Part shown: one piece after another, positions 1-64,000 of the stretch
Numbering within the stretch: position 1 is the stretch's first letter
Layout of the letters: each line of letters starts with the position of its first letter
Assembly: GCA_947500295.1 (NCBI GenBank)
Contig: CANMRM010000004.1
Coordinates: forward strand, 249,663 to 313,662
Reading direction: 5' to 3'
Source: an uncultured Kordiimonas sp.
Lineage (GTDB): Bacteria; Pseudomonadota; Alphaproteobacteria; Sphingomonadales; Kordiimonadaceae
DNA: 64,000 nt
Notes under the pieces: model-generated
The model's input: only the letters and a program-made list of their open reading frames with translations
Told to the model about the DNA's origin: nothing
Databases searched by the model: none
Position numbers and translations under genes: made by a program

Positions 1-2
1 AG

Positions 3-500
3 GTGGCGCTTGCGGCACCAGCACGCATCTCCGCTCTTATCGTTGGGGACATCGCCCCGGTCCGGTACGGCAACCATCATGATCGCATTCTGAAAGGGCT
101 CCAGGCCGTCTCGAAAGCCGCGCCTCAATCCCGTTCCGGCGCTCAGGAACTTCTGGCCGAATATGTTGACGAACCTGATGTGCTTAATTTTCTGATGACC
201 AACTGGCGACGCGATGACCAGGGAAAATGGTGCTGGCGCATCAACCTGCCAGCCATCGCGGCTCGGTATGCCGACATCGCAAACGGCAACGATAGTGGGC
301 GGTACGACGGCCCTGTATTGTTTTTACGCGGTGAACATTCGGACTATGTGCAAACAGCCCACCGCGATAAGATTCTTGCTTTATTCCCATCTGCAACGGT
401 AAAAACCATTGGAGGGACGGGTCATTGGCTGCACGCAGAAAAACCGGACATGGTTGCGCGCAGTATATTGAGATTTTTGGAACAGGCTGAACTATCCTGA
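3..500 (+). CDS. alpha/beta hydrolase, C-terminal part (5' truncated by window edge)
   Basis: C-terminal alpha/beta hydrolase pattern: 'GPVLFLRGEHSDYV' (strand plus Asp) and 'GTGHWLHAEKPD' (catalytic His region); gene likely starts upstream of the window. Confidence 0.75.
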   Translation: MALAAPARISALIVGDIAPVRYGNHHDRILKGLQAVSKAAPQSRSGAQELLAEYVDEPDVLNFLMTNWRRDDQGKWCWRINLPAIAARYADIANGNDSGRYDGPVLFLRGEHSDYVQTAHRDKILALFPSATVKTIGGTGHWLHAEKPDMVARSILRFLEQAELS

Positions 501-1645
501 TGCTCAGAGTTATTGTACCCGCACTGATCGCCTGCCTTGCATGGCTTGGGCCTGCCGCTTCAGCAACAACTGACAGCGAGGCATATGACAAGATTTTTCG
601 CGAAGGCATGGCGGGAAAAAAGATTCCCGGTGCAGCCTACGCTATTGTTGAAATGGGTGAGCCTTTGCAGGTCGGCACCTTCGGTACACGGGCAAAGGGC
701 CGGAATTTGCCAGTTACCAAAGACACGGTTTTCAGGCTGGCGTCTGTATCCAAAACATTTTCTGCAAGCCTTGTTGCGATGTTGGTGGAGGAAGGGCAGC
801 TTAGGCTGGATACAAAAGTCAGCCCTTTTGTGCCAACGTTTCAGCTTAAGAAAAAAGGCCACGCCGAGCGGATCGAGCTGTCGCATCTTTTGTCCCACAC
901 TGTTGGGCTGACGCCGAATTCCTACGACAATATGATCGAGGATGGCTGGGACCTGCCGAAAATTTTACCACGTTTCAAACGCCTGTCCCCTCTATGCGCG
1001 CCAGGTAACTGCTACGGGTATCAGAATATTGCTTTCAGCCTTGTGGAACCGGTGGTGGAAGCCGCAACACATGAGGAATTCGAGCGTCTGATGGAGGCGC
1101 GCATTCTGTCCCCACTGGGCATGGAAACCGCATCCATCGGTATGAAGGGGTATCTGGAAAAAGAGGATCGCGCGCATCCGCACCTGAACACAAGGCGCGG
1201 CTGGTACCGCACAAAAGTAAAGCCCAACTACTATAATGTTGCGCCTGCTGCCGGCGTGAACGCCAGCATCCAGGATATGGTGAAATGGGTTGAGAGCTAT
1301 CTTGGCTGGTACCCAGAGGTGATCAGCCCGGGTGTTATAGATATGGTGACGGAAAAACGTGTCCGCACGAAGCGCGAGCTCTACAAACGCCAATGGCGCC
1401 CCTATCTCGAAGACGCTCATTATGGTCTGGGTTGGCGTATCTATGACTTTGGCGATCATGAGATTGTGATGCATGCGGGTGGTGTTGCCGGCTTTCGCAG
1501 CATCGTGAGCTTTTCACAGGAGTTTGGAGTGGGCCTTGTTATCCTGATGAATGCAGAAAGCCGGGTTATTGATGACCTGACAGCACAGTTCTGGGATGCT
1601 CAGTTCAAAGAGCGCGAGCGACAAGCCACGCTTGCGGCACGCTAG
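500..1645 (+). CDS. serine hydrolase, beta-lactamase/class C-like family
   Basis: Signal peptide; 'SVSKTFSASLVAMLVEEGQLRLDTKV' (SxxK), 'YGYQNIAFSL' (YxN), 'HAGGVAGFRS' (HxG motif). Confidence 0.85.
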   Translation: MLRVIVPALIACLAWLGPAASATTDSEAYDKIFREGMAGKKIPGAAYAIVEMGEPLQVGTFGTRAKGRNLPVTKDTVFRLASVSKTFSASLVAMLVEEGQLRLDTKVSPFVPTFQLKKKGHAERIELSHLLSHTVGLTPNSYDNMIEDGWDLPKILPRFKRLSPLCAPGNCYGYQNIAFSLVEPVVEAATHEEFERLMEARILSPLGMETASIGMKGYLEKEDRAHPHLNTRRGWYRTKVKPNYYNVAPAAGVNASIQDMVKWVESYLGWYPEVISPGVIDMVTEKRVRTKRELYKRQWRPYLEDAHYGLGWRIYDFGDHEIVMHAGGVAGFRSIVSFSQEFGVGLVILMNAESRVIDDLTAQFWDAQFKERERQATLAAR

Positions 1646-2205
1646 GAAGCATCTGTATCGGTAAGCCCGCCAGGTCGCTGTCCATTTGGCCGCTGGCCGC
1701 CACGACCACGACCGCCTTTCTCCCCACGGCCTTCGCGTTCGCTGCTGCGTTCCTCGCGAGCCCTCTCCCTCATTGCGATCATAGCCTCTTCGGGGCTGAC
1801 AAGGCAGTCGCCGTCGCGGTCAAGGGCCGCAAACTGGCTGTGGCTGACATCACTCAACTCCTGTGAACTGATGGCACCTGACTGGTCTGTGTCGACATCA
1901 GAAAACAAATGGAAGAGGAAGCTTTTGTCCTCGAATTTGGCATAGCGGTATTCGCTTGATGCCAATTCTTCATCTTCGTTGGTGTCGAGGATATAAAACA
2001 ATTCGGCCCGCTCAAAAGCAACGTCGTCACAGGTAACGGCTCCATCGCTGTCATGATCCCAGCGCGCGAGAAAGCGTTCCTGCATTTCAGCCATGCGTTC
2101 CGGCGAGGGGGCAGGGCGCTCAGGACGCCTGTCTCCCGGGCCTGCACACGCAGCAAGACAAAGAGATGAAACAAGGGCAAGAGTTGCTGTCGTGCGTATC
2201 GGCAT
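1642..2205 (-). CDS. EF-hand repeat lipoprotein with Arg/Gly-rich tail
   Basis: Start chosen at MPIRTTATLALVSSLCLAACAG (lipobox-like LAAC); EF-hand-like loops DHDSDGAVTCDD, DTNEDEELASSE, DVDTDQSGAISSQE, DRDGDCLVSPEE. Confidence 0.8.
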   Translation of the reverse strand: MPIRTTATLALVSSLCLAACAGPGDRRPERPAPSPERMAEMQERFLARWDHDSDGAVTCDDVAFERAELFYILDTNEDEELASSEYRYAKFEDKSFLFHLFSDVDTDQSGAISSQELSDVSHSQFAALDRDGDCLVSPEEAMIAMRERAREERSSEREGRGEKGGRGRGGQRPNGQRPGGLTDTDAS

Positions 2206-2369
2206 GAAAGGTCCTTTATTGTATTTGGTTTCGTTTATACGAATGCCGGTTTTTAAACCTTCGTTCGTGCCGCCACTTTTTTCTGTTGTTTTACCAGCAA
2301 ATAAGCAGACTGTCCTCAATCTTCATCTTCGCAGGCACCGTGAGACAACTCAGAGAGAATGGATAGTGC

Positions 2370-3254
2370 GTGAATAATGTGGCCAGCCAATGGCTTCAGA
2401 CAACGGTTTTGACGATACTGGCGCTGATGGCGTTTGCGGCAAACTCAGTTTTGTGCCGTTTGGCGCTTGAAAACCAATTGATCGACCCCTCAAGTTTTAC
2501 ATTGGTACGTCTCGTGTCGGGTATTGCCATCTTGGCGCTGTTGGTTCGTGTCAGGCATGGAGCCCCCGATCCGGTGACAAGCGCCAGGTGGAGCACAAGT
2601 TTGATGCTATTTGTGTATGCCATCACCTTCTCGCTGGCCTACATTACGCTTGATACCGGGACAGGCGCGTTGATCCTGTTTGGGTCTTTGCAGGTAACTG
2701 TTGTGGTTGTCACCATGCGGTCGGGTGCGCGCTTGAGTATCAGCGAATGGATTGGGCTGATGCTGGCGCTTTTCGGTTTTGTTTATCTGATGCTGCCGGG
2801 CGCCAGTGCGCCGCCAATCGGTGGCTTTTTGCTTATGGTGTGTGCAGGGGCCTCGACGGCTATTTATACTCTCGCAGGCCGCGACTCCACGCAGCCGCTG
2901 CGGGATACCTATTTCAATTTTCTGCGAACAGCACCGATGCTTGTGCTGCTACTGGTGCCCATTTTCTTAGGTGGCAAAGTCTCCTCAGAGGGCGTTTTTT
3001 ACGCCGTCATCTCGGGCAGTGTCACCTCTGGGTTGGGGTATGCGGTCTGGTACAGTGCCCTGCGAGGTTTGTCCGCAATGCAGGCAGGTGTCCTGCAGCT
3101 TCTTGTACCTGTCATTGCCGCTCTTGGAGGCATGGTTTTTGTTTCCGAACCATTGGCGCCGCGTCTACCAATTTCTTCGCTGCTGATATTGGGTGGCATC
3201 ATGGTTTTGGTGCTCACCAGAAACCGTTCTCCCCAGCACGACACAGCCTCGTAG
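2370..3254 (+). CDS. DMT superfamily transporter (EamA domain)
   Basis: About 10 hydrophobic segments in EamA arrangement, two-repeat architecture. Confidence 0.8.
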
Positions 3255-3324
3255 CGGCAAATCGGCATCTCCGACTTTATTTCATTGACAGTCGACAGAC
3301 TTTCTCTATTTTCCGTCCTCGGTA

Positions 3325-3414
3325 CTTCCCCCAAACGGGAAGCAGCCGTCTGCGAGGTCGGCACACATTTTGGGACACGCCTCCCCAACGGGGCGCAACT
3401 ATCTGGAAGGATAG
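3325..3414 (+). promoter_or_regulatory. structured 5' leader of serC (candidate serC-motif-like RNA)
   Basis: Hairpin CTTCCC-ccaaac-GGGAAG (3325-3342); CCCC-aac-GGGG hairpin (3383-3393); CTATC-tggaag-GATAG (3399-3414) containing the Shine-Dalgarno-like GGAAGGA just before ATG at 3419. Confidence 0.45.
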
Positions 3415-3418
3415 AGAC

Positions 3419-4576
3419 ATGACGAAGCCACTTGTGGCGCCGCAGCGTCCAGAGTTCAGCTCTGGTCCGTGCGCCAAACGTCCGGGTTGGACACCGGACG
3501 TTCTTAATGACGCTCTTCTCGGGCGTTCGCACCGGTCAAAACCCGGTAAAGAAAAACTCCAGTATGCAATTGATAAAACACGCGAAATTCTAGGCGTGCC
3601 TGATGATTACCGGATTGGTATCGTGCCAGCATCCGACACTGGCGCGATGGAAATGGCGCTCTGGTCCATGCTGGGCGCGCGCGGCGTTGATATGTTGGCG
3701 TGGGAAAGCTTTGGCGCGGGTTGGGTAACTGACGTTGCCAAACAACTGCAGCTGGATGATGTGAATATCTACACAGCAGAGTATGGTGAACTGCCAGACC
3801 TGTCGAAAGTGGATACGGACCGCGATGTTGTGTTCACCTGGAACGGCACGACTTCCGGCGTGAAAGTGCCAGATGCCGACTGGATCAAGCCCGACCGCGA
3901 AGGTCTGACAATCTGCGATGCCACGTCGGCCGCGTTTGCCATGGATTTGCCGTTTGAAAAGCTAGATGTCGTTACCTACAGCTGGCAAAAAGTGCTAGGC
4001 GGCGAGGCGGCTCACGGCATGTTGATCCTGAGCCCGCGCGCTGTTGAACGCCTTGAAAACTATACACCTTCCTGGCCACTGCCAAAAATTTTCCGCCTGA
4101 CCAAAGGGGGCAAATTGATTGAAGGCATTTTCAAAGGCGCAACAATCAACACGCCGTCCATGCTGTGCGTTGAAGACTATATCGATACGCTGGAGTGGGC
4201 AGACAGCCTGGGTGGTCTGAGTGCCTTGACCGCGCGTTCCGAGGCCAATCTGGCGGTGCTTGCCGACTGGGTCGAAAGTTCCGACTGGGCAGCATTTTTG
4301 GCGGATGATCCGGCAACAATTTCAAATACTTCCGTCTGCCTCAAGGTTGTTGACCCCTGGCTTGCATCGCTCGACACAGATGCACAGGCAGCTGTGCCCA
4401 AGCAGCTTGCGGCACTGCTGGATGCTGAAGGTGTGGCCTATGACATCGGCGCCTACCGCGACGCGCCTCCGGGCCTCAGGATATGGGCCGGGGCGACAGT
4501 GGAGACGGATGACCTGAAGGCGCTGACGGCCTGGCTTGACTGGGCGTACGCGCATGTAAAAGCGTCCCACGCCTGA
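3419..4576 (+). CDS. serC: phosphoserine transaminase
   Basis: [24 protein letters not shown]... with PLP Lys region '[25 protein letters not shown]'; followed by serA. Confidence 0.93.
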
Positions 4577-4592
4577 ACAAAAGTGACAACTT

Positions 4593-4616
4593 AAGGTCGA
4601 AAATGTCGGCCTTTTC
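4593..4616 (+). terminator. weak hairpin plus T-rich run between serC and serA
   Basis: AAGGTCGA-aaatg-TCGGCCTT (8 bp with one G-U) followed by TTCC; short T-run, so may be attenuating only. Confidence 0.4.
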
Positions 4617-4664
4617 CTCAAAAGTTACGGTTTTGTACCGAAAAATGAATTGAAAGGCAGATCC

Positions 4665-6242
4665 ATGCCCAAAGTTTTAATCTCAGATAAAATGAGCCCG
4701 CTCGCTGAGCAGATTTTCAAAGAGCGTGGCATTGAAGTGGATTTCAAACCTGGTCTCAGCAAAGAAGAACTGATCGGCATTATAGGCGAGTATGATGGCC
4801 TTGCTGTTCGTTCAGCGACCAAAGCAACTCCGAATGTGTTGAAGGTGGCAAAAAACCTGAAAGTTATCGGTCGTGCCGGCATCGGAGTTGATAACATCGA
4901 TATCCCGGCAGCAACTGATGCGGGTGTTGTCGTCATGAACACACCGTTTGGCAACTCCATTACCACTGCCGAGCACGCGATTGCCATGATGATGGCGCTG
5001 GCGCGGCAAATCCCGCACGCAAACGAAAGCACTCAGGCTGGCAAGTGGGAAAAATCAAGGTTCATGGGCGTTGAACTCACCGGGAAAACCCTGGGCCTGA
5101 TCGGGTGCGGTAACATTGGCTCCATCGTTGCCGAGCGCGCATTGGGTCTCAAGATGAAAGTGGTGGCGTTTGACCCCTATCTTGCCGTTGAGCGCGCTGC
5201 GGACCTGGGTATCCAGAAAGTCGAACTTGATGAACTGTTTGAGCGCGCCGATGTGATTTCGCTGCATACGCCGCTTACCGACCAGACACGCGGTATCGTA
5301 GGTGTAGAAGCCCTCGCGAAAATGAAAGACGGCGTGCGTATCGTCAATTGTGCACGCGGCGGTTTGATCGATGAGGCCGCTCTCAAGGACGCGCTCGATA
5401 GCGGGAAGGTTTCCGGCGCAGCCCTCGATGTATTCGAGGTTGAACCTGCAACGGAAAACCCGCTTTTTGGCCACGAGAAAGTGATCTGTACACCACACCT
5501 TGGGGCTTCCACTAGCGAGGCACAGGTCAATGTTGCGCTACAGGTTGCCGAGCAGATGTCCGATTATCTGCTGACAGGCGGTGTCACCAATGCCCTGAAT
5601 ATGCCGTCGCTGAGCGCGGAAGAAGCCCCGAAATTGAAGCCCTACATGGAGCTTGCCAAGCAAATCGGCGGTTTCGCCGGCCAGATCACCGAGACGGGCC
5701 TCAAGCGTGTCGTGATTGAGTATGAAGGTCATGTGGGAAGCTTGAATACCAGTCCGCTGACCGCTGTGGTGCTTGAAGGGCTGCTGTCTCCACTGATGAG
5801 CAGCATCAACATGGTCAACGCGCCTGTGGTCGCCAAGAAACGCAACATCCAGATCACGGAAGTCAAGCATGACCGCGGCGGTGACTATCACACCCTGATC
5901 AAACTGACGGTGGACACCGAACGTGGGTCACGCTCTATTTCCGGCACCTTGTTCGCAAATCAGAAGCCCAGGATTGTCGAAGTCAATGACGTCATGCTGG
6001 AGGCGGAACTTGCGCCGAACATGCTCTATGTCGTTAATGATGACAAACCCGGCTTTATTGGAGCGCTTGGTTCGCTGCTGGGCCACAATGGTGTCAATGT
6101 TGCGACCTTTGCGCTGGGTCGGAAAGTGCTGGGTGAAGAGGCGGTTGCGCTGGTGGCTGTCGATGAGCCGGTTAAGGATATTGTGCTTGACCAACTGGCT
6201 GCTCTCGCGCATGTACGACAGGCTAAAAAACTGTCGTTCTAA
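4665..6242 (+). CDS. serA: D-3-phosphoglycerate dehydrogenase
   Basis: MPKVLISDKMSPLAEQIFKERGIEVDF; NAD-binding 'GLIGCGNIGSIVAERA'; C-terminal ACT-type region; downstream of serC. Confidence 0.95.
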   Translation: MPKVLISDKMSPLAEQIFKERGIEVDFKPGLSKEELIGIIGEYDGLAVRSATKATPNVLKVAKNLKVIGRAGIGVDNIDIPAATDAGVVVMNTPFGNSITTAEHAIAMMMALARQIPHANESTQAGKWEKSRFMGVELTGKTLGLIGCGNIGSIVAERALGLKMKVVAFDPYLAVERAADLGIQKVELDELFERADVISLHTPLTDQTRGIVGVEALAKMKDGVRIVNCARGGLIDEAALKDALDSGKVSGAALDVFEVEPATENPLFGHEKVICTPHLGASTSEAQVNVALQVAEQMSDYLLTGGVTNALNMPSLSAEEAPKLKPYMELAKQIGGFAGQITETGLKRVVIEYEGHVGSLNTSPLTAVVLEGLLSPLMSSINMVNAPVVAKKRNIQITEVKHDRGGDYHTLIKLTVDTERGSRSISGTLFANQKPRIVEVNDVMLEAELAPNMLYVVNDDKPGFIGALGSLLGHNGVNVATFALGRKVLGEEAVALVAVDEPVKDIVLDQLAALAHVRQAKKLSF

Positions 6243-6263
6243 CCAACCAGAGGAGCGGACCAG

Positions 6264-7439
6264 ATGAACGGTCCCAAATCATCCTCGGCGGGCAGCGAAT
6301 ATGCCCGCCAAGCCCTGTTGCCCGAAGGATTTCGCGATCAGCTTGCGCCAAAGGCCGAGCATGAGGCAACGCTGGTGCGCGGCTTGATAGATTGCTTCCT
6401 TTCATATGGGTACGACCGGGTTGCGCCACCTGTTGTGGAGTATGAGCAAAGCCTGCTGGTTGGTGCCGGTGCAACGCGCGCGAATACCATGTTCAGGGTC
6501 ATGGACCCTGATACCCAAAGCATGATGGCGGTCAGAGCTGACATGACTGTCCAGATTTCACGCTTGGCGGCGACCAGGCTGTCCGACAGCCCGCGCCCGC
6601 TTCGGCTCAGCTATACGGGCAATGTGCTGAGGACCAAAGGAAGCCAGGTGCGGCCGACACGTCAGTTCGTGCAAGCCGGTATCGAATTGATAGGATCAAC
6701 GAGCCTTGAAGCTGAATTTGAGGTGGTGAAAGTCGCCATCGAAGCACTGGAGCGTGTTGGTATCCGGGAGATGTCGATTGACCTGACGCTTGCACCCTTG
6801 CTGCAGATGATAGCTGACAAGCACGCATTGGCGGCCACAGACCGGGAAAGTGTCTTTGAGGCTCTGAATGCCAAGGACCGGGGTGCGCTCGCCTCGGCAC
6901 CCGCTGGTGCAAGGCAGGAATTTGAAGCTTTGCTGGACGCTTCCGGCACTGCGGCACAGGCTTTGCCTGCGCTCAAAAAACTGGAGCTCAAAGGTGCAGC
7001 GGGCCAGCTTGTTGCGCGGCTTGGGCGGCTGTTGGATATGATTGCTGGCCACATGCCTGATATGCAAATCACAGTCGACCCCTGCGAAAGCCATGGGTTC
7101 GAATACAAGAGCGGTATCGGCTTTGCCTTGTTTGCCAAAGGTAACCAAAGCGAGCTGGGTCGAGGTGGCCGCTATCTTGTTGACCACCCTGATGGACATG
7201 CTGAGGAAGCTGCCGGATTTTCCGTTTATCTGGACAGTCTGGTGGAAGCACTTCCGGTGCCTGTCAGAAGCGACAAACTGTTTTTGCCTTATGGAACAAG
7301 TGACAAGGATGCGGCAGCTCAGCGGGCATCCGGCTGGCGCACTATTCAAGGCTTGACAGACGAGCCGGATGCCGCCAAAGAAGCGCGTCGCCTTGGGTGT
7401 AGTCATATCCTGGCGAACGGCAAAATCAGTAGCGTTTAA
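6264..7439 (+). CDS. hisZ: ATP phosphoribosyltransferase regulatory subunit
   Basis: HisRS-like: 'ALLPEGFRDQLAPKAEHEATLVRGLIDCFLSYGYDRVAPPVVEYEQSLL', 'MRADMTVQISRLAATRL', 'SGIGFALFA'; between serA and purA. Confidence 0.85.
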   Translation: MNGPKSSSAGSEYARQALLPEGFRDQLAPKAEHEATLVRGLIDCFLSYGYDRVAPPVVEYEQSLLVGAGATRANTMFRVMDPDTQSMMAVRADMTVQISRLAATRLSDSPRPLRLSYTGNVLRTKGSQVRPTRQFVQAGIELIGSTSLEAEFEVVKVAIEALERVGIREMSIDLTLAPLLQMIADKHALAATDRESVFEALNAKDRGALASAPAGARQEFEALLDASGTAAQALPALKKLELKGAAGQLVARLGRLLDMIAGHMPDMQITVDPCESHGFEYKSGIGFALFAKGNQSELGRGGRYLVDHPDGHAEEAAGFSVYLDSLVEALPVPVRSDKLFLPYGTSDKDAAAQRASGWRTIQGLTDEPDAAKEARRLGCSHILANGKISSV

Positions 7440-7449
7440 CGGCACCTGA

Positions 7450-8769
<1,320 letters not shown>

Positions 8770-8960
8770 CTTCGTGTTAACCATCTAAAGTCCCGTTTTC
8801 TTTACGTTAATAAATTGCCTGTAGCATAGTATGTGAAGAAACCCCCTTTTGCTTTTTTTTGAGGCAAATGTTGGGTGTTTTCTCGTTACAGATTGTTGAC
8901 TTGACGGGAAATGTTGTTGAAGAATCAACAGGGTTCGGGACGTACTGAGGGGATTGCACG

Positions 8961-10985
8961 GTGAGCGGCGAAAATGCGCCAGTTCCTGACAGCCAGAGTG
9001 CATTTGGTGATCGCTATGAAGTGATCACAGCGACACCGCTGCCTGAGTTCAGCACGCGCGGTGGCGACGCTTTTGCCGTGAAAGACAGGGAAAAGTCTGG
9101 CGGCGATATCTATGCGCTTGTTCACCATCCGTCGATACCCCTGAGGAACGAAGTCTACAAAACCCTGCGTGGCAAGCCAGTTGCCAATTTGATCTGCCCG
9201 GTTGATCGGGGATTGATGAATCTCCTTATCAATGGCCGTAAAGTACAGCGCCTGGTGACTATTTTCGGTCGGCCGACGGGCGGTGCTTTGATGGGGCAGG
9301 ACGGCAAGGTAAACCCCCGCGTGAACGCCAACCGCCTGCGGCAGAATGTTGCGCTGTCAATCCTGAAGGCGATTACGGCACTTCACAAACGTGGCTTCAT
9401 GCATCGTTCGATCATGCCAACCAACGTGTATTTCAGTACCCCGAGCAGTGATGACGTGGTTATCGGGGAGTGTTACAGCATGCCCCCCGGCTATCAGCAG
9501 CCGTTTGCCATGGAGTCGCTTGATCTGGCGCTTGCTGACGGTACCGCCCGCGGGGCCGGTGATGTTGAATCTGACTATTATCAGATGGGTGCAACGATGC
9601 AGGCACTCTACTTCGGCGAACAAATCTGGCGAGGCCGCGACCGCGACAGCATGCTGATGGCACGGGTTAACCAGGGCTCATTTTGGGCCTTGAGCGGTGG
9701 CCGCGAGGTGCCGGGTGCGCTTGGAAGCCTCATTCGAGGCCTGACAGCTGACGAAATTGATGAACGCTGGGGTGCTGAAGAGGTTCTGGACTGGTTCGAA
9801 GGCGTTGGGAAACCAAAACGAACCACGATGAAAGCCTGGTCGATGAACAGGCCAACAAACTTCAAGGGTGTTGCGGTTGTTGACCGTCGACTGCTGGCTC
9901 ATGCATTTGCCCGAGACCCTGCGGAGGCGGCGAGTTTTCTGAAGTCGATTGATTTTCCGTCCTGGGTCCAAATGTCGTTCAGGGACGAGATTTTGACCGA
10001 CCGGCTGGAATCCTTGCTGAACGTAAAGCCTGATAGTGGTTTTGGCGGCATGCGTTCGGATGATTACAAGATGGTTACCCGGGTATGTATGTTCCTGCAC
10101 CCGACAGGCCCCATTCATTACAAGGGCCATTCCTTCTTTCTTGGTGGCATTCCTTCCATGATTGCTGAGGCATTTTCCCGGGATGACAGGGAAACGCTGT
10201 CTGCCATCGTTGATTTGCTCGATGCGAAATTTCTGCAGACTTTGGCAGATGTTGCCGAAGTTCAGGGCGTGAAACTGGGAACTCATCTTGCAGACCTGCG
10301 ACGGGTGATGGCGTTTGCAGCCAGCAAACAGCTGGGCAAGGGAATGGAACGAGTTCTCTATGAGCTAAATCCCATTCTGCCGTGCGTGTCCCAACGATTT
10401 GGCAATGTCTGGATCGGTTCCATCATCCAAATGATGCGGGCCCTGGAGCGCATAGCTGCCTCTGGGACCACGCGGAACATTCTGCTGGACCGCCATCTGG
10501 CTGCATTCTGCGCAACGCACGGCGTGGATCTGGAGCGGGAATTCAATAATCTCGCGGCAGCGCAGCACAGTCCTGCCAAATTCAACAGTTTGTCGCTTAA
10601 CTTCTTTGGTCTTTTGCAGCAGCGCTGCAAAATGGAGGCGCTGCCCAACCTGACCTCCAAGCTGGTGGATGGGCTCGCTCCTGCCGTTAAAGGCCTCAAG
10701 AACAAGAAGCGACGAGAACAGGTTCAGGCCGCGCTCGAAAAGAGCAAAAAGGGTGGGGATATCGCCAAGCTCTCGTCCGAGGTCAACATGGTAAAAGTAC
10801 AGGCTGAAGATGCGCGCGAGTTTGCCCAGGCCCGAACACTGGTAGCCCGATTGGAGCGCGAGCGTAAAAAACTTCTTCGCAAAGTCCAGCCAAATGACCC
10901 GGAGGCACGCAAGATTGGCTTGAAGGGCAGTCGGATAATTGCCTTGGCTGGGTTTCTTATCGTGGCCTTCCTGACATTTTTCTGA
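8961..10985 (+). CDS. protein kinase-like (probable pseudokinase) protein with C-terminal TM segment
   Basis: Kinase-fold pattern 'ALHKRGFMHRSIMPTNVYFS' (degenerate HRDxKxxN), 'DVESDYYQMGATMQALYFGEQIW', 'LTADEIDERWGAEEVLDWF'; C-terminal 'GSRIIALAGFLIVAFLTFF'; GTG start. Confidence 0.75.
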   Translation: MSGENAPVPDSQSAFGDRYEVITATPLPEFSTRGGDAFAVKDREKSGGDIYALVHHPSIPLRNEVYKTLRGKPVANLICPVDRGLMNLLINGRKVQRLVTIFGRPTGGALMGQDGKVNPRVNANRLRQNVALSILKAITALHKRGFMHRSIMPTNVYFSTPSSDDVVIGECYSMPPGYQQPFAMESLDLALADGTARGAGDVESDYYQMGATMQALYFGEQIWRGRDRDSMLMARVNQGSFWALSGGREVPGALGSLIRGLTADEIDERWGAEEVLDWFEGVGKPKRTTMKAWSMNRPTNFKGVAVVDRRLLAHAFARDPAEAASFLKSIDFPSWVQMSFRDEILTDRLESLLNVKPDSGFGGMRSDDYKMVTRVCMFLHPTGPIHYKGHSFFLGGIPSMIAEAFSRDDRETLSAIVDLLDAKFLQTLADVAEVQGVKLGTHLADLRRVMAFAASKQLGKGMERVLYELNPILPCVSQRFGNVWIGSIIQMMRALERIAASGTTRNILLDRHLAAFCATHGVDLEREFNNLAAAQHSPAKFNSLSLNFFGLLQQRCKMEALPNLTSKLVDGLAPAVKGLKNKKRREQVQAALEKSKKGGDIAKLSSEVNMVKVQAEDAREFAQARTLVARLERERKKLLRKVQPNDPEARKIGLKGSRIIALAGFLIVAFLTFF

Positions 10986-10993
10986 GGTAAAGC

Positions 10994-11506
10994 ATGAGCA
11001 AAAAGAAAAAAGCACCTGCTGTTCGCCGCCGCCGTCGCCCCCAGAGGGAGATGTCCGGCTTTGCGCCCATGCTGGTTGTAGGCTTTGCGGGCGCAGCGCT
11101 ATACAGCCTCGGTTCGGCCATCATTATGGCGCTGGGCATAGCCCCGACAATCGTGCTCGGTTTCACCGGAAAAGGTGAATTTAAGGCTGAGCGCCTGCAG
11201 TGTGTCGGGTTTTGTAATCTGGCGGGTGTTCTACCCTTCATGTACCAGGCCAAATTGCGGGGTTGGGAAGCCGTAGTCGGTGACGCGATCAATATTGTCC
11301 TGATGTTTGGTTCGGCGGCTATTGGTTATGCGCTTGTGTATGTGGGACCCATGGTTGCTGCATTTGTGCTGCAGGGCCTGAACGAAGACAGGCTAAAAAA
11401 GATCGGGCAGCAAAGGCAGTCGCTTGTTGACCTTTGGAGCCACGAAGTGCTTGGCGATAGGGAAGAAGAGCAAAAACAGAACGCGGGCAAAGGATTTATC
11501 CGCTAA
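10994..11506 (+). CDS. small membrane protein with highly basic N-terminus, unknown function
   Basis: MSKKKKAPAVRRRRRPQREMSGFAPMLVVGFAGAALYSLG...; three hydrophobic segments; starts 8 bp after the pseudokinase stop. Confidence 0.75.
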   Translation: MSKKKKAPAVRRRRRPQREMSGFAPMLVVGFAGAALYSLGSAIIMALGIAPTIVLGFTGKGEFKAERLQCVGFCNLAGVLPFMYQAKLRGWEAVVGDAINIVLMFGSAAIGYALVYVGPMVAAFVLQGLNEDRLKKIGQQRQSLVDLWSHEVLGDREEEQKQNAGKGFIR

Positions 11507-11541
11507 CTGTTGCTGTCCGCTGACCTGAAAGCGCGGCGACT

Positions 11542-12411
11542 TTATTTGCTGGCCGCCAGCCGCATGTGTTTCTGCACTTTTTCAAATGCGCGGACTTCAA
11601 TCTGCCGGATACGTTCGCGGCTCACACTGTATTCCTGCGACAGTTCTTCCAGCGTTTTTGCCGGATCCGAAAGGCGACGCTCTGTCAGGATGTGGCGTTC
11701 ACGGTCGTTCAATTCACCCATGGCATCTTCAAGAAGGCCGAGGCGGATATTGCGTTCTTCCTTGTCAGCAGCCACCATTTCCTGGCTGGGGGCTTCGTCG
11801 ACGAGCCAGTCTTGCCACTCGCCTTCGGCATCAGCGCGCAGCGGCGCGTTCAGGGAATGGTCATGGGCGGTCATACGGCGGTTCATGCTGATCACGTCGT
11901 CTTCTGACACATCCAGCTTTTCCGCAATTTTGGTGACATTCTCGGGCCGCAGGTCGCCTTCTTCAACGGCCTCGATCTGGCCTTTAAGGCGACGCAGGTT
12001 GAAAAACAGCTTTTTCTGTGCTGCTGTCGTTCCGATTTTCACCAGGCTCCAGCTGCGCAGGATGTATTCCTGAATAGCAGCCCTGATCCACCACATGGCG
12101 TATGTGGCGAGCCGAAATCCTTTTTCCGGGTCAAAGCGCTTGACGGCCTGCATCATGCCGACATTGCCTTCGGAAATGAGGTCTGCGACAGGTAGTCCAT
12201 ACCCGCGGTAGCCCATTGCGATCTTGGCAACCAGACGCAAATGGCTGGTGACCAACTGATGAGCAGCTTCTTTGTCCTCATGCTCGGTCCAGGCTTTCGC
12301 CAGCATATATTCCTGATTGGCCTCCAGCATCGGAAACTTGCGGATGTCCTGCAAATACTGACTAAGGCTGCCTTCCGGCGACAGAGTTGGCAGATTTGAA
12401 ATATTGGACAT
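11542..12411 (-). CDS. rpoH: RNA polymerase sigma-32 (heat-shock) factor
   Basis: 'LVTSHLRLVAKIAMGYRGYGLPVADLISEGNVGMMQAVKRFDPEKGFRLATYAMWWIRAAIQEYIL'; region 4 'SREYSVSRERIRQIEVRAFEKVQKHM'-like. Confidence 0.95.
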   Translation of the reverse strand: MSNISNLPTLSPEGSLSQYLQDIRKFPMLEANQEYMLAKAWTEHEDKEAAHQLVTSHLRLVAKIAMGYRGYGLPVADLISEGNVGMMQAVKRFDPEKGFRLATYAMWWIRAAIQEYILRSWSLVKIGTTAAQKKLFFNLRRLKGQIEAVEEGDLRPENVTKIAEKLDVSEDDVISMNRRMTAHDHSLNAPLRADAEGEWQDWLVDEAPSQEMVAADKEERNIRLGLLEDAMGELNDRERHILTERRLSDPAKTLEELSQEYSVSRERIRQIEVRAFEKVQKHMRLAASK

Positions 12412-12482
12412 AAGCGGTTTCCTGGCCCTGATTATTTTGGTGCTCGGTCGAGAGCATCTTTCCCCATAGTACGAAAGCGTCG

Positions 12483-13475
12483 TTAACTCAGCTTATAGCG
12501 ACTGAGCCCGTCAAGCAAACGTGAGAAGTCATATGGGAGTTCGCTGTCGAATTTAAAGGGTTCCCGGCTCACGGGATGAAGAAATCCGAGTGTTTTGGCA
12601 TGCAGTGCCTGCCTGTTGAAGCTGGAGAGCGCCGTACGCGCGTCACCCTTGACGAACGAAGGCAGTGAACTGCGCGCATACAGGGGGTCGCCGACAAGCG
12701 GATGACCGACATGGGCCATATGGACGCGAACCTGATGCGTGCGGCCGGTCTCCAACCTGCATTCAATGTGGCTGGCGATGGCATGCCCGGCTTGCTGAAA
12801 ACTCTCCAGGGTCCTGAAATGGGTGACTGCAGGCTTGCCGCCATTTTTCACGACCGTCATTTTCTTGCGATCGTTTGGGTTGCGACCGATATTGCCTTCT
12901 ATTCGGCCAGCGTGTGGGTTTGGCTGGCCCTTACATACTGCCCGGTAGCGGCGTTCGACCGTATGGGCCGCAAATTGTTCAGCGAGGCCGGTGTGCGCCT
13001 TGTCATGCTTGGCGACCACCAGGAGCCCGCTCGTGTCTTTGTCGATGCGATGGACAATGCCTGGGCGTTTCACGCCGCCAATGCCGCTCAGACTGCCTTT
13101 GCAATGATGCAAAAGTGCATTCACAAGCGTTCCGTCAGGACTGCCGGGTGCCGGATGCACTACCATGCCAGCCGGCTTGTTCACCACCACGAGGTGTTCG
13201 TCCTCAAAAACGATCTCAATCGGGATTGCCTGTGCTGCGGGCTCTGCGTCTTCCGCCTCGGGAATCGAGAGGGCGTAGTGTTCTCCTGGTTTGACGGCGC
13301 GCGAGGGCGCCACTATGGTACGCTCGCTTCCGGAGCTGCTTTCGACGACACAGCCCTCCTTGATGAGGGCCTGAATGCGTGAGCGAGACAGGTCAGGCAG
13401 CATATGTGACAATATCTTGTCCAGGCGCTTGCCGGCATGGTCGTCACGGATGGAAATTTCAACGCGGGATGACAT
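12483..13475 (-). CDS. RluA/RluD-family 23S rRNA pseudouridine synthase
   Basis: N-terminal S4-like; 'GIVHRIDKDTSGLLVVAKHDKAHTGLAEQF'; 'ETGRTHQVRVHMAHVGHPLVGDPLY'. Confidence 0.9.
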   Translation of the reverse strand: MSSRVEISIRDDHAGKRLDKILSHMLPDLSRSRIQALIKEGCVVESSSGSERTIVAPSRAVKPGEHYALSIPEAEDAEPAAQAIPIEIVFEDEHLVVVNKPAGMVVHPAPGSPDGTLVNALLHHCKGSLSGIGGVKRPGIVHRIDKDTSGLLVVAKHDKAHTGLAEQFAAHTVERRYRAVCKGQPNPHAGRIEGNIGRNPNDRKKMTVVKNGGKPAVTHFRTLESFQQAGHAIASHIECRLETGRTHQVRVHMAHVGHPLVGDPLYARSSLPSFVKGDARTALSSFNRQALHAKTLGFLHPVSREPFKFDSELPYDFSRLLDGLSRYKLS

Positions 13476-13484
13476 GGGGCAGTT

Positions 13485-13874
13485 ATGAACGGATCGGATC
13501 AAAAAGTCACGCCTATCGACGAAGAGACGATGGCCAGCGCCCCTTTCTGGCTCAAGGCGATTGTGGTGGGGCTGGGCATCGCAATTATCGCCATGATGGG
13601 CCTTATTCTTTACCGCATTGTTTCCGGGCCCAGTGAGGAGCCGGAGACAGTCTCAGCGCTTGCACCGGCCATTTCAGCGCCCACTTCTCAGAACCTTTCT
13701 GCCCGGGATTTCAACATCGATGCCCCACAGGGTGCGAGCCTTGTTGCCATGGTGCCGGCGGGGGCAGAAGTTTTCCTGCATTTTCGGCTGGAGGACGGTA
13801 GCGATCAGGTGATTATCCTAAACAGGGCCACCGGCGAGCAATCAACCGTGTGGGTTAACCGGAAAGCCCCTTAA
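13485..13874 (+). CDS. small single-TM protein of unknown function, divergent from the rlu gene
   Basis: One TM near N-terminus, beta-rich C-terminal 'EVFLHFRLEDGSDQVIILNRATGEQ'. Confidence 0.7.
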   Translation: MNGSDQKVTPIDEETMASAPFWLKAIVVGLGIAIIAMMGLILYRIVSGPSEEPETVSALAPAISAPTSQNLSARDFNIDAPQGASLVAMVPAGAEVFLHFRLEDGSDQVIILNRATGEQSTVWVNRKAP

Positions 13875-13962
13875 TCGAACGCATTAACAAGCTATTTGCA
13901 AACCTGCGGGGGCAGGCTATATCAGGAAAGGTTTAGCTGTTCTTATACGGGGAGATTTAAGA

Positions 13963-15591
13963 GTGCTTGGACACATGCAAGACTGGCCACTGCTGATTTC
14001 AAAGTTTTTGACCCACGCCGAAATTAACCACCCAAAACGCGAAATCTTCTCGATGCTGCCCGAAGGCGGTGAATTCAGTTACACAAATACGGATATGGCC
14101 AAGCGCGCGCGCCAGTGCGCCCAGGCGCTGGAGCGGCACGGTATCAACAAAGGTGACCGCGTAGGGACCTTTGCCTGGAATACGCACCGCCACGTAGAGA
14201 TATGGTACGGCGCATCCGGTATGGGCGGCGTTACACACACCATCAATCCGCGGCTGTTCCCCGAGCAAATCATCTACATCATCAATCACGCGGAAGACAG
14301 GGTGCTGTTTCTGGACATCACCTTCGTACCGCTGATTGAAAAAGTAGCCGAACATCTTTCGACGGTCGAAAAATTCGTCATCATGGTTGGACAAGACCAT
14401 ATGCCGGAAACGACCCTCAAAAATGCTGTGGCATACGAAGAATTCATCGGCGCTGAAGACGGCAACTATGAATGGCCAACCTTCGACGAAAACAGCCCGT
14501 GCGCGCTGTGTTACACATCAGGCACCACTGGCAATCCAAAAGGCGTTCAGTATTCGCACCGGTCCAATTTCCTGCACACGCTGGTGGCGCTTGCCGGTGA
14601 CACGCTGGGTGTTACGGCAAAATCGGTTATCCTGCCGGTTGTGCCGATGTTCCACGCCAATGCATGGGGTATCCCATACGCGGCGGCGGGCTCTGGCGCC
14701 AAGCTTGTGCTCAATGGTCCGCACCACGAGCCGGATGTATTGCACCGCCTGATGATGGAACACGGCATCACGGTAACAGCCGCTGTTCCCACCGTCTGGC
14801 TTGGCATGCTCAAATATCTGGAAGCAACCGGCAAGGACACCGGCAAGATGGAAATTGTGACCATTGGTGGCTCGGCCGCGCCGCGTTCCATGATCCAGGC
14901 GTTCCAGGACAAGTACGGTGTTCGCGTGAACCACGCATGGGGCATGACCGAAACCAGTCCGCTCGGCAGTCTTGGCAGCGAAAACTCATCAATCCAGGAC
15001 CTGAGCGACGAAGAAAAGCTGGATATTCAGTGCAAGCAGGGCCGCTCTGTTCTAGGCGTTGAAATGTGCATCAAGGACGATGACGGCAACATCCTGCCAC
15101 GGGACGGCGAAACGTCGGGACGCGTTATGGTACGTGGTCCCTGGGTGATCGGCAGTTATTTCAAAGGCGTCGGCGGCGATGTCCTTGACGAAGACAATTG
15201 GTTCGATACCGGCGATGTGGCCTGCATTGACGAGCATGGCTACATGCAAATCACCGATCGCGCGAAGGATGTGATCAAATCGGGCGGTGAGTGGATCAGC
15301 TCTATCGACCTCGAGAATGCGGCCGTCAGTCACGATGCTGTGGCCGAAGCCGCGGTTATCGGACTGCCGCACCCGAAGTGGGACGAGCGTCCGCTGCTGC
15401 TGGTGATCCTGGAGGACGGCAAGTCGGTTTCTTATGAAGAAATGAACGCCTTCCTGTCGGACAAGGTTGCCAAATGGTGGCTGCCAAACGACATGGTTGT
15501 TGTTGAGGACATCCCTCACACCGCCACGGGAAAGATCTCGAAAAAAGACCTGCGTGACCGGTTCAAGGACTATAGTTTCCCGGACGCTTGA
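13963..15591 (+). CDS. long-chain-fatty-acid--CoA ligase / AMP-binding enzyme
   Basis: 'CALCYTSGTTGNPKGVQYSHRS' (A3), 'HAWGMTETSPLG' (A5), 'DEDNWFDTGDVACIDEHGYMQITDRAKDVIKSGGEWIS' (A7-A8), 'TATGKISKKDLRDRF' (A10). Confidence 0.93.
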   Translation: MLGHMQDWPLLISKFLTHAEINHPKREIFSMLPEGGEFSYTNTDMAKRARQCAQALERHGINKGDRVGTFAWNTHRHVEIWYGASGMGGVTHTINPRLFPEQIIYIINHAEDRVLFLDITFVPLIEKVAEHLSTVEKFVIMVGQDHMPETTLKNAVAYEEFIGAEDGNYEWPTFDENSPCALCYTSGTTGNPKGVQYSHRSNFLHTLVALAGDTLGVTAKSVILPVVPMFHANAWGIPYAAAGSGAKLVLNGPHHEPDVLHRLMMEHGITVTAAVPTVWLGMLKYLEATGKDTGKMEIVTIGGSAAPRSMIQAFQDKYGVRVNHAWGMTETSPLGSLGSENSSIQDLSDEEKLDIQCKQGRSVLGVEMCIKDDDGNILPRDGETSGRVMVRGPWVIGSYFKGVGGDVLDEDNWFDTGDVACIDEHGYMQITDRAKDVIKSGGEWISSIDLENAAVSHDAVAEAAVIGLPHPKWDERPLLLVILEDGKSVSYEEMNAFLSDKVAKWWLPNDMVVVEDIPHTATGKISKKDLRDRFKDYSFPDA

Positions 15592-16019
15592 TGGATTCAG
15601 GTCAGCCAAACAATCAAAGGCCGTTTGCCACATCAGCTGTGGCAGCGGCCTTTGATGCATTTCCTGATAATGCGAAGACATGCCTACTTGAGATTAGAGC
15701 CCTGATCTTTGCCGTCGCAGATGAGACAGTGCACGTTGGCAACCTGACTGAATGCCTGAAGTGGGGACAACCCAGCTATCTGACGACCGAGACGAAATCA
15801 GGAACCACGATACGGCTTGGGATAGATAAAACCAGCAATCGTCCCGCGCTTTACGTGAACTGTCAAACCAACCTCTTGGACCAGTATCGAAGCCTGTTCC
15901 CCGAAAGCTTTGGCTTCGGCGGTAATCGTGCTCTACTTATAAAAGGGGCAGGCCTTCCAGACGCGGAATTGCGGCACTGTATTGGACTTGCACTAACTTA
16001 CCACTTGAGAAGGCGGTAG
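15591..16019 (+). CDS. DUF1801-like small protein
   Basis: 'LLEIRALIFAVADETVHVGNLTECLKWGQPSYLT' pattern; ATGA overlap with upstream ligase. Confidence 0.7.
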   Translation: MDSGQPNNQRPFATSAVAAAFDAFPDNAKTCLLEIRALIFAVADETVHVGNLTECLKWGQPSYLTTETKSGTTIRLGIDKTSNRPALYVNCQTNLLDQYRSLFPESFGFGGNRALLIKGAGLPDAELRHCIGLALTYHLRRR

Positions 16020-16084
16020 GGGCAGGCAAGGATACAGCTGTTGATTACCAGGTTCACAGGGTTTTGGTTGGTGCAGAAAATGTA

Positions 16085-16882
16085 TCAATTGGCGTCGTGT
16101 ACAGCATCCAATTTTAATGGATACAGCTCCGCCAAATGCCTCGCCTCTTCGTAATAGCGATTTAGCTTGTCTTCATAGCCCGGGCTCCGTTTTTCCAACA
16201 CAACCGCTGCGTTCTGGTGGTAACCCTGAGCGCGGAAATTTTGTATCGAGGATGGGAGGTTACGGTCTGCCTGTAGGGCAAGGAATCGATCAAATGGTAG
16301 TAACTTCCCCGATCTCGCCAGCCACCTGAAGGTAAGCTGACGTGCTTCCAGAAACTGGTAAAACGCCAAGAATTCATTTTCCCGAAAACGATAATAATGC
16401 AGCAGCTCATCAAAAACGATAACGCTGCCCGGGCCAAGCAGGTGGCAAAGATGATCAAAGATCACTTTGGTTGATGAATAGAGGTCACAATCAATATGAA
16501 CAAGTTTCGGCGAACCAAGATCTGGTTTGTCTGCAAGAAATTGGGGCAGGCTTTTATCAAAAAAACCTTTAACCAAAGTTACATTGTCAGGGACATCCGG
16601 CATGCCATCTACGCGGAAATCCTGCTTCCAGTCGCTCCGCCCATCGTCGGGGAAGCCTTCGAAACTATCAAAGCCATAGTGAGGCGTTTCAGGTAGCAAG
16701 TTTGCCATAAACCGGATGGTCCGCCCACGGAATACGCCAAACTCTAGCACCGGACCGGATTCAGGTGCGTATTTGAGCGCATACTGCAAAACGCTCTGCA
16801 CGCGTTTCCGGTGCCGCAGTCCCGGGATCAAGGTTCGATAATTGGCAACTTTGCTTTCGCGTTTATAGCGAGCGAAATGCAT
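16085..16882 (-). CDS. TylF/macrocin-O-methyltransferase-like class I SAM methyltransferase
   Basis: 'ESGPVLEFGVFRGRTIRFMANLLPETPHYGFDSFEGFPDDGRSDW' and 'KLVHIDCDLYSSTKVIFDHL...GSVIVFDELLHY'. Confidence 0.8.
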   Translation of the reverse strand: MHFARYKRESKVANYRTLIPGLRHRKRVQSVLQYALKYAPESGPVLEFGVFRGRTIRFMANLLPETPHYGFDSFEGFPDDGRSDWKQDFRVDGMPDVPDNVTLVKGFFDKSLPQFLADKPDLGSPKLVHIDCDLYSSTKVIFDHLCHLLGPGSVIVFDELLHYYRFRENEFLAFYQFLEARQLTFRWLARSGKLLPFDRFLALQADRNLPSSIQNFRAQGYHQNAAVVLEKRSPGYEDKLNRYYEEARHLAELYPLKLDAVHDAN

Positions 16883-17205
16883 CAGTAGAAACTGATAATA
16901 GTGGGTGACATTTGTAGAGATTCTATCCCCCTGTACTCAATTGTTAGACGTCATAATGCAGATTAGTTTGGGGCGCAATAGTCGTGATCATACAATCAAG
17001 AGCATCTGTTTTTTGTTGTGCACGGTCCCATCAACTTCTGAAATACGTTGGGTCACCTGGGTGCCGGCACAAAGTCCGTAACCCGATAGTTTCAGCCCCA
17101 TTTCATGCCTCGCGCACCTTAGTACGCTTAAACTTCATCTCTCCTTCGTTGACTGTCAACACGCTCGAGTGCGGCGTTAATCTACTTGTGGATCAGGCAA
17201 GTGAA

Positions 17206-17253
17206 AAAACACGTAATAGTAGCAACTATAGTCCATAAAACAGGTAATAGTAG
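17206..17253. repeat. pair of 17-bp near-perfect direct repeats, 31-bp period
   Basis: AAAACACGTAATAGTAG (17206-17222) and AAAACAGGTAATAGTAG (17237-17253), one mismatch, upstream of the beta-helix gene. Confidence 0.8.
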
Positions 17254-17323
17254 TATTTCACGGCTTATTAGTGTATTATGTACAAAGTAAAGAGTATTGC
17301 ACAACTAATTGGGGAGTCGATCG

Positions 17324-18529
17324 ATGAAGAATATATTATTACTGTTTGGGCTTGGTTTCGCCATGATGAGCGGACTGCAGGACGCGAACGCGGCAGCGTG
17401 CAGCGCCGCCAAACGAGCCGAAATTCTGGAGGAACCGGACCATACAATCATCAATGTTTTTGGTAATGATGTAGTGATCATCACAGGGACCAACACGCAT
17501 GTTACCATTGACTGTTATATCACGTTATCCAGTTCAGATCTCATTACAAAACTGGTCAGATTTATTGGGTCCGACAGCAGCGGTGTCACTTTCGACTGTA
17601 ACGGCGCGAGAATCTTTCCGTTACAACCGCTTATCAGTTCGCACAGTCTCCGTGTCGCGACCAAGATAACCACGGTAAACGGTGTGGAGGTCTATGATCG
17701 GCCGGAAAACATAACGATCAAGAACTGTGACGTTTACGGTACAGTGCGCATACACGGTAGCGGATACAATCCAAATGATCTCAATGACTACAAGAACAAC
17801 GCGGGTCCAGACTGGGTTCTGGATGTTCGGAATACATCCGCTAGAAACGTTACGTTCGATAATGTTGATATAACGAACTACTGGCACAAGGATGCTTTGT
17901 ATTTCGGTGAGGGTGTTACCTACATCACATACAAAAATTCCAGGATATTCAACCAAACTCAGGGTGTGGCGGTCTATTTCGGATTTGAAACAGCATACAA
18001 CACGCTGGAAAACAACGAGATATACAACAGAAGCTCTAACGATAGAGAGATCGTTGCTGTAGATGCTTCGGAATATAATGTGATTACCAGAAACTGGCTT
18101 GATGGCGTAAACAACGGCGGTATTTACCTTTACCGGAACTGTGGAGAAGGTGGAGCTGTCAAATATACTGGCCCCAGACACAACGAAATTTCCCACAACA
18201 TGCTCTATTACAAGAACTATTCCGGCTCAAATCCAGGCATATATGTTGGTGAAAGAACTGGTGTAAACATAAGTTTTTGCAATCTGGATGCAGGATGGTC
18301 CTGGGATATCAGCGACGTGCCATCGTCCTTGGCCTGGGATTCAGATTGGGAGAGCAGCAGCTCTGATGATCGTGATTTCGCGAGGTTTAACGATGTAGAG
18401 GACAATCGTTTCTGCAACCGTAATCCAAGTTCATACATTACTGTAAAGGTTCCGTCGCACAATCACAGCAACGTGGTCAGCGGGAATACGAGTATCAACT
18501 GCCCGACATCCACACCACTGCCTCGCTAA
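17324..18529 (+). CDS. secreted right-handed parallel beta-helix protein
   Basis: Signal peptide MKNILLLFGLGFAMMSGLQDANAAA; repeated short coils such as 'VTYITYKNSRIFNQTQGVAVYFG..AYNTLENNEIYNRSS..YNVITRNWLDGVNNGGIYLYRN..RHNEISHNMLYY'. Confidence 0.8.
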   Translation: MKNILLLFGLGFAMMSGLQDANAAACSAAKRAEILEEPDHTIINVFGNDVVIITGTNTHVTIDCYITLSSSDLITKLVRFIGSDSSGVTFDCNGARIFPLQPLISSHSLRVATKITTVNGVEVYDRPENITIKNCDVYGTVRIHGSGYNPNDLNDYKNNAGPDWVLDVRNTSARNVTFDNVDITNYWHKDALYFGEGVTYITYKNSRIFNQTQGVAVYFGFETAYNTLENNEIYNRSSNDREIVAVDASEYNVITRNWLDGVNNGGIYLYRNCGEGGAVKYTGPRHNEISHNMLYYKNYSGSNPGIYVGERTGVNISFCNLDAGWSWDISDVPSSLAWDSDWESSSSDDRDFARFNDVEDNRFCNRNPSSYITVKVPSHNHSNVVSGNTSINCPTSTPLPR

Positions 18530-18597
18530 TACAAATATATGAAATTGGAGCAATAATTACGTCATAACGATACGTGGAGGTCGCGACCTCTAGGTGT

Positions 18598-18628
18598 AGG
18601 GGTGCCAGTCCATGGCACCTCTTTTTTT
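18598..18628 (+). terminator. Rho-independent terminator of the beta-helix gene
   Basis: AGGGGTGCCA-gtcca-TGGCACCTCT (10 bp, one G-U) followed by TTTTTTT. Confidence 0.9.
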
Positions 18629-18767
18629 GTGATACGGGTGAAACGTCTTTCGGCAAATCACGTTTCGCAGGCTTGAACGTAGCGAACGCTCTGGCTTGGG
18701 CTTTTTAAATATATTGTTCTTTTGAAGTGTAGCGCAGGTTTTGATCCTAGTTTGCGTGATTTTGGGA

Positions 18768-18989
18768 TCATTCCTCTTTTTGCCCGCCCATCCATTGCAG
18801 TAACTTCTTGACCGGGAAAATCCAGATGATGCCCGCGATCAGATAGTAGGTCATCTGAACCATCAGCGGCCAATCGTCCATCAAGTTGCCTATGCCGGCC
18901 GCCAGAAAAGCATACACCGTCAGCCCCACCAGCAGGATCAGCATGCCGATGCCGCTGCGGGATGAAGGTTTGTTTTGCTCGTTGGACAT
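18768..18989 (-). CDS. small two-TM protein, DUF2842-like
   Basis: MSNEQNKPSSRSGIGMLILLVGLTVYAFLAAGIGNLMDDWPLMVQMTYYLIAGIIWIFPVKKLLQWMGGQ. Confidence 0.75.
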   Translation of the reverse strand: MSNEQNKPSSRSGIGMLILLVGLTVYAFLAAGIGNLMDDWPLMVQMTYYLIAGIIWIFPVKKLLQWMGGQKEE

Positions 18990-18993
18990 AGCG

Positions 18994-19449
18994 TCAACCT
19001 GTGTGTGATGGTGCGAATTCTCGCGCGAGGTCTCTCGCGGCGTTGATAATGCGTTTGGTCTCGCTCCACAAGGGCATAGCCAGTGCTGCGTCAATTTGAT
19101 GGAACCGCGCGTCCGTTGCGTCTGACCCGGCGACGGGCTCGCCAGACTGGTAGAAGGCGAGATAGTCGAGGAGAACATAATGGAACCTGACGCTGTCCGC
19201 GCTTTCCTCGATAAAGTCAACAGCGTCAATCAAGGGTCCCAGCCGCACATCCAGGCCTGTTTCTTCCTTCACTTCGCGCAATGCAGCCTCTCGCGTGCCT
19301 TCGCCAAGTTCAACGCCGCCGCCCGGCAGGCTCCATTCGCCGACTTTTGGTGGTTTGCCGCGCCGGATAAGCAGGATTTCGTCGCCCCGCACGATGGCGG
19401 CGCCAACACCAACAATAGGTCTGGTCGGGGTCTCTCGGGTATCGGTCAT
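18994..19449 (-). CDS. NUDIX hydrolase
   Basis: Nudix box 'GGGVELGEGTREAALREVKEETGLDV'. Confidence 0.93.
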   Translation of the reverse strand: MTDTRETPTRPIVGVGAAIVRGDEILLIRRGKPPKVGEWSLPGGGVELGEGTREAALREVKEETGLDVRLGPLIDAVDFIEESADSVRFHYVLLDYLAFYQSGEPVAGSDATDARFHQIDAALAMPLWSETKRIINAARDLAREFAPSHTG

Positions 19450-19525
19450 AGGCTTGTCTCGGTGGGTCAGATGTGGAACAAGAACGGATCGATAGTGAGG
19501 CCAAGCCGGAAGCGACGCAAGAACC

Positions 19526-20227
19526 ATGTGTGGACGATATCTTTTAACGGCACCAATTGACGCAATAGAGGATCTGTTCCCGTTGCCGGACGGTGACCCG
19601 CGGCCTGCTATCCCGGCACGATATAACGTGGCGCCACGCCAGCCTGTGCTTGTTGTCCGCCAGAGCGACAAGGGCGTGAACGAACTGGCAGCCGTTGAAT
19701 GGGGGCTGGTGCCTGAGTGGAAGAAAGAGATTGGTGACAAGCCGCTGATTAACGCGCGGCTCGAAACAGTGGAGGCCAAGCCCTCCTTTCGTTCGTCCGT
19801 CAAGCGCAAACGTTGCCTTGTGCCCTTCAGCGGCTGGTATGAATGGCGGACCGAGAATGGGCGAAAACAGCCTTATGTGATTGAGCCGGCAAATGGCGAG
19901 CTGATGGCGTTTGCAGGCATTTGGTCTGTCTGGCACGGGCCAGCCGGAGACCATTGGCTGGAGACCATGGCAATTGTCACGGACGCAACGACAGGCCCGA
20001 TGAAAAGCCTGCACCATCGCCGTCCGCTTGTGGTGCCCAAAACCCGCTACGGGGATTGGCTCCAGCCACACGACCCTCTGCCGCGAGGGTTTCTCAATGG
20101 ATTTGACTGGGTTCCGGAAACTGCCTTTCAGTGGCGGGCCGTCAGCGCCCGCGTTGGCAATGTCAGGTTTGATGATCCAGGTCTGCTGGCACCGCCCGAG
20201 AGCGAGCGCCAGCAATCATTGTTTTAA
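19526..20227 (+). CDS. SOS response-associated peptidase (SRAP/YedK/HMCES family)
   Basis: Starts MCGRYLLT (catalytic Cys2); 'FRSSVKRKRCLVPFSGWYEW'; 'TMAIVTDATTGPMKSLHHRRPLVV'. Confidence 0.93.
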   Translation: MCGRYLLTAPIDAIEDLFPLPDGDPRPAIPARYNVAPRQPVLVVRQSDKGVNELAAVEWGLVPEWKKEIGDKPLINARLETVEAKPSFRSSVKRKRCLVPFSGWYEWRTENGRKQPYVIEPANGELMAFAGIWSVWHGPAGDHWLETMAIVTDATTGPMKSLHHRRPLVVPKTRYGDWLQPHDPLPRGFLNGFDWVPETAFQWRAVSARVGNVRFDDPGLLAPPESERQQSLF

Positions 20228-20241
20228 GCCAAGGAAACAGC

Positions 20242-21057
20242 ATGAGCGATATTTTCGACGCCCAATCCCACGTGTATGCCAGCATAGAGGGCGCTATCGG
20301 CCGGATCATATTGAACCGTCCGAACAAGAAAAATGCCATGTCGTACGACATGTGGTGCCGGGTCGCGGAGGCTGTGCGTGCACTGGATGCCACGCCAGAC
20401 GCGCGGGTGATTGTCCTGTGCTCATCAACTGAAGGTTCGTTTTCAGCGGGTGCAGACCTTGTGGAACTTGAAAAAATCGCCAAAGACCCAGAGCGCCGGG
20501 AAGCCAACAGACAGGCGATACGGCAAGCCCAGCGCTCGCTTGCGCGTGCGGCCAAGCCGACAATCGCACAAATCTCGGGCCCGTGCGTCGGTGGCGGCTG
20601 TGGACTGGCAATACATTGTGATTTTAGGTTTGCGGCAGAAGGCGCGAGGTTCGGCATCACGCCCGCGAAAATCGGGCTGGTTTACCCCCTTAATGACACC
20701 AAGCAACTGATGGATCTGGTTGGGGCCTCAAACGCAAAATCGATGCTGTTTACAGCGAGACTTGTCGATGCGACGGAGGCCCTGTCCATAGGCTTGATCG
20801 ATAGACGCCTTACGCCCGGCGACCTGGACGGAGAAGTTCGGGCTTTTGCGGATCATATGGCCTCCCTGTCGCAGTTTTCGCTCTATGGTATCAAAAGAAC
20901 CATGCAGCATATTCTTGATGGGCAGGTGGACGATGACGCGGGTTCAGAGGCCCTGTTTCTGGATGCACATGAAGGCGTCGATGCCATTGAAGGCGTGCAG
21001 GCGTTCCTTGAAAAACGCAAGCCTCAATTCAAATGGTCTCCCTCGTCTGAAGACTAG
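20242..21057 (+). CDS. enoyl-CoA hydratase/isomerase family protein
   Basis: 'IGRIILNRPNKKNAMSYDMW', 'GSFSAGADLVE', 'AQISGPCVGGGCGLAIHCDFRFAAEGARFGITPAKIGLVYP'. Confidence 0.9.
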   Translation: MSDIFDAQSHVYASIEGAIGRIILNRPNKKNAMSYDMWCRVAEAVRALDATPDARVIVLCSSTEGSFSAGADLVELEKIAKDPERREANRQAIRQAQRSLARAAKPTIAQISGPCVGGGCGLAIHCDFRFAAEGARFGITPAKIGLVYPLNDTKQLMDLVGASNAKSMLFTARLVDATEALSIGLIDRRLTPGDLDGEVRAFADHMASLSQFSLYGIKRTMQHILDGQVDDDAGSEALFLDAHEGVDAIEGVQAFLEKRKPQFKWSPSSED

Positions 21058-21869
21058 GCTTGCCGGTCCACATGATAGGCTACGGGCAGGGCAGTCAGTG
21101 CCGATACGTGGACAGCGGACAGCAAAAAACCGAGCGTGCCGTTGACGATGAGGAATATGCGGTTGCTCTCGACGCCCATTCCTTCAAGGCCTGAGGCTAT
21201 GAAGGCGCTTGCAAAAAAATACACCAGAAACAGACTGGCGAGGCTTGCAGATGCTGAGCGTGCATTTGGCTGAACCATCTGCCACGCTGCGGCGAGCGAG
21301 GTTGGATGGTCAGCGGCTTCCCTGAGAAGTGCAAAATTTGCGACGGTAAATACGATCACAGCAAACCACACGAGAACAAAGCTACCGGCAAATATTATCA
21401 CCATGGCTAAAAAACCTACCGTGCTGGCCAGCATGCCAAGGATCGTCGCTCCCATGAAAATACCGGTGACAAAAAGAATATTGGCAAGTGTCAGGTGCCA
21501 GAAACTGCGCAGGCTCCGCTCGGCCAGCTTCAATGCGCCACCGCCAGCGGGCACAAATTCGCCGCCGAGGCTGGCGCGGGCCCAAAGCACCAGCGAAGCT
21601 GCATTCACGAGAGTGGACAGCAGCTGGCCCCAGACCAGTGTCGGCCAACCGCTGGTGATGAGGTCAACCGCCTGACTTGATGCGGTCTCCTCGTTTGCAG
21701 GCTCAAACACGGCGGCAATAGCGGTCATCAACTCGTAGGCCGGTGCAGACACAATGCTGACAACCAGACCCGTCAGGACCGCAAGCAGCATCAGCAGGTG
21801 TGAGCGTGCCTTCACAATTGCAAACGCGTGGATAAGCATTTCTGCTATTTTTGGCTGATATGTGCTCAC
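21054..21869 (-). CDS. multi-pass membrane protein of unknown function
   Basis: About six hydrophobic segments; no recognised catalytic motif. Confidence 0.65.
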   Translation of the reverse strand: MSTYQPKIAEMLIHAFAIVKARSHLLMLLAVLTGLVVSIVSAPAYELMTAIAAVFEPANEETASSQAVDLITSGWPTLVWGQLLSTLVNAASLVLWARASLGGEFVPAGGGALKLAERSLRSFWHLTLANILFVTGIFMGATILGMLASTVGFLAMVIIFAGSFVLVWFAVIVFTVANFALLREAADHPTSLAAAWQMVQPNARSASASLASLFLVYFFASAFIASGLEGMGVESNRIFLIVNGTLGFLLSAVHVSALTALPVAYHVDRQA

Positions 21870-21979
21870 TATGGGGTCCGGCCCTGAATGTTCTGGCGGC
21901 AGTCACTTTGAAGGCATGACATTTTGCCTTAAGTCATTAACTTATGATCCGTTCCGGCATCACACAAGGGGAGAGTGGC

Positions 21980-22777
21980 ATGTTTAGTGATCAGGTTGTT
22001 TGGCTTACCGGTGCGTCCTCCGGTATTGGGGAAGCACTGGCATATGAAATGATTGGAAAAAACGCGAAACTGATCCTGTCTTCGCGGCGAAAGCCTGAGC
22101 TTGAGCGGGTGCGGGAAGGATGCCTGCAACGAGGTGCGAACGCCGAAGATATCCTGATCCTGCCGCTCGATGTGACGGACGAAGCGGCCATGCCAGCTGT
22201 TGTCGACGAGGCATACCGACAGTGGGGCAGGATCGATATGCTCCTGAATAATGCTGGTATTTCACAGCGTTCGCTTTGTGTGGATACCGACATGGCAACA
22301 TATCGCACGCTTTTTGACGTTGATGTGTTTGGCCAGATTGCGCTGACCAAGCTGGTGCTGCCGATCATGATAGAGCAGGGCACGGGTCACCTGGCGGTGA
22401 CGGCATCGGTTGCTGGCAAGATCGGTGCGGCGAAACGAACCGGCTACTGTGCTGCCAAACACGCCATGATGGGCTTTTTTGATGCACTACGAACCGAAGT
22501 AACACGGCATGGTATTCATGTAACAACAATCACGCCCGGTTATATCCGCACGGCAATCTCGGAGAATGCCCTCAAAGGCGATGGTTCCGTGTTTGGAGAA
22601 ACGGACAAGAATATCGCGGGTGGCATGGATGTAAGCAAATGTGCGCAGGTGATTATGCGTGGCTTTGAAAAAGGCAAGTATGAAATCCCGGTTGGGGAAG
22701 GTATCGAGATGAAAGCCTTGCTCCTGAAGCGGTTTTTCCCCAACAAGCTTTTCAAAATGGCCGAGAAGATAGGCTGA
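21980..22777 (+). CDS. short-chain dehydrogenase/reductase
   Basis: 'VVWLTGASSGIGEALAYEM', 'LLNNAGIS', 'GYCAAKHAMMGF' (YxxxK). Confidence 0.93.
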   Translation: MFSDQVVWLTGASSGIGEALAYEMIGKNAKLILSSRRKPELERVREGCLQRGANAEDILILPLDVTDEAAMPAVVDEAYRQWGRIDMLLNNAGISQRSLCVDTDMATYRTLFDVDVFGQIALTKLVLPIMIEQGTGHLAVTASVAGKIGAAKRTGYCAAKHAMMGFFDALRTEVTRHGIHVTTITPGYIRTAISENALKGDGSVFGETDKNIAGGMDVSKCAQVIMRGFEKGKYEIPVGEGIEMKALLLKRFFPNKLFKMAEKIG

Positions 22778-22785
22778 AAATGATC

Positions 22786-22824
22786 GAAAAAAAACAGGCC
22801 ACTATATCAACGAATAGTGGCCTG
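22786..22824 (-). terminator. Rho-independent terminator for the minus-strand porin-like gene
   Basis: CAGGCCACTAT-atcaacga-ATAGTGGCCTG perfect 11-bp stem; plus-strand A-run immediately 5' (GAAAAAAAA) is a T-run on the minus strand. Confidence 0.85.
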
Positions 22825-22839
22825 TGAATGGCTGAGTGC

Positions 22840-24045
22840 TCAGTAGTTCACCGTTAGTCGAACGTCAAAGCTCTGAACTGTGTTCCCGCGTACCTCATCA
22901 ATTGAAAACTCGCCAGCAACACTAAAAGCAGACGAAAGGTTCCGCCAAACGCCGATCCGGTAGGTGTTGATATCCGCCTCGGTTGCTCGTGCGAAATCGA
23001 AATATGCTGATGTGGTTTCGCTTGCGTGCCAAGTCGTTTCCGCGATGAGATAGGTCTCATCCTCCAGAGTTTGAGCCAGCGCACGATCAATATCGATATA
23101 TTCGAGTGACAGGTCAAAATGCTCATTTTGATAACCAAGACCAACGTCGAAAATTGGCTCTGCATGACCGGTGGCCGTGACATATCTTTTCTCGTAGCCG
23201 ATAGACCCGTAAAACCCTGAGTTAAACAGGTTTGACCCACGCACCTGCACAAAATAGTTGTCGCTTAAATCAGAGCCGATCCCCAATGCATCATCACCGT
23301 CCCGTTGGTCAAACAGCCCGGCCCTCAGCGACCATTGGTCATTGAATGTGTATGTGCCTATGATAGATGGGCCAAGCTGATTGGAGACTGCAAAAGCACC
23401 CGCAGCACCGTATTCAAGAGACCCTTGCAGAGACCTGTCCACGGGAAAGCCGTTGGGTTTGAGGCCAAACAAAAGGGGTTGCGCACCGGCGCTCAAGGTG
23501 AAATTGCTACCAGCAATCCTGTCCCAGACGACATAGGCGTCTGCCAAAACCACATCGCCGCGGAAACTGCCGCCTAGATCCGTTGTGTTGCCGGTGCCAA
23601 GTACCAGCACACCCGTGATATTGTCCTTATGAAATTTAGTTGCTAATGCTGCGCGTGAGACACCCAGGCTGTCATCACCCTGGGTGTTGCCATGCCGGTC
23701 ACCAATACTGTAATCAGCACGAATAAAGCCGCCGATTTCCACGGAATATCCTTTGCCCGTTTTCCATCCGGGCGTGTCCTGTGATTGGGGCACGGTCGCA
23801 TCTTGTTTTGGTGTCGTCGGTTTTCCATCGACTTCATCGATAAGTTTCAGGTCTTGTTGGTCCCGCAAGCCCCGCAAAGCATCCTGAAGCGATTTAATCT
23901 GCTTCTGTTGTTCCTGAATCAACTGCCACATGTCGCTTGCGCTTGGTGACTGTTGGTCGTTTTCATTGGCGAATGCGGTCGGACTGACCAAAAAGCTGCT
24001 CGCGACAAGACTGTGAATTATGAATTTCCTGCTAGTCATTTCCAC
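22840..24045 (-). CDS. porin-like outer-membrane protein (DcaP-like) with N-terminal coiled coil
   Basis: Signal peptide, coiled-coil 'LIQEQQKQIKSLQDALRGLRDQQ', then beta-barrel alternation starting 'VEIGGFIRADYSIGDRHG', ending 'SFDVRLTVNY' (terminal aromatic). Confidence 0.8.
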   Translation of the reverse strand: MEMTSRKFIIHSLVASSFLVSPTAFANENDQQSPSASDMWQLIQEQQKQIKSLQDALRGLRDQQDLKLIDEVDGKPTTPKQDATVPQSQDTPGWKTGKGYSVEIGGFIRADYSIGDRHGNTQGDDSLGVSRAALATKFHKDNITGVLVLGTGNTTDLGGSFRGDVVLADAYVVWDRIAGSNFTLSAGAQPLLFGLKPNGFPVDRSLQGSLEYGAAGAFAVSNQLGPSIIGTYTFNDQWSLRAGLFDQRDGDDALGIGSDLSDNYFVQVRGSNLFNSGFYGSIGYEKRYVTATGHAEPIFDVGLGYQNEHFDLSLEYIDIDRALAQTLEDETYLIAETTWHASETTSAYFDFARATEADINTYRIGVWRNLSSAFSVAGEFSIDEVRGNTVQSFDVRLTVNY

Positions 24046-24318
24046 CTCCCTAGAATTTCAAACTCTCACATGTTTGAAAGGAGACCCCCATGAGGTGAGA
24101 AAACTAGTTTCCTAGTATAAACAATAGGTTAAAGAGATTTGGCGAGCATTTTGAAATGCACGCACTGGTACAAGTCTATGGTTAATCAAGTATGAAGCTA
24201 TGTTTTGGGAGGCGCTGTTTATATGAGTATTGGAACTTCGCGAATAACGGCAAAGTTGTATTTAAAGTCATCAAAATAACTGCAAAACTATCGATTAATT
24301 CGTGATTTTTGCAGAGAA

Positions 24319-25038
24319 TTAGAGGATTCTTGGGTCTTCGCCACCAGGTGTCCGTTGAAGCTGACTCCAGCGTTCCTCGATCCCACGACTGTAATCTGAG
24401 GCAGAACCTGGTTGTAGCCGGTGCCGGGATTTCCTCCGGTCTGGCAGAAAGCGTTCCCACCAGTGCAGGCTCAGATCAGGGCGGTTTGCGGGCTCAATGA
24501 TTTCGAAATCCACGTTTGGCAATCCTGCACCCAAATCCAGAAATTCTACATCCATCACATGGTCATGGGCCGGTACAAGCCGGTCATTGGTACTGCTGTA
24601 GCAGGGTTTGCGGCGATATACGGAACAGCCCACGATATAGTTGGCATCGCCGCCCTGATCTGTCATTGGCAGATATAGTGAGTGTACGCAGCGGCGCTTG
24701 CCGCTTTTGGTCGTGATGTTTTCGGTGATGACCGCAGCGCAAGGCTGGTCCAGCACGGCGGCGTATAGCTTGGCGCTGTTTTCGCGCATGCTGGGCGCGG
24801 TCAGGTCGAAGGAATTCATGCCGATGAACGGGGAACGCCAGCTATCATTGCTGGCAGTACCAATCATGGTGACGTGAACCTGGTAGCGCTGGTGCCTTTT
24901 CAAAAGACTGAGGCGGGGCATCATTTCATGGAGGTCAGTTGGCAACAGGTTTTGCCGCGTCGGAAGCAGTGCACTCCCATCGCGTGGTAAAGACTTCCAG
25001 TAATCAAACAACTGTTCCAACACACCGGACAGGGGCAT
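24319..25038 (-). CDS. PAS_5-like PAS domain protein
   Basis: 'YWKSLPRDGSALLPTRQNLLPTDLHEMMPRLSLL.....YQVHVTMIGTASNDSWRSPFIGMNSFDL'. Confidence 0.7.
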   Translation of the reverse strand: MPLSGVLEQLFDYWKSLPRDGSALLPTRQNLLPTDLHEMMPRLSLLKRHQRYQVHVTMIGTASNDSWRSPFIGMNSFDLTAPSMRENSAKLYAAVLDQPCAAVITENITTKSGKRRCVHSLYLPMTDQGGDANYIVGCSVYRRKPCYSSTNDRLVPAHDHVMDVEFLDLGAGLPNVDFEIIEPANRPDLSLHWWERFLPDRRKSRHRLQPGSASDYSRGIEERWSQLQRTPGGEDPRIL

Positions 25039-25127
25039 GGCAGCCTCCTCTCAGCACCAACAGTCATATGTGACCCAGCGCCAAGCATGCGGGTGCAGAG
25101 GAGCAATTTCAAGACAAGGGGACTGAC

Positions 25128-25607
25128 CTAATTCTGGCCCGGTTTTTGACGCGCTTCAAACGTTTGAATCTGCTGTGTGATTCCCTCGGCCAAGTCATTG
25201 GGAATGGGAAAGACCAGGTGGTACTGTGCAATTTTCCAGCCGGCGTTTGTGCGAATCAGTACACCGGTACCCCGGCTGGTGCCATATTTTGCGTTTACCA
25301 GCAATTCGTCAAACCAGGCGTGATCACCGTCCGGCGTAAGATCAATATTGCGTTCCGTCATGCGGTAGGTCCAGCCACTGGTAGGTGCGGCATAGGCCTG
25401 GAAGGTTGGTTTGTCCCAGCGTTCCGAGGCGTCGGTGCCCAGAAAAATTGCATCGTCGGTATACAGTGAAAAATAACGCGCCCAATCTGCGGCCGCGGCG
25501 GCAGAGTGCAAATCATCAAGAACGGCGGAGATATCGGATTTATCGTCTGCCTTGACGTTTCCGACTACAAAAAACATCACAAAAACAAGTGTATATATTG
25601 ATTTCAT
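25128..25607 (-). CDS. secreted SnoaL/NTF2-like protein
   Basis: Signal peptide; 'ISAVLDDLHSAAAAADWARYFSLYTDDAIFLGTDASERW...GVLIRTNAGWKIAQYHLVFPIPN'. Confidence 0.8.
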   Translation of the reverse strand: MKSIYTLVFVMFFVVGNVKADDKSDISAVLDDLHSAAAAADWARYFSLYTDDAIFLGTDASERWDKPTFQAYAAPTSGWTYRMTERNIDLTPDGDHAWFDELLVNAKYGTSRGTGVLIRTNAGWKIAQYHLVFPIPNDLAEGITQQIQTFEARQKPGQN

Positions 25608-25633
25608 GAGACTCTCCTTTAGGCGCATTTCCT

Positions 25634-27133
25634 TTAGCGGGTTTCGACGATTTCGCCGGACTTGATGCGTGCGAGATAGCTTTGCAAATCGCGCTTGAGC
25701 TCCGGCGCGAGGAAGTAAATCCCGATAATGTTCGGTATGGCCATCAGGAAGAACATACCATCCATAAGGTCATACACGACCTGCGGGCTCCAAACAGCGC
25801 CGGGGATCAGTAGCACACAGTAGGTGACCTTGAAGATGGTCATGGACCGGTCGCTGCCTCCCCAAATGAATTCCCAGACCTTACTGGAATAGTATCCCCA
25901 GCTGATGATGGTGGAAAATCCGAACAGGAAGGCGGCTATCGCCAGGACAATCGGGAACCAGCTGATAACGCTGCCAAAGGCGGCTGATGTCATGGAGATG
26001 CCCTGGACTTCCTGACCGACCATATAGTTGCCAGTGATGACAATCACGAGCGCCGTCATGGTGGAGACAACGACGGTGTCGATAAAAGGCTCCATCAGGG
26101 CAACCATGCCTTCAGAGACGGGCTCCCGTGTCTTGGCGGCGGCGTGCGCCATCGAGGCGGAACCCAGTCCGGCTTCGGTGGAATAAACAGCCCGCTTCAT
26201 TCCGATGATGATAACACCGGCTATCCCGCCCGCGATGCCTTCGGGGTTAAATGCCCCTTCAAAAATGGTGACAAAAGCCGCCGGTACTTCGGTGATATGA
26301 CCAAGGATGATCACCAGGGCACCCGCGATATAAACTGTGGCCATCAGGGGCACAAGCTTGGCAGTGACGCCGCCGATTGACCGGATGCCGCCGATGATAA
26401 CAACCGCGGTGAGGATCGCGAGCAGAACGCCGTATATCCAGCTGCTGGCTTCGCTTTCGAAGCCGGTAACAAAACTGATCGCTTCAAACGACTGGTTGAC
26501 CTGCGCCACTTGCAGGATACTGGGAAACGCCAGAATGGCGTATGTCCAGGCCAGGGCTTTGCCGAATTTGGACCAGCCGCGCGCGCTCAGGCCTTTTTCG
26601 AGGAAATACATGGGTCCGCCAGCGACCGTTCCATCCTCGCGAACTTCCCTGTATTTTACAGCCAGCGTGCATTCCGCGAACTTCAGGCTCATGGCACACA
26701 GACCAATGATAATCATCCAGAAGGTTGCGCCCGGACCACCGATTGAGATCGCAACGGCAACGCCGGCGATGTTACCAAGACCTACAGTGCCCGAAAGCGC
26801 GGTGGACAAGGCCTGGAACTGTGTGACTTCGCCGGGCGCGTTCACGTCTTCATAGTGGCCGCGTACAATTTTTGAAGCTTGCCGGAAACCACGCAGGTTA
26901 ATGAACGCGAAATAGATGGTGAGGAAGAACATCGGCGCGCCCATCCAGACCACGATCCACGGCATGTTTGCACCAAAAAGCGTGACTTCACTGAAAACGA
27001 AATTGCTAAAAGCGGTAATGACGTCGCTGGTTATGCGGACAAAGGCTGACCCTTCGCCGTCTTGCGCCGATGCGGCGGCGCTGACGCTCAGCAGGGCTAA
27101 AAAGCCCAGTAATAAACGATTGATGGTAAACAC
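25634..27133 (-). CDS. alanine/glycine:cation symporter (AGCS family)
   Basis: 'TQFQALSTALSGTVGLGNIAGVAVAISIGGPGATFWMIIIGLCAMSLKFAECTLAVKYRE'. Confidence 0.93.
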   Translation of the reverse strand: MFTINRLLLGFLALLSVSAAASAQDGEGSAFVRITSDVITAFSNFVFSEVTLFGANMPWIVVWMGAPMFFLTIYFAFINLRGFRQASKIVRGHYEDVNAPGEVTQFQALSTALSGTVGLGNIAGVAVAISIGGPGATFWMIIIGLCAMSLKFAECTLAVKYREVREDGTVAGGPMYFLEKGLSARGWSKFGKALAWTYAILAFPSILQVAQVNQSFEAISFVTGFESEASSWIYGVLLAILTAVVIIGGIRSIGGVTAKLVPLMATVYIAGALVIILGHITEVPAAFVTIFEGAFNPEGIAGGIAGVIIIGMKRAVYSTEAGLGSASMAHAAAKTREPVSEGMVALMEPFIDTVVVSTMTALVIVITGNYMVGQEVQGISMTSAAFGSVISWFPIVLAIAAFLFGFSTIISWGYYSSKVWEFIWGGSDRSMTIFKVTYCVLLIPGAVWSPQVVYDLMDGMFFLMAIPNIIGIYFLAPELKRDLQSYLARIKSGEIVETR

Positions 27134-27268
27134 GTTTTTCCCCTGAGCAGTGAGGAGAACCTGCGACTGCCCTTCTTCTAAACTCTCCGCGCTTACCCTA
27201 GAAGACGGTCCGCGCGGAGGGAAGCAGAAAGTGGAAGCTACGCCATCATTCCCAAGTTGGCGGCTTTG

Positions 27269-28351
27269 CTAGCGCAAATTATAACTGAACTTGTACTTTA
27301 CGCCTTCGGTGTCGACTGCTTCGCCATTTTCGTATCGGGGCGCGTACCTGAATTTTGCGACGGCATCCAGAGATGCTTGAGCGAAGGCGTCATGCCCGTT
27401 TAGTTCTATTACGGTCGGCGATTGGACAAATCCATCTTTGTCGACAGTAATTTCAACGATTGCGTACCCTTCTTTGCCGGATCGTTGGGCGCTTACGGGA
27501 TAAATGGGTCTTACCTGATATACAGGATCAAAGTCCTGGTCGGGCTTTAGCGGCGCCTTTGCACCTATGGCCCTGCAGTGTTTGGTGGCTTCGTCCCTCA
27601 ATCCCATTTTTTCATATGCTTCGATAAGAAAAGCGTGGTTGGTCATGGTGTTTGAACTATTGGGAGCGAGCTCTTCATAAATGCTGAGGCTGGCGAGAAG
27701 GTGCTTTGTTGCCTTCTTGTGCCGTTGCCGCGCCATTTGATACTGCCCAATGTAAAACTCTGTCTCTGCAAGATACGGGGCTGCACGTCCGGCGTCTGCT
27801 TTTTCGAGAGCATCTCTGGCTTTGTTAAGCAGGCGAAGGGCTTCTTTAGACTGTGCTTCATGGAGAGCAATTTTCCCCATTTCCACGCGGATAATACCCA
27901 GCATCAGGTTACTGTCCGGAAAATGTGTTTCTGCAAGCTTCAGCACCCTGCGGTATATTTTCCTGGCTTTACCCAATGTACCCAGGTCAGCGCTGTTTGC
28001 TGCCAGGTCCATAAGTGGGTCAATCAACTCTGCAGCGTCTTCACCATGGAGTGCTTCATGGCGATCAACTGCTTTTTGCAGGATTTTTCGAGCTTCCTCT
28101 TTGTCTTTTATCAAGCGACCATAGTTCAGAAGTAACGCTGCTGTATTTTTGTGATCCGGGCCAAACACCAATTCGCCGTACTCATAGGCTACTTTGGCAT
28201 GGTCCAGAGCCTGCCAGGGGTTTCCGGCGGCTACAGCAGCCTGATAGGCTTTGTACGCATCGCGGAACGCTTTTTGGTCCGATTTTTCATCTGCAAAAAC
28301 GGCACTGCTTGCCAGTGAAACAGCCATCGCCACATAAAGAAATCGTTTCAT
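27269..28351 (-). CDS. TPR protein with C-terminal TonB-like domain
   Basis: TPR helices, then 'VYQVRPIYPVSAQRSGKEGYAIVEITVDKDGFVQSPTVIELNGHDAFAQASLDAVAKFRYAPRYENGEAVDTEGVKYKFSYNL'. Confidence 0.85.
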   Translation of the reverse strand: MKRFLYVAMAVSLASSAVFADEKSDQKAFRDAYKAYQAAVAAGNPWQALDHAKVAYEYGELVFGPDHKNTAALLLNYGRLIKDKEEARKILQKAVDRHEALHGEDAAELIDPLMDLAANSADLGTLGKARKIYRRVLKLAETHFPDSNLMLGIIRVEMGKIALHEAQSKEALRLLNKARDALEKADAGRAAPYLAETEFYIGQYQMARQRHKKATKHLLASLSIYEELAPNSSNTMTNHAFLIEAYEKMGLRDEATKHCRAIGAKAPLKPDQDFDPVYQVRPIYPVSAQRSGKEGYAIVEITVDKDGFVQSPTVIELNGHDAFAQASLDAVAKFRYAPRYENGEAVDTEGVKYKFSYNLR

Positions 28352-28434
28352 GATCGCCCCCATGATGAATCAATGAACCCCATAAGGGGAGGCTATCCAA
28401 TGCATTAATTGTCATCAAGACAAATATGCTAGTG

Positions 28435-28959
28435 TCAGGTTTCCCCGAAGCGTGGCATCAGTTCGACAAAGTTGCAGGGCCTGAAACGGTTGTCGAGCTG
28501 GGTGACAAGGATTTTGTCCCAACCGTCCTTTACGGCACCGGTTGAACCGGGCAGGGCAAACATAAGGGTGGTACCTGATATGCCGCCTGTCGCGCGGCTC
28601 TGGATCGTGCTTGTGCCAATGAGGTCATAGGAAAGCATGCGGAACAACTCGCCAAATCCGGGAATGGCTTTGGTATACAAGGCTTCAAAACACTCCGGGG
28701 TCACGTCGCGACCCGTTATGCCGGTGCCCCCGGTTGAAATGATCACCTGAATTTCATTGTCTGCGATCCAGGCTTTCAGTTGCTCTGTGATGGACGGCTT
28801 GTCATCTTTGACAATCGTGCGTGCCTCAATGATGTGCCCAGCTGCTTCGGCGCGGGCGGCCAGAGTATCGCCAGAACGGTCATCCGCCGTGGTTCGGGTG
28901 TCCGAAATCGTCATTATCCCTAGTTTTACAGGGATAAAGTCGCGGTTTTCATCAATCAT
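28435..28959 (-). CDS. moaB: molybdenum cofactor biosynthesis protein B
   Basis: '[53 protein letters not shown]'. Confidence 0.9.
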
Positions 28960-30748
28960 CTGCTGTCACATTCGTTGAGTTTTTGGTCAGGCGAATAGCC
29001 CGTTGCATTGCATCCGGCGTTTCGTCCGAATCCAGGTAATTAAGTGTTGGCCAGGCACCTGATGCCAGAGTATCGAGGCTCGGCGTGGGTTGCCCAATAC
29101 GCATCCGATACAGCCAAAGGTTCGCCATGACGCGCTCAATGTAATTGCGCGTCTCGTAAAAGCTGATGGACTCGATGAAAAGCAAAGGGTCGACACCAAA
29201 ATCCACTTCCCGTCGCCAACTGAGCAAACTGCCGGGGCCACCATTGTAGGCGGCAAGTGCCATCAGCAGATTGTCCTCCACATATTGGGTGCCCAGAAGA
29301 TACTCAATATACTGCTGACCCAGTGCAATGTTGAACTCTGGCTCATACAGCTGGTTGCGGCTGCGGCGCAGTAGCGCGCGGTTGTTGGTGATGTAACTTG
29401 CTGTTGCAGGCATCACCTGCATGAGGCCACCTGCGCCAACCCTGCTGCGTGCCCGGCTTCTGAAGTCGCTTTCCTTGCGCACCATGGCAAAAATCATGGC
29501 GCGGTCCACCGTAAAGCCACCCGCCGGTTGCCAGTTTGGTAGCGGATAACGTGTTGCGACAGGGGCAGGGTCGCCCGTGCCACCAACACGACCAAGCCTG
29601 ATTTGTATGGCTGGCAGGTTAAGAGCGGTAGCGAATGCCAGCATATCGTCCTGTACACCAACACCTTCGCGGCCCCACAAAAGTCGAAGCTCTTCATCGG
29701 CCACATCATCCCTGCCAACTTCAACGAGAGCGATGGCGCGGCGTGTTGCCGGGAAACGTAAAAGATGTTCAACGGCGGACGGCTGCAGCGGAGGAATTGA
29801 CCAGTCAATGTCCGGGGTTATGCCCAATTGCCGTGCGGCGATCAGGCCATAGAAAGTCTCGACATAATTGGCGGCGGACTTCAGGTGGTCTGTTGCTTCC
29901 GCTGTTTGGCCAAGCCTGAGGGCTGCTCTGCCGGCCCAGTATGCACCAGCCGATAGCAGCCAGTCTCCTGCACGCTCGGAGTTTGCCAGAGCGTCGAAAT
30001 GGACATAGGCGTTGTCCAGATTTCCGCGCCGCCAATGGGCGAGACCGGCGATCCAGTCAACCTGTGGCACGATTTCGCGTGAGAATTCGGCGCCCAGTTC
30101 GGCAAACTTCATGGCGCGAAAGTCGTCGCCTTCATAGTAGTAGCTTGCCGAAATTCGCTCGAGCGCTTGTGCTTTTTCATGGTCTGCCAATAACCCCCTG
30201 GCATCCATGGCCCAATATCGCTTTTCCGCGCGTTCGGGCGTGCCGCGTCGCACGTACCGTCGCACATTGGCCAAAAACGTCGTCACTGCCTTGCGTTCCA
30301 GCCGGCTGCGCCGCGGTACTGGCGGTTTTGGAAGTGCCGATTGTCCTGTAACGCCGGGATAACGGGTTTTTTCAGGTGACCTTGGTGCCCTCGCATTGCC
30401 CTGGCGCCTTTTTGCTAGCCGGTAGACCCGCCAGGCGTTCGGATGGTCCGCAAATCGCTTCATCCAGGCCGCCAGCTCGCTGTAGTTGCTGCGGTAGCCT
30501 GTCGGATGCATGAGTTTTTCAAATTGCACGTGACCAAGCAGGATGGTGTTGTCCAGCCTGTCAATCAGGCGCTGTGCTTCCTCCCACTTTGCCTGCTGGT
30601 GCAGTTCAAAAATGCGTTGGTATCGCTCGATGTCCTCCTGCGAGAGGACTTCAGGAATTTTAGCACTTGAAGCCGGCTGGGCCTGCACAGTAGCGCCCAA
30701 TAGAGTGACAGCAATTGCCCCAATCATGAAATGCAAAACTGGTTTCAT
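28952..30748 (-). CDS. soluble lytic murein transglycosylase
   Basis: Signal peptide at [24 protein letters not shown]; '[32 protein letters not shown]', '[13 protein letters not shown]...[14 protein letters not shown]'. Confidence 0.9.
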
Positions 30749-31581
30749 GCTTCCAACTCCGCCAGGCGGTGTTTTGCAGCCAACAGGTCCCGCCAGGCAA
30801 GGCCTTTGAGATGAGGCTGCCTGAGCAGGTAGGCTGGATGGAAAATCGGCAGCGCAGGGATATCGCGCCCGCCAACAGGCAGAGTTTTCCAACGACCCCG
30901 CAAGCGGGTAATTCCTTCTGTCGTTGCCAATAGCGCCTTTGCTGAAACACCACCAAACATGAGCAACAGTTTGGGTGATGCCAGTTCTATGTGGCGCCTG
31001 ACAAAGGGCAGGCACATGGCGATAACTGCGTCATCCGGTGCGCGGTTGCCAAGGGGTCGCCAAGGCAGGATGTTGGAAATATAGACATTTTCTTCTCGGC
31101 TCATGCCCGCTGCAGCAAGCATGCGATCCAGAAGCTGACCTGAAACACCAACAAATGGCTTGCCGACCCTGTCCTCGTCCGCACCAGGAGCCTCACCAAC
31201 GATCATCACCGGCGCGCCAGCGACACCGTCCGAAAACACGAGGTTTTTTGCGGACCGCTTCAACAAGCCGCCGTCAAAAGCCTCCATCGCCGCTTTCAGC
31301 TCCTCAAGAGAGTTGGCTCCAGCAGCAGCACTTGTTGCGGCGTCAGCGTTGCCACCCGCGATGGACTGAACTGGTTTGGCCGCGATTGGCCGTGGGCCGC
31401 GCGTTTCGGGTGGCGGACTTTGGTACGGGCTGGATTGTCCTGTTGCTGCCGTTGCCCGTGCCGGAGCTGGAGCAGTGAAACGATCCTGCGGCTCGTCGCC
31501 AATCGCTTCATCAGCTCCCATGGCTAATTGCCACGCCAGAAGGCTGCCGGGATCACTTGAATGCGGGAGTTCAGCTGTCAT
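30745..31581 (-). CDS. uracil-DNA glycosylase, family 4-like
   Basis: '[30 protein letters not shown]', '[17 protein letters not shown]', '[18 protein letters not shown]'. Confidence 0.85.
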
Positions 31582-31840
31582 GCCGTATTGGTTTCCTTTA
31601 TGCCGGACAATCATAAGGGCCTATCGGTCCAAATTGCATCAAAAATTTGACGCTCTTGTGCCAGTTGATCAATTTTGATCAAAAGCTGAGCCAATATGAG
31701 CAATCGCAAGTGTTTGACCTTTGCATGAGGCGCGGGCATAAGACTTGAAAATGCATGATCCCGGACCAGTTTAGGGCGCAGACAAACGATTTTGAGACCG
31801 CAGGACATTTCTGGGTCTTTTGTAAAGTAAGGAGCGGAAC

Positions 31841-33496
31841 ATGGAACGCGAATCCATGGAATTTGATGTTGTAATTGTTGGTGGTGGGCCCGCGGGCCTG
31901 TCCGCGGCGATCCGCCTGATGCAGTTGGCGCAGGAAAAAGACCAGGAACTTATGGTCTGCGTGATTGAAAAAGGTTCCGAAATCGGTGCGCATATCCTCT
32001 CAGGCGCAGTGGTGGATCCTATTGCGCTGAACGAACTCCTGCCTGACTGGAAGGAAAAAGGTGCACCGCTCAACACCCCAGTGACCGACAATCAGCATTG
32101 GGTTCTTACTGAAACCGGCAAATCCAGTTTCCCGCATTTTATTATGCCGCCGCTTTTGTCGAACAAGGGCATGTACACCACATCGCTAGGCAATCTTACC
32201 CGGTGGCTCGGCGAACAGGCCGAGGCAATGGGCGTGGAAATCTATCCAGGTTTTGCCGGCGCAGAGGTGCTTTATCACGAGGATGGTCGCGTCAAGGGCG
32301 TGGCAACCGGAGACATGGGTGTTGGGCGTGATGGAAATCCCAAGCCAAGCCACGAACCGGGCATGGAATTGCATGCAAAATACACACTGTTCGCTGAAGG
32401 TTGCCGGGGATCTCTTTCCAAAGAACTCGAGGCTAAATTCAACCTACGGGAAGATTGCCAGTTTCAGACTTATGGCATTGGTATCAAAGAGCTTTGGGAC
32501 ATTGACCCTGCCAAGCACGTGCCGGGCAGGGTGATCCACTCGCAAGGGTGGCCGCTGGACAACGAGACCGCTGGCGGTGGATTTATCTATCACCAGGAAA
32601 ACAACCAAGTGGCCATCGGTTTTGTGGTGACCCTTGATTACAACAACCCTTACCTGTCGCCGTTTGATGAAATGCAACGGTACAAGAACCATCCAGCCGT
32701 GCGCGAAATCCTTGAAGGCGGCCGCAGAGTTGCGTACGGCGCGCGCGCCATTAACGAAGGCGGTTTGCAATCTGTGCCGAAACTCTATTTCCCGGGCGGT
32801 GCGCTCATCGGCTGCGCGGCCGGTTTTGTAAACGTGCCACGCATCAAGGGCAGCCACAATGCCATGAAATCGGGGATGCTGGCCGCAGAAAGCGCTTTTG
32901 ACGCCATTGTCGGCGGTTCGGCTGGTGAGGTGGAACTTGCGGGCTACGAACAGGCCTTCAAATCAAGCTGGATATACAAGGACCTGCACAAGGTAAGGAA
33001 TGCCCGCCCTGCGCTCAGCAAGTTTGGTGTCAAACTCGGCACCTTCTACTCGGGCTTCGACATGTGGATGAACACGATTGGTCTTGGCAAACTGTTGCCA
33101 ACCTTGAAGCATCAGCATCCTGACAACGCAGCGACAAAAAAAGCGGCTGATGCTCAACCAATTGACTATCCAAAACCGGACGGAGAAATCACGTTCGACA
33201 AGCTTTCGTCTGTGTTCCTGTCAAACACGAACCATGAGGAAGACCAGCCCATTCATCTGACACTCAAGGATGAAACCATCCCGATGAAAGTCAATTTTGC
33301 CGAATATGCGGGCCCTGAACAGCGCTTTTGTCCTGCCGGTGTCTATGAGTTTATGGGGGAAGGCAGCGAAAAGCACCTTCAGATCAATGCGCAAAACTGC
33401 GTGCATTGCAAAACGTGCGATATCAAGGATTATACGCAGAATATCAACTGGGTTGTGCCGGAAGGCGGAGGTGGGCCTAATTATCCCAATATGTGA
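31841..33496 (+). CDS. electron transfer flavoprotein-ubiquinone oxidoreductase
   Basis: '[18 protein letters not shown]'; '[15 protein letters not shown]'; C-terminal 4Fe-4S 'CPAGVYEF...[17 protein letters not shown]'. Confidence 0.95.
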
Positions 33497-33534
33497 TACA
33501 GTGCCCAAACCGTGTTTTTGTTAAGGAAGCAGGC

Positions 33535-35262
33535 ATGATGCCGTTTCTAAAATTTATGCCCTTGGCGTTTGTCCTGGCAGGATGTGCCGGCCAGGTCACC
33601 AAGGGTGAGTACGCGCCTGTAACAGGGCAGCTTTACAGCGAGTTTTCTCAAGAAGCAGTCGAAGACGGCCTTTATACGCCGTTTGTCGCCGGGGCAATGG
33701 CGCAGCAGAACTCAGCGTTTGCTGATAGCGCCAGCTATTATTTGCGCGCGCTTGAGGCTGATCCGGAAAACGAGCTGATCGCCAGCCGGGCATTTTTCCA
33801 ACTGCTGTATTCCGGCCGCATGGATGAGGCCGCGACGATTGCCGTTTCGCTGGCACAAAAAGGCGAGCCGGCTCTCGACGACAGTCTGGTATCCATTCTT
33901 TATGTGCTTGAAGCGTTCAAGCGACAGGACTGGGAACAGGTAAGGGATCGTCTGGAAGTTGTTCAGATGACAGGCTTTGGCAGCATGCTGGAGCCTTTGC
34001 TGGTCGGTTGGACGCATGCCGCAGAAAAGGATTTTTCCCGCGCTGAAGATGCCTTGTCGGCTATGGCGCTGGACCAGCGGCTGAAGCCCATAGCAGATGA
34101 ACATAAAGCCTATATGCTGGACCATCTGCAGCAGTTTGAAAACGCTCAGGAACAGTATCTGCGGCTGGCGGATGCAGCCCAGCCAACATCTTTGCAACCA
34201 TTTGTCGCCTACGCGCACATGCTGGCCAGAACGGGGCGGCGCGATGAGGCACGAACATTCCTCGGCGAACAGGCAGAGCGGTTTGCCAACAACAGGTTCC
34301 TGCTCAGGGAAGGCCGGCTCATTGCTGCAGGCCGGCCGCCAACCCAAACATCTGCAGAACCACTCGGCGCAGTGGGGGGTATGTTTTACCGACTGGCAAG
34401 CGAGTTTTCGCGGGGCAGTTCTCCGCAGGCGGCGATCATATATTTACGGATTGCCTCATTCCTGACGCCTGAAGTTGCCGACATCTATTTCATGCTTGGC
34501 AACCTGATGGATGACCTTGGCAATTCTGAAGCGGCGGCAACAGTTTACGGATCTGTTCCGTCGTCCAGCGTCTTGAAGCTGGCCGCGGATGAACGGCGGA
34601 TCAATGCACTGCGGCGCGCGGGACGGGTTGCAGAAGCAGAGGATGCATTGCGCTCGGCACTGAGGGACAATCCCAAACAACCGGTTTTTTTAACGGCGCT
34701 GGGTGACATTCTGAGGGAGCGGGAAGAGTTTCCTGAAGCCATTCTGTATTACAGTCAGGCAATAGATTTGTATCGGGCGTCTGGCCGGGCTGACTGGTTT
34801 GCCTATTTTGCGCGCGGCGTCAGCTATGAACAGTCGAAAGACTGGCCAAAAGCGGAAATGGATTTTCTCGCTGCGCTTAAGATCAGCCCTGATGAACCCA
34901 GCGTGTTGAACTACCTGGGATATAGCTGGATTGACCGCGGTATGCGGGTTGAGGAAGCAAAGGACTTGATCGAAAAAGCGGTCGAACAGCGCCCTGATGA
35001 CGGATTTATCGTCGATAGCCTTGGCTGGGTGAATTATCTTACCGGCGACTATGAAGAAGCGGTTCGTCTGCTTGAAAAAGCGGTGCGCATGGAACCCGAT
35101 GATGTCACGATCAATCATCACCTGGGCGACGCCTATTGGCGCGTGGGCCGTTTCATTGAAGCACGGTTTCAGTGGCAACACGCTATAGACAGCGATCCTG
35201 ATCCGGAGGAACTGGCCCAGCTCGTCGACAAGATGGATATGGGCCTGCGTGAGGATTCCTGA
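33535..35262 (+). CDS. TPR lipoprotein
   Basis: 'LAFVLAGCAGQVT' lipobox; multiple TPRs, e.g. 'PSVLNYLGYSWIDRGMRVEEAKDLIEKAVEQRPDDGFIVDSLGWVNYLTGDYEEAVRLLEKAVRMEPDD'. Confidence 0.88.
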   Translation: MMPFLKFMPLAFVLAGCAGQVTKGEYAPVTGQLYSEFSQEAVEDGLYTPFVAGAMAQQNSAFADSASYYLRALEADPENELIASRAFFQLLYSGRMDEAATIAVSLAQKGEPALDDSLVSILYVLEAFKRQDWEQVRDRLEVVQMTGFGSMLEPLLVGWTHAAEKDFSRAEDALSAMALDQRLKPIADEHKAYMLDHLQQFENAQEQYLRLADAAQPTSLQPFVAYAHMLARTGRRDEARTFLGEQAERFANNRFLLREGRLIAAGRPPTQTSAEPLGAVGGMFYRLASEFSRGSSPQAAIIYLRIASFLTPEVADIYFMLGNLMDDLGNSEAAATVYGSVPSSSVLKLAADERRINALRRAGRVAEAEDALRSALRDNPKQPVFLTALGDILREREEFPEAILYYSQAIDLYRASGRADWFAYFARGVSYEQSKDWPKAEMDFLAALKISPDEPSVLNYLGYSWIDRGMRVEEAKDLIEKAVEQRPDDGFIVDSLGWVNYLTGDYEEAVRLLEKAVRMEPDDVTINHHLGDAYWRVGRFIEARFQWQHAIDSDPDPEELAQLVDKMDMGLREDS

Positions 35263-36187
35263 CGTGGCAACTGACGTTCAGCAACGGGTCAACCAGGCGC
35301 CGGACGGCAGTCTTTATGTGATTGCACCCGCCAAGCTCAACCTGTTTCTTCATATCACCGGGCGACGCGATGACGGTTACCATGTGCTGGAAAGCCTGTT
35401 TGCCTTTACGAAGCGCGGTGATTTGTTGCGGTTTCGCGACGCCAGTACCTTCAGCTTGTCTGTGTCGGGTCCGTGTGCTGACATGCTGTCAGGCTGCGCG
35501 ACCGCAGACAATCTTGTGGCAAAAGCTGCGCATGCGCTGGCAAAGCTTGCTGGCAGGCCCTGTGACGTTCAGATAGAGCTGGAAAAACAGTTGCCGACAG
35601 CTGCTGGTCTTGGCGGCGGCTCTGCTGATGCTGCAGCTACCCTGGTTGGTCTTAACCAACTATGGAATCTTCAGCTGACCGAGCATCAGCTGGGAGAAAT
35701 CGCGCTGTCGCTGGGCGCGGATGTGCCTGCCTGTCTGGCCAGTAGGCCGCAGATTGTAAGAGGCATTGGTGAAAACCTGACATTTGTTTCCCCCGGGTGG
35801 TCGGCTGGCGTGGTCATTGTGAACCCTCGCAAATCGCTTGCAACCTCTCAGGTTTTCTCCGGATTCAAGACCTTCCGCGAAGAGCGGGGGCTGCCGCCAT
35901 TTGACGTGGCAATCAGCGACCTGGAACGCGTCTGCTCGGAGATTGAGCTCCTGAACGTACTGACATCCAACAGCCTTCAGGACCCGGCGCTTAAGCTTTG
36001 TCCTGATATTATGGAGATTGAGCGGTTCCTGCGGCTCAATAGCCAGTATGAGCTTTTACGTATGAGTGGCAGCGGCGCATCAGTGTTTGCGCTTTACCAT
36101 GACAAGGCTGCCGCAGACGCCGTGGCCCGGCGTGTCCGGGAGTTCCATCCGAACTGGTGGGTCATGGCCGATGAAATTGGCCTGTAA
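35249..36187 (+). CDS. ispE: 4-diphosphocytidyl-2-C-methyl-D-erythritol kinase
   Basis: 'APAKLNLFLHITGRRDDGYHVLESLFAF', 'LPTAAGLGGGSADAAATLVGLN'; start uncertain (GTG at 35264 possible). Confidence 0.93.
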   Translation: MRIPDVATDVQQRVNQAPDGSLYVIAPAKLNLFLHITGRRDDGYHVLESLFAFTKRGDLLRFRDASTFSLSVSGPCADMLSGCATADNLVAKAAHALAKLAGRPCDVQIELEKQLPTAAGLGGGSADAAATLVGLNQLWNLQLTEHQLGEIALSLGADVPACLASRPQIVRGIGENLTFVSPGWSAGVVIVNPRKSLATSQVFSGFKTFREERGLPPFDVAISDLERVCSEIELLNVLTSNSLQDPALKLCPDIMEIERFLRLNSQYELLRMSGSGASVFALYHDKAAADAVARRVREFHPNWWVMADEIGL

Positions 36188-36341
36188 GCGCCCATTTGTG
36201 CGATTTTATATGGGTGTTGACCCAATATATCGAGAGGAATGCAAGCGCCTGTTCCGGTCGGTGGCCATTTTCTGATTTGCCAGCCAAAAAAGGTCTTTAC
36301 AGGGTGAGACAGTTTCTTTACAAACCGCGCCACACCCATGG

Positions 36342-36416
36342 TGGGGCGTCGCCAAGTGGTAAGGCACCGGTTTTTGGTATCGGCATTCGCAGGTTCGAAT
36401 CCTGCCGCCCCAGCCA
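36342..36416 (+). tRNA. tRNA-Gln (anticodon TTG), CCA encoded
   Basis: TGGGGCG acceptor pairs CGCCCCA; anticodon arm CCGGT-TTTTGGT-ATCGG; T-loop GGTTCGAAT; ends GCCA. Confidence 0.95.
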
Positions 36417-36530
36417 TCGTTTCAAGACTTCCAAATGAAGCTGTGCAATCTGGTATCAGTGATGCCCATTTGCATTGTCCCCGGACTTAATCAGCAGCTT
36501 TTTTTTGAGTTGTTAGCAGGCTGTCTTCCG

Positions 36531-37841
36531 TCAAGCGAATGCCAGCAATAGTGATATTGCCGATCGGGCTTCATTGGTCAGCAAACGCGATGCCTGTGTT
36601 AACGATTCAAGTTCGGCCAAGGTAACCCAGAAGCTGATTTCATCACTTTCGGTCGGAAAGTCTTTAGGTAATTCGACTATGCTGTAGCGGCAGCGGGATT
36701 TCATAAATCGCCCGCCTTCATCGGATTGGTCCACTGTCGCACGCATGCGACCGTAGCCTTGTTCTATAGCTTCTTCAATCCAGCCCGGAGAGGGCGCCAG
36801 ACTTTCCTTTTTGTAGGTTGGTCCTAGCTCAACGCCACCACTCAGTCCAATTTCAAAGCTGAAGCGCAGCAGAAACCTGACAACCCCGCTTTGTTGCTGG
36901 GCAAACAGAATCACATGGTCTCTTTTTGTTGATCTAAGAAGTGGTTGGTCCCACGTTGGCTTCTCTCGTGTGGGTGCGTCGACGCTATAGAATTCAACAT
37001 CGAATGCGCCGCCGGTCTGGCAAGTGATTGTGTTTTCCGTCAATTGCCAGTGGCGCAGCCCCTCCAATGCAATATGTTTGGTCTTTAAGTCAATCGCTCT
37101 ACGAAGCCCATGAAGTCGTCGCACAATATGCTTGGTCAGTCCGGGTTGAACCGGATGAAAATAAGATGTTTCCAGCTCGGGCCATGCCTTTCCGCAGCTG
37201 CCGGCAAAGGGCACGGGATGTGTTGTCAGTAAGCTCCAAGGCGATGTGACGATGACAGACCGTGCATCGGTGTTGACCGAATAGTCCTCAAGGAGCAGTC
37301 CCTTGAGGAGGCCGGATGTATGCCAGCAATAGGCGTCAGTCGGACACGCTATCGGAAACGGTACGCGGCAAACAGCATTCCTGTTAAATTTTTGATAGAA
37401 ACGGGTGCCTTGTTCAGATTGGAGACTGTAGCTTTCATAGCTTATCGAGTCGCTTGAAAAAAAATCCAGATAGTGAGTGACAGCGCCACCGTGAACACGT
37501 GAGTAATTGCTATAGGTTGCCTGAACCGTTGGTGCCAGTTGAACGCCGTGCACGTTTCCCGGTTCCGGTTTAGCTTGCATTAACCAACTGGCTTCCTGCT
37601 GACCAGAGGCAACAATAAAGCCCAGAACACCGATTTCTGGCTGATTGATGATCGGTTGCTGAACTCCATCTAGACATGCTGCTGCGCTATTGGTCTCGAG
37701 GCCGGAAATTTCAAAAAAACCGCCAGTCCAGTGTCTTATGCTGCCTCTTTGGTTTTGCCATTCTTGACTTTCGCGCAGGCTTATCGGTGTGACAGACAGT
37801 TCGGTTTCGGCTCTTTGTTGTTCCAGCCACATGATCAGCAC
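36531..37841 (-). CDS. NDP-hexose 2,3-dehydratase family protein
   Basis: 'QQPIINQPEIGVLGFIV.....LMQAKPEPGNVHGVQLAPTVQATYSNYSRVHGG' plus second-repeat remnants 'TWDQPLLRST' and 'GGVELGPTYKKES'. Confidence 0.85.
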   Translation of the reverse strand: MLIMWLEQQRAETELSVTPISLRESQEWQNQRGSIRHWTGGFFEISGLETNSAAACLDGVQQPIINQPEIGVLGFIVASGQQEASWLMQAKPEPGNVHGVQLAPTVQATYSNYSRVHGGAVTHYLDFFSSDSISYESYSLQSEQGTRFYQKFNRNAVCRVPFPIACPTDAYCWHTSGLLKGLLLEDYSVNTDARSVIVTSPWSLLTTHPVPFAGSCGKAWPELETSYFHPVQPGLTKHIVRRLHGLRRAIDLKTKHIALEGLRHWQLTENTITCQTGGAFDVEFYSVDAPTREKPTWDQPLLRSTKRDHVILFAQQQSGVVRFLLRFSFEIGLSGGVELGPTYKKESLAPSPGWIEEAIEQGYGRMRATVDQSDEGGRFMKSRCRYSIVELPKDFPTESDEISFWVTLAELESLTQASRLLTNEARSAISLLLAFA

Positions 37842-38908
37842 TCATACTCGAACCAGTTGCTGTTCCAGCTAAGCTGCTTTGCACCATATTCAATAGCCCG
37901 TTCCCAGTTTTCGACCTTAGGCAAATCTTCTCCGGTTCGTCGTCGGAGCATCATTGAGAGACTCCCGCCATGTTGCCGACTGGTTAGCTGTGCTGCAGGG
38001 TTTAAAGCGTCCCAACCAGTCCACCTGAAAAGTTCAGCAGTATTGGGAGTGAGCAGAGTCCTATATATATCTTGCGCTGGAGTGCCAGCGCACCGATGCC
38101 CGAAATAGTCCGGCTTTCGGGCGAAACTTTTCGCTTGGGCGCTCAAAAGTGCGCGTAGGTCCTGCGAGGTAATGCTGTTGATCTTTTTCCACCAGAACTC
38201 CTGCTCCTCAGGTGGCATTGAATAGAGATATGGTTTCTTCTTGTCTTTGCAATTCACCCATTTTCGCTTCTCTGCGTTGCAATAGATTGTGGTGGGGCGG
38301 TCACCATTTTCCAGCGTCGCACCCAGTTTCCAAGCCCTCAACAACCAGTCTTCAAAAGGTGAACGAATAAGGGTCTTGGCTGGTTTCCAGGGTCCGACCT
38401 CGTCATAAACTGTACGTTTCAATACCCAGCTTGATGTAGGCTCGAACAATGTAGGCTTTTGGAAAAAGGCCATGGCGAGGGTGCGATCTGTGGGCGAAAC
38501 AGCATTGACCACTGGCTGCATTTGGCCGCCATAGTCTGCGTAGGTTGTAAAAGCTGCCTGCCCGACAAACAGCTCGGCACCTGATGTTTGAAGACGGGAA
38601 AGCGCAATTTCCAGATGATCTGGTAACCACAGGTCATCATGGTTGAGATAGGCGATGTGGTCGCCTGTTGCACAGGCGCTGCCCGCGCTTATTGGGCCTG
38701 ACTGCTCGCCGCAGCGCTCCTGAAGGTTAACGTAGAAAATTCGACTGTCGCCAAACGACTGTACAACTTTCGCTGTATCAGCTGCACAGGCGTCACCCAC
38801 CACCAGCAGTTTCCAATATTTGAAACTTTGGGCCAACACCGACCGGATTGCGTATTGAAGCAACGCCGGGCGATTGTATGTTGGCAAAACTATCGTTACA
38901 GCTGCCAC
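37835..38908 (-). CDS. family 2 glycosyltransferase
   Basis: 'VTIVLPTYNRPALLQYAIRSVLAQSFKYWKLLVVGDACAADTAKVV', 'IAYLNHDDLWLPDHLEIAL'. Confidence 0.9.
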   Translation of the reverse strand: MAAVTIVLPTYNRPALLQYAIRSVLAQSFKYWKLLVVGDACAADTAKVVQSFGDSRIFYVNLQERCGEQSGPISAGSACATGDHIAYLNHDDLWLPDHLEIALSRLQTSGAELFVGQAAFTTYADYGGQMQPVVNAVSPTDRTLAMAFFQKPTLFEPTSSWVLKRTVYDEVGPWKPAKTLIRSPFEDWLLRAWKLGATLENGDRPTTIYCNAEKRKWVNCKDKKKPYLYSMPPEEQEFWWKKINSITSQDLRALLSAQAKSFARKPDYFGHRCAGTPAQDIYRTLLTPNTAELFRWTGWDALNPAAQLTSRQHGGSLSMMLRRRTGEDLPKVENWERAIEYGAKQLSWNSNWFEYEC

Positions 38909-39101
38909 CTATGGTCCCCACTCAACTTACTCAGTTTTGGGTATCGAAGGGTGGGTTGATCCTCAAGCCGAAATTTGTATTAAATTGTATTCGGTTGCGA
39001 CAATTTTTACATGTCTCTGGAGTTGGCGGTGTTCTGGAATTCAGGCTTCTAAAACCAATCGCTTCCGGTTAGTGTCGCCGCAGGCAAGTCAGGAGTTATG
39101 C

Positions 39102-39758
39102 ATGCTTAAAGCCCAGATCCTACCCGTTACCGCATTTGCGCAAAACTGCAGCATTATCTGGTGCGATGAAACCATGGAGGGTGCGCTTGTTGACCCTGGC
39201 GGTGATGTTGAAAAGCTTCTTGGCCAGGTTGAAAAACTAGGCATTAAACTGACAAAAATTCTCCTTACCCATGGTCATCTGGACCATGCTGGCGGTGCGA
39301 CTGATATACGGGAAAAACTTGGAATTCCGGTCATTGGCCCTCATGAAGAGGACAAGTTCTGGCTGGACCAGATTGAAGAGCATGCGGCCGCGTACAATAT
39401 GCCCGGTCTCCGGTGTTGCGATCCCGACCAGTGGCTGAATGAAGGCGACTCCATCGAGGTCGGCAATGAAACCCTGGAAGTGTACCACACCCCAGGCCAT
39501 ACGCCGGGGCACGTCATCCTCTTTGACCGCAAACACCGGGTCGCTTTTGTTGGGGACGTTTTGTTCAAAGGGTCGGTCGGCCGGACCGATTTCCCGCGGG
39601 GAGATACGCAAACTTTGCTAAATGCTATCCAGCAAAAGCTATGGCCTCTGGGCAATGATGTGACATTTGTTCCGGGCCATGGTCCTCTGTCTACGTTCGG
39701 CGAAGAGCGCAAGACAAACCCGTTTGTCGCGGACCATGTGTTGTCCGCGCAGGGGTAA
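39102..39758 (+). CDS. MBL-fold metallohydrolase (glyoxalase II-like)
   Basis: 'ILLTHGHLDHAGGATDI' (HxHxDH), 'HTPGHTPGHVILFDRKHRVAFVGDVLFKGSVGRTDFP', 'FVPGHGPLSTFGEER'. Confidence 0.92.
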   Translation: MLKAQILPVTAFAQNCSIIWCDETMEGALVDPGGDVEKLLGQVEKLGIKLTKILLTHGHLDHAGGATDIREKLGIPVIGPHEEDKFWLDQIEEHAAAYNMPGLRCCDPDQWLNEGDSIEVGNETLEVYHTPGHTPGHVILFDRKHRVAFVGDVLFKGSVGRTDFPRGDTQTLLNAIQQKLWPLGNDVTFVPGHGPLSTFGEERKTNPFVADHVLSAQG

Positions 39759-39816
39759 ATTCCGCTGCTTCTTCTGGATTGAAGAAAAGCCTTTTGCTAT
39801 ATAGAGGTTAGGGGGA

Positions 39817-41439
39817 ATGGAATTGCTTCGATATTTCCGTAAATGGTCTATCGCACTCAAACGTCGCCGTTTGAGAAAAGAGCGGATGCGACTTCAGCGT
39901 TACTCATCAATCGAGCAGGATGTGCGCGGTGGTGGCAGCGCCTGCTATAACTGCAATGCTCCGCTCACAGGCCCCTTTTGTCATATCTGTGGCCAAAAAG
40001 ATGATGATTTGCGTCGTCCAATTTGGACCTTCTTCAAAGAGCTTCTTGACGCAATATTCGATACCGACAGCAAGATTATCAAAACGATCCTTTTGCTTGT
40101 TTTTATTCCGGGCGGCTTGTCCCGGGACTTTATGGAAGGCAAGCGTGCCAGGTACCTGCCTCCATTCAGGCTTTATATCGTCCTGTTGTTCATATTTTTC
40201 TCAACGCTCAGCATTGCCGATATTCTGATCATCGATATCCATGTCACCCCAAAAGCAGAAACTGTCGCAGCGAGGGAGGCACTTGAAGCCGAAATAGCCG
40301 CTGCGCAGGAAGTTCGTGATCAGGTCCAGGAAGCGCGGGAACGGGTAAAAGCGGCGACAGAAAATCTCGAAGCCGAAACTGAGTTTGGCTTTGCAAATCC
40401 GATCGATCCCATCGCTCTGGAGCAACAAATACAGGAGTCGGTTGCAGCCGCTGAGCAAAATGCCAGAGAAGCTGCAGCTTCCATCCAAGTTGATGCTCTT
40501 TTGAAAGTGATCGAAAACCTCGAGCGGCAGAATACAGCAGACAGCGAGGCGATCGAAGATTTTCTGGAGACACTTACGGATGAACTTTCACGCATTGAAG
40601 GGCAGGGTGAAGAAACCGATTTCGCAGCGGCCAGAGACAGAGCACGCGCACTGCTTGATGATCCGGAAACTCAACTGTCAGACGATTCCAAAACCGCTAT
40701 ACAGGCATTGCTATCATTAGACCCGCGCGCGCTGGCAATCGCCGCCGAAGCAGGTGCTGACGGCAGTGGAGGCATCAATGTCGGCGATCTCCCCTACAAT
40801 TTTGATATCGATATGTTTGTTGCCAATGACAACGATGAACGAGAGGGCATCAAGCAGGAGGATATTGATTTTATTCTCGAAGACCCCGATACGCCTGAAA
40901 TTGTCAAAAAAGCGACGGAAGGCTTTATGGAGGGGCTGCGTTCACCGCGTGAATTCAACAAGCTGTTCAATGACTGGCTGCCTTGGGCGCTTGTTTTTCT
41001 CATGCCGGTGTTTGCGGGGATTTTGCGCCTCACGCATTGGGGTAAGAAGCGTTACTATCTGAACCAGTTGGTTTTTGCGCTGCACTTCCACAGCTTCCTG
41101 TTTGTCATGCTGACGGTCTTTGCCTTTATTGTGCCGATGGTTGATGGTGGACCTGCCTTTGCTATTTTCTGGTGGGGCACCTCATTGTATCTGATTATCG
41201 CCCTAAAGGTTGGGCAGCAGCAGGGCTGGGTCCGGGCTTTCCTGAAGGCAGGTTTTATTTGGGTAGGCTATTTTGTGATCATGATGTGGACGATGGCGGC
41301 GGTTATGTTCTTTGGCATCAGTGACTCGACTGTTGGCGAGTTTGTGGAGCTGGTTCAGAACGCAAACGACGAAGCCGCTGTGGAAACGGCTTCGCCAGAA
41401 GCGCCAAATTCACTGGAGTTTTCTCCGCGTCAGGAGTGA
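39817..41439 (+). CDS. DUF3667-like zinc-ribbon membrane protein with large coiled-coil insert
   Basis: 'CYNCNAPLTGPFCHICGQK' zinc ribbon; TM after 'ARYLPPFRLYIVLLFIFFSTLSI'; about 200-aa charged/coiled-coil segment; C-terminal TM cluster. Confidence 0.8.
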   Translation: MELLRYFRKWSIALKRRRLRKERMRLQRYSSIEQDVRGGGSACYNCNAPLTGPFCHICGQKDDDLRRPIWTFFKELLDAIFDTDSKIIKTILLLVFIPGGLSRDFMEGKRARYLPPFRLYIVLLFIFFSTLSIADILIIDIHVTPKAETVAAREALEAEIAAAQEVRDQVQEARERVKAATENLEAETEFGFANPIDPIALEQQIQESVAAAEQNAREAAASIQVDALLKVIENLERQNTADSEAIEDFLETLTDELSRIEGQGEETDFAAARDRARALLDDPETQLSDDSKTAIQALLSLDPRALAIAAEAGADGSGGINVGDLPYNFDIDMFVANDNDEREGIKQEDIDFILEDPDTPEIVKKATEGFMEGLRSPREFNKLFNDWLPWALVFLMPVFAGILRLTHWGKKRYYLNQLVFALHFHSFLFVMLTVFAFIVPMVDGGPAFAIFWWGTSLYLIIALKVGQQQGWVRAFLKAGFIWVGYFVIMMWTMAAVMFFGISDSTVGEFVELVQNANDEAAVETASPEAPNSLEFSPRQE

Positions 41440-41440
41440 A

Positions 41441-42061
41441 CTACGCAGCGCGCACGCCTTGTTGCTGCAGGGCCGCAATCTGCGCTTCAGCTCGCGCGGT
41501 CGCCGCGTCCGCGCCTTTCGCGGTTTCACTGCTATCAATGATGGTGACATCCGTTATTCCGACAAACCTGAGCGCTTGGCGCATGTAGCTTGTGGCAAAA
41601 TCGATCTCACTGCCCACTGCTGTGCCGCCTGAAGCAACAACAAGAAATGCGCGCTTGCCGGTGAGAAGGCCTTCGGGACCGCTTTCTGTGTACCGGAATG
41701 TCAGCCGGGCGCGGGCGATCATATCAACCCAGGCTTTCAATGTTGCGGGTATGCCAAAATTATAGATCGGCACTCCGATCACCAAGGTGTCTGCTTGCTT
41801 GAGTTCCTGCACGAGGCTATCGGACAAGGCCAGTTTTTGCTTCTGCTGCAAGGTCCGATCGTCTTCAGGCGTGAAGTTGGCGTTGACCCAGTCTTCATCA
41901 ACAAAAGGGAGCCCTGCCGCGACATCACGTTCGATAATTCGGATGTCGTTCAACTGCGCACCAAGCGTGTCTATCAGTCGTTTGGAAAGTGCACGCGTGC
42001 TGGATCCGGTGCGCCGGGCACTGCTGCTGACGTGCAATATTGTATGATCTTTACTGGTCAT
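41441..42061 (-). CDS. FMN-dependent NADH-azoreductase
   Basis: 'ILHVSSSARRTGSSTRALSKRLID', 'LVIGVPIYNFGIPATLKAWVDMIARARLTFRYTESGPEGLLTGKRAFLVVASGG'. Confidence 0.92.
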   Translation of the reverse strand: MTSKDHTILHVSSSARRTGSSTRALSKRLIDTLGAQLNDIRIIERDVAAGLPFVDEDWVNANFTPEDDRTLQQKQKLALSDSLVQELKQADTLVIGVPIYNFGIPATLKAWVDMIARARLTFRYTESGPEGLLTGKRAFLVVASGGTAVGSEIDFATSYMRQALRFVGITDVTIIDSSETAKGADAATARAEAQIAALQQQGVRAA

Positions 42062-42165
42062 TGGTTGGCTCCTTGTTAAACAACATGAAACCGATCTAGG
42101 TATTCGCAGGAAGCTACACTAGCTGATCAAATCAAGACGCTGAGTTGCAATATTGCGAACACAGA

Positions 42166-42570
42166 CTATTTCTCTCTTTCAATCAGATTGAGGGAAGCAG
42201 AGTTGGTGCAATAGCGTAACCCTGTTGGTTGAGGGCCGTCAGGAAAGACATGTCCTAAATGGCTGTCGCAGCGAGCGCATGTGATTTCCGTACGCACCAT
42301 GCCATAAGTGGTATCCGTTTTCTCCGTGATCCGGTCGTCGGCGACAGCAGCCCAAAAGCTGGGCCAGCCAGAGCCGCTGTCATATTTGGTTTCGCTGTCA
42401 AAAAGGTCGGCACCGCAGCCCGCGCATTGATAAACGCCGGGTGTTTTTGTGTCCCAGTATTTACCAGTAAAGGCTGGTTCGGTGCCGCCGCAGCGACAGA
42501 TGGCATATTGCTCAGGCGTAAGGTCTTCGCGCCATTCGCTATCGGTTTTTTCAACTGGTTTTTCTGACAT
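42166..42570 (-). CDS. msrB: peptide-methionine (R)-S-oxide reductase
   Basis: '[11 protein letters not shown]', '[10 protein letters not shown]', '[34 protein letters not shown]'. Confidence 0.95.
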
Positions 42571-42574
42571 GAAT

Positions 42575-44407
42575 TTACCTGACTTTACATTCGAAGCAGA
42601 TGAGGTACCGGCCAGCCGGGTCGTTCAGCGTGCTCAGGAAGTCGAAATCGCTTTTCGCTTGCTGCAGCAGATCACCGACCGGGCCGGAAACACCTGATAC
42701 CGGGTTGCCGGATCCGGTACTGATTGTGGAATTCAGGAAATCCGAGAGAAGCTGATCGAAGGGGTCTGGCTGTTCCACATAAAATACGGTTTCAAAGTCA
42801 CCTTCGACACCGGCGGCGCGCGCGGCGGCAGCGAGTGCATCGTCAAATCCACCCAGGTGATCCACAAGGCCGAGCTCCTTGGCAGTTGCGCCGATCCAGA
42901 CGCGGCCTTGCCCGATCCGGTCAACTTCATCAACGGTCATGTTGCGACCACCCGCGACCAGTTCCTTGAATTGCTCGTACCCTGATTCGATGCCTTGCTG
43001 GATAATGTCCTTGGTTAAGTCGCTCAATGGGCGGGTGACGTTGAAGGCCCCAGCCAGCGGGGTTGTGCCAACGCCGTCCGCGCTGACGCCAATTTTGTCG
43101 AGTGTGCCTTCATAGGTTGGGATGACACCAAAGATACCGATAGAGCCGGTAATCGTGCTTGGTGCCGCCCAGATTTCATCTGCTGTTGCGGATATCCAAT
43201 AGCCACCGGACGCAGCGACCGGGCCAAAAGAGGCGATAACCTTGATGCCTTGCGCTTGCGCCATAACCAGTTCCTGCCGGATGAGTTCGGACGCAAAGGC
43301 TGAACCGCCAGGGCTGTCAACACGCAGCAAAATAGCCGCGGTCCGTGAATTCTGGCGAGCGCTGCGTATGTAATTCACTATTGTATCGGCCGCTGCAACC
43401 GTAACCGGGCCTTCACCCATGACGATTTCACCCTGCGCAGTGATGACCGCAATCTCGTTTGAGCTCGAGCGGCCATTGTCGGTGGCTGCCAGATAGGCCT
43501 GATAGTGAATTTGATTGAAGCTGTCGCCGTAGGAACTGCTGCCAAATTCGACCGCGATGTCATCGCGCCATTTGGCCCGGGGCGCCAGCTCGTCGACAAG
43601 CCCGGTTTCGACCGCGAGTTTTGCGAAGTCACCCTGAGCCGCGTTCAGGTTTGCTGAAATGTTGGTGATGTCATTGCCTATCTGACCAGCCTCAAGGCCA
43701 CGCGCCTTTTCAACCGATGACACATATTGTTGCCAGAGTGCGCCAAGGAATTCGGTATTGGCTTCCTTTGCCTCTTCAGACATGTCGTCCCGAATGAAGG
43801 GTTCTACGGCTGATTTGAACGTGCCGACCCGGAATACATTTACCGTTGCACCGATCTTGTCGAACAGGCTTTTGTAATAGAGGCGATAGCGCGCAAAGCC
43901 GTTCAAAAGCACATTGCCCTGCGGGTTCATATAGATTTTGTCGGCTTCCGCCGCGATCAGGTAATCGGATTGGCTGTAGGCGGACGAGATGGCAAACACT
44001 TTTTTACCGCTCGCTTTAAAGTCGCGCACTGCAGCAGCGATGGTGTGCTGATGACTGGGCGCAATACCGCCCATACTGTCGGTTACGACCGCAAGCGCAC
44101 TGATGCGGTCATCAGAAGTTGCTCGCCTGAGCGCCGTTGTGATGTCATGAATGCTGGTTTGAGCGGGACGGCGGTTAAAGGTGTCGAAATAAATTTCAAG
44201 CGGATCGGGGTTTTCCGTAATTTCAACGATCTGCCCTTCAGGCCAAAGCACCAACACGGCGCCGTCTGGAACAGATGGCCTTGGTTGAGGGCCGCTTGAC
44301 AAAGCAACTATGGCCAGCCCGATGATGACAAGTACACCAATCGTAAAGCCGCCCAGACCAATGACAAACTTCCCGATGGCCCTGACGATTGCCCAAACAC
44401 CCTGCAT
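42575..44407 (-). CDS. sppA: signal peptide peptidase, long (67K-type) form
   Basis: '[22 protein letters not shown]...[37 protein letters not shown]'; N-terminal TM. Confidence 0.92.
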
Positions 44408-44560
44408 ACCAAAAACTCCAGAAATAAATTACACCGTCGCCATTGCACGCAAACGATGGCACGTTATGTGTAAAGGTGCGACTGAAGCGTGGCTTCGTCA
44501 AGGCAGAGCAGGTTTTTTCTAGGTTTTCTTTCGTTTAATTCCACTCAAGGGGACACATTC

Positions 44561-45412
44561 ATGACCAGTCAGGTTCCTTCCGTACCCAGGACCCATCACG
44601 AGCGCCGTTCAGGGGTTGCAGACGACATTGATTATGAGATCAAGGGCGCAGAGATGCAGTTCGTTGAAATTGAACTGGACCCTGGAGAATCAGCTGTTGC
44701 AGAAGCAGGGACCATGATGTTCAAGGACCAGTCAGTCCTTATGAATGCGGTCTTTGGGGACGGATCTGGCCAGGAAGCCGGTTTTATGGGCAAGCTTCTG
44801 GGGGCAGGCAAGCGCCTGATCACGGGCGAAAGCCTGTTTACAACTGTGTTCACGCATGAGGGCAACGGCAAAGCAAAAGTGGCGTTTGCCTCACCTTTCC
44901 CGGGAAACATCATGGCTGTAAAACTGGACGAGGTTGGCGGCGAATTGATCTGCCAAAAAGACAGCTTTCTCGCTGCCGCCCGGGGTGTCCAGATTGATAT
45001 CGCTTTCCAGAAAAAGATTATGACCGGTTTGTTCGGCGGCGAGGGCTTTATAATGCAGCGCCTTACCGGTGACGGCTGGGCATTTGTTCATATCGGGGGC
45101 ACGGTCGTTGAGCGCGTCCTTGCACCCGGTGAGGTTTTGCACGTCGACACCGGCTGCCTGGCGGCCATGACCGCTGATGTCGATATGGATATCGAGCGGG
45201 TTGGTGGAATAAAGTCGATGATTTTTGGCGGTGAAGGTGTGTTTTTTGCGCGGCTCTCCGGACCGGGCAAGGTGTGGATGCAGAGCCTGCCGTTCAGTCG
45301 ATTGGCTGGCCGTATGCTTGCCGCAGCCCCCCAGGCTGGCGGAAAAGACCGCGGGGAAGGGTCCTTACTCGGCGGTGTTGGCAGGATGCTGGACGGGGAC
45401 AACAGTTTTTAG
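44561..45412 (+). CDS. TIGR00266/AIM24 family protein
   Basis: 'YEIKGAEMQFVEIELDPGESAVAEAGTMMFKD', 'AFVHIGGTVVERVLAPGEVLHVDTGCLAAM'. Confidence 0.88.
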   Translation: MTSQVPSVPRTHHERRSGVADDIDYEIKGAEMQFVEIELDPGESAVAEAGTMMFKDQSVLMNAVFGDGSGQEAGFMGKLLGAGKRLITGESLFTTVFTHEGNGKAKVAFASPFPGNIMAVKLDEVGGELICQKDSFLAAARGVQIDIAFQKKIMTGLFGGEGFIMQRLTGDGWAFVHIGGTVVERVLAPGEVLHVDTGCLAAMTADVDMDIERVGGIKSMIFGGEGVFFARLSGPGKVWMQSLPFSRLAGRMLAAAPQAGGKDRGEGSLLGGVGRMLDGDNSF

Positions 45413-45420
45413 GCTGGGAA

Positions 45421-46548
45421 ATGACACTTGAAGTAGACAAACATATTGTCCTGTATCGGTCGCAGCGGTTTTTCAGCGCCTTTCCGAGCATAGTGACCCT
45501 GTCAGGGGGGGGCCTCCTGTTGGGGTTTCGGCGCGCACCCGACCACCGCTGGCTGTTTGGCGATCTTGCTGATGAGGACTTTAATGCCGTTGACCATGTC
45601 CATTTCAAGTCTCATATCGCGCTCAAGAGGTTTACCAGCGACCTGGAACCAATAGGCGATGCCATCTCGATGCCGATGCACCCGGAAGCCGGTGATCAGG
45701 ATGCGAATTTGTTTTTGCATTCCGGTGGGCGGTTGCTGCAGCAGGGTTTCCTTTGGTATCCCGTGACCCTGGAAGCCGCGAAGCGGTTGAAAGAACAGGA
45801 TCGCCATGTTCTGACGTCCGAACACTATGGTGCCGGGTATGTGTTTTGGGGTGGATACGTTCGCTATAGCGACGACGAGGGTCTGACATGGTCCGATTAC
45901 ATTGAGCTTCCGGTCAATGCATCCGGCGAGGTAGCTGGCGGCCCCTATGTCATGGGGACTGTTGCTGTGCGTGGCCGCATGGCTGAACGTCCGGACGGCA
46001 GCCTGATCTTCGCAGGTTATACGGCGGGCACCCGCGAAAGACCTCGTCAGCAAACCCGTTTTTTTACGTCGCAGGACAGAGGCGAAAGCTGGGCCCTGAT
46101 GCCAGAACAGCTGACACTTGAGGATATCGACTTGCAGGAGCCTGCGGTCGCTGCCTGGCCTGAAGGCAATGTTACGGTTTTTCATCGAACGCGGGGTAAC
46201 AATGACCGCCTGGTTGTTGCAGGCATGCAAGAGGTCGGATCGTTTAGTTCACCCAAAACGCTTGATGTGGTCGGGCATCCCTATGACCCTCTCGTGCTAC
46301 CGGATGGCCGGCTTTTTCTCACCTATGGCTACCGTCATGACCCTATGGGCGTGCGCGCAAAGATTGTTTCTTCACTGGATGAGCTGGCATCAGCGCCCGA
46401 AATCATTGTGCGGGACGACAGCCCCAGCAAAGACACGGGATATCCGTCTTCGACCCTTCTTTCTGATGGACGAATTCTTGTTACGTACTATATCGCTGAC
46501 AAGAAGGGGATCAGGGGCATTGAGGGCACCATCCTCAGATTTACATAG
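45421..46548 (+). CDS. sialidase/BNR-repeat-like beta-propeller protein, no obvious signal peptide
   Basis: Asp-box-like 'SDDEGLTWSDYIEL' and 'SQDRGESWALMPE'. Confidence 0.75.
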   Translation: MTLEVDKHIVLYRSQRFFSAFPSIVTLSGGGLLLGFRRAPDHRWLFGDLADEDFNAVDHVHFKSHIALKRFTSDLEPIGDAISMPMHPEAGDQDANLFLHSGGRLLQQGFLWYPVTLEAAKRLKEQDRHVLTSEHYGAGYVFWGGYVRYSDDEGLTWSDYIELPVNASGEVAGGPYVMGTVAVRGRMAERPDGSLIFAGYTAGTRERPRQQTRFFTSQDRGESWALMPEQLTLEDIDLQEPAVAAWPEGNVTVFHRTRGNNDRLVVAGMQEVGSFSSPKTLDVVGHPYDPLVLPDGRLFLTYGYRHDPMGVRAKIVSSLDELASAPEIIVRDDSPSKDTGYPSSTLLSDGRILVTYYIADKKGIRGIEGTILRFT

Positions 46549-46565
46549 GCATCGCAGGCTGATTT

Positions 46566-46988
46566 ATGACCTTAAGCAACAAAGACCTGGAAAATCAGGG
46601 ATTCCGAACCTGGGGCAGCGAAGACCCTTTTGAAGACACAATCGGGCCCTTTTATTTCCGGCAGGAGAGCGATGGCAGCTGCCGGTGCGCATTTATTTCC
46701 GAACGAAAGCATCTTAACGGCGGCGGCATGTTACATGGCGGACTTTTGATGAGTTTTGCCGACTTCGCATTGTTTGCCATTGCAAGGGATCATCTGGACG
46801 GCATGGCGGTTACGGTTGGCTTCAACAGCGAATTCGTATCTGCGGGCCCCGGGGGAGCTTTGATCGAAGCTGATGGTGAAGTCACCAAAGCAACCCGGTC
46901 TCTATTGTTTGTGCGCGGCAAGATCTACAGCGGCACCGATACAATCATGACCTTCAGCGGCATTTTGAAGAAGGTCCGCAAGCCCTAG
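46566..46988 (+). CDS. PaaI-like hotdog thioesterase
   Basis: 'LNGGGMLHGGLLMSFADFALFAIARDHLDGMAVTVGFNSEFVSAG'. Confidence 0.88.
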   Translation: MTLSNKDLENQGFRTWGSEDPFEDTIGPFYFRQESDGSCRCAFISERKHLNGGGMLHGGLLMSFADFALFAIARDHLDGMAVTVGFNSEFVSAGPGGALIEADGEVTKATRSLLFVRGKIYSGTDTIMTFSGILKKVRKP

Positions 46989-47108
46989 AAGACCCGCTGA
47001 CCTTAATCAACGATTCATACTGGTTTTTTGGCTGTTCCACCGGTCTGGCCCTGTGGTTGACGGCGATTAGGTGGCATGCCTGCTGTTCCGACAATGAGGA
47101 GCGGCGGC

Positions 47109-47849
47109 ATGAAACTAATGTATTTTGCAACCATCCTGCTGGGTGTTTCGTTCGCGAGCGGCGCGCAGGATCATGGACAATCAAACGAACAAGGGGCACA
47201 CACTCCCCAAATAAGCTACATAGGGTTCAACACACTAAAAACAGATCATAAACCGGACCGTGTCAGTGCATTCAAGGACTACGTCAATACAATAACGCCG
47301 ATCATGGAACGGTATGGCCATACGCTGGATGTTTACAGGGTTGACCACAATAGTGACCCTGGGCACCCGGTTGATTTCATCACTTTCGGTACCGCACCAA
47401 CACAGGAAGCTTTTCAGGCTTTTTTTGCAGACGCGGATTTTCAGCAGGCATTCCCGACACTTGTTGGCATAATTGACAGTCACTATGTGACCTTTGTCGG
47501 CTCGCCAGTTGTGCCGGAAAGAGTGCATGGCGGTTACACCCAGCTCAATCTTGATTGGTTGAAGCCGATGGATGATGGCTTGCGTTCGGTTTTTGGCGGC
47601 ATGGAGGAGCAGCTTCTCAGCCTTGGTCATGACAAAGGCGCTCGCCGCACGCATCGTGCTCGAGGCATGATGGCCAGCAGCGGACTTACGGACGACCTGG
47701 CGCCGGCAGAGGCGCCCAATATTGTCAGCCTGTGGCATATGACCGACCCACACGCTTTTCTCGAAAATGAGAAGGTCAGCGCTCTGAACAAACGCATGGC
47801 CGGTCATTCAAAGCAATTTCGCTCTTACTGGATATCTCCAATGCGATAA
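47109..47849 (+). CDS. secreted protein with apparent duplicated alpha+beta (dimeric barrel-like) domains
   Basis: Signal peptide MKLMYFATILLGVSFASGAQ; two comparable segments (about 'YIGFNTLKTDHKPDRVSAFKDYVNTITPIMERYG' and the C-terminal 'PNIVSLWHMTDPHAFLENEKVSALNKRMAGHSKQFRSYWISPMR'). Confidence 0.65.
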   Translation: MKLMYFATILLGVSFASGAQDHGQSNEQGAHTPQISYIGFNTLKTDHKPDRVSAFKDYVNTITPIMERYGHTLDVYRVDHNSDPGHPVDFITFGTAPTQEAFQAFFADADFQQAFPTLVGIIDSHYVTFVGSPVVPERVHGGYTQLNLDWLKPMDDGLRSVFGGMEEQLLSLGHDKGARRTHRARGMMASSGLTDDLAPAEAPNIVSLWHMTDPHAFLENEKVSALNKRMAGHSKQFRSYWISPMR

Positions 47850-47930
47850 TTTTGTCCGCGTGTAAGCGCTTGATTTTGAGATAACAAAATCCGAGTATCG
47901 GCCCGTCACACACTGTGCCGATCTCGGAGT

Positions 47931-48584
47931 TTGGTTTTGGAACGTTTATTGGAGCTGTCGACAAACCCGCTTTATATCGGTGTGGCTTTTTTTCTTGCGC
48001 TGGTCGTTTTGCATTATGTGCTTGTCTTCCGGTTTCCGTTAAACGCCAGGCAATGGAAACTTGCCGAATATGTGTGGGTCGCTCTCGCCCTCGTGTCTGT
48101 CGTTGGCGTGTTTGAGGAAGCACGTCTGCTGCGGTCGGACAATGCCGTGGAACAGTATCGGGACGTTGCGGAGGAAAAGTCCCGCGCCGTTGAAAACTGG
48201 TTTGACGTTTACAGCATATACGCCTGCGAGGAAAACGGCAGCTCGCCCGAAACAACGCAACTGTGCCGATGGGTAAGGGTAAAGAATTCGGACCTGAGGC
48301 TGGTGTTGGCCAACGAAGAATTCCCCGCGGATATTCCAACCAACCTACTGCTCGGTCTTCATGAAATCTCCGAGGGAATTGGGGACGCGGACAAGCGCAT
48401 TATCGAAGGATATCTCGGGGACTATACGAAGGCGCGACGCGCTTACCTTGAAGCGGTTGCGGGCACAAAATATTCCACACTCTCGGCGTTGTTGATTTCC
48501 CTCGCGCCCCTCATGTTCGCATTGGCGATTGCGCTGAAGTTTGCAAAAGTCACGGGCGAGTACCGTCTTTTGCGCAACCGCTAA
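47931..48584 (+). CDS. membrane protein of unknown function
   Basis: Three hydrophobic segments flanking a soluble domain; TTG start at 47931 or 47937. Confidence 0.6.
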   Translation: MVLERLLELSTNPLYIGVAFFLALVVLHYVLVFRFPLNARQWKLAEYVWVALALVSVVGVFEEARLLRSDNAVEQYRDVAEEKSRAVENWFDVYSIYACEENGSSPETTQLCRWVRVKNSDLRLVLANEEFPADIPTNLLLGLHEISEGIGDADKRIIEGYLGDYTKARRAYLEAVAGTKYSTLSALLISLAPLMFALAIALKFAKVTGEYRLLRNR

Positions 48585-48588
48585 CCGG

Positions 48589-49905
48589 CTAATCGTTTTC
48601 CGCGATTGACACCATCTCTTCGACGTCGGCAATTTTGGCTCTCGGGGCCTCGCCTTTTGCTGTATCAATTTCGACGGCCTCGATCTTTTTCCAATCCTGG
48701 AAGGTAACAATTTTCAGGTCACGATCCTGCACGATGTTCTCCAGACCATCGCGTCCCGGTTTTCCAGATGGCTGAACTTCCGCGAGAATTTTCGCCGCAA
48801 TGCCAGCGCCGTCCGGTTTATTGGTGCCAATGGTGCCGGTGGGGCCACGCCGACACCAGCCGACGCAATAAAGCCCTGTTGAAATGAGGCCATCCTCATT
48901 TTCGTAAACGCCGCGCCATTCGTCGTAGGGAACATCCTCAAGAGGACTGGAACGGTAGCCGATGCAAGGCACGACAAGACCGACAGGCAAAACCTCGGAC
49001 CGACCGGTGCCCACGCATTTTCCGTCTTCCACAAGCGTTTCTTCCAGCCGAATGGCACATGTGCAGTCATCCCCGACGATCGCCATGGGACGGCGATAAA
49101 ACTGGATATGAAGCCTGACCGGTTTGTCGTTTTCGCTATTCTCTGCCATGGCTCTGAGAACGGTCATGTTTTTCTTGGTGGCTCCTGAAAGTGTTTCATC
49201 TATGTCTGTTGGCGGGAGTTGATCGCCGTCAACCAGCGTGACACAGTTTTCCAGCTTGTTCAGTTCGCCCAGTTCCTTGGGTGTAAAGGCTGCCTCCAAA
49301 GGACCACGCCGTCCAAGCAGATATATATCCTTGATCGCCGAACTATGGATCTCGGCGGCAGCGTGACCAGCAAGGTCGGATGACGCCATTTCCTCGGCGG
49401 TTTTTGCCAGGATACGGGCCACGTCCACCGCTACATTTCCGTTGCCGATTACCGCTACAGACGCAACCCTAAGGTCAGGCTCCAGGTCCTTATAGTCCGG
49501 GTGGCTGTTGTACCATCCCACAAACGCGCCCGAGCCAATGACGCCCGGCAAGTCCTCGCCCTCTACGCCGAGCGGGCGGTCCTTGGCGGCGCCGGTGGCG
49601 AGCACCACGACATCGTATATGTCCTGCAGTTCCTTTAGCGTAACATCTCTGCCAAGAGAGAGGTTGCCAACAAAACGGACATCGTCCCGTTGGTTTGTCG
49701 CTTCATATCGCCTTGAGACATTTTTGATGGATTGATGGTCAGGTGCGACCCCGGCTCTGATGAGCCCATAAGGTGTGGGTAATCTGTCGATGATATCGAC
49801 CCTGACATTCTGCTCACCAGCTGTCAGCGCCTCCGCCGTGTAATAGCCCGCTGGTCCAGCCCCGATAACAGCAACCCAAAGGGTCGCATCTCCACCTTGC
49901 GCCAT
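48589..49905 (-). CDS. FAD-dependent ferredoxin/adrenodoxin reductase (FprA-like)
   Basis: 'VAVIGAGPAGYYTAEALTAGEQNVRVDIIDRLPTPYGLIRAGVAPDHQSIKNVSRRYE', 'VGWCRRGPTGTIGTNKPDG'. Confidence 0.93.
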   Translation of the reverse strand: MAQGGDATLWVAVIGAGPAGYYTAEALTAGEQNVRVDIIDRLPTPYGLIRAGVAPDHQSIKNVSRRYEATNQRDDVRFVGNLSLGRDVTLKELQDIYDVVVLATGAAKDRPLGVEGEDLPGVIGSGAFVGWYNSHPDYKDLEPDLRVASVAVIGNGNVAVDVARILAKTAEEMASSDLAGHAAAEIHSSAIKDIYLLGRRGPLEAAFTPKELGELNKLENCVTLVDGDQLPPTDIDETLSGATKKNMTVLRAMAENSENDKPVRLHIQFYRRPMAIVGDDCTCAIRLEETLVEDGKCVGTGRSEVLPVGLVVPCIGYRSSPLEDVPYDEWRGVYENEDGLISTGLYCVGWCRRGPTGTIGTNKPDGAGIAAKILAEVQPSGKPGRDGLENIVQDRDLKIVTFQDWKKIEAVEIDTAKGEAPRAKIADVEEMVSIAEND

Positions 49906-49965
49906 ACATCCTCCCCTTTGCGGGAATAGTGAGACAGAGGTGCGGTCTTGTCAAAAAGAAAGCGG

Positions 49966-51981
49966 TTACAGATCAAGCTCAAGGTCTTGAGCGGGGTGAT
50001 TGGCTGCAGGTTTGGCGCAGCAAATCAGTGCCTCGCCGTCAGCCGGAGCATATTGGGTGCCAGCTGGATGGTCCAAGCTGCCCTTCAGGATTTTAGTGAG
50101 GCAGGTGCCGCAGTTGCCGGCGCGGCAGGAGAAAGAGGCATCAACACCTGCTTCCTCCGCATGGTCGAGCAAGCTCCCTTTCGATGGATTCCAGATGATT
50201 TTCTTGCCACTCGATCTCAGTTTCACGTCGATATCCATGTCGACAGATGCCTGATGATCGGCTTTGCCGGGGCCAAAAGCTTCCTGTCTTATATTGCCTG
50301 CCGCAACCCCAAGACCTTTCAAGTGGTCCTGCATCGCCTCCATAAACCCTGCAGGGCCACAGAGATAAACGTCAGAATCGAGGTTTGCCATCACGCTTCG
50401 CAATAGATCAGCGTCAATGCGTCCACGTGCATAGAAGGCTTTTTGCACGATATCCTGCGTGGAAGGCTGGGAATAAACGTAGGTCACGCTTATGCCGTGG
50501 TCTTCGGCGGACCGCAGGATGGGATGATTTCTAAAGGCATGCTCTTCGCCGTTTCTGGCCGCATGGACAAAGGCTATCGGGCGCTTGCAACGCTTCCCTT
50601 CCGCGCACCCGTGTTGACTGACCAGTTCTTCAAGCATTGCTATCATTGGCGTAATGCCAACTCCGGCGGACAACAGAACAGTGGCTTTGTTGCTTTCTTC
50701 TTGAAGATGAAAATGTCCGCTCGGCGTCCGGGCGTCGATTTTATCGCCAACGCGGATGCGGTCGTGAAAGTGACGGGAAACAGTGCCCTGTGGCTCGCGT
50801 TTGATCGAAAGGCGATATTGATTACCGGAAGGCGCCCGGGAAAGCGTGTAGGTCCGCGTGGATTTGGGAAGCGCCGGAATGCGGACAGGCAAATGCTGGC
50901 CCGCCAGGTAGGGAGGCAGTGAGGCGTCGTCAGTCGGGCTCAGGTAAAAGGAATGAATCACCTCGCTCTCGCGCTCTACCCTGTCGATCCGCAGAGACCG
51001 CCAGTCTTCGGTAGCCTTGGGTTCTCCAGCTTTTGCATATGACCCGGTACCTTCAAGGCTGGGCGAATAGTCGCTGAAGCGCCACCGAGCTGGCATCGCG
51101 CCTTCAAGCAAGCGCGCCGCTGTGACCTCCACTTTGATCAGGCGCTGCGCACCTTCAAAGGCCAGCACCTCTGGGCCTTCCCAGACGACATCAGCTTTTC
51201 CCTCAATGAACAATAATTCGCCGGTTTCGAAATTGGGAAACAGTAATCCCACTTTCGGGTTAAGCATAATGTTACCGATCGTGTTGAAATGGTTGTTGCC
51301 GCTGAAGTCAGGAAATGTCAGTACACCGTCTTCATATTTGACGAAGCCCGGCTTGCCGCCGCGGTGTGACACGTCTACGCCGTGCTTGGTGTCTGCTGCG
51401 TCTTCAAAATAGCTTGAAGCGATGAAAAATGTGTCAGCGGCCTCCAGCCTGGTTTTTACGTCTCCTATGCCTGGGTTGTCCGTGGCAACCACAGAAGTCC
51501 GGTATGATGGATTGGTCGTGTCGTGAGGGAGTGATCGCGCCTGAATATACTGGGGGCAGTTACCGAATGTCTGGTCCACCTCTACTTCAAATCCGTTGTC
51601 GCCGGTGGCCGTTACCTTGCCATTCATGCGGTTGCGGCGCCTGGTTTCGAACTCAATTGCAAGAAAGCCCAGGGGTGATCCAACGCTGAGGTTTTCTCTC
51701 AAAGGATCTCCAGCAACAGGGGCGGTGGCGATTTGCACAGTTGTTTCCGACGGAGCTTTGATCATGCCCGGATAGCCAAAAAGTATCGAGGCTGTTGGTT
51801 GATGGCTCGCGTCGATGGAGCCAACCACGATGAATGGCAATGACTCCAGCAGTTTTCTGTGTTGGTCAGGCAGGAAGGAGCGGACGAATTTGGGTGCATA
51901 AGAATGGACCTGCGCGCGAACGCCCATTTTTTCCTGAATGGCTAGTTCGCCCGGGTGAAATGGGGTTTGAAGGGTGGCCAT
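49966..51981 (-). CDS. three-part flavo-iron-sulfur protein: PNPOx-like N-domain + ferredoxin-NAD(P)+ reductase + 2Fe-2S ferredoxin
   Basis: N-terminal 'LPFIVVGSIDASHQPTASILFGYPGMIKAPS' (PNPOx-like), middle 'RTYTLSRAPSGNQYRLSIKREPQGTVSRHFHDRIRVGDKIDARTPSGHF', C-terminal 'SCRAGNCGTCLTKILKGS..ALICCAKP'. Confidence 0.92.
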   Translation of the reverse strand: MATLQTPFHPGELAIQEKMGVRAQVHSYAPKFVRSFLPDQHRKLLESLPFIVVGSIDASHQPTASILFGYPGMIKAPSETTVQIATAPVAGDPLRENLSVGSPLGFLAIEFETRRRNRMNGKVTATGDNGFEVEVDQTFGNCPQYIQARSLPHDTTNPSYRTSVVATDNPGIGDVKTRLEAADTFFIASSYFEDAADTKHGVDVSHRGGKPGFVKYEDGVLTFPDFSGNNHFNTIGNIMLNPKVGLLFPNFETGELLFIEGKADVVWEGPEVLAFEGAQRLIKVEVTAARLLEGAMPARWRFSDYSPSLEGTGSYAKAGEPKATEDWRSLRIDRVERESEVIHSFYLSPTDDASLPPYLAGQHLPVRIPALPKSTRTYTLSRAPSGNQYRLSIKREPQGTVSRHFHDRIRVGDKIDARTPSGHFHLQEESNKATVLLSAGVGITPMIAMLEELVSQHGCAEGKRCKRPIAFVHAARNGEEHAFRNHPILRSAEDHGISVTYVYSQPSTQDIVQKAFYARGRIDADLLRSVMANLDSDVYLCGPAGFMEAMQDHLKGLGVAAGNIRQEAFGPGKADHQASVDMDIDVKLRSSGKKIIWNPSKGSLLDHAEEAGVDASFSCRAGNCGTCLTKILKGSLDHPAGTQYAPADGEALICCAKPAANHPAQDLELDL

Positions 51982-52005
51982 CGTCCGTCTCCTGTTTTCT
52001 TGAAG

Positions 52006-52623
52006 TTATGCGGCCTTCAGGCCGGCGGCGGTTTCTTGCATGGGCACAAAGCCGTCCAGCGCCTCAATGCGACCAAGCCAGGCGAGTAATTGCGGATAAG
52101 CATCCAGCGCCACATTGCCTTCCGGTGCGTGCGCGATGTAGCTGTAGGCTGCGACGTCAGCGATAGTCGGTGTGGTTCCCGCGAGAAACGCTTGGGAAGT
52201 AAGAACTCGTTCAACAACTTCGAACAGGCTGTGCGCAAGGTCGATGGCGTTTTGATGATCTAACCCAGCGCCAAACACTGTCACGAGCCGAGCGGCAGCA
52301 GGTCCAAAGGCGATTTTCCCTGCAGCGACCGAGAGCCATGGTGTTACCCGGGCTTCTTCCGCCGGATCAACCGGTAGCCAGCTACCGCCGCCGTATGTGC
52401 GGGCGAGGTAGATCAAGATAGCATTAGAATCCCACAGGACAACATCGCCGTCCTCAAGAACAGGGACCTGGCCAAAAGGGTTTTTGGCGAGAAAATCCGG
52501 TTGTTTTTGCTCACCTGCGAGCAGGTCAACATCAACAAGCTGAAAATCCAGTTTCAAAAGCGACAACATAAGCTCTATGCGGTGCGCGTGCCCCGACAGG
52601 GGGTGGCGGTATAGAGTGATCAT
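52006..52623 (-). CDS. glutathione S-transferase
   Basis: 'ITLYRHPLSGHAHRIELMLSLLKLDFQLVDVDLLAGEQKQPDFLAKNPFGQVPVLEDGDVVLWDSNAILIYLARTYG'. Confidence 0.93.
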   Translation of the reverse strand: MITLYRHPLSGHAHRIELMLSLLKLDFQLVDVDLLAGEQKQPDFLAKNPFGQVPVLEDGDVVLWDSNAILIYLARTYGGGSWLPVDPAEEARVTPWLSVAAGKIAFGPAAARLVTVFGAGLDHQNAIDLAHSLFEVVERVLTSQAFLAGTTPTIADVAAYSYIAHAPEGNVALDAYPQLLAWLGRIEALDGFVPMQETAAGLKAA

Positions 52624-52693
52624 GACATTCTCCTGTTTATTGAATTCAGAGTGTGTTCTTTCGATACCGCAGCTAGATAGCAACTGGACGTAA

Positions 52694-52731
52694 TGTTGAT
52701 AATCAGGTAATTTGAATAATAATTATCAACA
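52694..52731. promoter_or_regulatory. inverted repeat TGTTGATAAT-N18-ATTATCAACA between divergent GST and LysR genes; candidate LysR-type regulator site
   Basis: 10-bp perfect arms (52694-52703 and 52722-52731) directly in the divergent intergenic region. Confidence 0.6.
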
Positions 52732-52733
52732 AT

Positions 52734-53636
52734 ATGTTGACAATAATGGATACTATTGAAGGTATGCGGGTTTTCACCAAGGTGGTGGAACTGGGCAGTT
52801 TTACAGCTGCTGCCAGGCGGTTAAACATGTCCACAGCCCTTGCCAGCAAATATGTGCGGCAACTCGAAGACAAGCTTGGCGTGCAGCTTCTGGTGCGGTC
52901 CACACGCCATGTCCATCCAACGGATGCAGGCGTGCAATATGCGGATCGCTGCCAAACGATGATCGATCAACTGGATGACATGATCGAGCTTGCCGGGCAT
53001 CAGGCCGGTGCGATCGTGGGCCACCTCAAAATCGCCGGGCCGCGGATCATTGGAGAAGAGCTGCTGGCGCGGTGCGTTCAGGACTTTCTCCAGTCGCACC
53101 CGGCAGTAACGGTGGACCTGCGCCTTGAAGAGCGAAAAGTTGATGTCGTGGCTGAAGGCTTTGATATCGCGGTACGTATTGGAGATTTGCAGGACAGCAG
53201 CCTGAAGGCCAAGAAGATCGCCGAATACAGCTATCATCTCTGTGCGTCTCCCAGTTACCTGAAAAAGCACGGAACGCCATCAAGGCCGCTGGAGCTCAAG
53301 ACGCATGACTGTATTCTGGGCTCAACCATCAGCCCCAACAACCAACTGGACTTTCTGGAAAACGGGAAGAAGTTTCATGTGGGGCTGGAGCCGCGCGCTC
53401 GGGTGAATGCAGCCAGACCAATTCGGGACATGGTGATCGCTGGATTGGGGATTGGCTTGTGTCTTCGGTCAACAATCGACGAAGACGTAAAGAAAGGACG
53501 CCTGTCTTTGGTGCTCGAAGACTTCAACGCCTATCACAGGAATGTATACATGCTGTTTCCGGAGCAGCGTTATACCAGCGCAAAAGTACGCGCTTTTCTC
53601 GACCATGCCACTGAGTTTTTTCGCGGTATGCCCTGA
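52734..53636 (+). CDS. LysR-family transcriptional regulator
   Basis: 'MRVFTKVVELGSFTAAARRLNMSTALASKYVRQLEDKLGVQLLVRSTRHVHPTDAG'; start could be 52746. Confidence 0.95.
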   Translation: MLTIMDTIEGMRVFTKVVELGSFTAAARRLNMSTALASKYVRQLEDKLGVQLLVRSTRHVHPTDAGVQYADRCQTMIDQLDDMIELAGHQAGAIVGHLKIAGPRIIGEELLARCVQDFLQSHPAVTVDLRLEERKVDVVAEGFDIAVRIGDLQDSSLKAKKIAEYSYHLCASPSYLKKHGTPSRPLELKTHDCILGSTISPNNQLDFLENGKKFHVGLEPRARVNAARPIRDMVIAGLGIGLCLRSTIDEDVKKGRLSLVLEDFNAYHRNVYMLFPEQRYTSAKVRAFLDHATEFFRGMP

Positions 53637-53649
53637 TCCCTGTTAAGGG

Positions 53650-54408
53650 TTACCAGAGTTTTGGGAATAGGGCGGGCACGCGGTTTTTATAGTCGCGGTA
53701 TGTGTCTCCAAACTCGGCTATCAGGTCTCGTTCTTCAAAATAGAGGCCGATAGCCACGTACAGGATAACACCGGCAGCCAAAAGAGCTCGTCCGACCGTC
53801 ATGTCCGGGGTTGCCAACATTGCAATGACGACACCTGTCTGGATCGGGTGGCGAACAAACCGGTAAAAACCGGGTGTCACAAGCTTCTTGGCCTGCGACT
53901 CTGGTTTGCCATCGCCAAACGATTGCCTGAGCCCCATCAGGTGAAATCCATCAATCATCTGTGTTGCCAGGAAGCTGACGATCCAACCGACCCAGTAAAG
54001 CGCGTGAAGAAGGGTGCGCAACCAGTCGGCTTCAACCTGCCAGACCAACCCAACCATTGGTCGCCAGAACAGGATGAGAATGAAGATGACCAGTGCTGTA
54101 CCCAGAATGTACGTGCTGCGTTCAAGAGGGGCGGGCATGAATTTGGTTAACCATGATTTGAAGCCCGGCCTTGCCATCACAGAGTGCTGCACGCCAAATA
54201 GCGCGATCAGCGCCAGATTGTTCAGATAGGCATTGCCAGCCATGAAAGCTGCGGGCAGGTCGATGCCAAAAGCGCCGACCACGGGGTCGTCAAGCCAGAT
54301 GCCCAACGAGACAAAGCCGTTGTTGGCGAAAAGAGTAAAGGCAACAAGACTTAATAGTCCGAGGCCGTATGAGACCAGACCATACAACCGGAAAAACATG
54401 GATTTCAT
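53650..54408 (-). CDS. MddA-like methanethiol S-methyltransferase (NnrU/ICMT-like integral membrane methyltransferase)
   Basis: 'LFGVQHSVMARPGFKSWLTKFMPAPLERSTYIL', 'FYRFVRHPIQTGVVIAMLATPDMTVGRALLAAGVILYVAIGLYFEERDLIAEFGDTYRDYKNRVPALFP'. Confidence 0.75.
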   Translation of the reverse strand: MKSMFFRLYGLVSYGLGLLSLVAFTLFANNGFVSLGIWLDDPVVGAFGIDLPAAFMAGNAYLNNLALIALFGVQHSVMARPGFKSWLTKFMPAPLERSTYILGTALVIFILILFWRPMVGLVWQVEADWLRTLLHALYWVGWIVSFLATQMIDGFHLMGLRQSFGDGKPESQAKKLVTPGFYRFVRHPIQTGVVIAMLATPDMTVGRALLAAGVILYVAIGLYFEERDLIAEFGDTYRDYKNRVPALFPKLW

Positions 54409-54710
54409 TTTTGCAACACCCCTATGCATATATGCGACTTGCTGAAGCCGAATCTGCCCCTCTAAACTCTATGTATAGCAAGTTGGTTGGTGGGACAATT
54501 ATGCAACACATAGTTTCAAAAAAACGCTCTTAGGTTGGTATGTCTGGCCGCTTTTCGTGGCCTCGCCTCGCATACGGCATAATCTTATCAAGGCGCTGAT
54601 CCGGAATTTCTGAAAAGTTCACGGAATCAGCTCAATTTGACACAAAATAACAAAAACCCAGGACCACCATCCGCCAGGATAGGTGTTGCCACAGCAGGAG
54701 ATGCTCCCCC

Positions 54711-57308
54711 ATGAAAATGAATTCCAAGCAAAGATCGAGAGCGCTAAAAGCCGGGCTTTCGGCTATTGCTGTCTCGCTTGCCTTGCCCGTTTCGTTGCCC
54801 GCGGCAACCGCACAGGACAGTGGTGCCGACTCCGCGATTGAGGAAGTGGTGGTTATCGGTACCCGTCGCCGCGACAGAACGGTTACGGACAGCACAGTTC
54901 CGATTGATGTGCTTGGCACTGCAGAGCTCACAAGCACAGGTTTTACGGAAACCAATCAGTTGCTGGCAACGCTGCTGCCAAGCTTCAACTTTCCTCAGCC
55001 TTCAATCACTGATGCGACGGACCAGATCAGGCCCGCGCAGCTGCGAGGCCTTGCACCGGACCACACACTGGTTCTGATAAACGGCAAACGGCGCCACAAA
55101 AGTGCGCTTCTGAACCTCAATGGCTCGGTGGGCCGTGGCTCGCAGGCGGTAGACATCAACCAAATTCCCGCAAATGCAATCAAAAGCATTCAGGTCCTCA
55201 GGGACGGTGCCGCGGCTCAATATGGCTCGGATGCCATTGCCGGCGTGATCAACATCATCCTGAAAGACGAGTCTGAGGGGCTTTCTTTCTCGGCCGTGTA
55301 TGGCCAGCACGCGACCACACTCGAAGGTGTGCCGAAAGTTGGCTCCGTCGAGCAGGTGCGCGGCGATGACTTTGCGCCAAGTGTTGTTGTTACTCCCAGT
55401 GACGAGGATGTAACTCGAAATGACGGCGAAACGCTGACGATCCGCGGTAATATAGGTTTGCCATTGGGCGACGATGGTTTCTTCAATGCGTCATTTGAGT
55501 ATCGTGACCGCAACCCGACCAACCGGTCCGGTTTTGACCCACGACAGCAGTATCCGCTGGTGGCTGTTCCTGACTTGGTTTGTATTCAAGCTCTTCCTGA
55601 TTCTAACAACTGCCTCCAACTGGACCCTAGAGAGCTCACATTCGATCGCTTCAATCACCGGTTTGGTAATGCGAAGGTTGAAGACATCACTGCGGTTATC
55701 AATGCAGGCGTGCCAATTACGGACACGATGGAAGCCTATCTCTTTGCGAGTTATGGCAAGCGTGATGGCAATAGCGCCGGATTTTATAGGCGTGCGCAGG
55801 ACAGCCGGAACGTGCCGGAAATTTATCCGGACGGTTTCCTGCCGCAAATCACGACTGAAACCAATGACTTCTCCATTGCAACCGGTCTGCGCGGTGAGAT
55901 TGCCGGTTGGGATTCAGACTTTTCCTTTGTCTACGGCGAAGATGACATTGATTTTGGTGTGGTTAACAGCCTGAACACCTCTTTCGGGCCAACCAGCCAG
56001 ACAGAGTTCTTTGCCGGCTCGCTGATCAACGATCATGTCGTGGTCAATGCAGACTTCTCGCGTCTGTTCGAATTCAATGAATTGCCGGTCAATGTGGCGT
56101 TTGGCGCTGAGTACAGGGACGAAGGGTACCAGCTTTTGCAAGGTGAGCCTGCTTCCCTTCCAAACGGTCCGGGCGTTGGTCCGTTTGGCGGCGCAACCGG
56201 CTCTCAGGTGTTCCCTGGTTTTACGCCTGCGTCTGAAGTGGACAGTTCACGCGACAACATCGGCGTGTATCTGGAATTCGATGCGGATCTGAGTGAAGAC
56301 TGGAACGTAGCCCTTGCCGGCCGTTTCGAGGACTATAGCGACTTTGGGTCTGACTTCAGCTGGAAAGCTGCCACACGCTACAGCGTGACGGATAACTTCA
56401 ACCTGAGAGGTTCCGTGCAGACCGGTTTCCGGGCGCCAAGCCTTGGCCAGCAGTTCTTCCAATCCATTGCAACCGTATTTGTCGACGCCGTGCCGTTTGA
56501 AACGGGTACCTTCAGTCCAAACAGCGATGTTGCTGTTGCGCTCGGGTCACCGGGCCTGGACGCAGAAACGTCTTTCGGATTCAGTGCCGGTTTCACATGG
56601 CAACCCGCGCCCGGGCTTAACCTGACCGTTGACTATTACAACATCGACATTGATGACCGTATCGTGTTGTCGGAAAACCTGGGCGGCGACGAAGTGGAAG
56701 CCGTTCTGGCTGCGGCCGGTGTGGCGGCGACCCGTGGTCGTTTCTTCCTCAATGGAGCAGACACTAAAACACAAGGTGTTGACGTGGTCGCCACCTATGA
56801 CTGGGATGTTGGAGACTATGGCACGGTGAGGCTGAACGCTGCCTTCAACTACAACGACATTGAGGTCACCGCTCTTGATGTGCCGCTTGCCATCGATATT
56901 GACGCGGATGGCATCTTCTCGCAGCGGGAAGCACGCCGGTTTGAGGACGGCTCTCCTGAGACGAAGCTCAACCTGGGTGCGACATGGCTATACGAGTCGT
57001 TGCGCGTCACGCTTCGTACCAACCGCTACGGTGAAACCATCGACCCGCAGGGCAATATTGCCGAAGACGAAGTCATCGGTGCGGAATGGATCACCGACCT
57101 TGAAGTGCAGTATGACTTTACTGAAAACTTCTATGCTGCTGTCGGTGCCAACAACATCTTCGACGTCTACCCGGAAACAACGGCGTCATTTAACGAGCGC
57201 AACGGCATCAATACGTCAACGTTTGACCGTATCTTCCCCTACTCAGGCTTTTCGCCGTATGGGTTCAGCGGCCGTTTTCTTTATGCACGTATTGGTGTGA
57301 ATTTCTAG
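54711..57308 (+). CDS. TonB-dependent outer-membrane receptor
   Basis: Signal peptide, TonB-box-like 'EEVVVIGTRRRD', plug 'QLRGLAPDHTLVLINGKRRHKSA..QIPANAIKSIQVLRDGAAAQYGSDAIAGVINIILK', C-terminal aromatic 'RIGVNF'. Confidence 0.95.
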   Translation: MKMNSKQRSRALKAGLSAIAVSLALPVSLPAATAQDSGADSAIEEVVVIGTRRRDRTVTDSTVPIDVLGTAELTSTGFTETNQLLATLLPSFNFPQPSITDATDQIRPAQLRGLAPDHTLVLINGKRRHKSALLNLNGSVGRGSQAVDINQIPANAIKSIQVLRDGAAAQYGSDAIAGVINIILKDESEGLSFSAVYGQHATTLEGVPKVGSVEQVRGDDFAPSVVVTPSDEDVTRNDGETLTIRGNIGLPLGDDGFFNASFEYRDRNPTNRSGFDPRQQYPLVAVPDLVCIQALPDSNNCLQLDPRELTFDRFNHRFGNAKVEDITAVINAGVPITDTMEAYLFASYGKRDGNSAGFYRRAQDSRNVPEIYPDGFLPQITTETNDFSIATGLRGEIAGWDSDFSFVYGEDDIDFGVVNSLNTSFGPTSQTEFFAGSLINDHVVVNADFSRLFEFNELPVNVAFGAEYRDEGYQLLQGEPASLPNGPGVGPFGGATGSQVFPGFTPASEVDSSRDNIGVYLEFDADLSEDWNVALAGRFEDYSDFGSDFSWKAATRYSVTDNFNLRGSVQTGFRAPSLGQQFFQSIATVFVDAVPFETGTFSPNSDVAVALGSPGLDAETSFGFSAGFTWQPAPGLNLTVDYYNIDIDDRIVLSENLGGDEVEAVLAAAGVAATRGRFFLNGADTKTQGVDVVATYDWDVGDYGTVRLNAAFNYNDIEVTALDVPLAIDIDADGIFSQREARRFEDGSPETKLNLGATWLYESLRVTLRTNRYGETIDPQGNIAEDEVIGAEWITDLEVQYDFTENFYAAVGANNIFDVYPETTASFNERNGINTSTFDRIFPYSGFSPYGFSGRFLYARIGVNF

Positions 57309-57332
57309 CAGGCTTCGATCCATCAGAAACCC

Positions 57333-57361
57333 AGCCGGGCAGGTTGCTGCCCGGCTTTTTT
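57333..57361 (+). terminator. Rho-independent terminator of the TonB receptor gene
   Basis: AGCCGGGCAG-gttg-CTGCCCGGCT followed by TTTTT. Confidence 0.92.
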
Positions 57362-57470
57362 AATGCCGGCGTTTATTGCAGGCGGGTAATGGACGATTTA
57401 AAACGGATTTGATACTATCGTTTGGGTATGGAGGTTGGCCTGCGAGCCAGCTCTCGTTGGGGAAAAATCG

Positions 57471-59240
57471 ATGAAATCGCTAGTAACACCATCCATTGCG
57501 CTCGCCTTGCTGGCCGGGGCCCACACAATGTTTCCGGGGCAAGAGCAAGCCCCGAGCGTTGAAGACTATGCGTTCAATCCGTCCAAATTGCGCCGCACCA
57601 TATGTGGCCCAACGGGCTCAAACCGCGGGTCACTGTTCAGGCCGGATGTGGCTCGTCTGTTTTCTGTGGCAGCAGCCGCTTCCTCAACAGAAGGCGGTGA
57701 GGTCCCCTTGTTAAAGGGCCTGGACCTGCGTGATTTTCCGATGTCGTCCCGAAACGCCGAAGCGAAGGCCTACTTCCGCCAGGGCTTTTCCTTGCTTTAT
57801 GGTTTCAATCATTGGGAAGCCATAAGGGCGTTCAAAAAAGCACAAGCGCTTGACCCGACTTGCGCCATCTGTTTTTGGGGAGAAGCCATTGCCCTTGGGC
57901 CCAACATTAACGCACCCATGACAGAGGAAGCTGCGCCTTTGGCGCTGGAGGCCATTCGGACGGCTGTTGCGTTGATAGAAAACGCAGACGGGCGGGAGCA
58001 AGCCCTTATCAAAGCCGCAGCCAAACGATACAGTGATGATGCAGGGCTTGGCAGGGCGCAGCTCGATGCTGCATATGCCGACGCAATGGCCGGGGTTTAT
58101 GCTGCTTATCCAGACGATCAGGATATAGCAACCCTGTATGCTGAAGCTCTGATGGACACATCCCCGTGGGACTATTGGGAACGTGATTTTTCGTCACCGC
58201 GGCCTCACATAAAAACCGCGATCGATACAATCAACAAAGTGCTGGCAGTGAACCCTGATCATTACGGTGCCATTCATCTTCATATTCATTTGTACGAGGC
58301 AAGTGTGCGGGTGCAGGAATCTGAAGCCTATGCAGATCGGTTGGCAGACCTGCCAATTGCCTCCGGGCACCTAATCCATATGCCCAGCCATATTTATTTT
58401 CGTATTGGGCGCTATCTGGACAGTCTTGATATCAACATCAAGGCGGCGAAGATTGACAAGGAATATCTGGCCCAAACCGATAGCTCGCGGCTTTATCGCT
58501 TTGGGTATTATCCTCACAATGTTCACTTCATCCTCGTTTCCGCGCAGATGGCCGAAGACAAGGCGACATCGCTTGAATACGCTGAAATTCTGGACGAGAT
58601 GATACCTGTTGAGCAGATATCTCTGGCAGACTGGTTGCCACCAATCAAAGTGGCGCCCTATTTTGCCTATGCCCAGTTCGGCGAAGTGAGCGATATTGAG
58701 GCTTTGCCTGACCCCGGTGATGCGGCGCCTTTCCTGAAAGCCATGTGGCATTACGCACGCGGTACGGTATATGCGCAAGCCGGGGATGATCAGGCGTGGG
58801 TGGAGCAGGAGGCCATTGAAACCCTGATCGAGGCGGAAGCCATTCAGTCAGCGGGCATTCCCGCTGCAACGGTTCTCGAGATTGCAGCCAATACCGTTGG
58901 TGCAAAGCATCTGATGGCTTCAGGGAACTACGAAGGCGCAATAGAGTTGTTACAGGAAAATGTTAAGCTTCAAGATAGTCTCATCTACCTGGAGCCGCCA
59001 TTCTGGTATTATGCGGTCGAGCAGTCTCTTGCTGCTGCATACTATCTGAATGGCCAGTTTCAGGAAGCGGAACAGGCATTCAAAGACAGCCTTGTCCGGC
59101 ATCCAAACAGCGCTGGCTCCCTGTATGGGTTGTGGCAAACCCAGCTCAAACTCGGGCTTGATGCCGAGGCGGATTTCACCAGAGGGCTCTATGAACAGGC
59201 AACCAGGAACCCTGCCGAGATATCAATCGCGGGGCTATGA
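57471..59240 (+). CDS. secreted TPR protein
   Basis: Signal-peptide-like N-terminus; 'FRQGFSLLYGFNHWEAIRAFKKAQALDPTCAICFWGEAIALGPNINAPM'; repeated TPR helices. Confidence 0.85.
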   Translation: MKSLVTPSIALALLAGAHTMFPGQEQAPSVEDYAFNPSKLRRTICGPTGSNRGSLFRPDVARLFSVAAAASSTEGGEVPLLKGLDLRDFPMSSRNAEAKAYFRQGFSLLYGFNHWEAIRAFKKAQALDPTCAICFWGEAIALGPNINAPMTEEAAPLALEAIRTAVALIENADGREQALIKAAAKRYSDDAGLGRAQLDAAYADAMAGVYAAYPDDQDIATLYAEALMDTSPWDYWERDFSSPRPHIKTAIDTINKVLAVNPDHYGAIHLHIHLYEASVRVQESEAYADRLADLPIASGHLIHMPSHIYFRIGRYLDSLDINIKAAKIDKEYLAQTDSSRLYRFGYYPHNVHFILVSAQMAEDKATSLEYAEILDEMIPVEQISLADWLPPIKVAPYFAYAQFGEVSDIEALPDPGDAAPFLKAMWHYARGTVYAQAGDDQAWVEQEAIETLIEAEAIQSAGIPAATVLEIAANTVGAKHLMASGNYEGAIELLQENVKLQDSLIYLEPPFWYYAVEQSLAAAYYLNGQFQEAEQAFKDSLVRHPNSAGSLYGLWQTQLKLGLDAEADFTRGLYEQATRNPAEISIAGL

Positions 59241-59289
59241 TATTTCGTAGGAGCCTGCTGCGGTTGTCTTAAGCAATGAGTTCGCTGTG

Positions 59290-60012
59290 ATGAATTTGGA
59301 AAAACTGGCGTTCGGATTTGTTGAAGAGATTGAGACTGTTGTGGACCTGCCGCAGTTGGAAAAACTGTTTGCGCGTTATGTAGAACCTTTTGGTGTAGAC
59401 TTTTTTTTGGCCGGGCAACTCGTTTTTCCAGGTGGTTATGTAAAGCCAATGCGTCTTTTTGGCGTATTCGATTTCGAGTGGTTTCGTTTTTACGATCAAT
59501 ATCATCTGTTCCTTGAAGACCCCGCAGCGCGTCACGCCCTGAGAGCTAACCGGCCATTTACCTGGTCTTGGATTACCAACTCACTGGATATGTCTGAAGG
59601 CGAGAAATTTGTCATGAACGAGCCTCGGAACTTCGGGCTATCGGAAGGATTGGCAATTCCGGTTTTTGGCCCCGGTGGCGCACTGGCTGGAGTGACTGTG
59701 GCGGGCAAAAATTTCGAACCTTGTCGCCTTGAAGTTGCCGCGCTGCAAATGATTGCAACTGCGGCGTACAATCACGCGGTTCATGTGTCGCGCATATTTG
59801 AGACTGTTACTGCACCCACACTGACCAGCCGTCAACGCGAATGTCTGAACTGGTTGCAGCATGGCAAGAGCAACGAAGATATTGCGGCGATTATCGGTAT
59901 CAGTGCCAATACTGTGAAGGAGCATGTAACCGCCGCAAAAAAGGCTTTGGGTGTCGGCACCAGGATGGAAGCCGTTATCGAGGCGCGGCGCGCCAATCTT
60001 ATCGGTCCGTAA
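59290..60012 (+). CDS. LuxR-family regulator with autoinducer-binding-like domain (copy 1)
   Basis: N-domain 'EWFRFYDQYHLFLEDPAARHALRANRPFTWSW'; HTH 'LTSRQRECLNWLQHGKSNEDIAAIIGISANTVKEHVTAAKKALGVGTRMEAVIEARRANLI'. Confidence 0.92.
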   Translation: MNLEKLAFGFVEEIETVVDLPQLEKLFARYVEPFGVDFFLAGQLVFPGGYVKPMRLFGVFDFEWFRFYDQYHLFLEDPAARHALRANRPFTWSWITNSLDMSEGEKFVMNEPRNFGLSEGLAIPVFGPGGALAGVTVAGKNFEPCRLEVAALQMIATAAYNHAVHVSRIFETVTAPTLTSRQRECLNWLQHGKSNEDIAAIIGISANTVKEHVTAAKKALGVGTRMEAVIEARRANLIGP

Positions 60013-60077
60013 GTAGACGGATTTTAGAGCTGTGGCGGTTATTTTTAGTATGAGTTCCAGCGAAGAATGAAGATCCT

Positions 60078-60803
60078 ATGTCTATAGAAAAAAGCGCATT
60101 TGATTTTGTGGAGCAGGCCACATTTGCCACTTCCGTTGAGGAGTTGGATCGGCTGTTTTTGGCGCACGCAGAGCCTATGGGGGTGGATTATGCTTTGGGA
60201 GGTGTCGTCTTTGCTCGGCGTCGGGTCTTCAGGCCAAATATTCTTTTGGGAAGCCGAGACCACGCATGGTTCCGGCATTACAACGACCAAAACCTTTTTC
60301 GGCGCGACGTAATTTTGCCACGCATGTGTTCGACAGTGTCGCCGGTTTCTTGGTCGGCTGTTGCATCTGAGCGTGCTGTCACTCATGATGAATTGGAAGT
60401 CTTGCTGGGACCAAAAGATTTTGGTTTGAGTGATGGTCTAGCAATTCCGCTGCACTGTGCGCAGGGGGAAATGGGTACTTTGACAGTTGCGGGCTCTCAT
60501 TTTGTGAGTGACGCCACTATTGAGATGGCCGTCTATATGATGGCGAAAAAGGCCTATCACCGTATGATAGAGTTGTTAGACGAGGAGCCTGTTAATCCAG
60601 TCAGCCCAAAGCTGAGCAAACGTCAGCTGCAGTGTTTGAACCTGGTGAAAGAAGGTAAGACTACGGCTGAAATAGCTGAAGTTCTGGAGATAAGTCCCCA
60701 CACTGCTAAAGAGCACATCGAAAAGGTCATGGAGATTTTCGATGTCGGTACGCGTGTTGAGGCAGTTGTGGCAGCGCATCGTGACAATCTATTATCGTTT
60801 TAG
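60078..60803 (+). CDS. LuxR-family regulator with autoinducer-binding-like domain (copy 2, divergent)
   Basis: 'HAWFRHYNDQNLFRRDVILPRMCSTVSPVSWSA'; HTH 'LSKRQLQCLNLVKEGKTTAEIAEVLEISPHTAKEHIEKVMEIFDVGTRVEAVVAAHRDNLL'. Confidence 0.92.
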   Translation: MSIEKSAFDFVEQATFATSVEELDRLFLAHAEPMGVDYALGGVVFARRRVFRPNILLGSRDHAWFRHYNDQNLFRRDVILPRMCSTVSPVSWSAVASERAVTHDELEVLLGPKDFGLSDGLAIPLHCAQGEMGTLTVAGSHFVSDATIEMAVYMMAKKAYHRMIELLDEEPVNPVSPKLSKRQLQCLNLVKEGKTTAEIAEVLEISPHTAKEHIEKVMEIFDVGTRVEAVVAAHRDNLLSF

Positions 60804-61085
60804 GGCTTTGTAGAGGCCGAACATAAGACGACAGAACGGTTTGTATGCGTTTTCGTTTCGAAGCGAAATTGCGAGTCCACTATGTTGATCAGTCTGTTGC
60901 CGACACATGATGGAGGGTGCGCCGCACCTACATGACCGGTCTTTGTTGATAGTGTCAAATTTGGGACCAACAAGCTATCTGGAAAACAGTCGCTAAGTGC
61001 CTGATTTACGCGGTATACTGATGGCCAATGTATGTTTTGGCAGGTTGGTCTTGCTGCGTCACAATTTGGGTGAGTTGCCTATGTC

Positions 61086-61844
61086 ATGTCCTTAAAGAGA
61101 AGCGCATTCGATGTCGCCAGGTCGCTGAGCGAAGCCACAACATTGGACGCACTCCGGGCATTGTTCGAGGAGTTCGCTTCACAACATGGCATTGAGCATT
61201 ACATGTTTGGCCAGTTGGCGATGCCCGGCGGTGTCATTAAGACTGTTAGGCTGTTGGGTGCGTTTGATAGTGATTGGTTCCGCTTCTACGAAAAGAACCA
61301 TTTGTTTATAAACGACCCAGTAGTGCGCTTGGTAAAAACGATTGACCGTCCTTACAGGTGGTCATGGGTCAGAAACACGCTCGACCTAACTGAAGCAGAA
61401 CTAGACGTATTCATCCAGGCGGAGCGTTTCGGCTTGAAGGACGGCGTATTTTTTCCATTCCATGGAGCTGGTGGTTCCTTGGCGGGTGGCTCGATCGCTG
61501 GCTCGTCTTTTGATCCCTCCGACCAAGAAATAGCGGTATTGGAATTTGTTGTGCTGCAGGCCTGTCGCAAAGCGGCAAGCATCCTTGGGCTCTTTGATGA
61601 GCCTAAAGCGCCGACCATTTCGAAAAGGCAACGCGAGTGCCTGAACTGGGCACAGTTTGGCAAAAGTAATCAGGAAATCGGGAGTATCCTCGGTATTAGT
61701 GCGCATACCGTCAAGGAGCATATTGACGCCGCCAAACGAATTTTTGGGGTAAATAGCCGAATTGAAGCCATCGTCTTTGCTCGAAATGCGGGACTTATTG
61801 GATTTAGTCCACTTTCCGATATTGTCCGGCCTCCACCCCCCTGA
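61086..61844 (+). CDS. LuxR-family regulator with autoinducer-binding-like domain (copy 3)
   Basis: 'SDWFRFYEKNHLFINDPVVRLVKTIDRPYRWSW'; HTH 'ISKRQRECLNWAQFGKSNQEIGSILGISAHTVKEHIDAAKRIFGVNSRIEAIVFARNAGLI'. Confidence 0.92.
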   Translation: MSLKRSAFDVARSLSEATTLDALRALFEEFASQHGIEHYMFGQLAMPGGVIKTVRLLGAFDSDWFRFYEKNHLFINDPVVRLVKTIDRPYRWSWVRNTLDLTEAELDVFIQAERFGLKDGVFFPFHGAGGSLAGGSIAGSSFDPSDQEIAVLEFVVLQACRKAASILGLFDEPKAPTISKRQRECLNWAQFGKSNQEIGSILGISAHTVKEHIDAAKRIFGVNSRIEAIVFARNAGLIGFSPLSDIVRPPPP

Positions 61845-61855
61845 TTGGGGGGGTG
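61834..61855 (+). repeat. GC-rich hairpin overlapping the stop codon of LuxR copy 3
   Basis: CACCCCCC-tgattg-GGGGGGTG, 8-bp perfect stem; no T-run follows. Confidence 0.8.
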
Positions 61856-61914
61856 CGATACCTCAATCACCATCCTAAACTGGATGTGTTGTTGCGTGAT
61901 TGGGGTTAAAGGTT

Positions 61915-62289
61915 ATGGCTGCTGTCGTTGGCGATTCGTCTGCGGAATTCATGTTTGATTTTGGAACGGTGGGGCAAAGGGTGCATGCAGGTGGCGCCCT
62001 GAAAAGGCCGGTCGTTGTGGTTGGTCATTTCCCTTGGTATCGGCTTGTGGCTCAAACCGCGGGTCTGCAATCTTTTTGTCTGTCGCAAGAGGAAGTCGAA
62101 GACCTTTCAAGGCCCGATTTATGGCACCGAAATCAGGAGTTCCTCAATTTTGTGTTGAGTGAGGGGGGCAGTTTTTTGCTTGCCACACCGCCGGCGCGCG
62201 CGCGTTCGGGGTCCTGGTTTGAAAAGGAACTGCGCTATTTGGCTTCTTTTGAAGCAAAATTTATTTCACCGCGCTTCATCGGGTCTTGA
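61915..62289 (+). CDS. hypothetical protein, no recognised family
   Basis: ORF of about 124 aa (MAAVVGDSSAEFMFDFGTVGQRVHAGGALKRPVVVVGHFPWYRLVAQ...) in the same direction as neighbours. Confidence 0.45.
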   Translation: MAAVVGDSSAEFMFDFGTVGQRVHAGGALKRPVVVVGHFPWYRLVAQTAGLQSFCLSQEEVEDLSRPDLWHRNQEFLNFVLSEGGSFLLATPPARARSGSWFEKELRYLASFEAKFISPRFIGS

Positions 62290-62456
62290 CGATTGTTGAC
62301 CTGGGCTTTTATGAAGGAGCGGGTTTTGCAGGAGTGCCCAACCGCCGAAAGCCGACGCATCCTGTCTATAACATCAAAACCAAGACCTTTTGCTAACAGC
62401 ATGGTTCTTCAGGACACAAGAGAGCGGTTGATGTCCGGTATATGGAGAGACATGTC

Positions 62457-63009
62457 ATGTCTACAGAAAGCATTAGCGGCGTCTACGACGCATTAATAAC
62501 TTTCCTGAAAACCGAAGCGCGTCAGCTTCACAAAAAAGCCGATGCAGGTGAACAGAGCGCGGTTCTACGCCTGCAAGCCAATGCACCGGCTGTTATGGTT
62601 GGCAGCGAAATTCAACGCAAGCACGCACTTGCCACAATCGCCCGGGAAATTGGCTTTCCTAACTGGAAGGCCGTTGTCGACTGTTTCGATGAAAACGCAA
62701 CTGGAGACTTCGCTGCCTTCCTGCACCCCAAGCGATGCCATGTGTACTGGAACATATGGCTTGCGCATTATGATGAAGCAAAAAAGGTGCATGCTGACCA
62801 TGGCGGTTACTTGTTGTCCTATGCAAGTCAGTTTTTGGTTGTGGAGGGTGACTACATAAGGTCACTGGGCTTGGACCCGCTTGATCCTCGTTGGGAGGCC
62901 GTTGGTCGCGACTGGCATCAACCCAAGGATTATAGCGCGCTCGGAGTTTGCTCTGGAGATTGCGAAAGCCCATCTGCGTGTTGTGCGGCCCCAAGCCGTA
63001 GCAGCGTAG
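62457..63009 (+). pseudogene. conserved-looking uncharacterised protein with apparent frameshift near 62930-62937
   Basis: Frame 1 reads '...GLDPLDPRWEAVGRDWHQPKDYSA' then turns into low-quality Cys/Ser-rich sequence; shifting frame by one base gives 'ARSEFALEIAKAHLRVVRPQAVAA*' ending at 63009. Confidence 0.55.
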
Positions 63010-63125
63010 TCAAACGTTATGTCGAGGGCGGAAGGACCTGCCCTCGATTTGTCAAAATTGTTCCACATTTATTGTTCATGAAACATATATCAGCCTGCCG
63101 AACGCGTTGAAATTAGAGGACGAAC

Positions 63126-64000
63126 ATGCGAACGATGCTCCTGGTCCTTGTCTTCATTTTATTGTCAGCCACAGAGAGTGCGCCTGAACTGCGGGTCCAT
63201 AAATCCAAGGCATACGGGGATTATTTTCGCCACTACCTTGAAAAGGAAGTGATCGATCGACAGGTTGCACAAGAAGTTGTTTGGAATGCTTTGTTCGCCG
63301 GGCGCTATGACTTTTTGCCAAAACTGGACCGCAGCAACCTCTGGCCGCTGGTCAGAGAGTGTGCAGTGGAAGGTGCGAGCCCTGTTGCTGAGCCCTTCGC
63401 TCGCGTGCTGAAGGAGGCGGCTTCCCATCGTGTGATGGCCTTCAATGAAGACCATTACGACCTGCGGCAGCGTTTCTTCCTATTGCAGAATCTGGAGGCC
63501 TTCTGGGCAGCAGGGTACCGGCATATTGGCTATGAGGCCTTATGGGCCGGAGAGCCGGGCGAAAACTTTGCAGAGACCCTTCACGCAGGCTTTTTCTTCA
63601 ATGAAGCCGTGATGGCTGCGACCATGAGAAAGGCGCGGGCGCTTGGTTTTGAAATCTTTGCTTATGAGAGCCAAGAGCGCATATATGCTGACACCGATTG
63701 GGCCGATGCCATGAATATTCGGGAAGCAGGTCAAGCAAAACGGATCGCCGAGTATATGTCCGGAGTGCCAGAGAATGAACAGGTTCTTCTTTGGGCTGGC
63801 GGGCATCATATTACCAAGCGAACGGATCAAACGTTGGAGGGCCGGTCAATTGTCTGGATGGCGGCACGCCTTAAACGTGATCATAAGATTGACGCCTATT
63901 CGGTTGATCTGACGAACTGTCAGTATTCGGCTGGTAATGAAAACGATCCGGCAAGAGGGTATGAGCAGGTTGATGGCAATTGGCAGGTAAGTAACTTGTT
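63126..64000 (+). CDS. secreted TraB/ChaN/erythromycin-esterase-like protein, 3' truncated by window edge (absent from the ORF track)
   Basis: Hand translation from ATG 63126: MRTMLLVLVFILLSATESAPELRVHKSKAYGDYFRHYLEKE...MAFNEDHYDLRQRFFLLQNLEAFWAAGYRHIGYEALWAGEP...VLLWAGGHHITKRTD..., open to position 64000. Confidence 0.65.
   Translation, partial: MRTMLLVLVFILLSATESAPELRVHKSKAYGDYFRHYLEKEVIDRQVAQEVVWNALFAGRYDFLPKLDRSNLWPLVRECAVEGASPVAEPFARVLKEAASHRVMAFNEDHYDLRQRFFLLQNLEAFWAAGYRHIGYEALWAGEPGENFAETLHAGFFFNEAVMAATMRKARALGFEIFAYESQERIYADTDWADAMNIREAGQAKRIAEYMSGVPENEQVLLWAGGHHITKRTDQTLEGRSIVWMAARLKRDHKIDAYSVDLTNCQYSAGNENDPARGYEQVDGNWQVSNL

Follow-up and report, generated by a model that had tools for sequence, protein, structure and literature searches.

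A candidate membrane-anchored pseudokinase and its linked membrane-protein partner in Alphaproteobacteria

We analysed a stretch of 64,000 nt from the genome of an uncultured Kordiimonas sp. (hereafter the window), in which two adjacent genes probably encode a membrane-anchored pseudokinase (gene 1) and its obligate integral-membrane partner (gene 2), and the two products would together make up a non-phosphorylating scaffold or receptor complex of the inner membrane. An original prediction, made from the letters of the DNA, had proposed a membrane-tethered signalling or scaffold pair rather than an active kinase, and the fold, the residue losses and the conservation of the pair support this proposal, the scaffold function itself being presumed. 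The two-gene system is present in about a third of the sampled alphaproteobacterial genomes, and neither Pfam nor NCBIfam has a family for it. It offers a tractable example of a bacterial pseudokinase that comes with its own partner, and may have a so far unrecognised role in the envelope of a class to which marine and nitrogen-fixing bacteria belong. A search of the literature, mostly of open-access papers, found no study of this pseudokinase family.

The gene order in the window is serA, hisZ, purA and then the pair, which is convergent with rpoH and rluD (names assigned by sequence reading and similarity), and the nearest named relatives of the locus belong to Kordiimonas. The two tightly coupled open reading frames described in the original prediction are present at the stated coordinates (Table 1), and the gap between them is 8 bp. 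Because the ribosome-binding site of the partner gene overlaps the stop codon of the pseudokinase gene, the arrangement suggests translational coupling.

Table 1. Positions of the genes, signals and protein features in the window
Feature	Position	Strand	Description
Sigma-70-like promoter	8896..8925	+	weak match TTGACT-18-AAGAAT; consensus match only
Ribosome-binding site GAGGGG, pseudokinase gene	8947..8952	+	from sequence
Pseudokinase gene (gene 1)	8961..10985	+	674 aa, GTG start; predicted kinase fold followed by a helical domain and a TM helix at the C-terminus
Beta3 strand YALV (residues 51-54)	9111..9122	+	Val54 in place of the catalytic Lys
Catalytic loop HRSIMPTN (residues 148-155)	9402..9425	+	Ser150 replaces the HRD Asp; Asn155 retained
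GEC (residues 169-171)	9465..9473	+	Glu170 at the DFG Asp position, by profile alignments to solved kinases
Asp205, structural Asp of helix alphaF	9573..9575	+	conserved
Helical domain (about residues 294-640)	9840..10880	+	about 350 residues; invariant or nearly invariant Y467, C475, D510, D617
C-terminal TM helix (about residues 655-673)	10923..10979	+	hydrophobic in 90/94 representatives
Ribosome-binding site GAGG, partner gene	10984..10987	+	from sequence; overlaps the pseudokinase stop codon
Partner gene (gene 2)	10994..11506	+	170 aa, ATG start; three or four hydrophobic segments between a basic N-tail and a conserved C-tail

Kinase fold and catalytic residues of gene 1

The AlphaFold model of the pseudokinase, with 33 relatives in the alignment, reached a pLDDT of 90 and a pTM of 0.84, and a Foldseek search against the PDB gave 1793 matches at E ≤ 0.001, the best-listed 50 of which were all protein kinases, PknB, WNK and CDPK among them. 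Hence the kinase-fold outline claimed in the original prediction is borne out, and the gene 1 product is predicted by the model to have a bilobal protein kinase fold. A family profile compared with PDB sequences gave 280 distinct matches at E ≤ 0.001, and the 60 matches listed were all kinases. The direct sequence evidence for this fold is weak but consistent: the kinase-profile search that had been proposed as a check matched the Pfam Pkinase model to the window protein at E 2.3e-5, which is below the curated cut-off, and to 26 of its 33 relatives. Neither protein was matched above cut-off in Pfam or NCBIfam, and gene 1 had no Pfam match besides Pkinase. Matches to gene 1 in PADLOC covered the kinase core only and were rejected.

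Residues were counted in 124 distinct full-length relatives of the pseudokinase. The position of the beta3 Lys is Lys in a single relative and mostly Val, Ile or Leu, and that of the HRD Asp is likewise Asp in 1/124 and mostly Ala, Ser, Asn or Gly, which agrees with the earlier reading of a missing VAIK Lys and of an HRD motif turned into HRSIMPTN. The His of this motif is kept in 117 and its Arg in 98 of the relatives, giving the family motifs HR[ASNG] and, at beta3, YAL[VI]; moreover, the fold residues D205 and R269 are each retained in 123/124. Intact catalytic residues elsewhere in the protein would have spoken against a pseudokinase, and we looked for them across the family: the kinase domain has no conserved Lys that could compensate, and no HRD Asp is conserved at another place. 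Close to the position of the beta3 Lys, R62 (119/124) is the one conserved basic candidate. The original prediction had also read the DFG position as GEC. The register of this reading was one residue off, because profile alignments to solved kinases put the DFG Asp on E170, so that the motif is E-C-Y and not G-E-C. Position 170 is acidic in 114 relatives (Glu in 84, Asp in 30), the catalytic-loop Asn155 is retained in 103, and the two occur together in 93; within the window's own order Asn155 is variable, being retained in 16/33. Because the HRD Asp and the beta3 Lys have almost disappeared and the Asn and the acidic residue mostly persist, canonical kinase catalysis appears to be lost throughout the family with the metal-site residues mostly kept. 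The metal or nucleotide site thus looks only half lost, with the DFG Asp conservatively replaced and the catalytic-loop Asn usually present, and this retention makes nucleotide binding, even unusual catalysis, possible.

Three other explanations were weighed. An atypical active enzyme on the kinase fold, whose retained Asn and acidic DFG residue would bind metal-ATP for some other reaction, has precedents in SelO and SidJ, which carry out AMPylation and glutamylation, respectively, on this fold (PMC12599244), and the joint retention of N155 and E/D170 is in its favour; we nevertheless consider it unlikely, as Val, Ile or Leu stands at the beta3 Lys position in nearly all relatives, nothing but R62 is at hand to compensate, and N155 varies in the order to which the window belongs. 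It is also rather improbable that the protein allosterically controls an active Hanks kinase of its own cell, forming a pseudokinase-kinase pair. Such a role is frequent for eukaryotic pseudokinases (PMC12599244) and the genome has two canonical Pkinase genes, but these are located on contigs C5 and C1 and the pair on C4, so neither is close. NCBI annotates the Azospirillum homologs (L169:5950-7995 and L170:5962-7998) as serine/threonine protein kinase, and this record name speaks for a canonical active Ser/Thr kinase, a reading contradicted by the sequence and hardly credible; the annotation is misleading because the catalytic residues are missing family-wide.

Helical domain, partner protein and comparison with known systems

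The long helical region and the C-terminal TM segment named in the original prediction are both present, as judged from the model and from hydrophobicity, and the C-terminal part folded alone gave a pLDDT of 87. The helical domain alone found no match in the PDB at E ≤ 0.001 by Foldseek, and armadillo-like matches (beta-catenin) were weak, with a probability <0.1, and were discarded. Among 94 representatives at 60% identity, Y467 and C475 are conserved in all, D510 and D617 in 93, and H512 in 90. Because residue invariance within the family is highest in this domain, the pattern suggests that the working site is the helical domain rather than the kinase cleft. The near-invariant Y467 (10359-10361), C475-x-S477 (10383-10391) and D510-x-H512 (10488-10496) resemble a functional or metal-binding site.

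The partner has two strong hydrophobic stretches (residues 26-57 and 99-127) and a weaker one (71-90), and three or four TM helices are therefore predicted; the earlier description of a three-TM protein holds as to a membrane protein, with the number of helices now put at three or four. Its C-tail is soluble and conserved, reading QRxxLxExWGxEV in consensus and QRQSLVDLWSHEV in the window, with Trp148 invariant. In the basic N-tail the charge is conserved (net +3 or more in 32/37) and the sequence is not; an ordinary positive-inside topology signal would explain this better than the binding of nucleic acid that had been suggested. The comparison of the partner sequence with the PDB gave nothing credible, and its PADLOC matches were weak Cas1 noise.

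We infer that the two proteins contact each other in one inner-membrane complex, in which the pseudokinase would be anchored by its own C-terminal TM helix and joined to its dedicated membrane partner. The kinase-like and helical domains would face the cytoplasm and act as a non-phosphorylating scaffold or receptor, with the helical domain binding a client, and the half-retained site (N155 and E/D170) may sense a nucleotide or metal ion. The small partner would anchor the complex or pass its state across the membrane. A more specific version, offered tentatively, is that of a signalling or assembly machine peculiar to Alphaproteobacteria and amounting to an unrecognised envelope system, with the helical domain as working site, the pseudokinase domain as a regulator that responds to a nucleotide or metal, and the partner as the transmembrane output.

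The proposed complex resembles EssB/YukC of type VIIb secretion, where a cytoplasmic pseudokinase with one TM tether serves as a scaffold with membrane partners (PMC12599244, PMC9600267). However, EssB has its TM segment in the middle of the protein and an extracellular domain, and is found in Firmicutes with T7SS genes, whereas the window family has an all-helical domain before a TM helix at the extreme C-terminus and no adjacent secretion genes. With this architecture, and with no Pfam match besides Pkinase, we take the likeness to concern the working outline only and the window family to be no member of EssB/YukC. The GLW family is proteobacterial, consists entirely of pseudokinases and has a C-terminal TM helix (PMC12599244), as is the case here in 90/94 representatives, but Gly-Leu-Trp replaces its HRD and its beta3 strand is poly-Leu, so that the window family, with its HR[ASNG] and YAL[VI], lacks the defining HRD replacement and is set apart by the definition in PMC12599244. 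ActPs3 and MviN are likewise all pseudokinases, many of them with a C-terminal TM helix, and MviN has a scaffold role; in contrast, they are actinobacterial, have an activation-loop deletion and fully degraded catalytic motifs, and no such helical domain is described for them. PknB is an active kinase with an extracellular PASTA domain, and it shares the kinase fold (Foldseek match 3oro, TM-score 0.66 normalised to the target) but only about 16% identity with the window protein.

Distribution, linkage and selection of the pair

We surveyed 387 alphaproteobacterial genomes of at least 90% completeness and counted strong matches. The pseudokinase was present in 130 genomes and the partner in 128; thus 128 of the 130 pseudokinase carriers have the partner, which never occurs without the pseudokinase (128/128), and the co-occurrence has a Fisher p of about 4e-102 when phylogeny is ignored. 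In both exception genomes a weak partner match adjoins the pseudokinase (51.8 and 17.4 bits, the second marginal). The partner is next downstream in 82/90 pseudokinase copies, compared with purA upstream in 49/83 and rpoH downstream in 45/84, showing that the pair is more tightly held than its neighbourhood. The conservation of the pair across Alphaproteobacteria, for which the original prediction had asked a check, is therefore upheld. The eight copies without an adjacent partner comprise two at contig ends or with broken frames, two with the partner elsewhere, three extra paralogs and one marginal match; since the extra copies (L121, L132 and L145) have no adjacent partner, it is not needed by every paralog. 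In two genomes (G455 and G385) the two genes lie on separate contigs and both are retained, and in Azospirillum ramasamyi it has been relocated as a unit, whereas in Azospirillum thermophilum it remains at purA. A single-sequence query against the genome contigs returned only five loci, of close Kordiimonas type. Outside Alphaproteobacteria, a 299-genome sample of the phylum gave nothing above 71 bits, with kinase-core matches only and no full-length relatives.

Compared with the closest relative (L051), the pseudokinase had a dN of 0.070 and the partner one of 0.175, against 0.135 for hisZ, 0.110 for rluD and 0.031 for purA; the selection ratios are approximate because synonymous change is near saturation. 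Conservation down to about 30% identity and purifying selection show both genes to be real, and neither is decaying. The pair is retained even in genomes of 1.4-2 Mb. Hence a decaying kinase pseudogene, which the loss of catalytic residues and a few broken copies in drafts (L019/L055, L048) might have indicated, is refuted by purifying selection, class-wide conservation, invariant non-catalytic residues and retention in these small genomes. The split of the pseudokinase frame in two in draft genomes (L055:5902-8021 and L048:1229-3232) may reflect assembly error or real loss.

The neighbours of the pair and of its extra copies revealed no consistent client and no shared pathway. Two pseudokinase paralogs (L132:8002-10014 and L107:7990-10005) lie inside clusters of TPR-GT41 (OGT-like) glycosyltransferases. 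GT41 genes are numerous in those genomes, so this association may be due to chance; it is also absent from the closest relatives of one paralog, and the link was set aside. The pair is tandemly duplicated as a pair at L124, L144 and L128, in three genomes of two families. Solo partner paralogs occur in one family (G211 and G325), with three extra copies per genome (L153:8381-8899 and L154-L158), and one solo partner copy adjoins a hybrid histidine kinase that carries receiver and Hpt domains.
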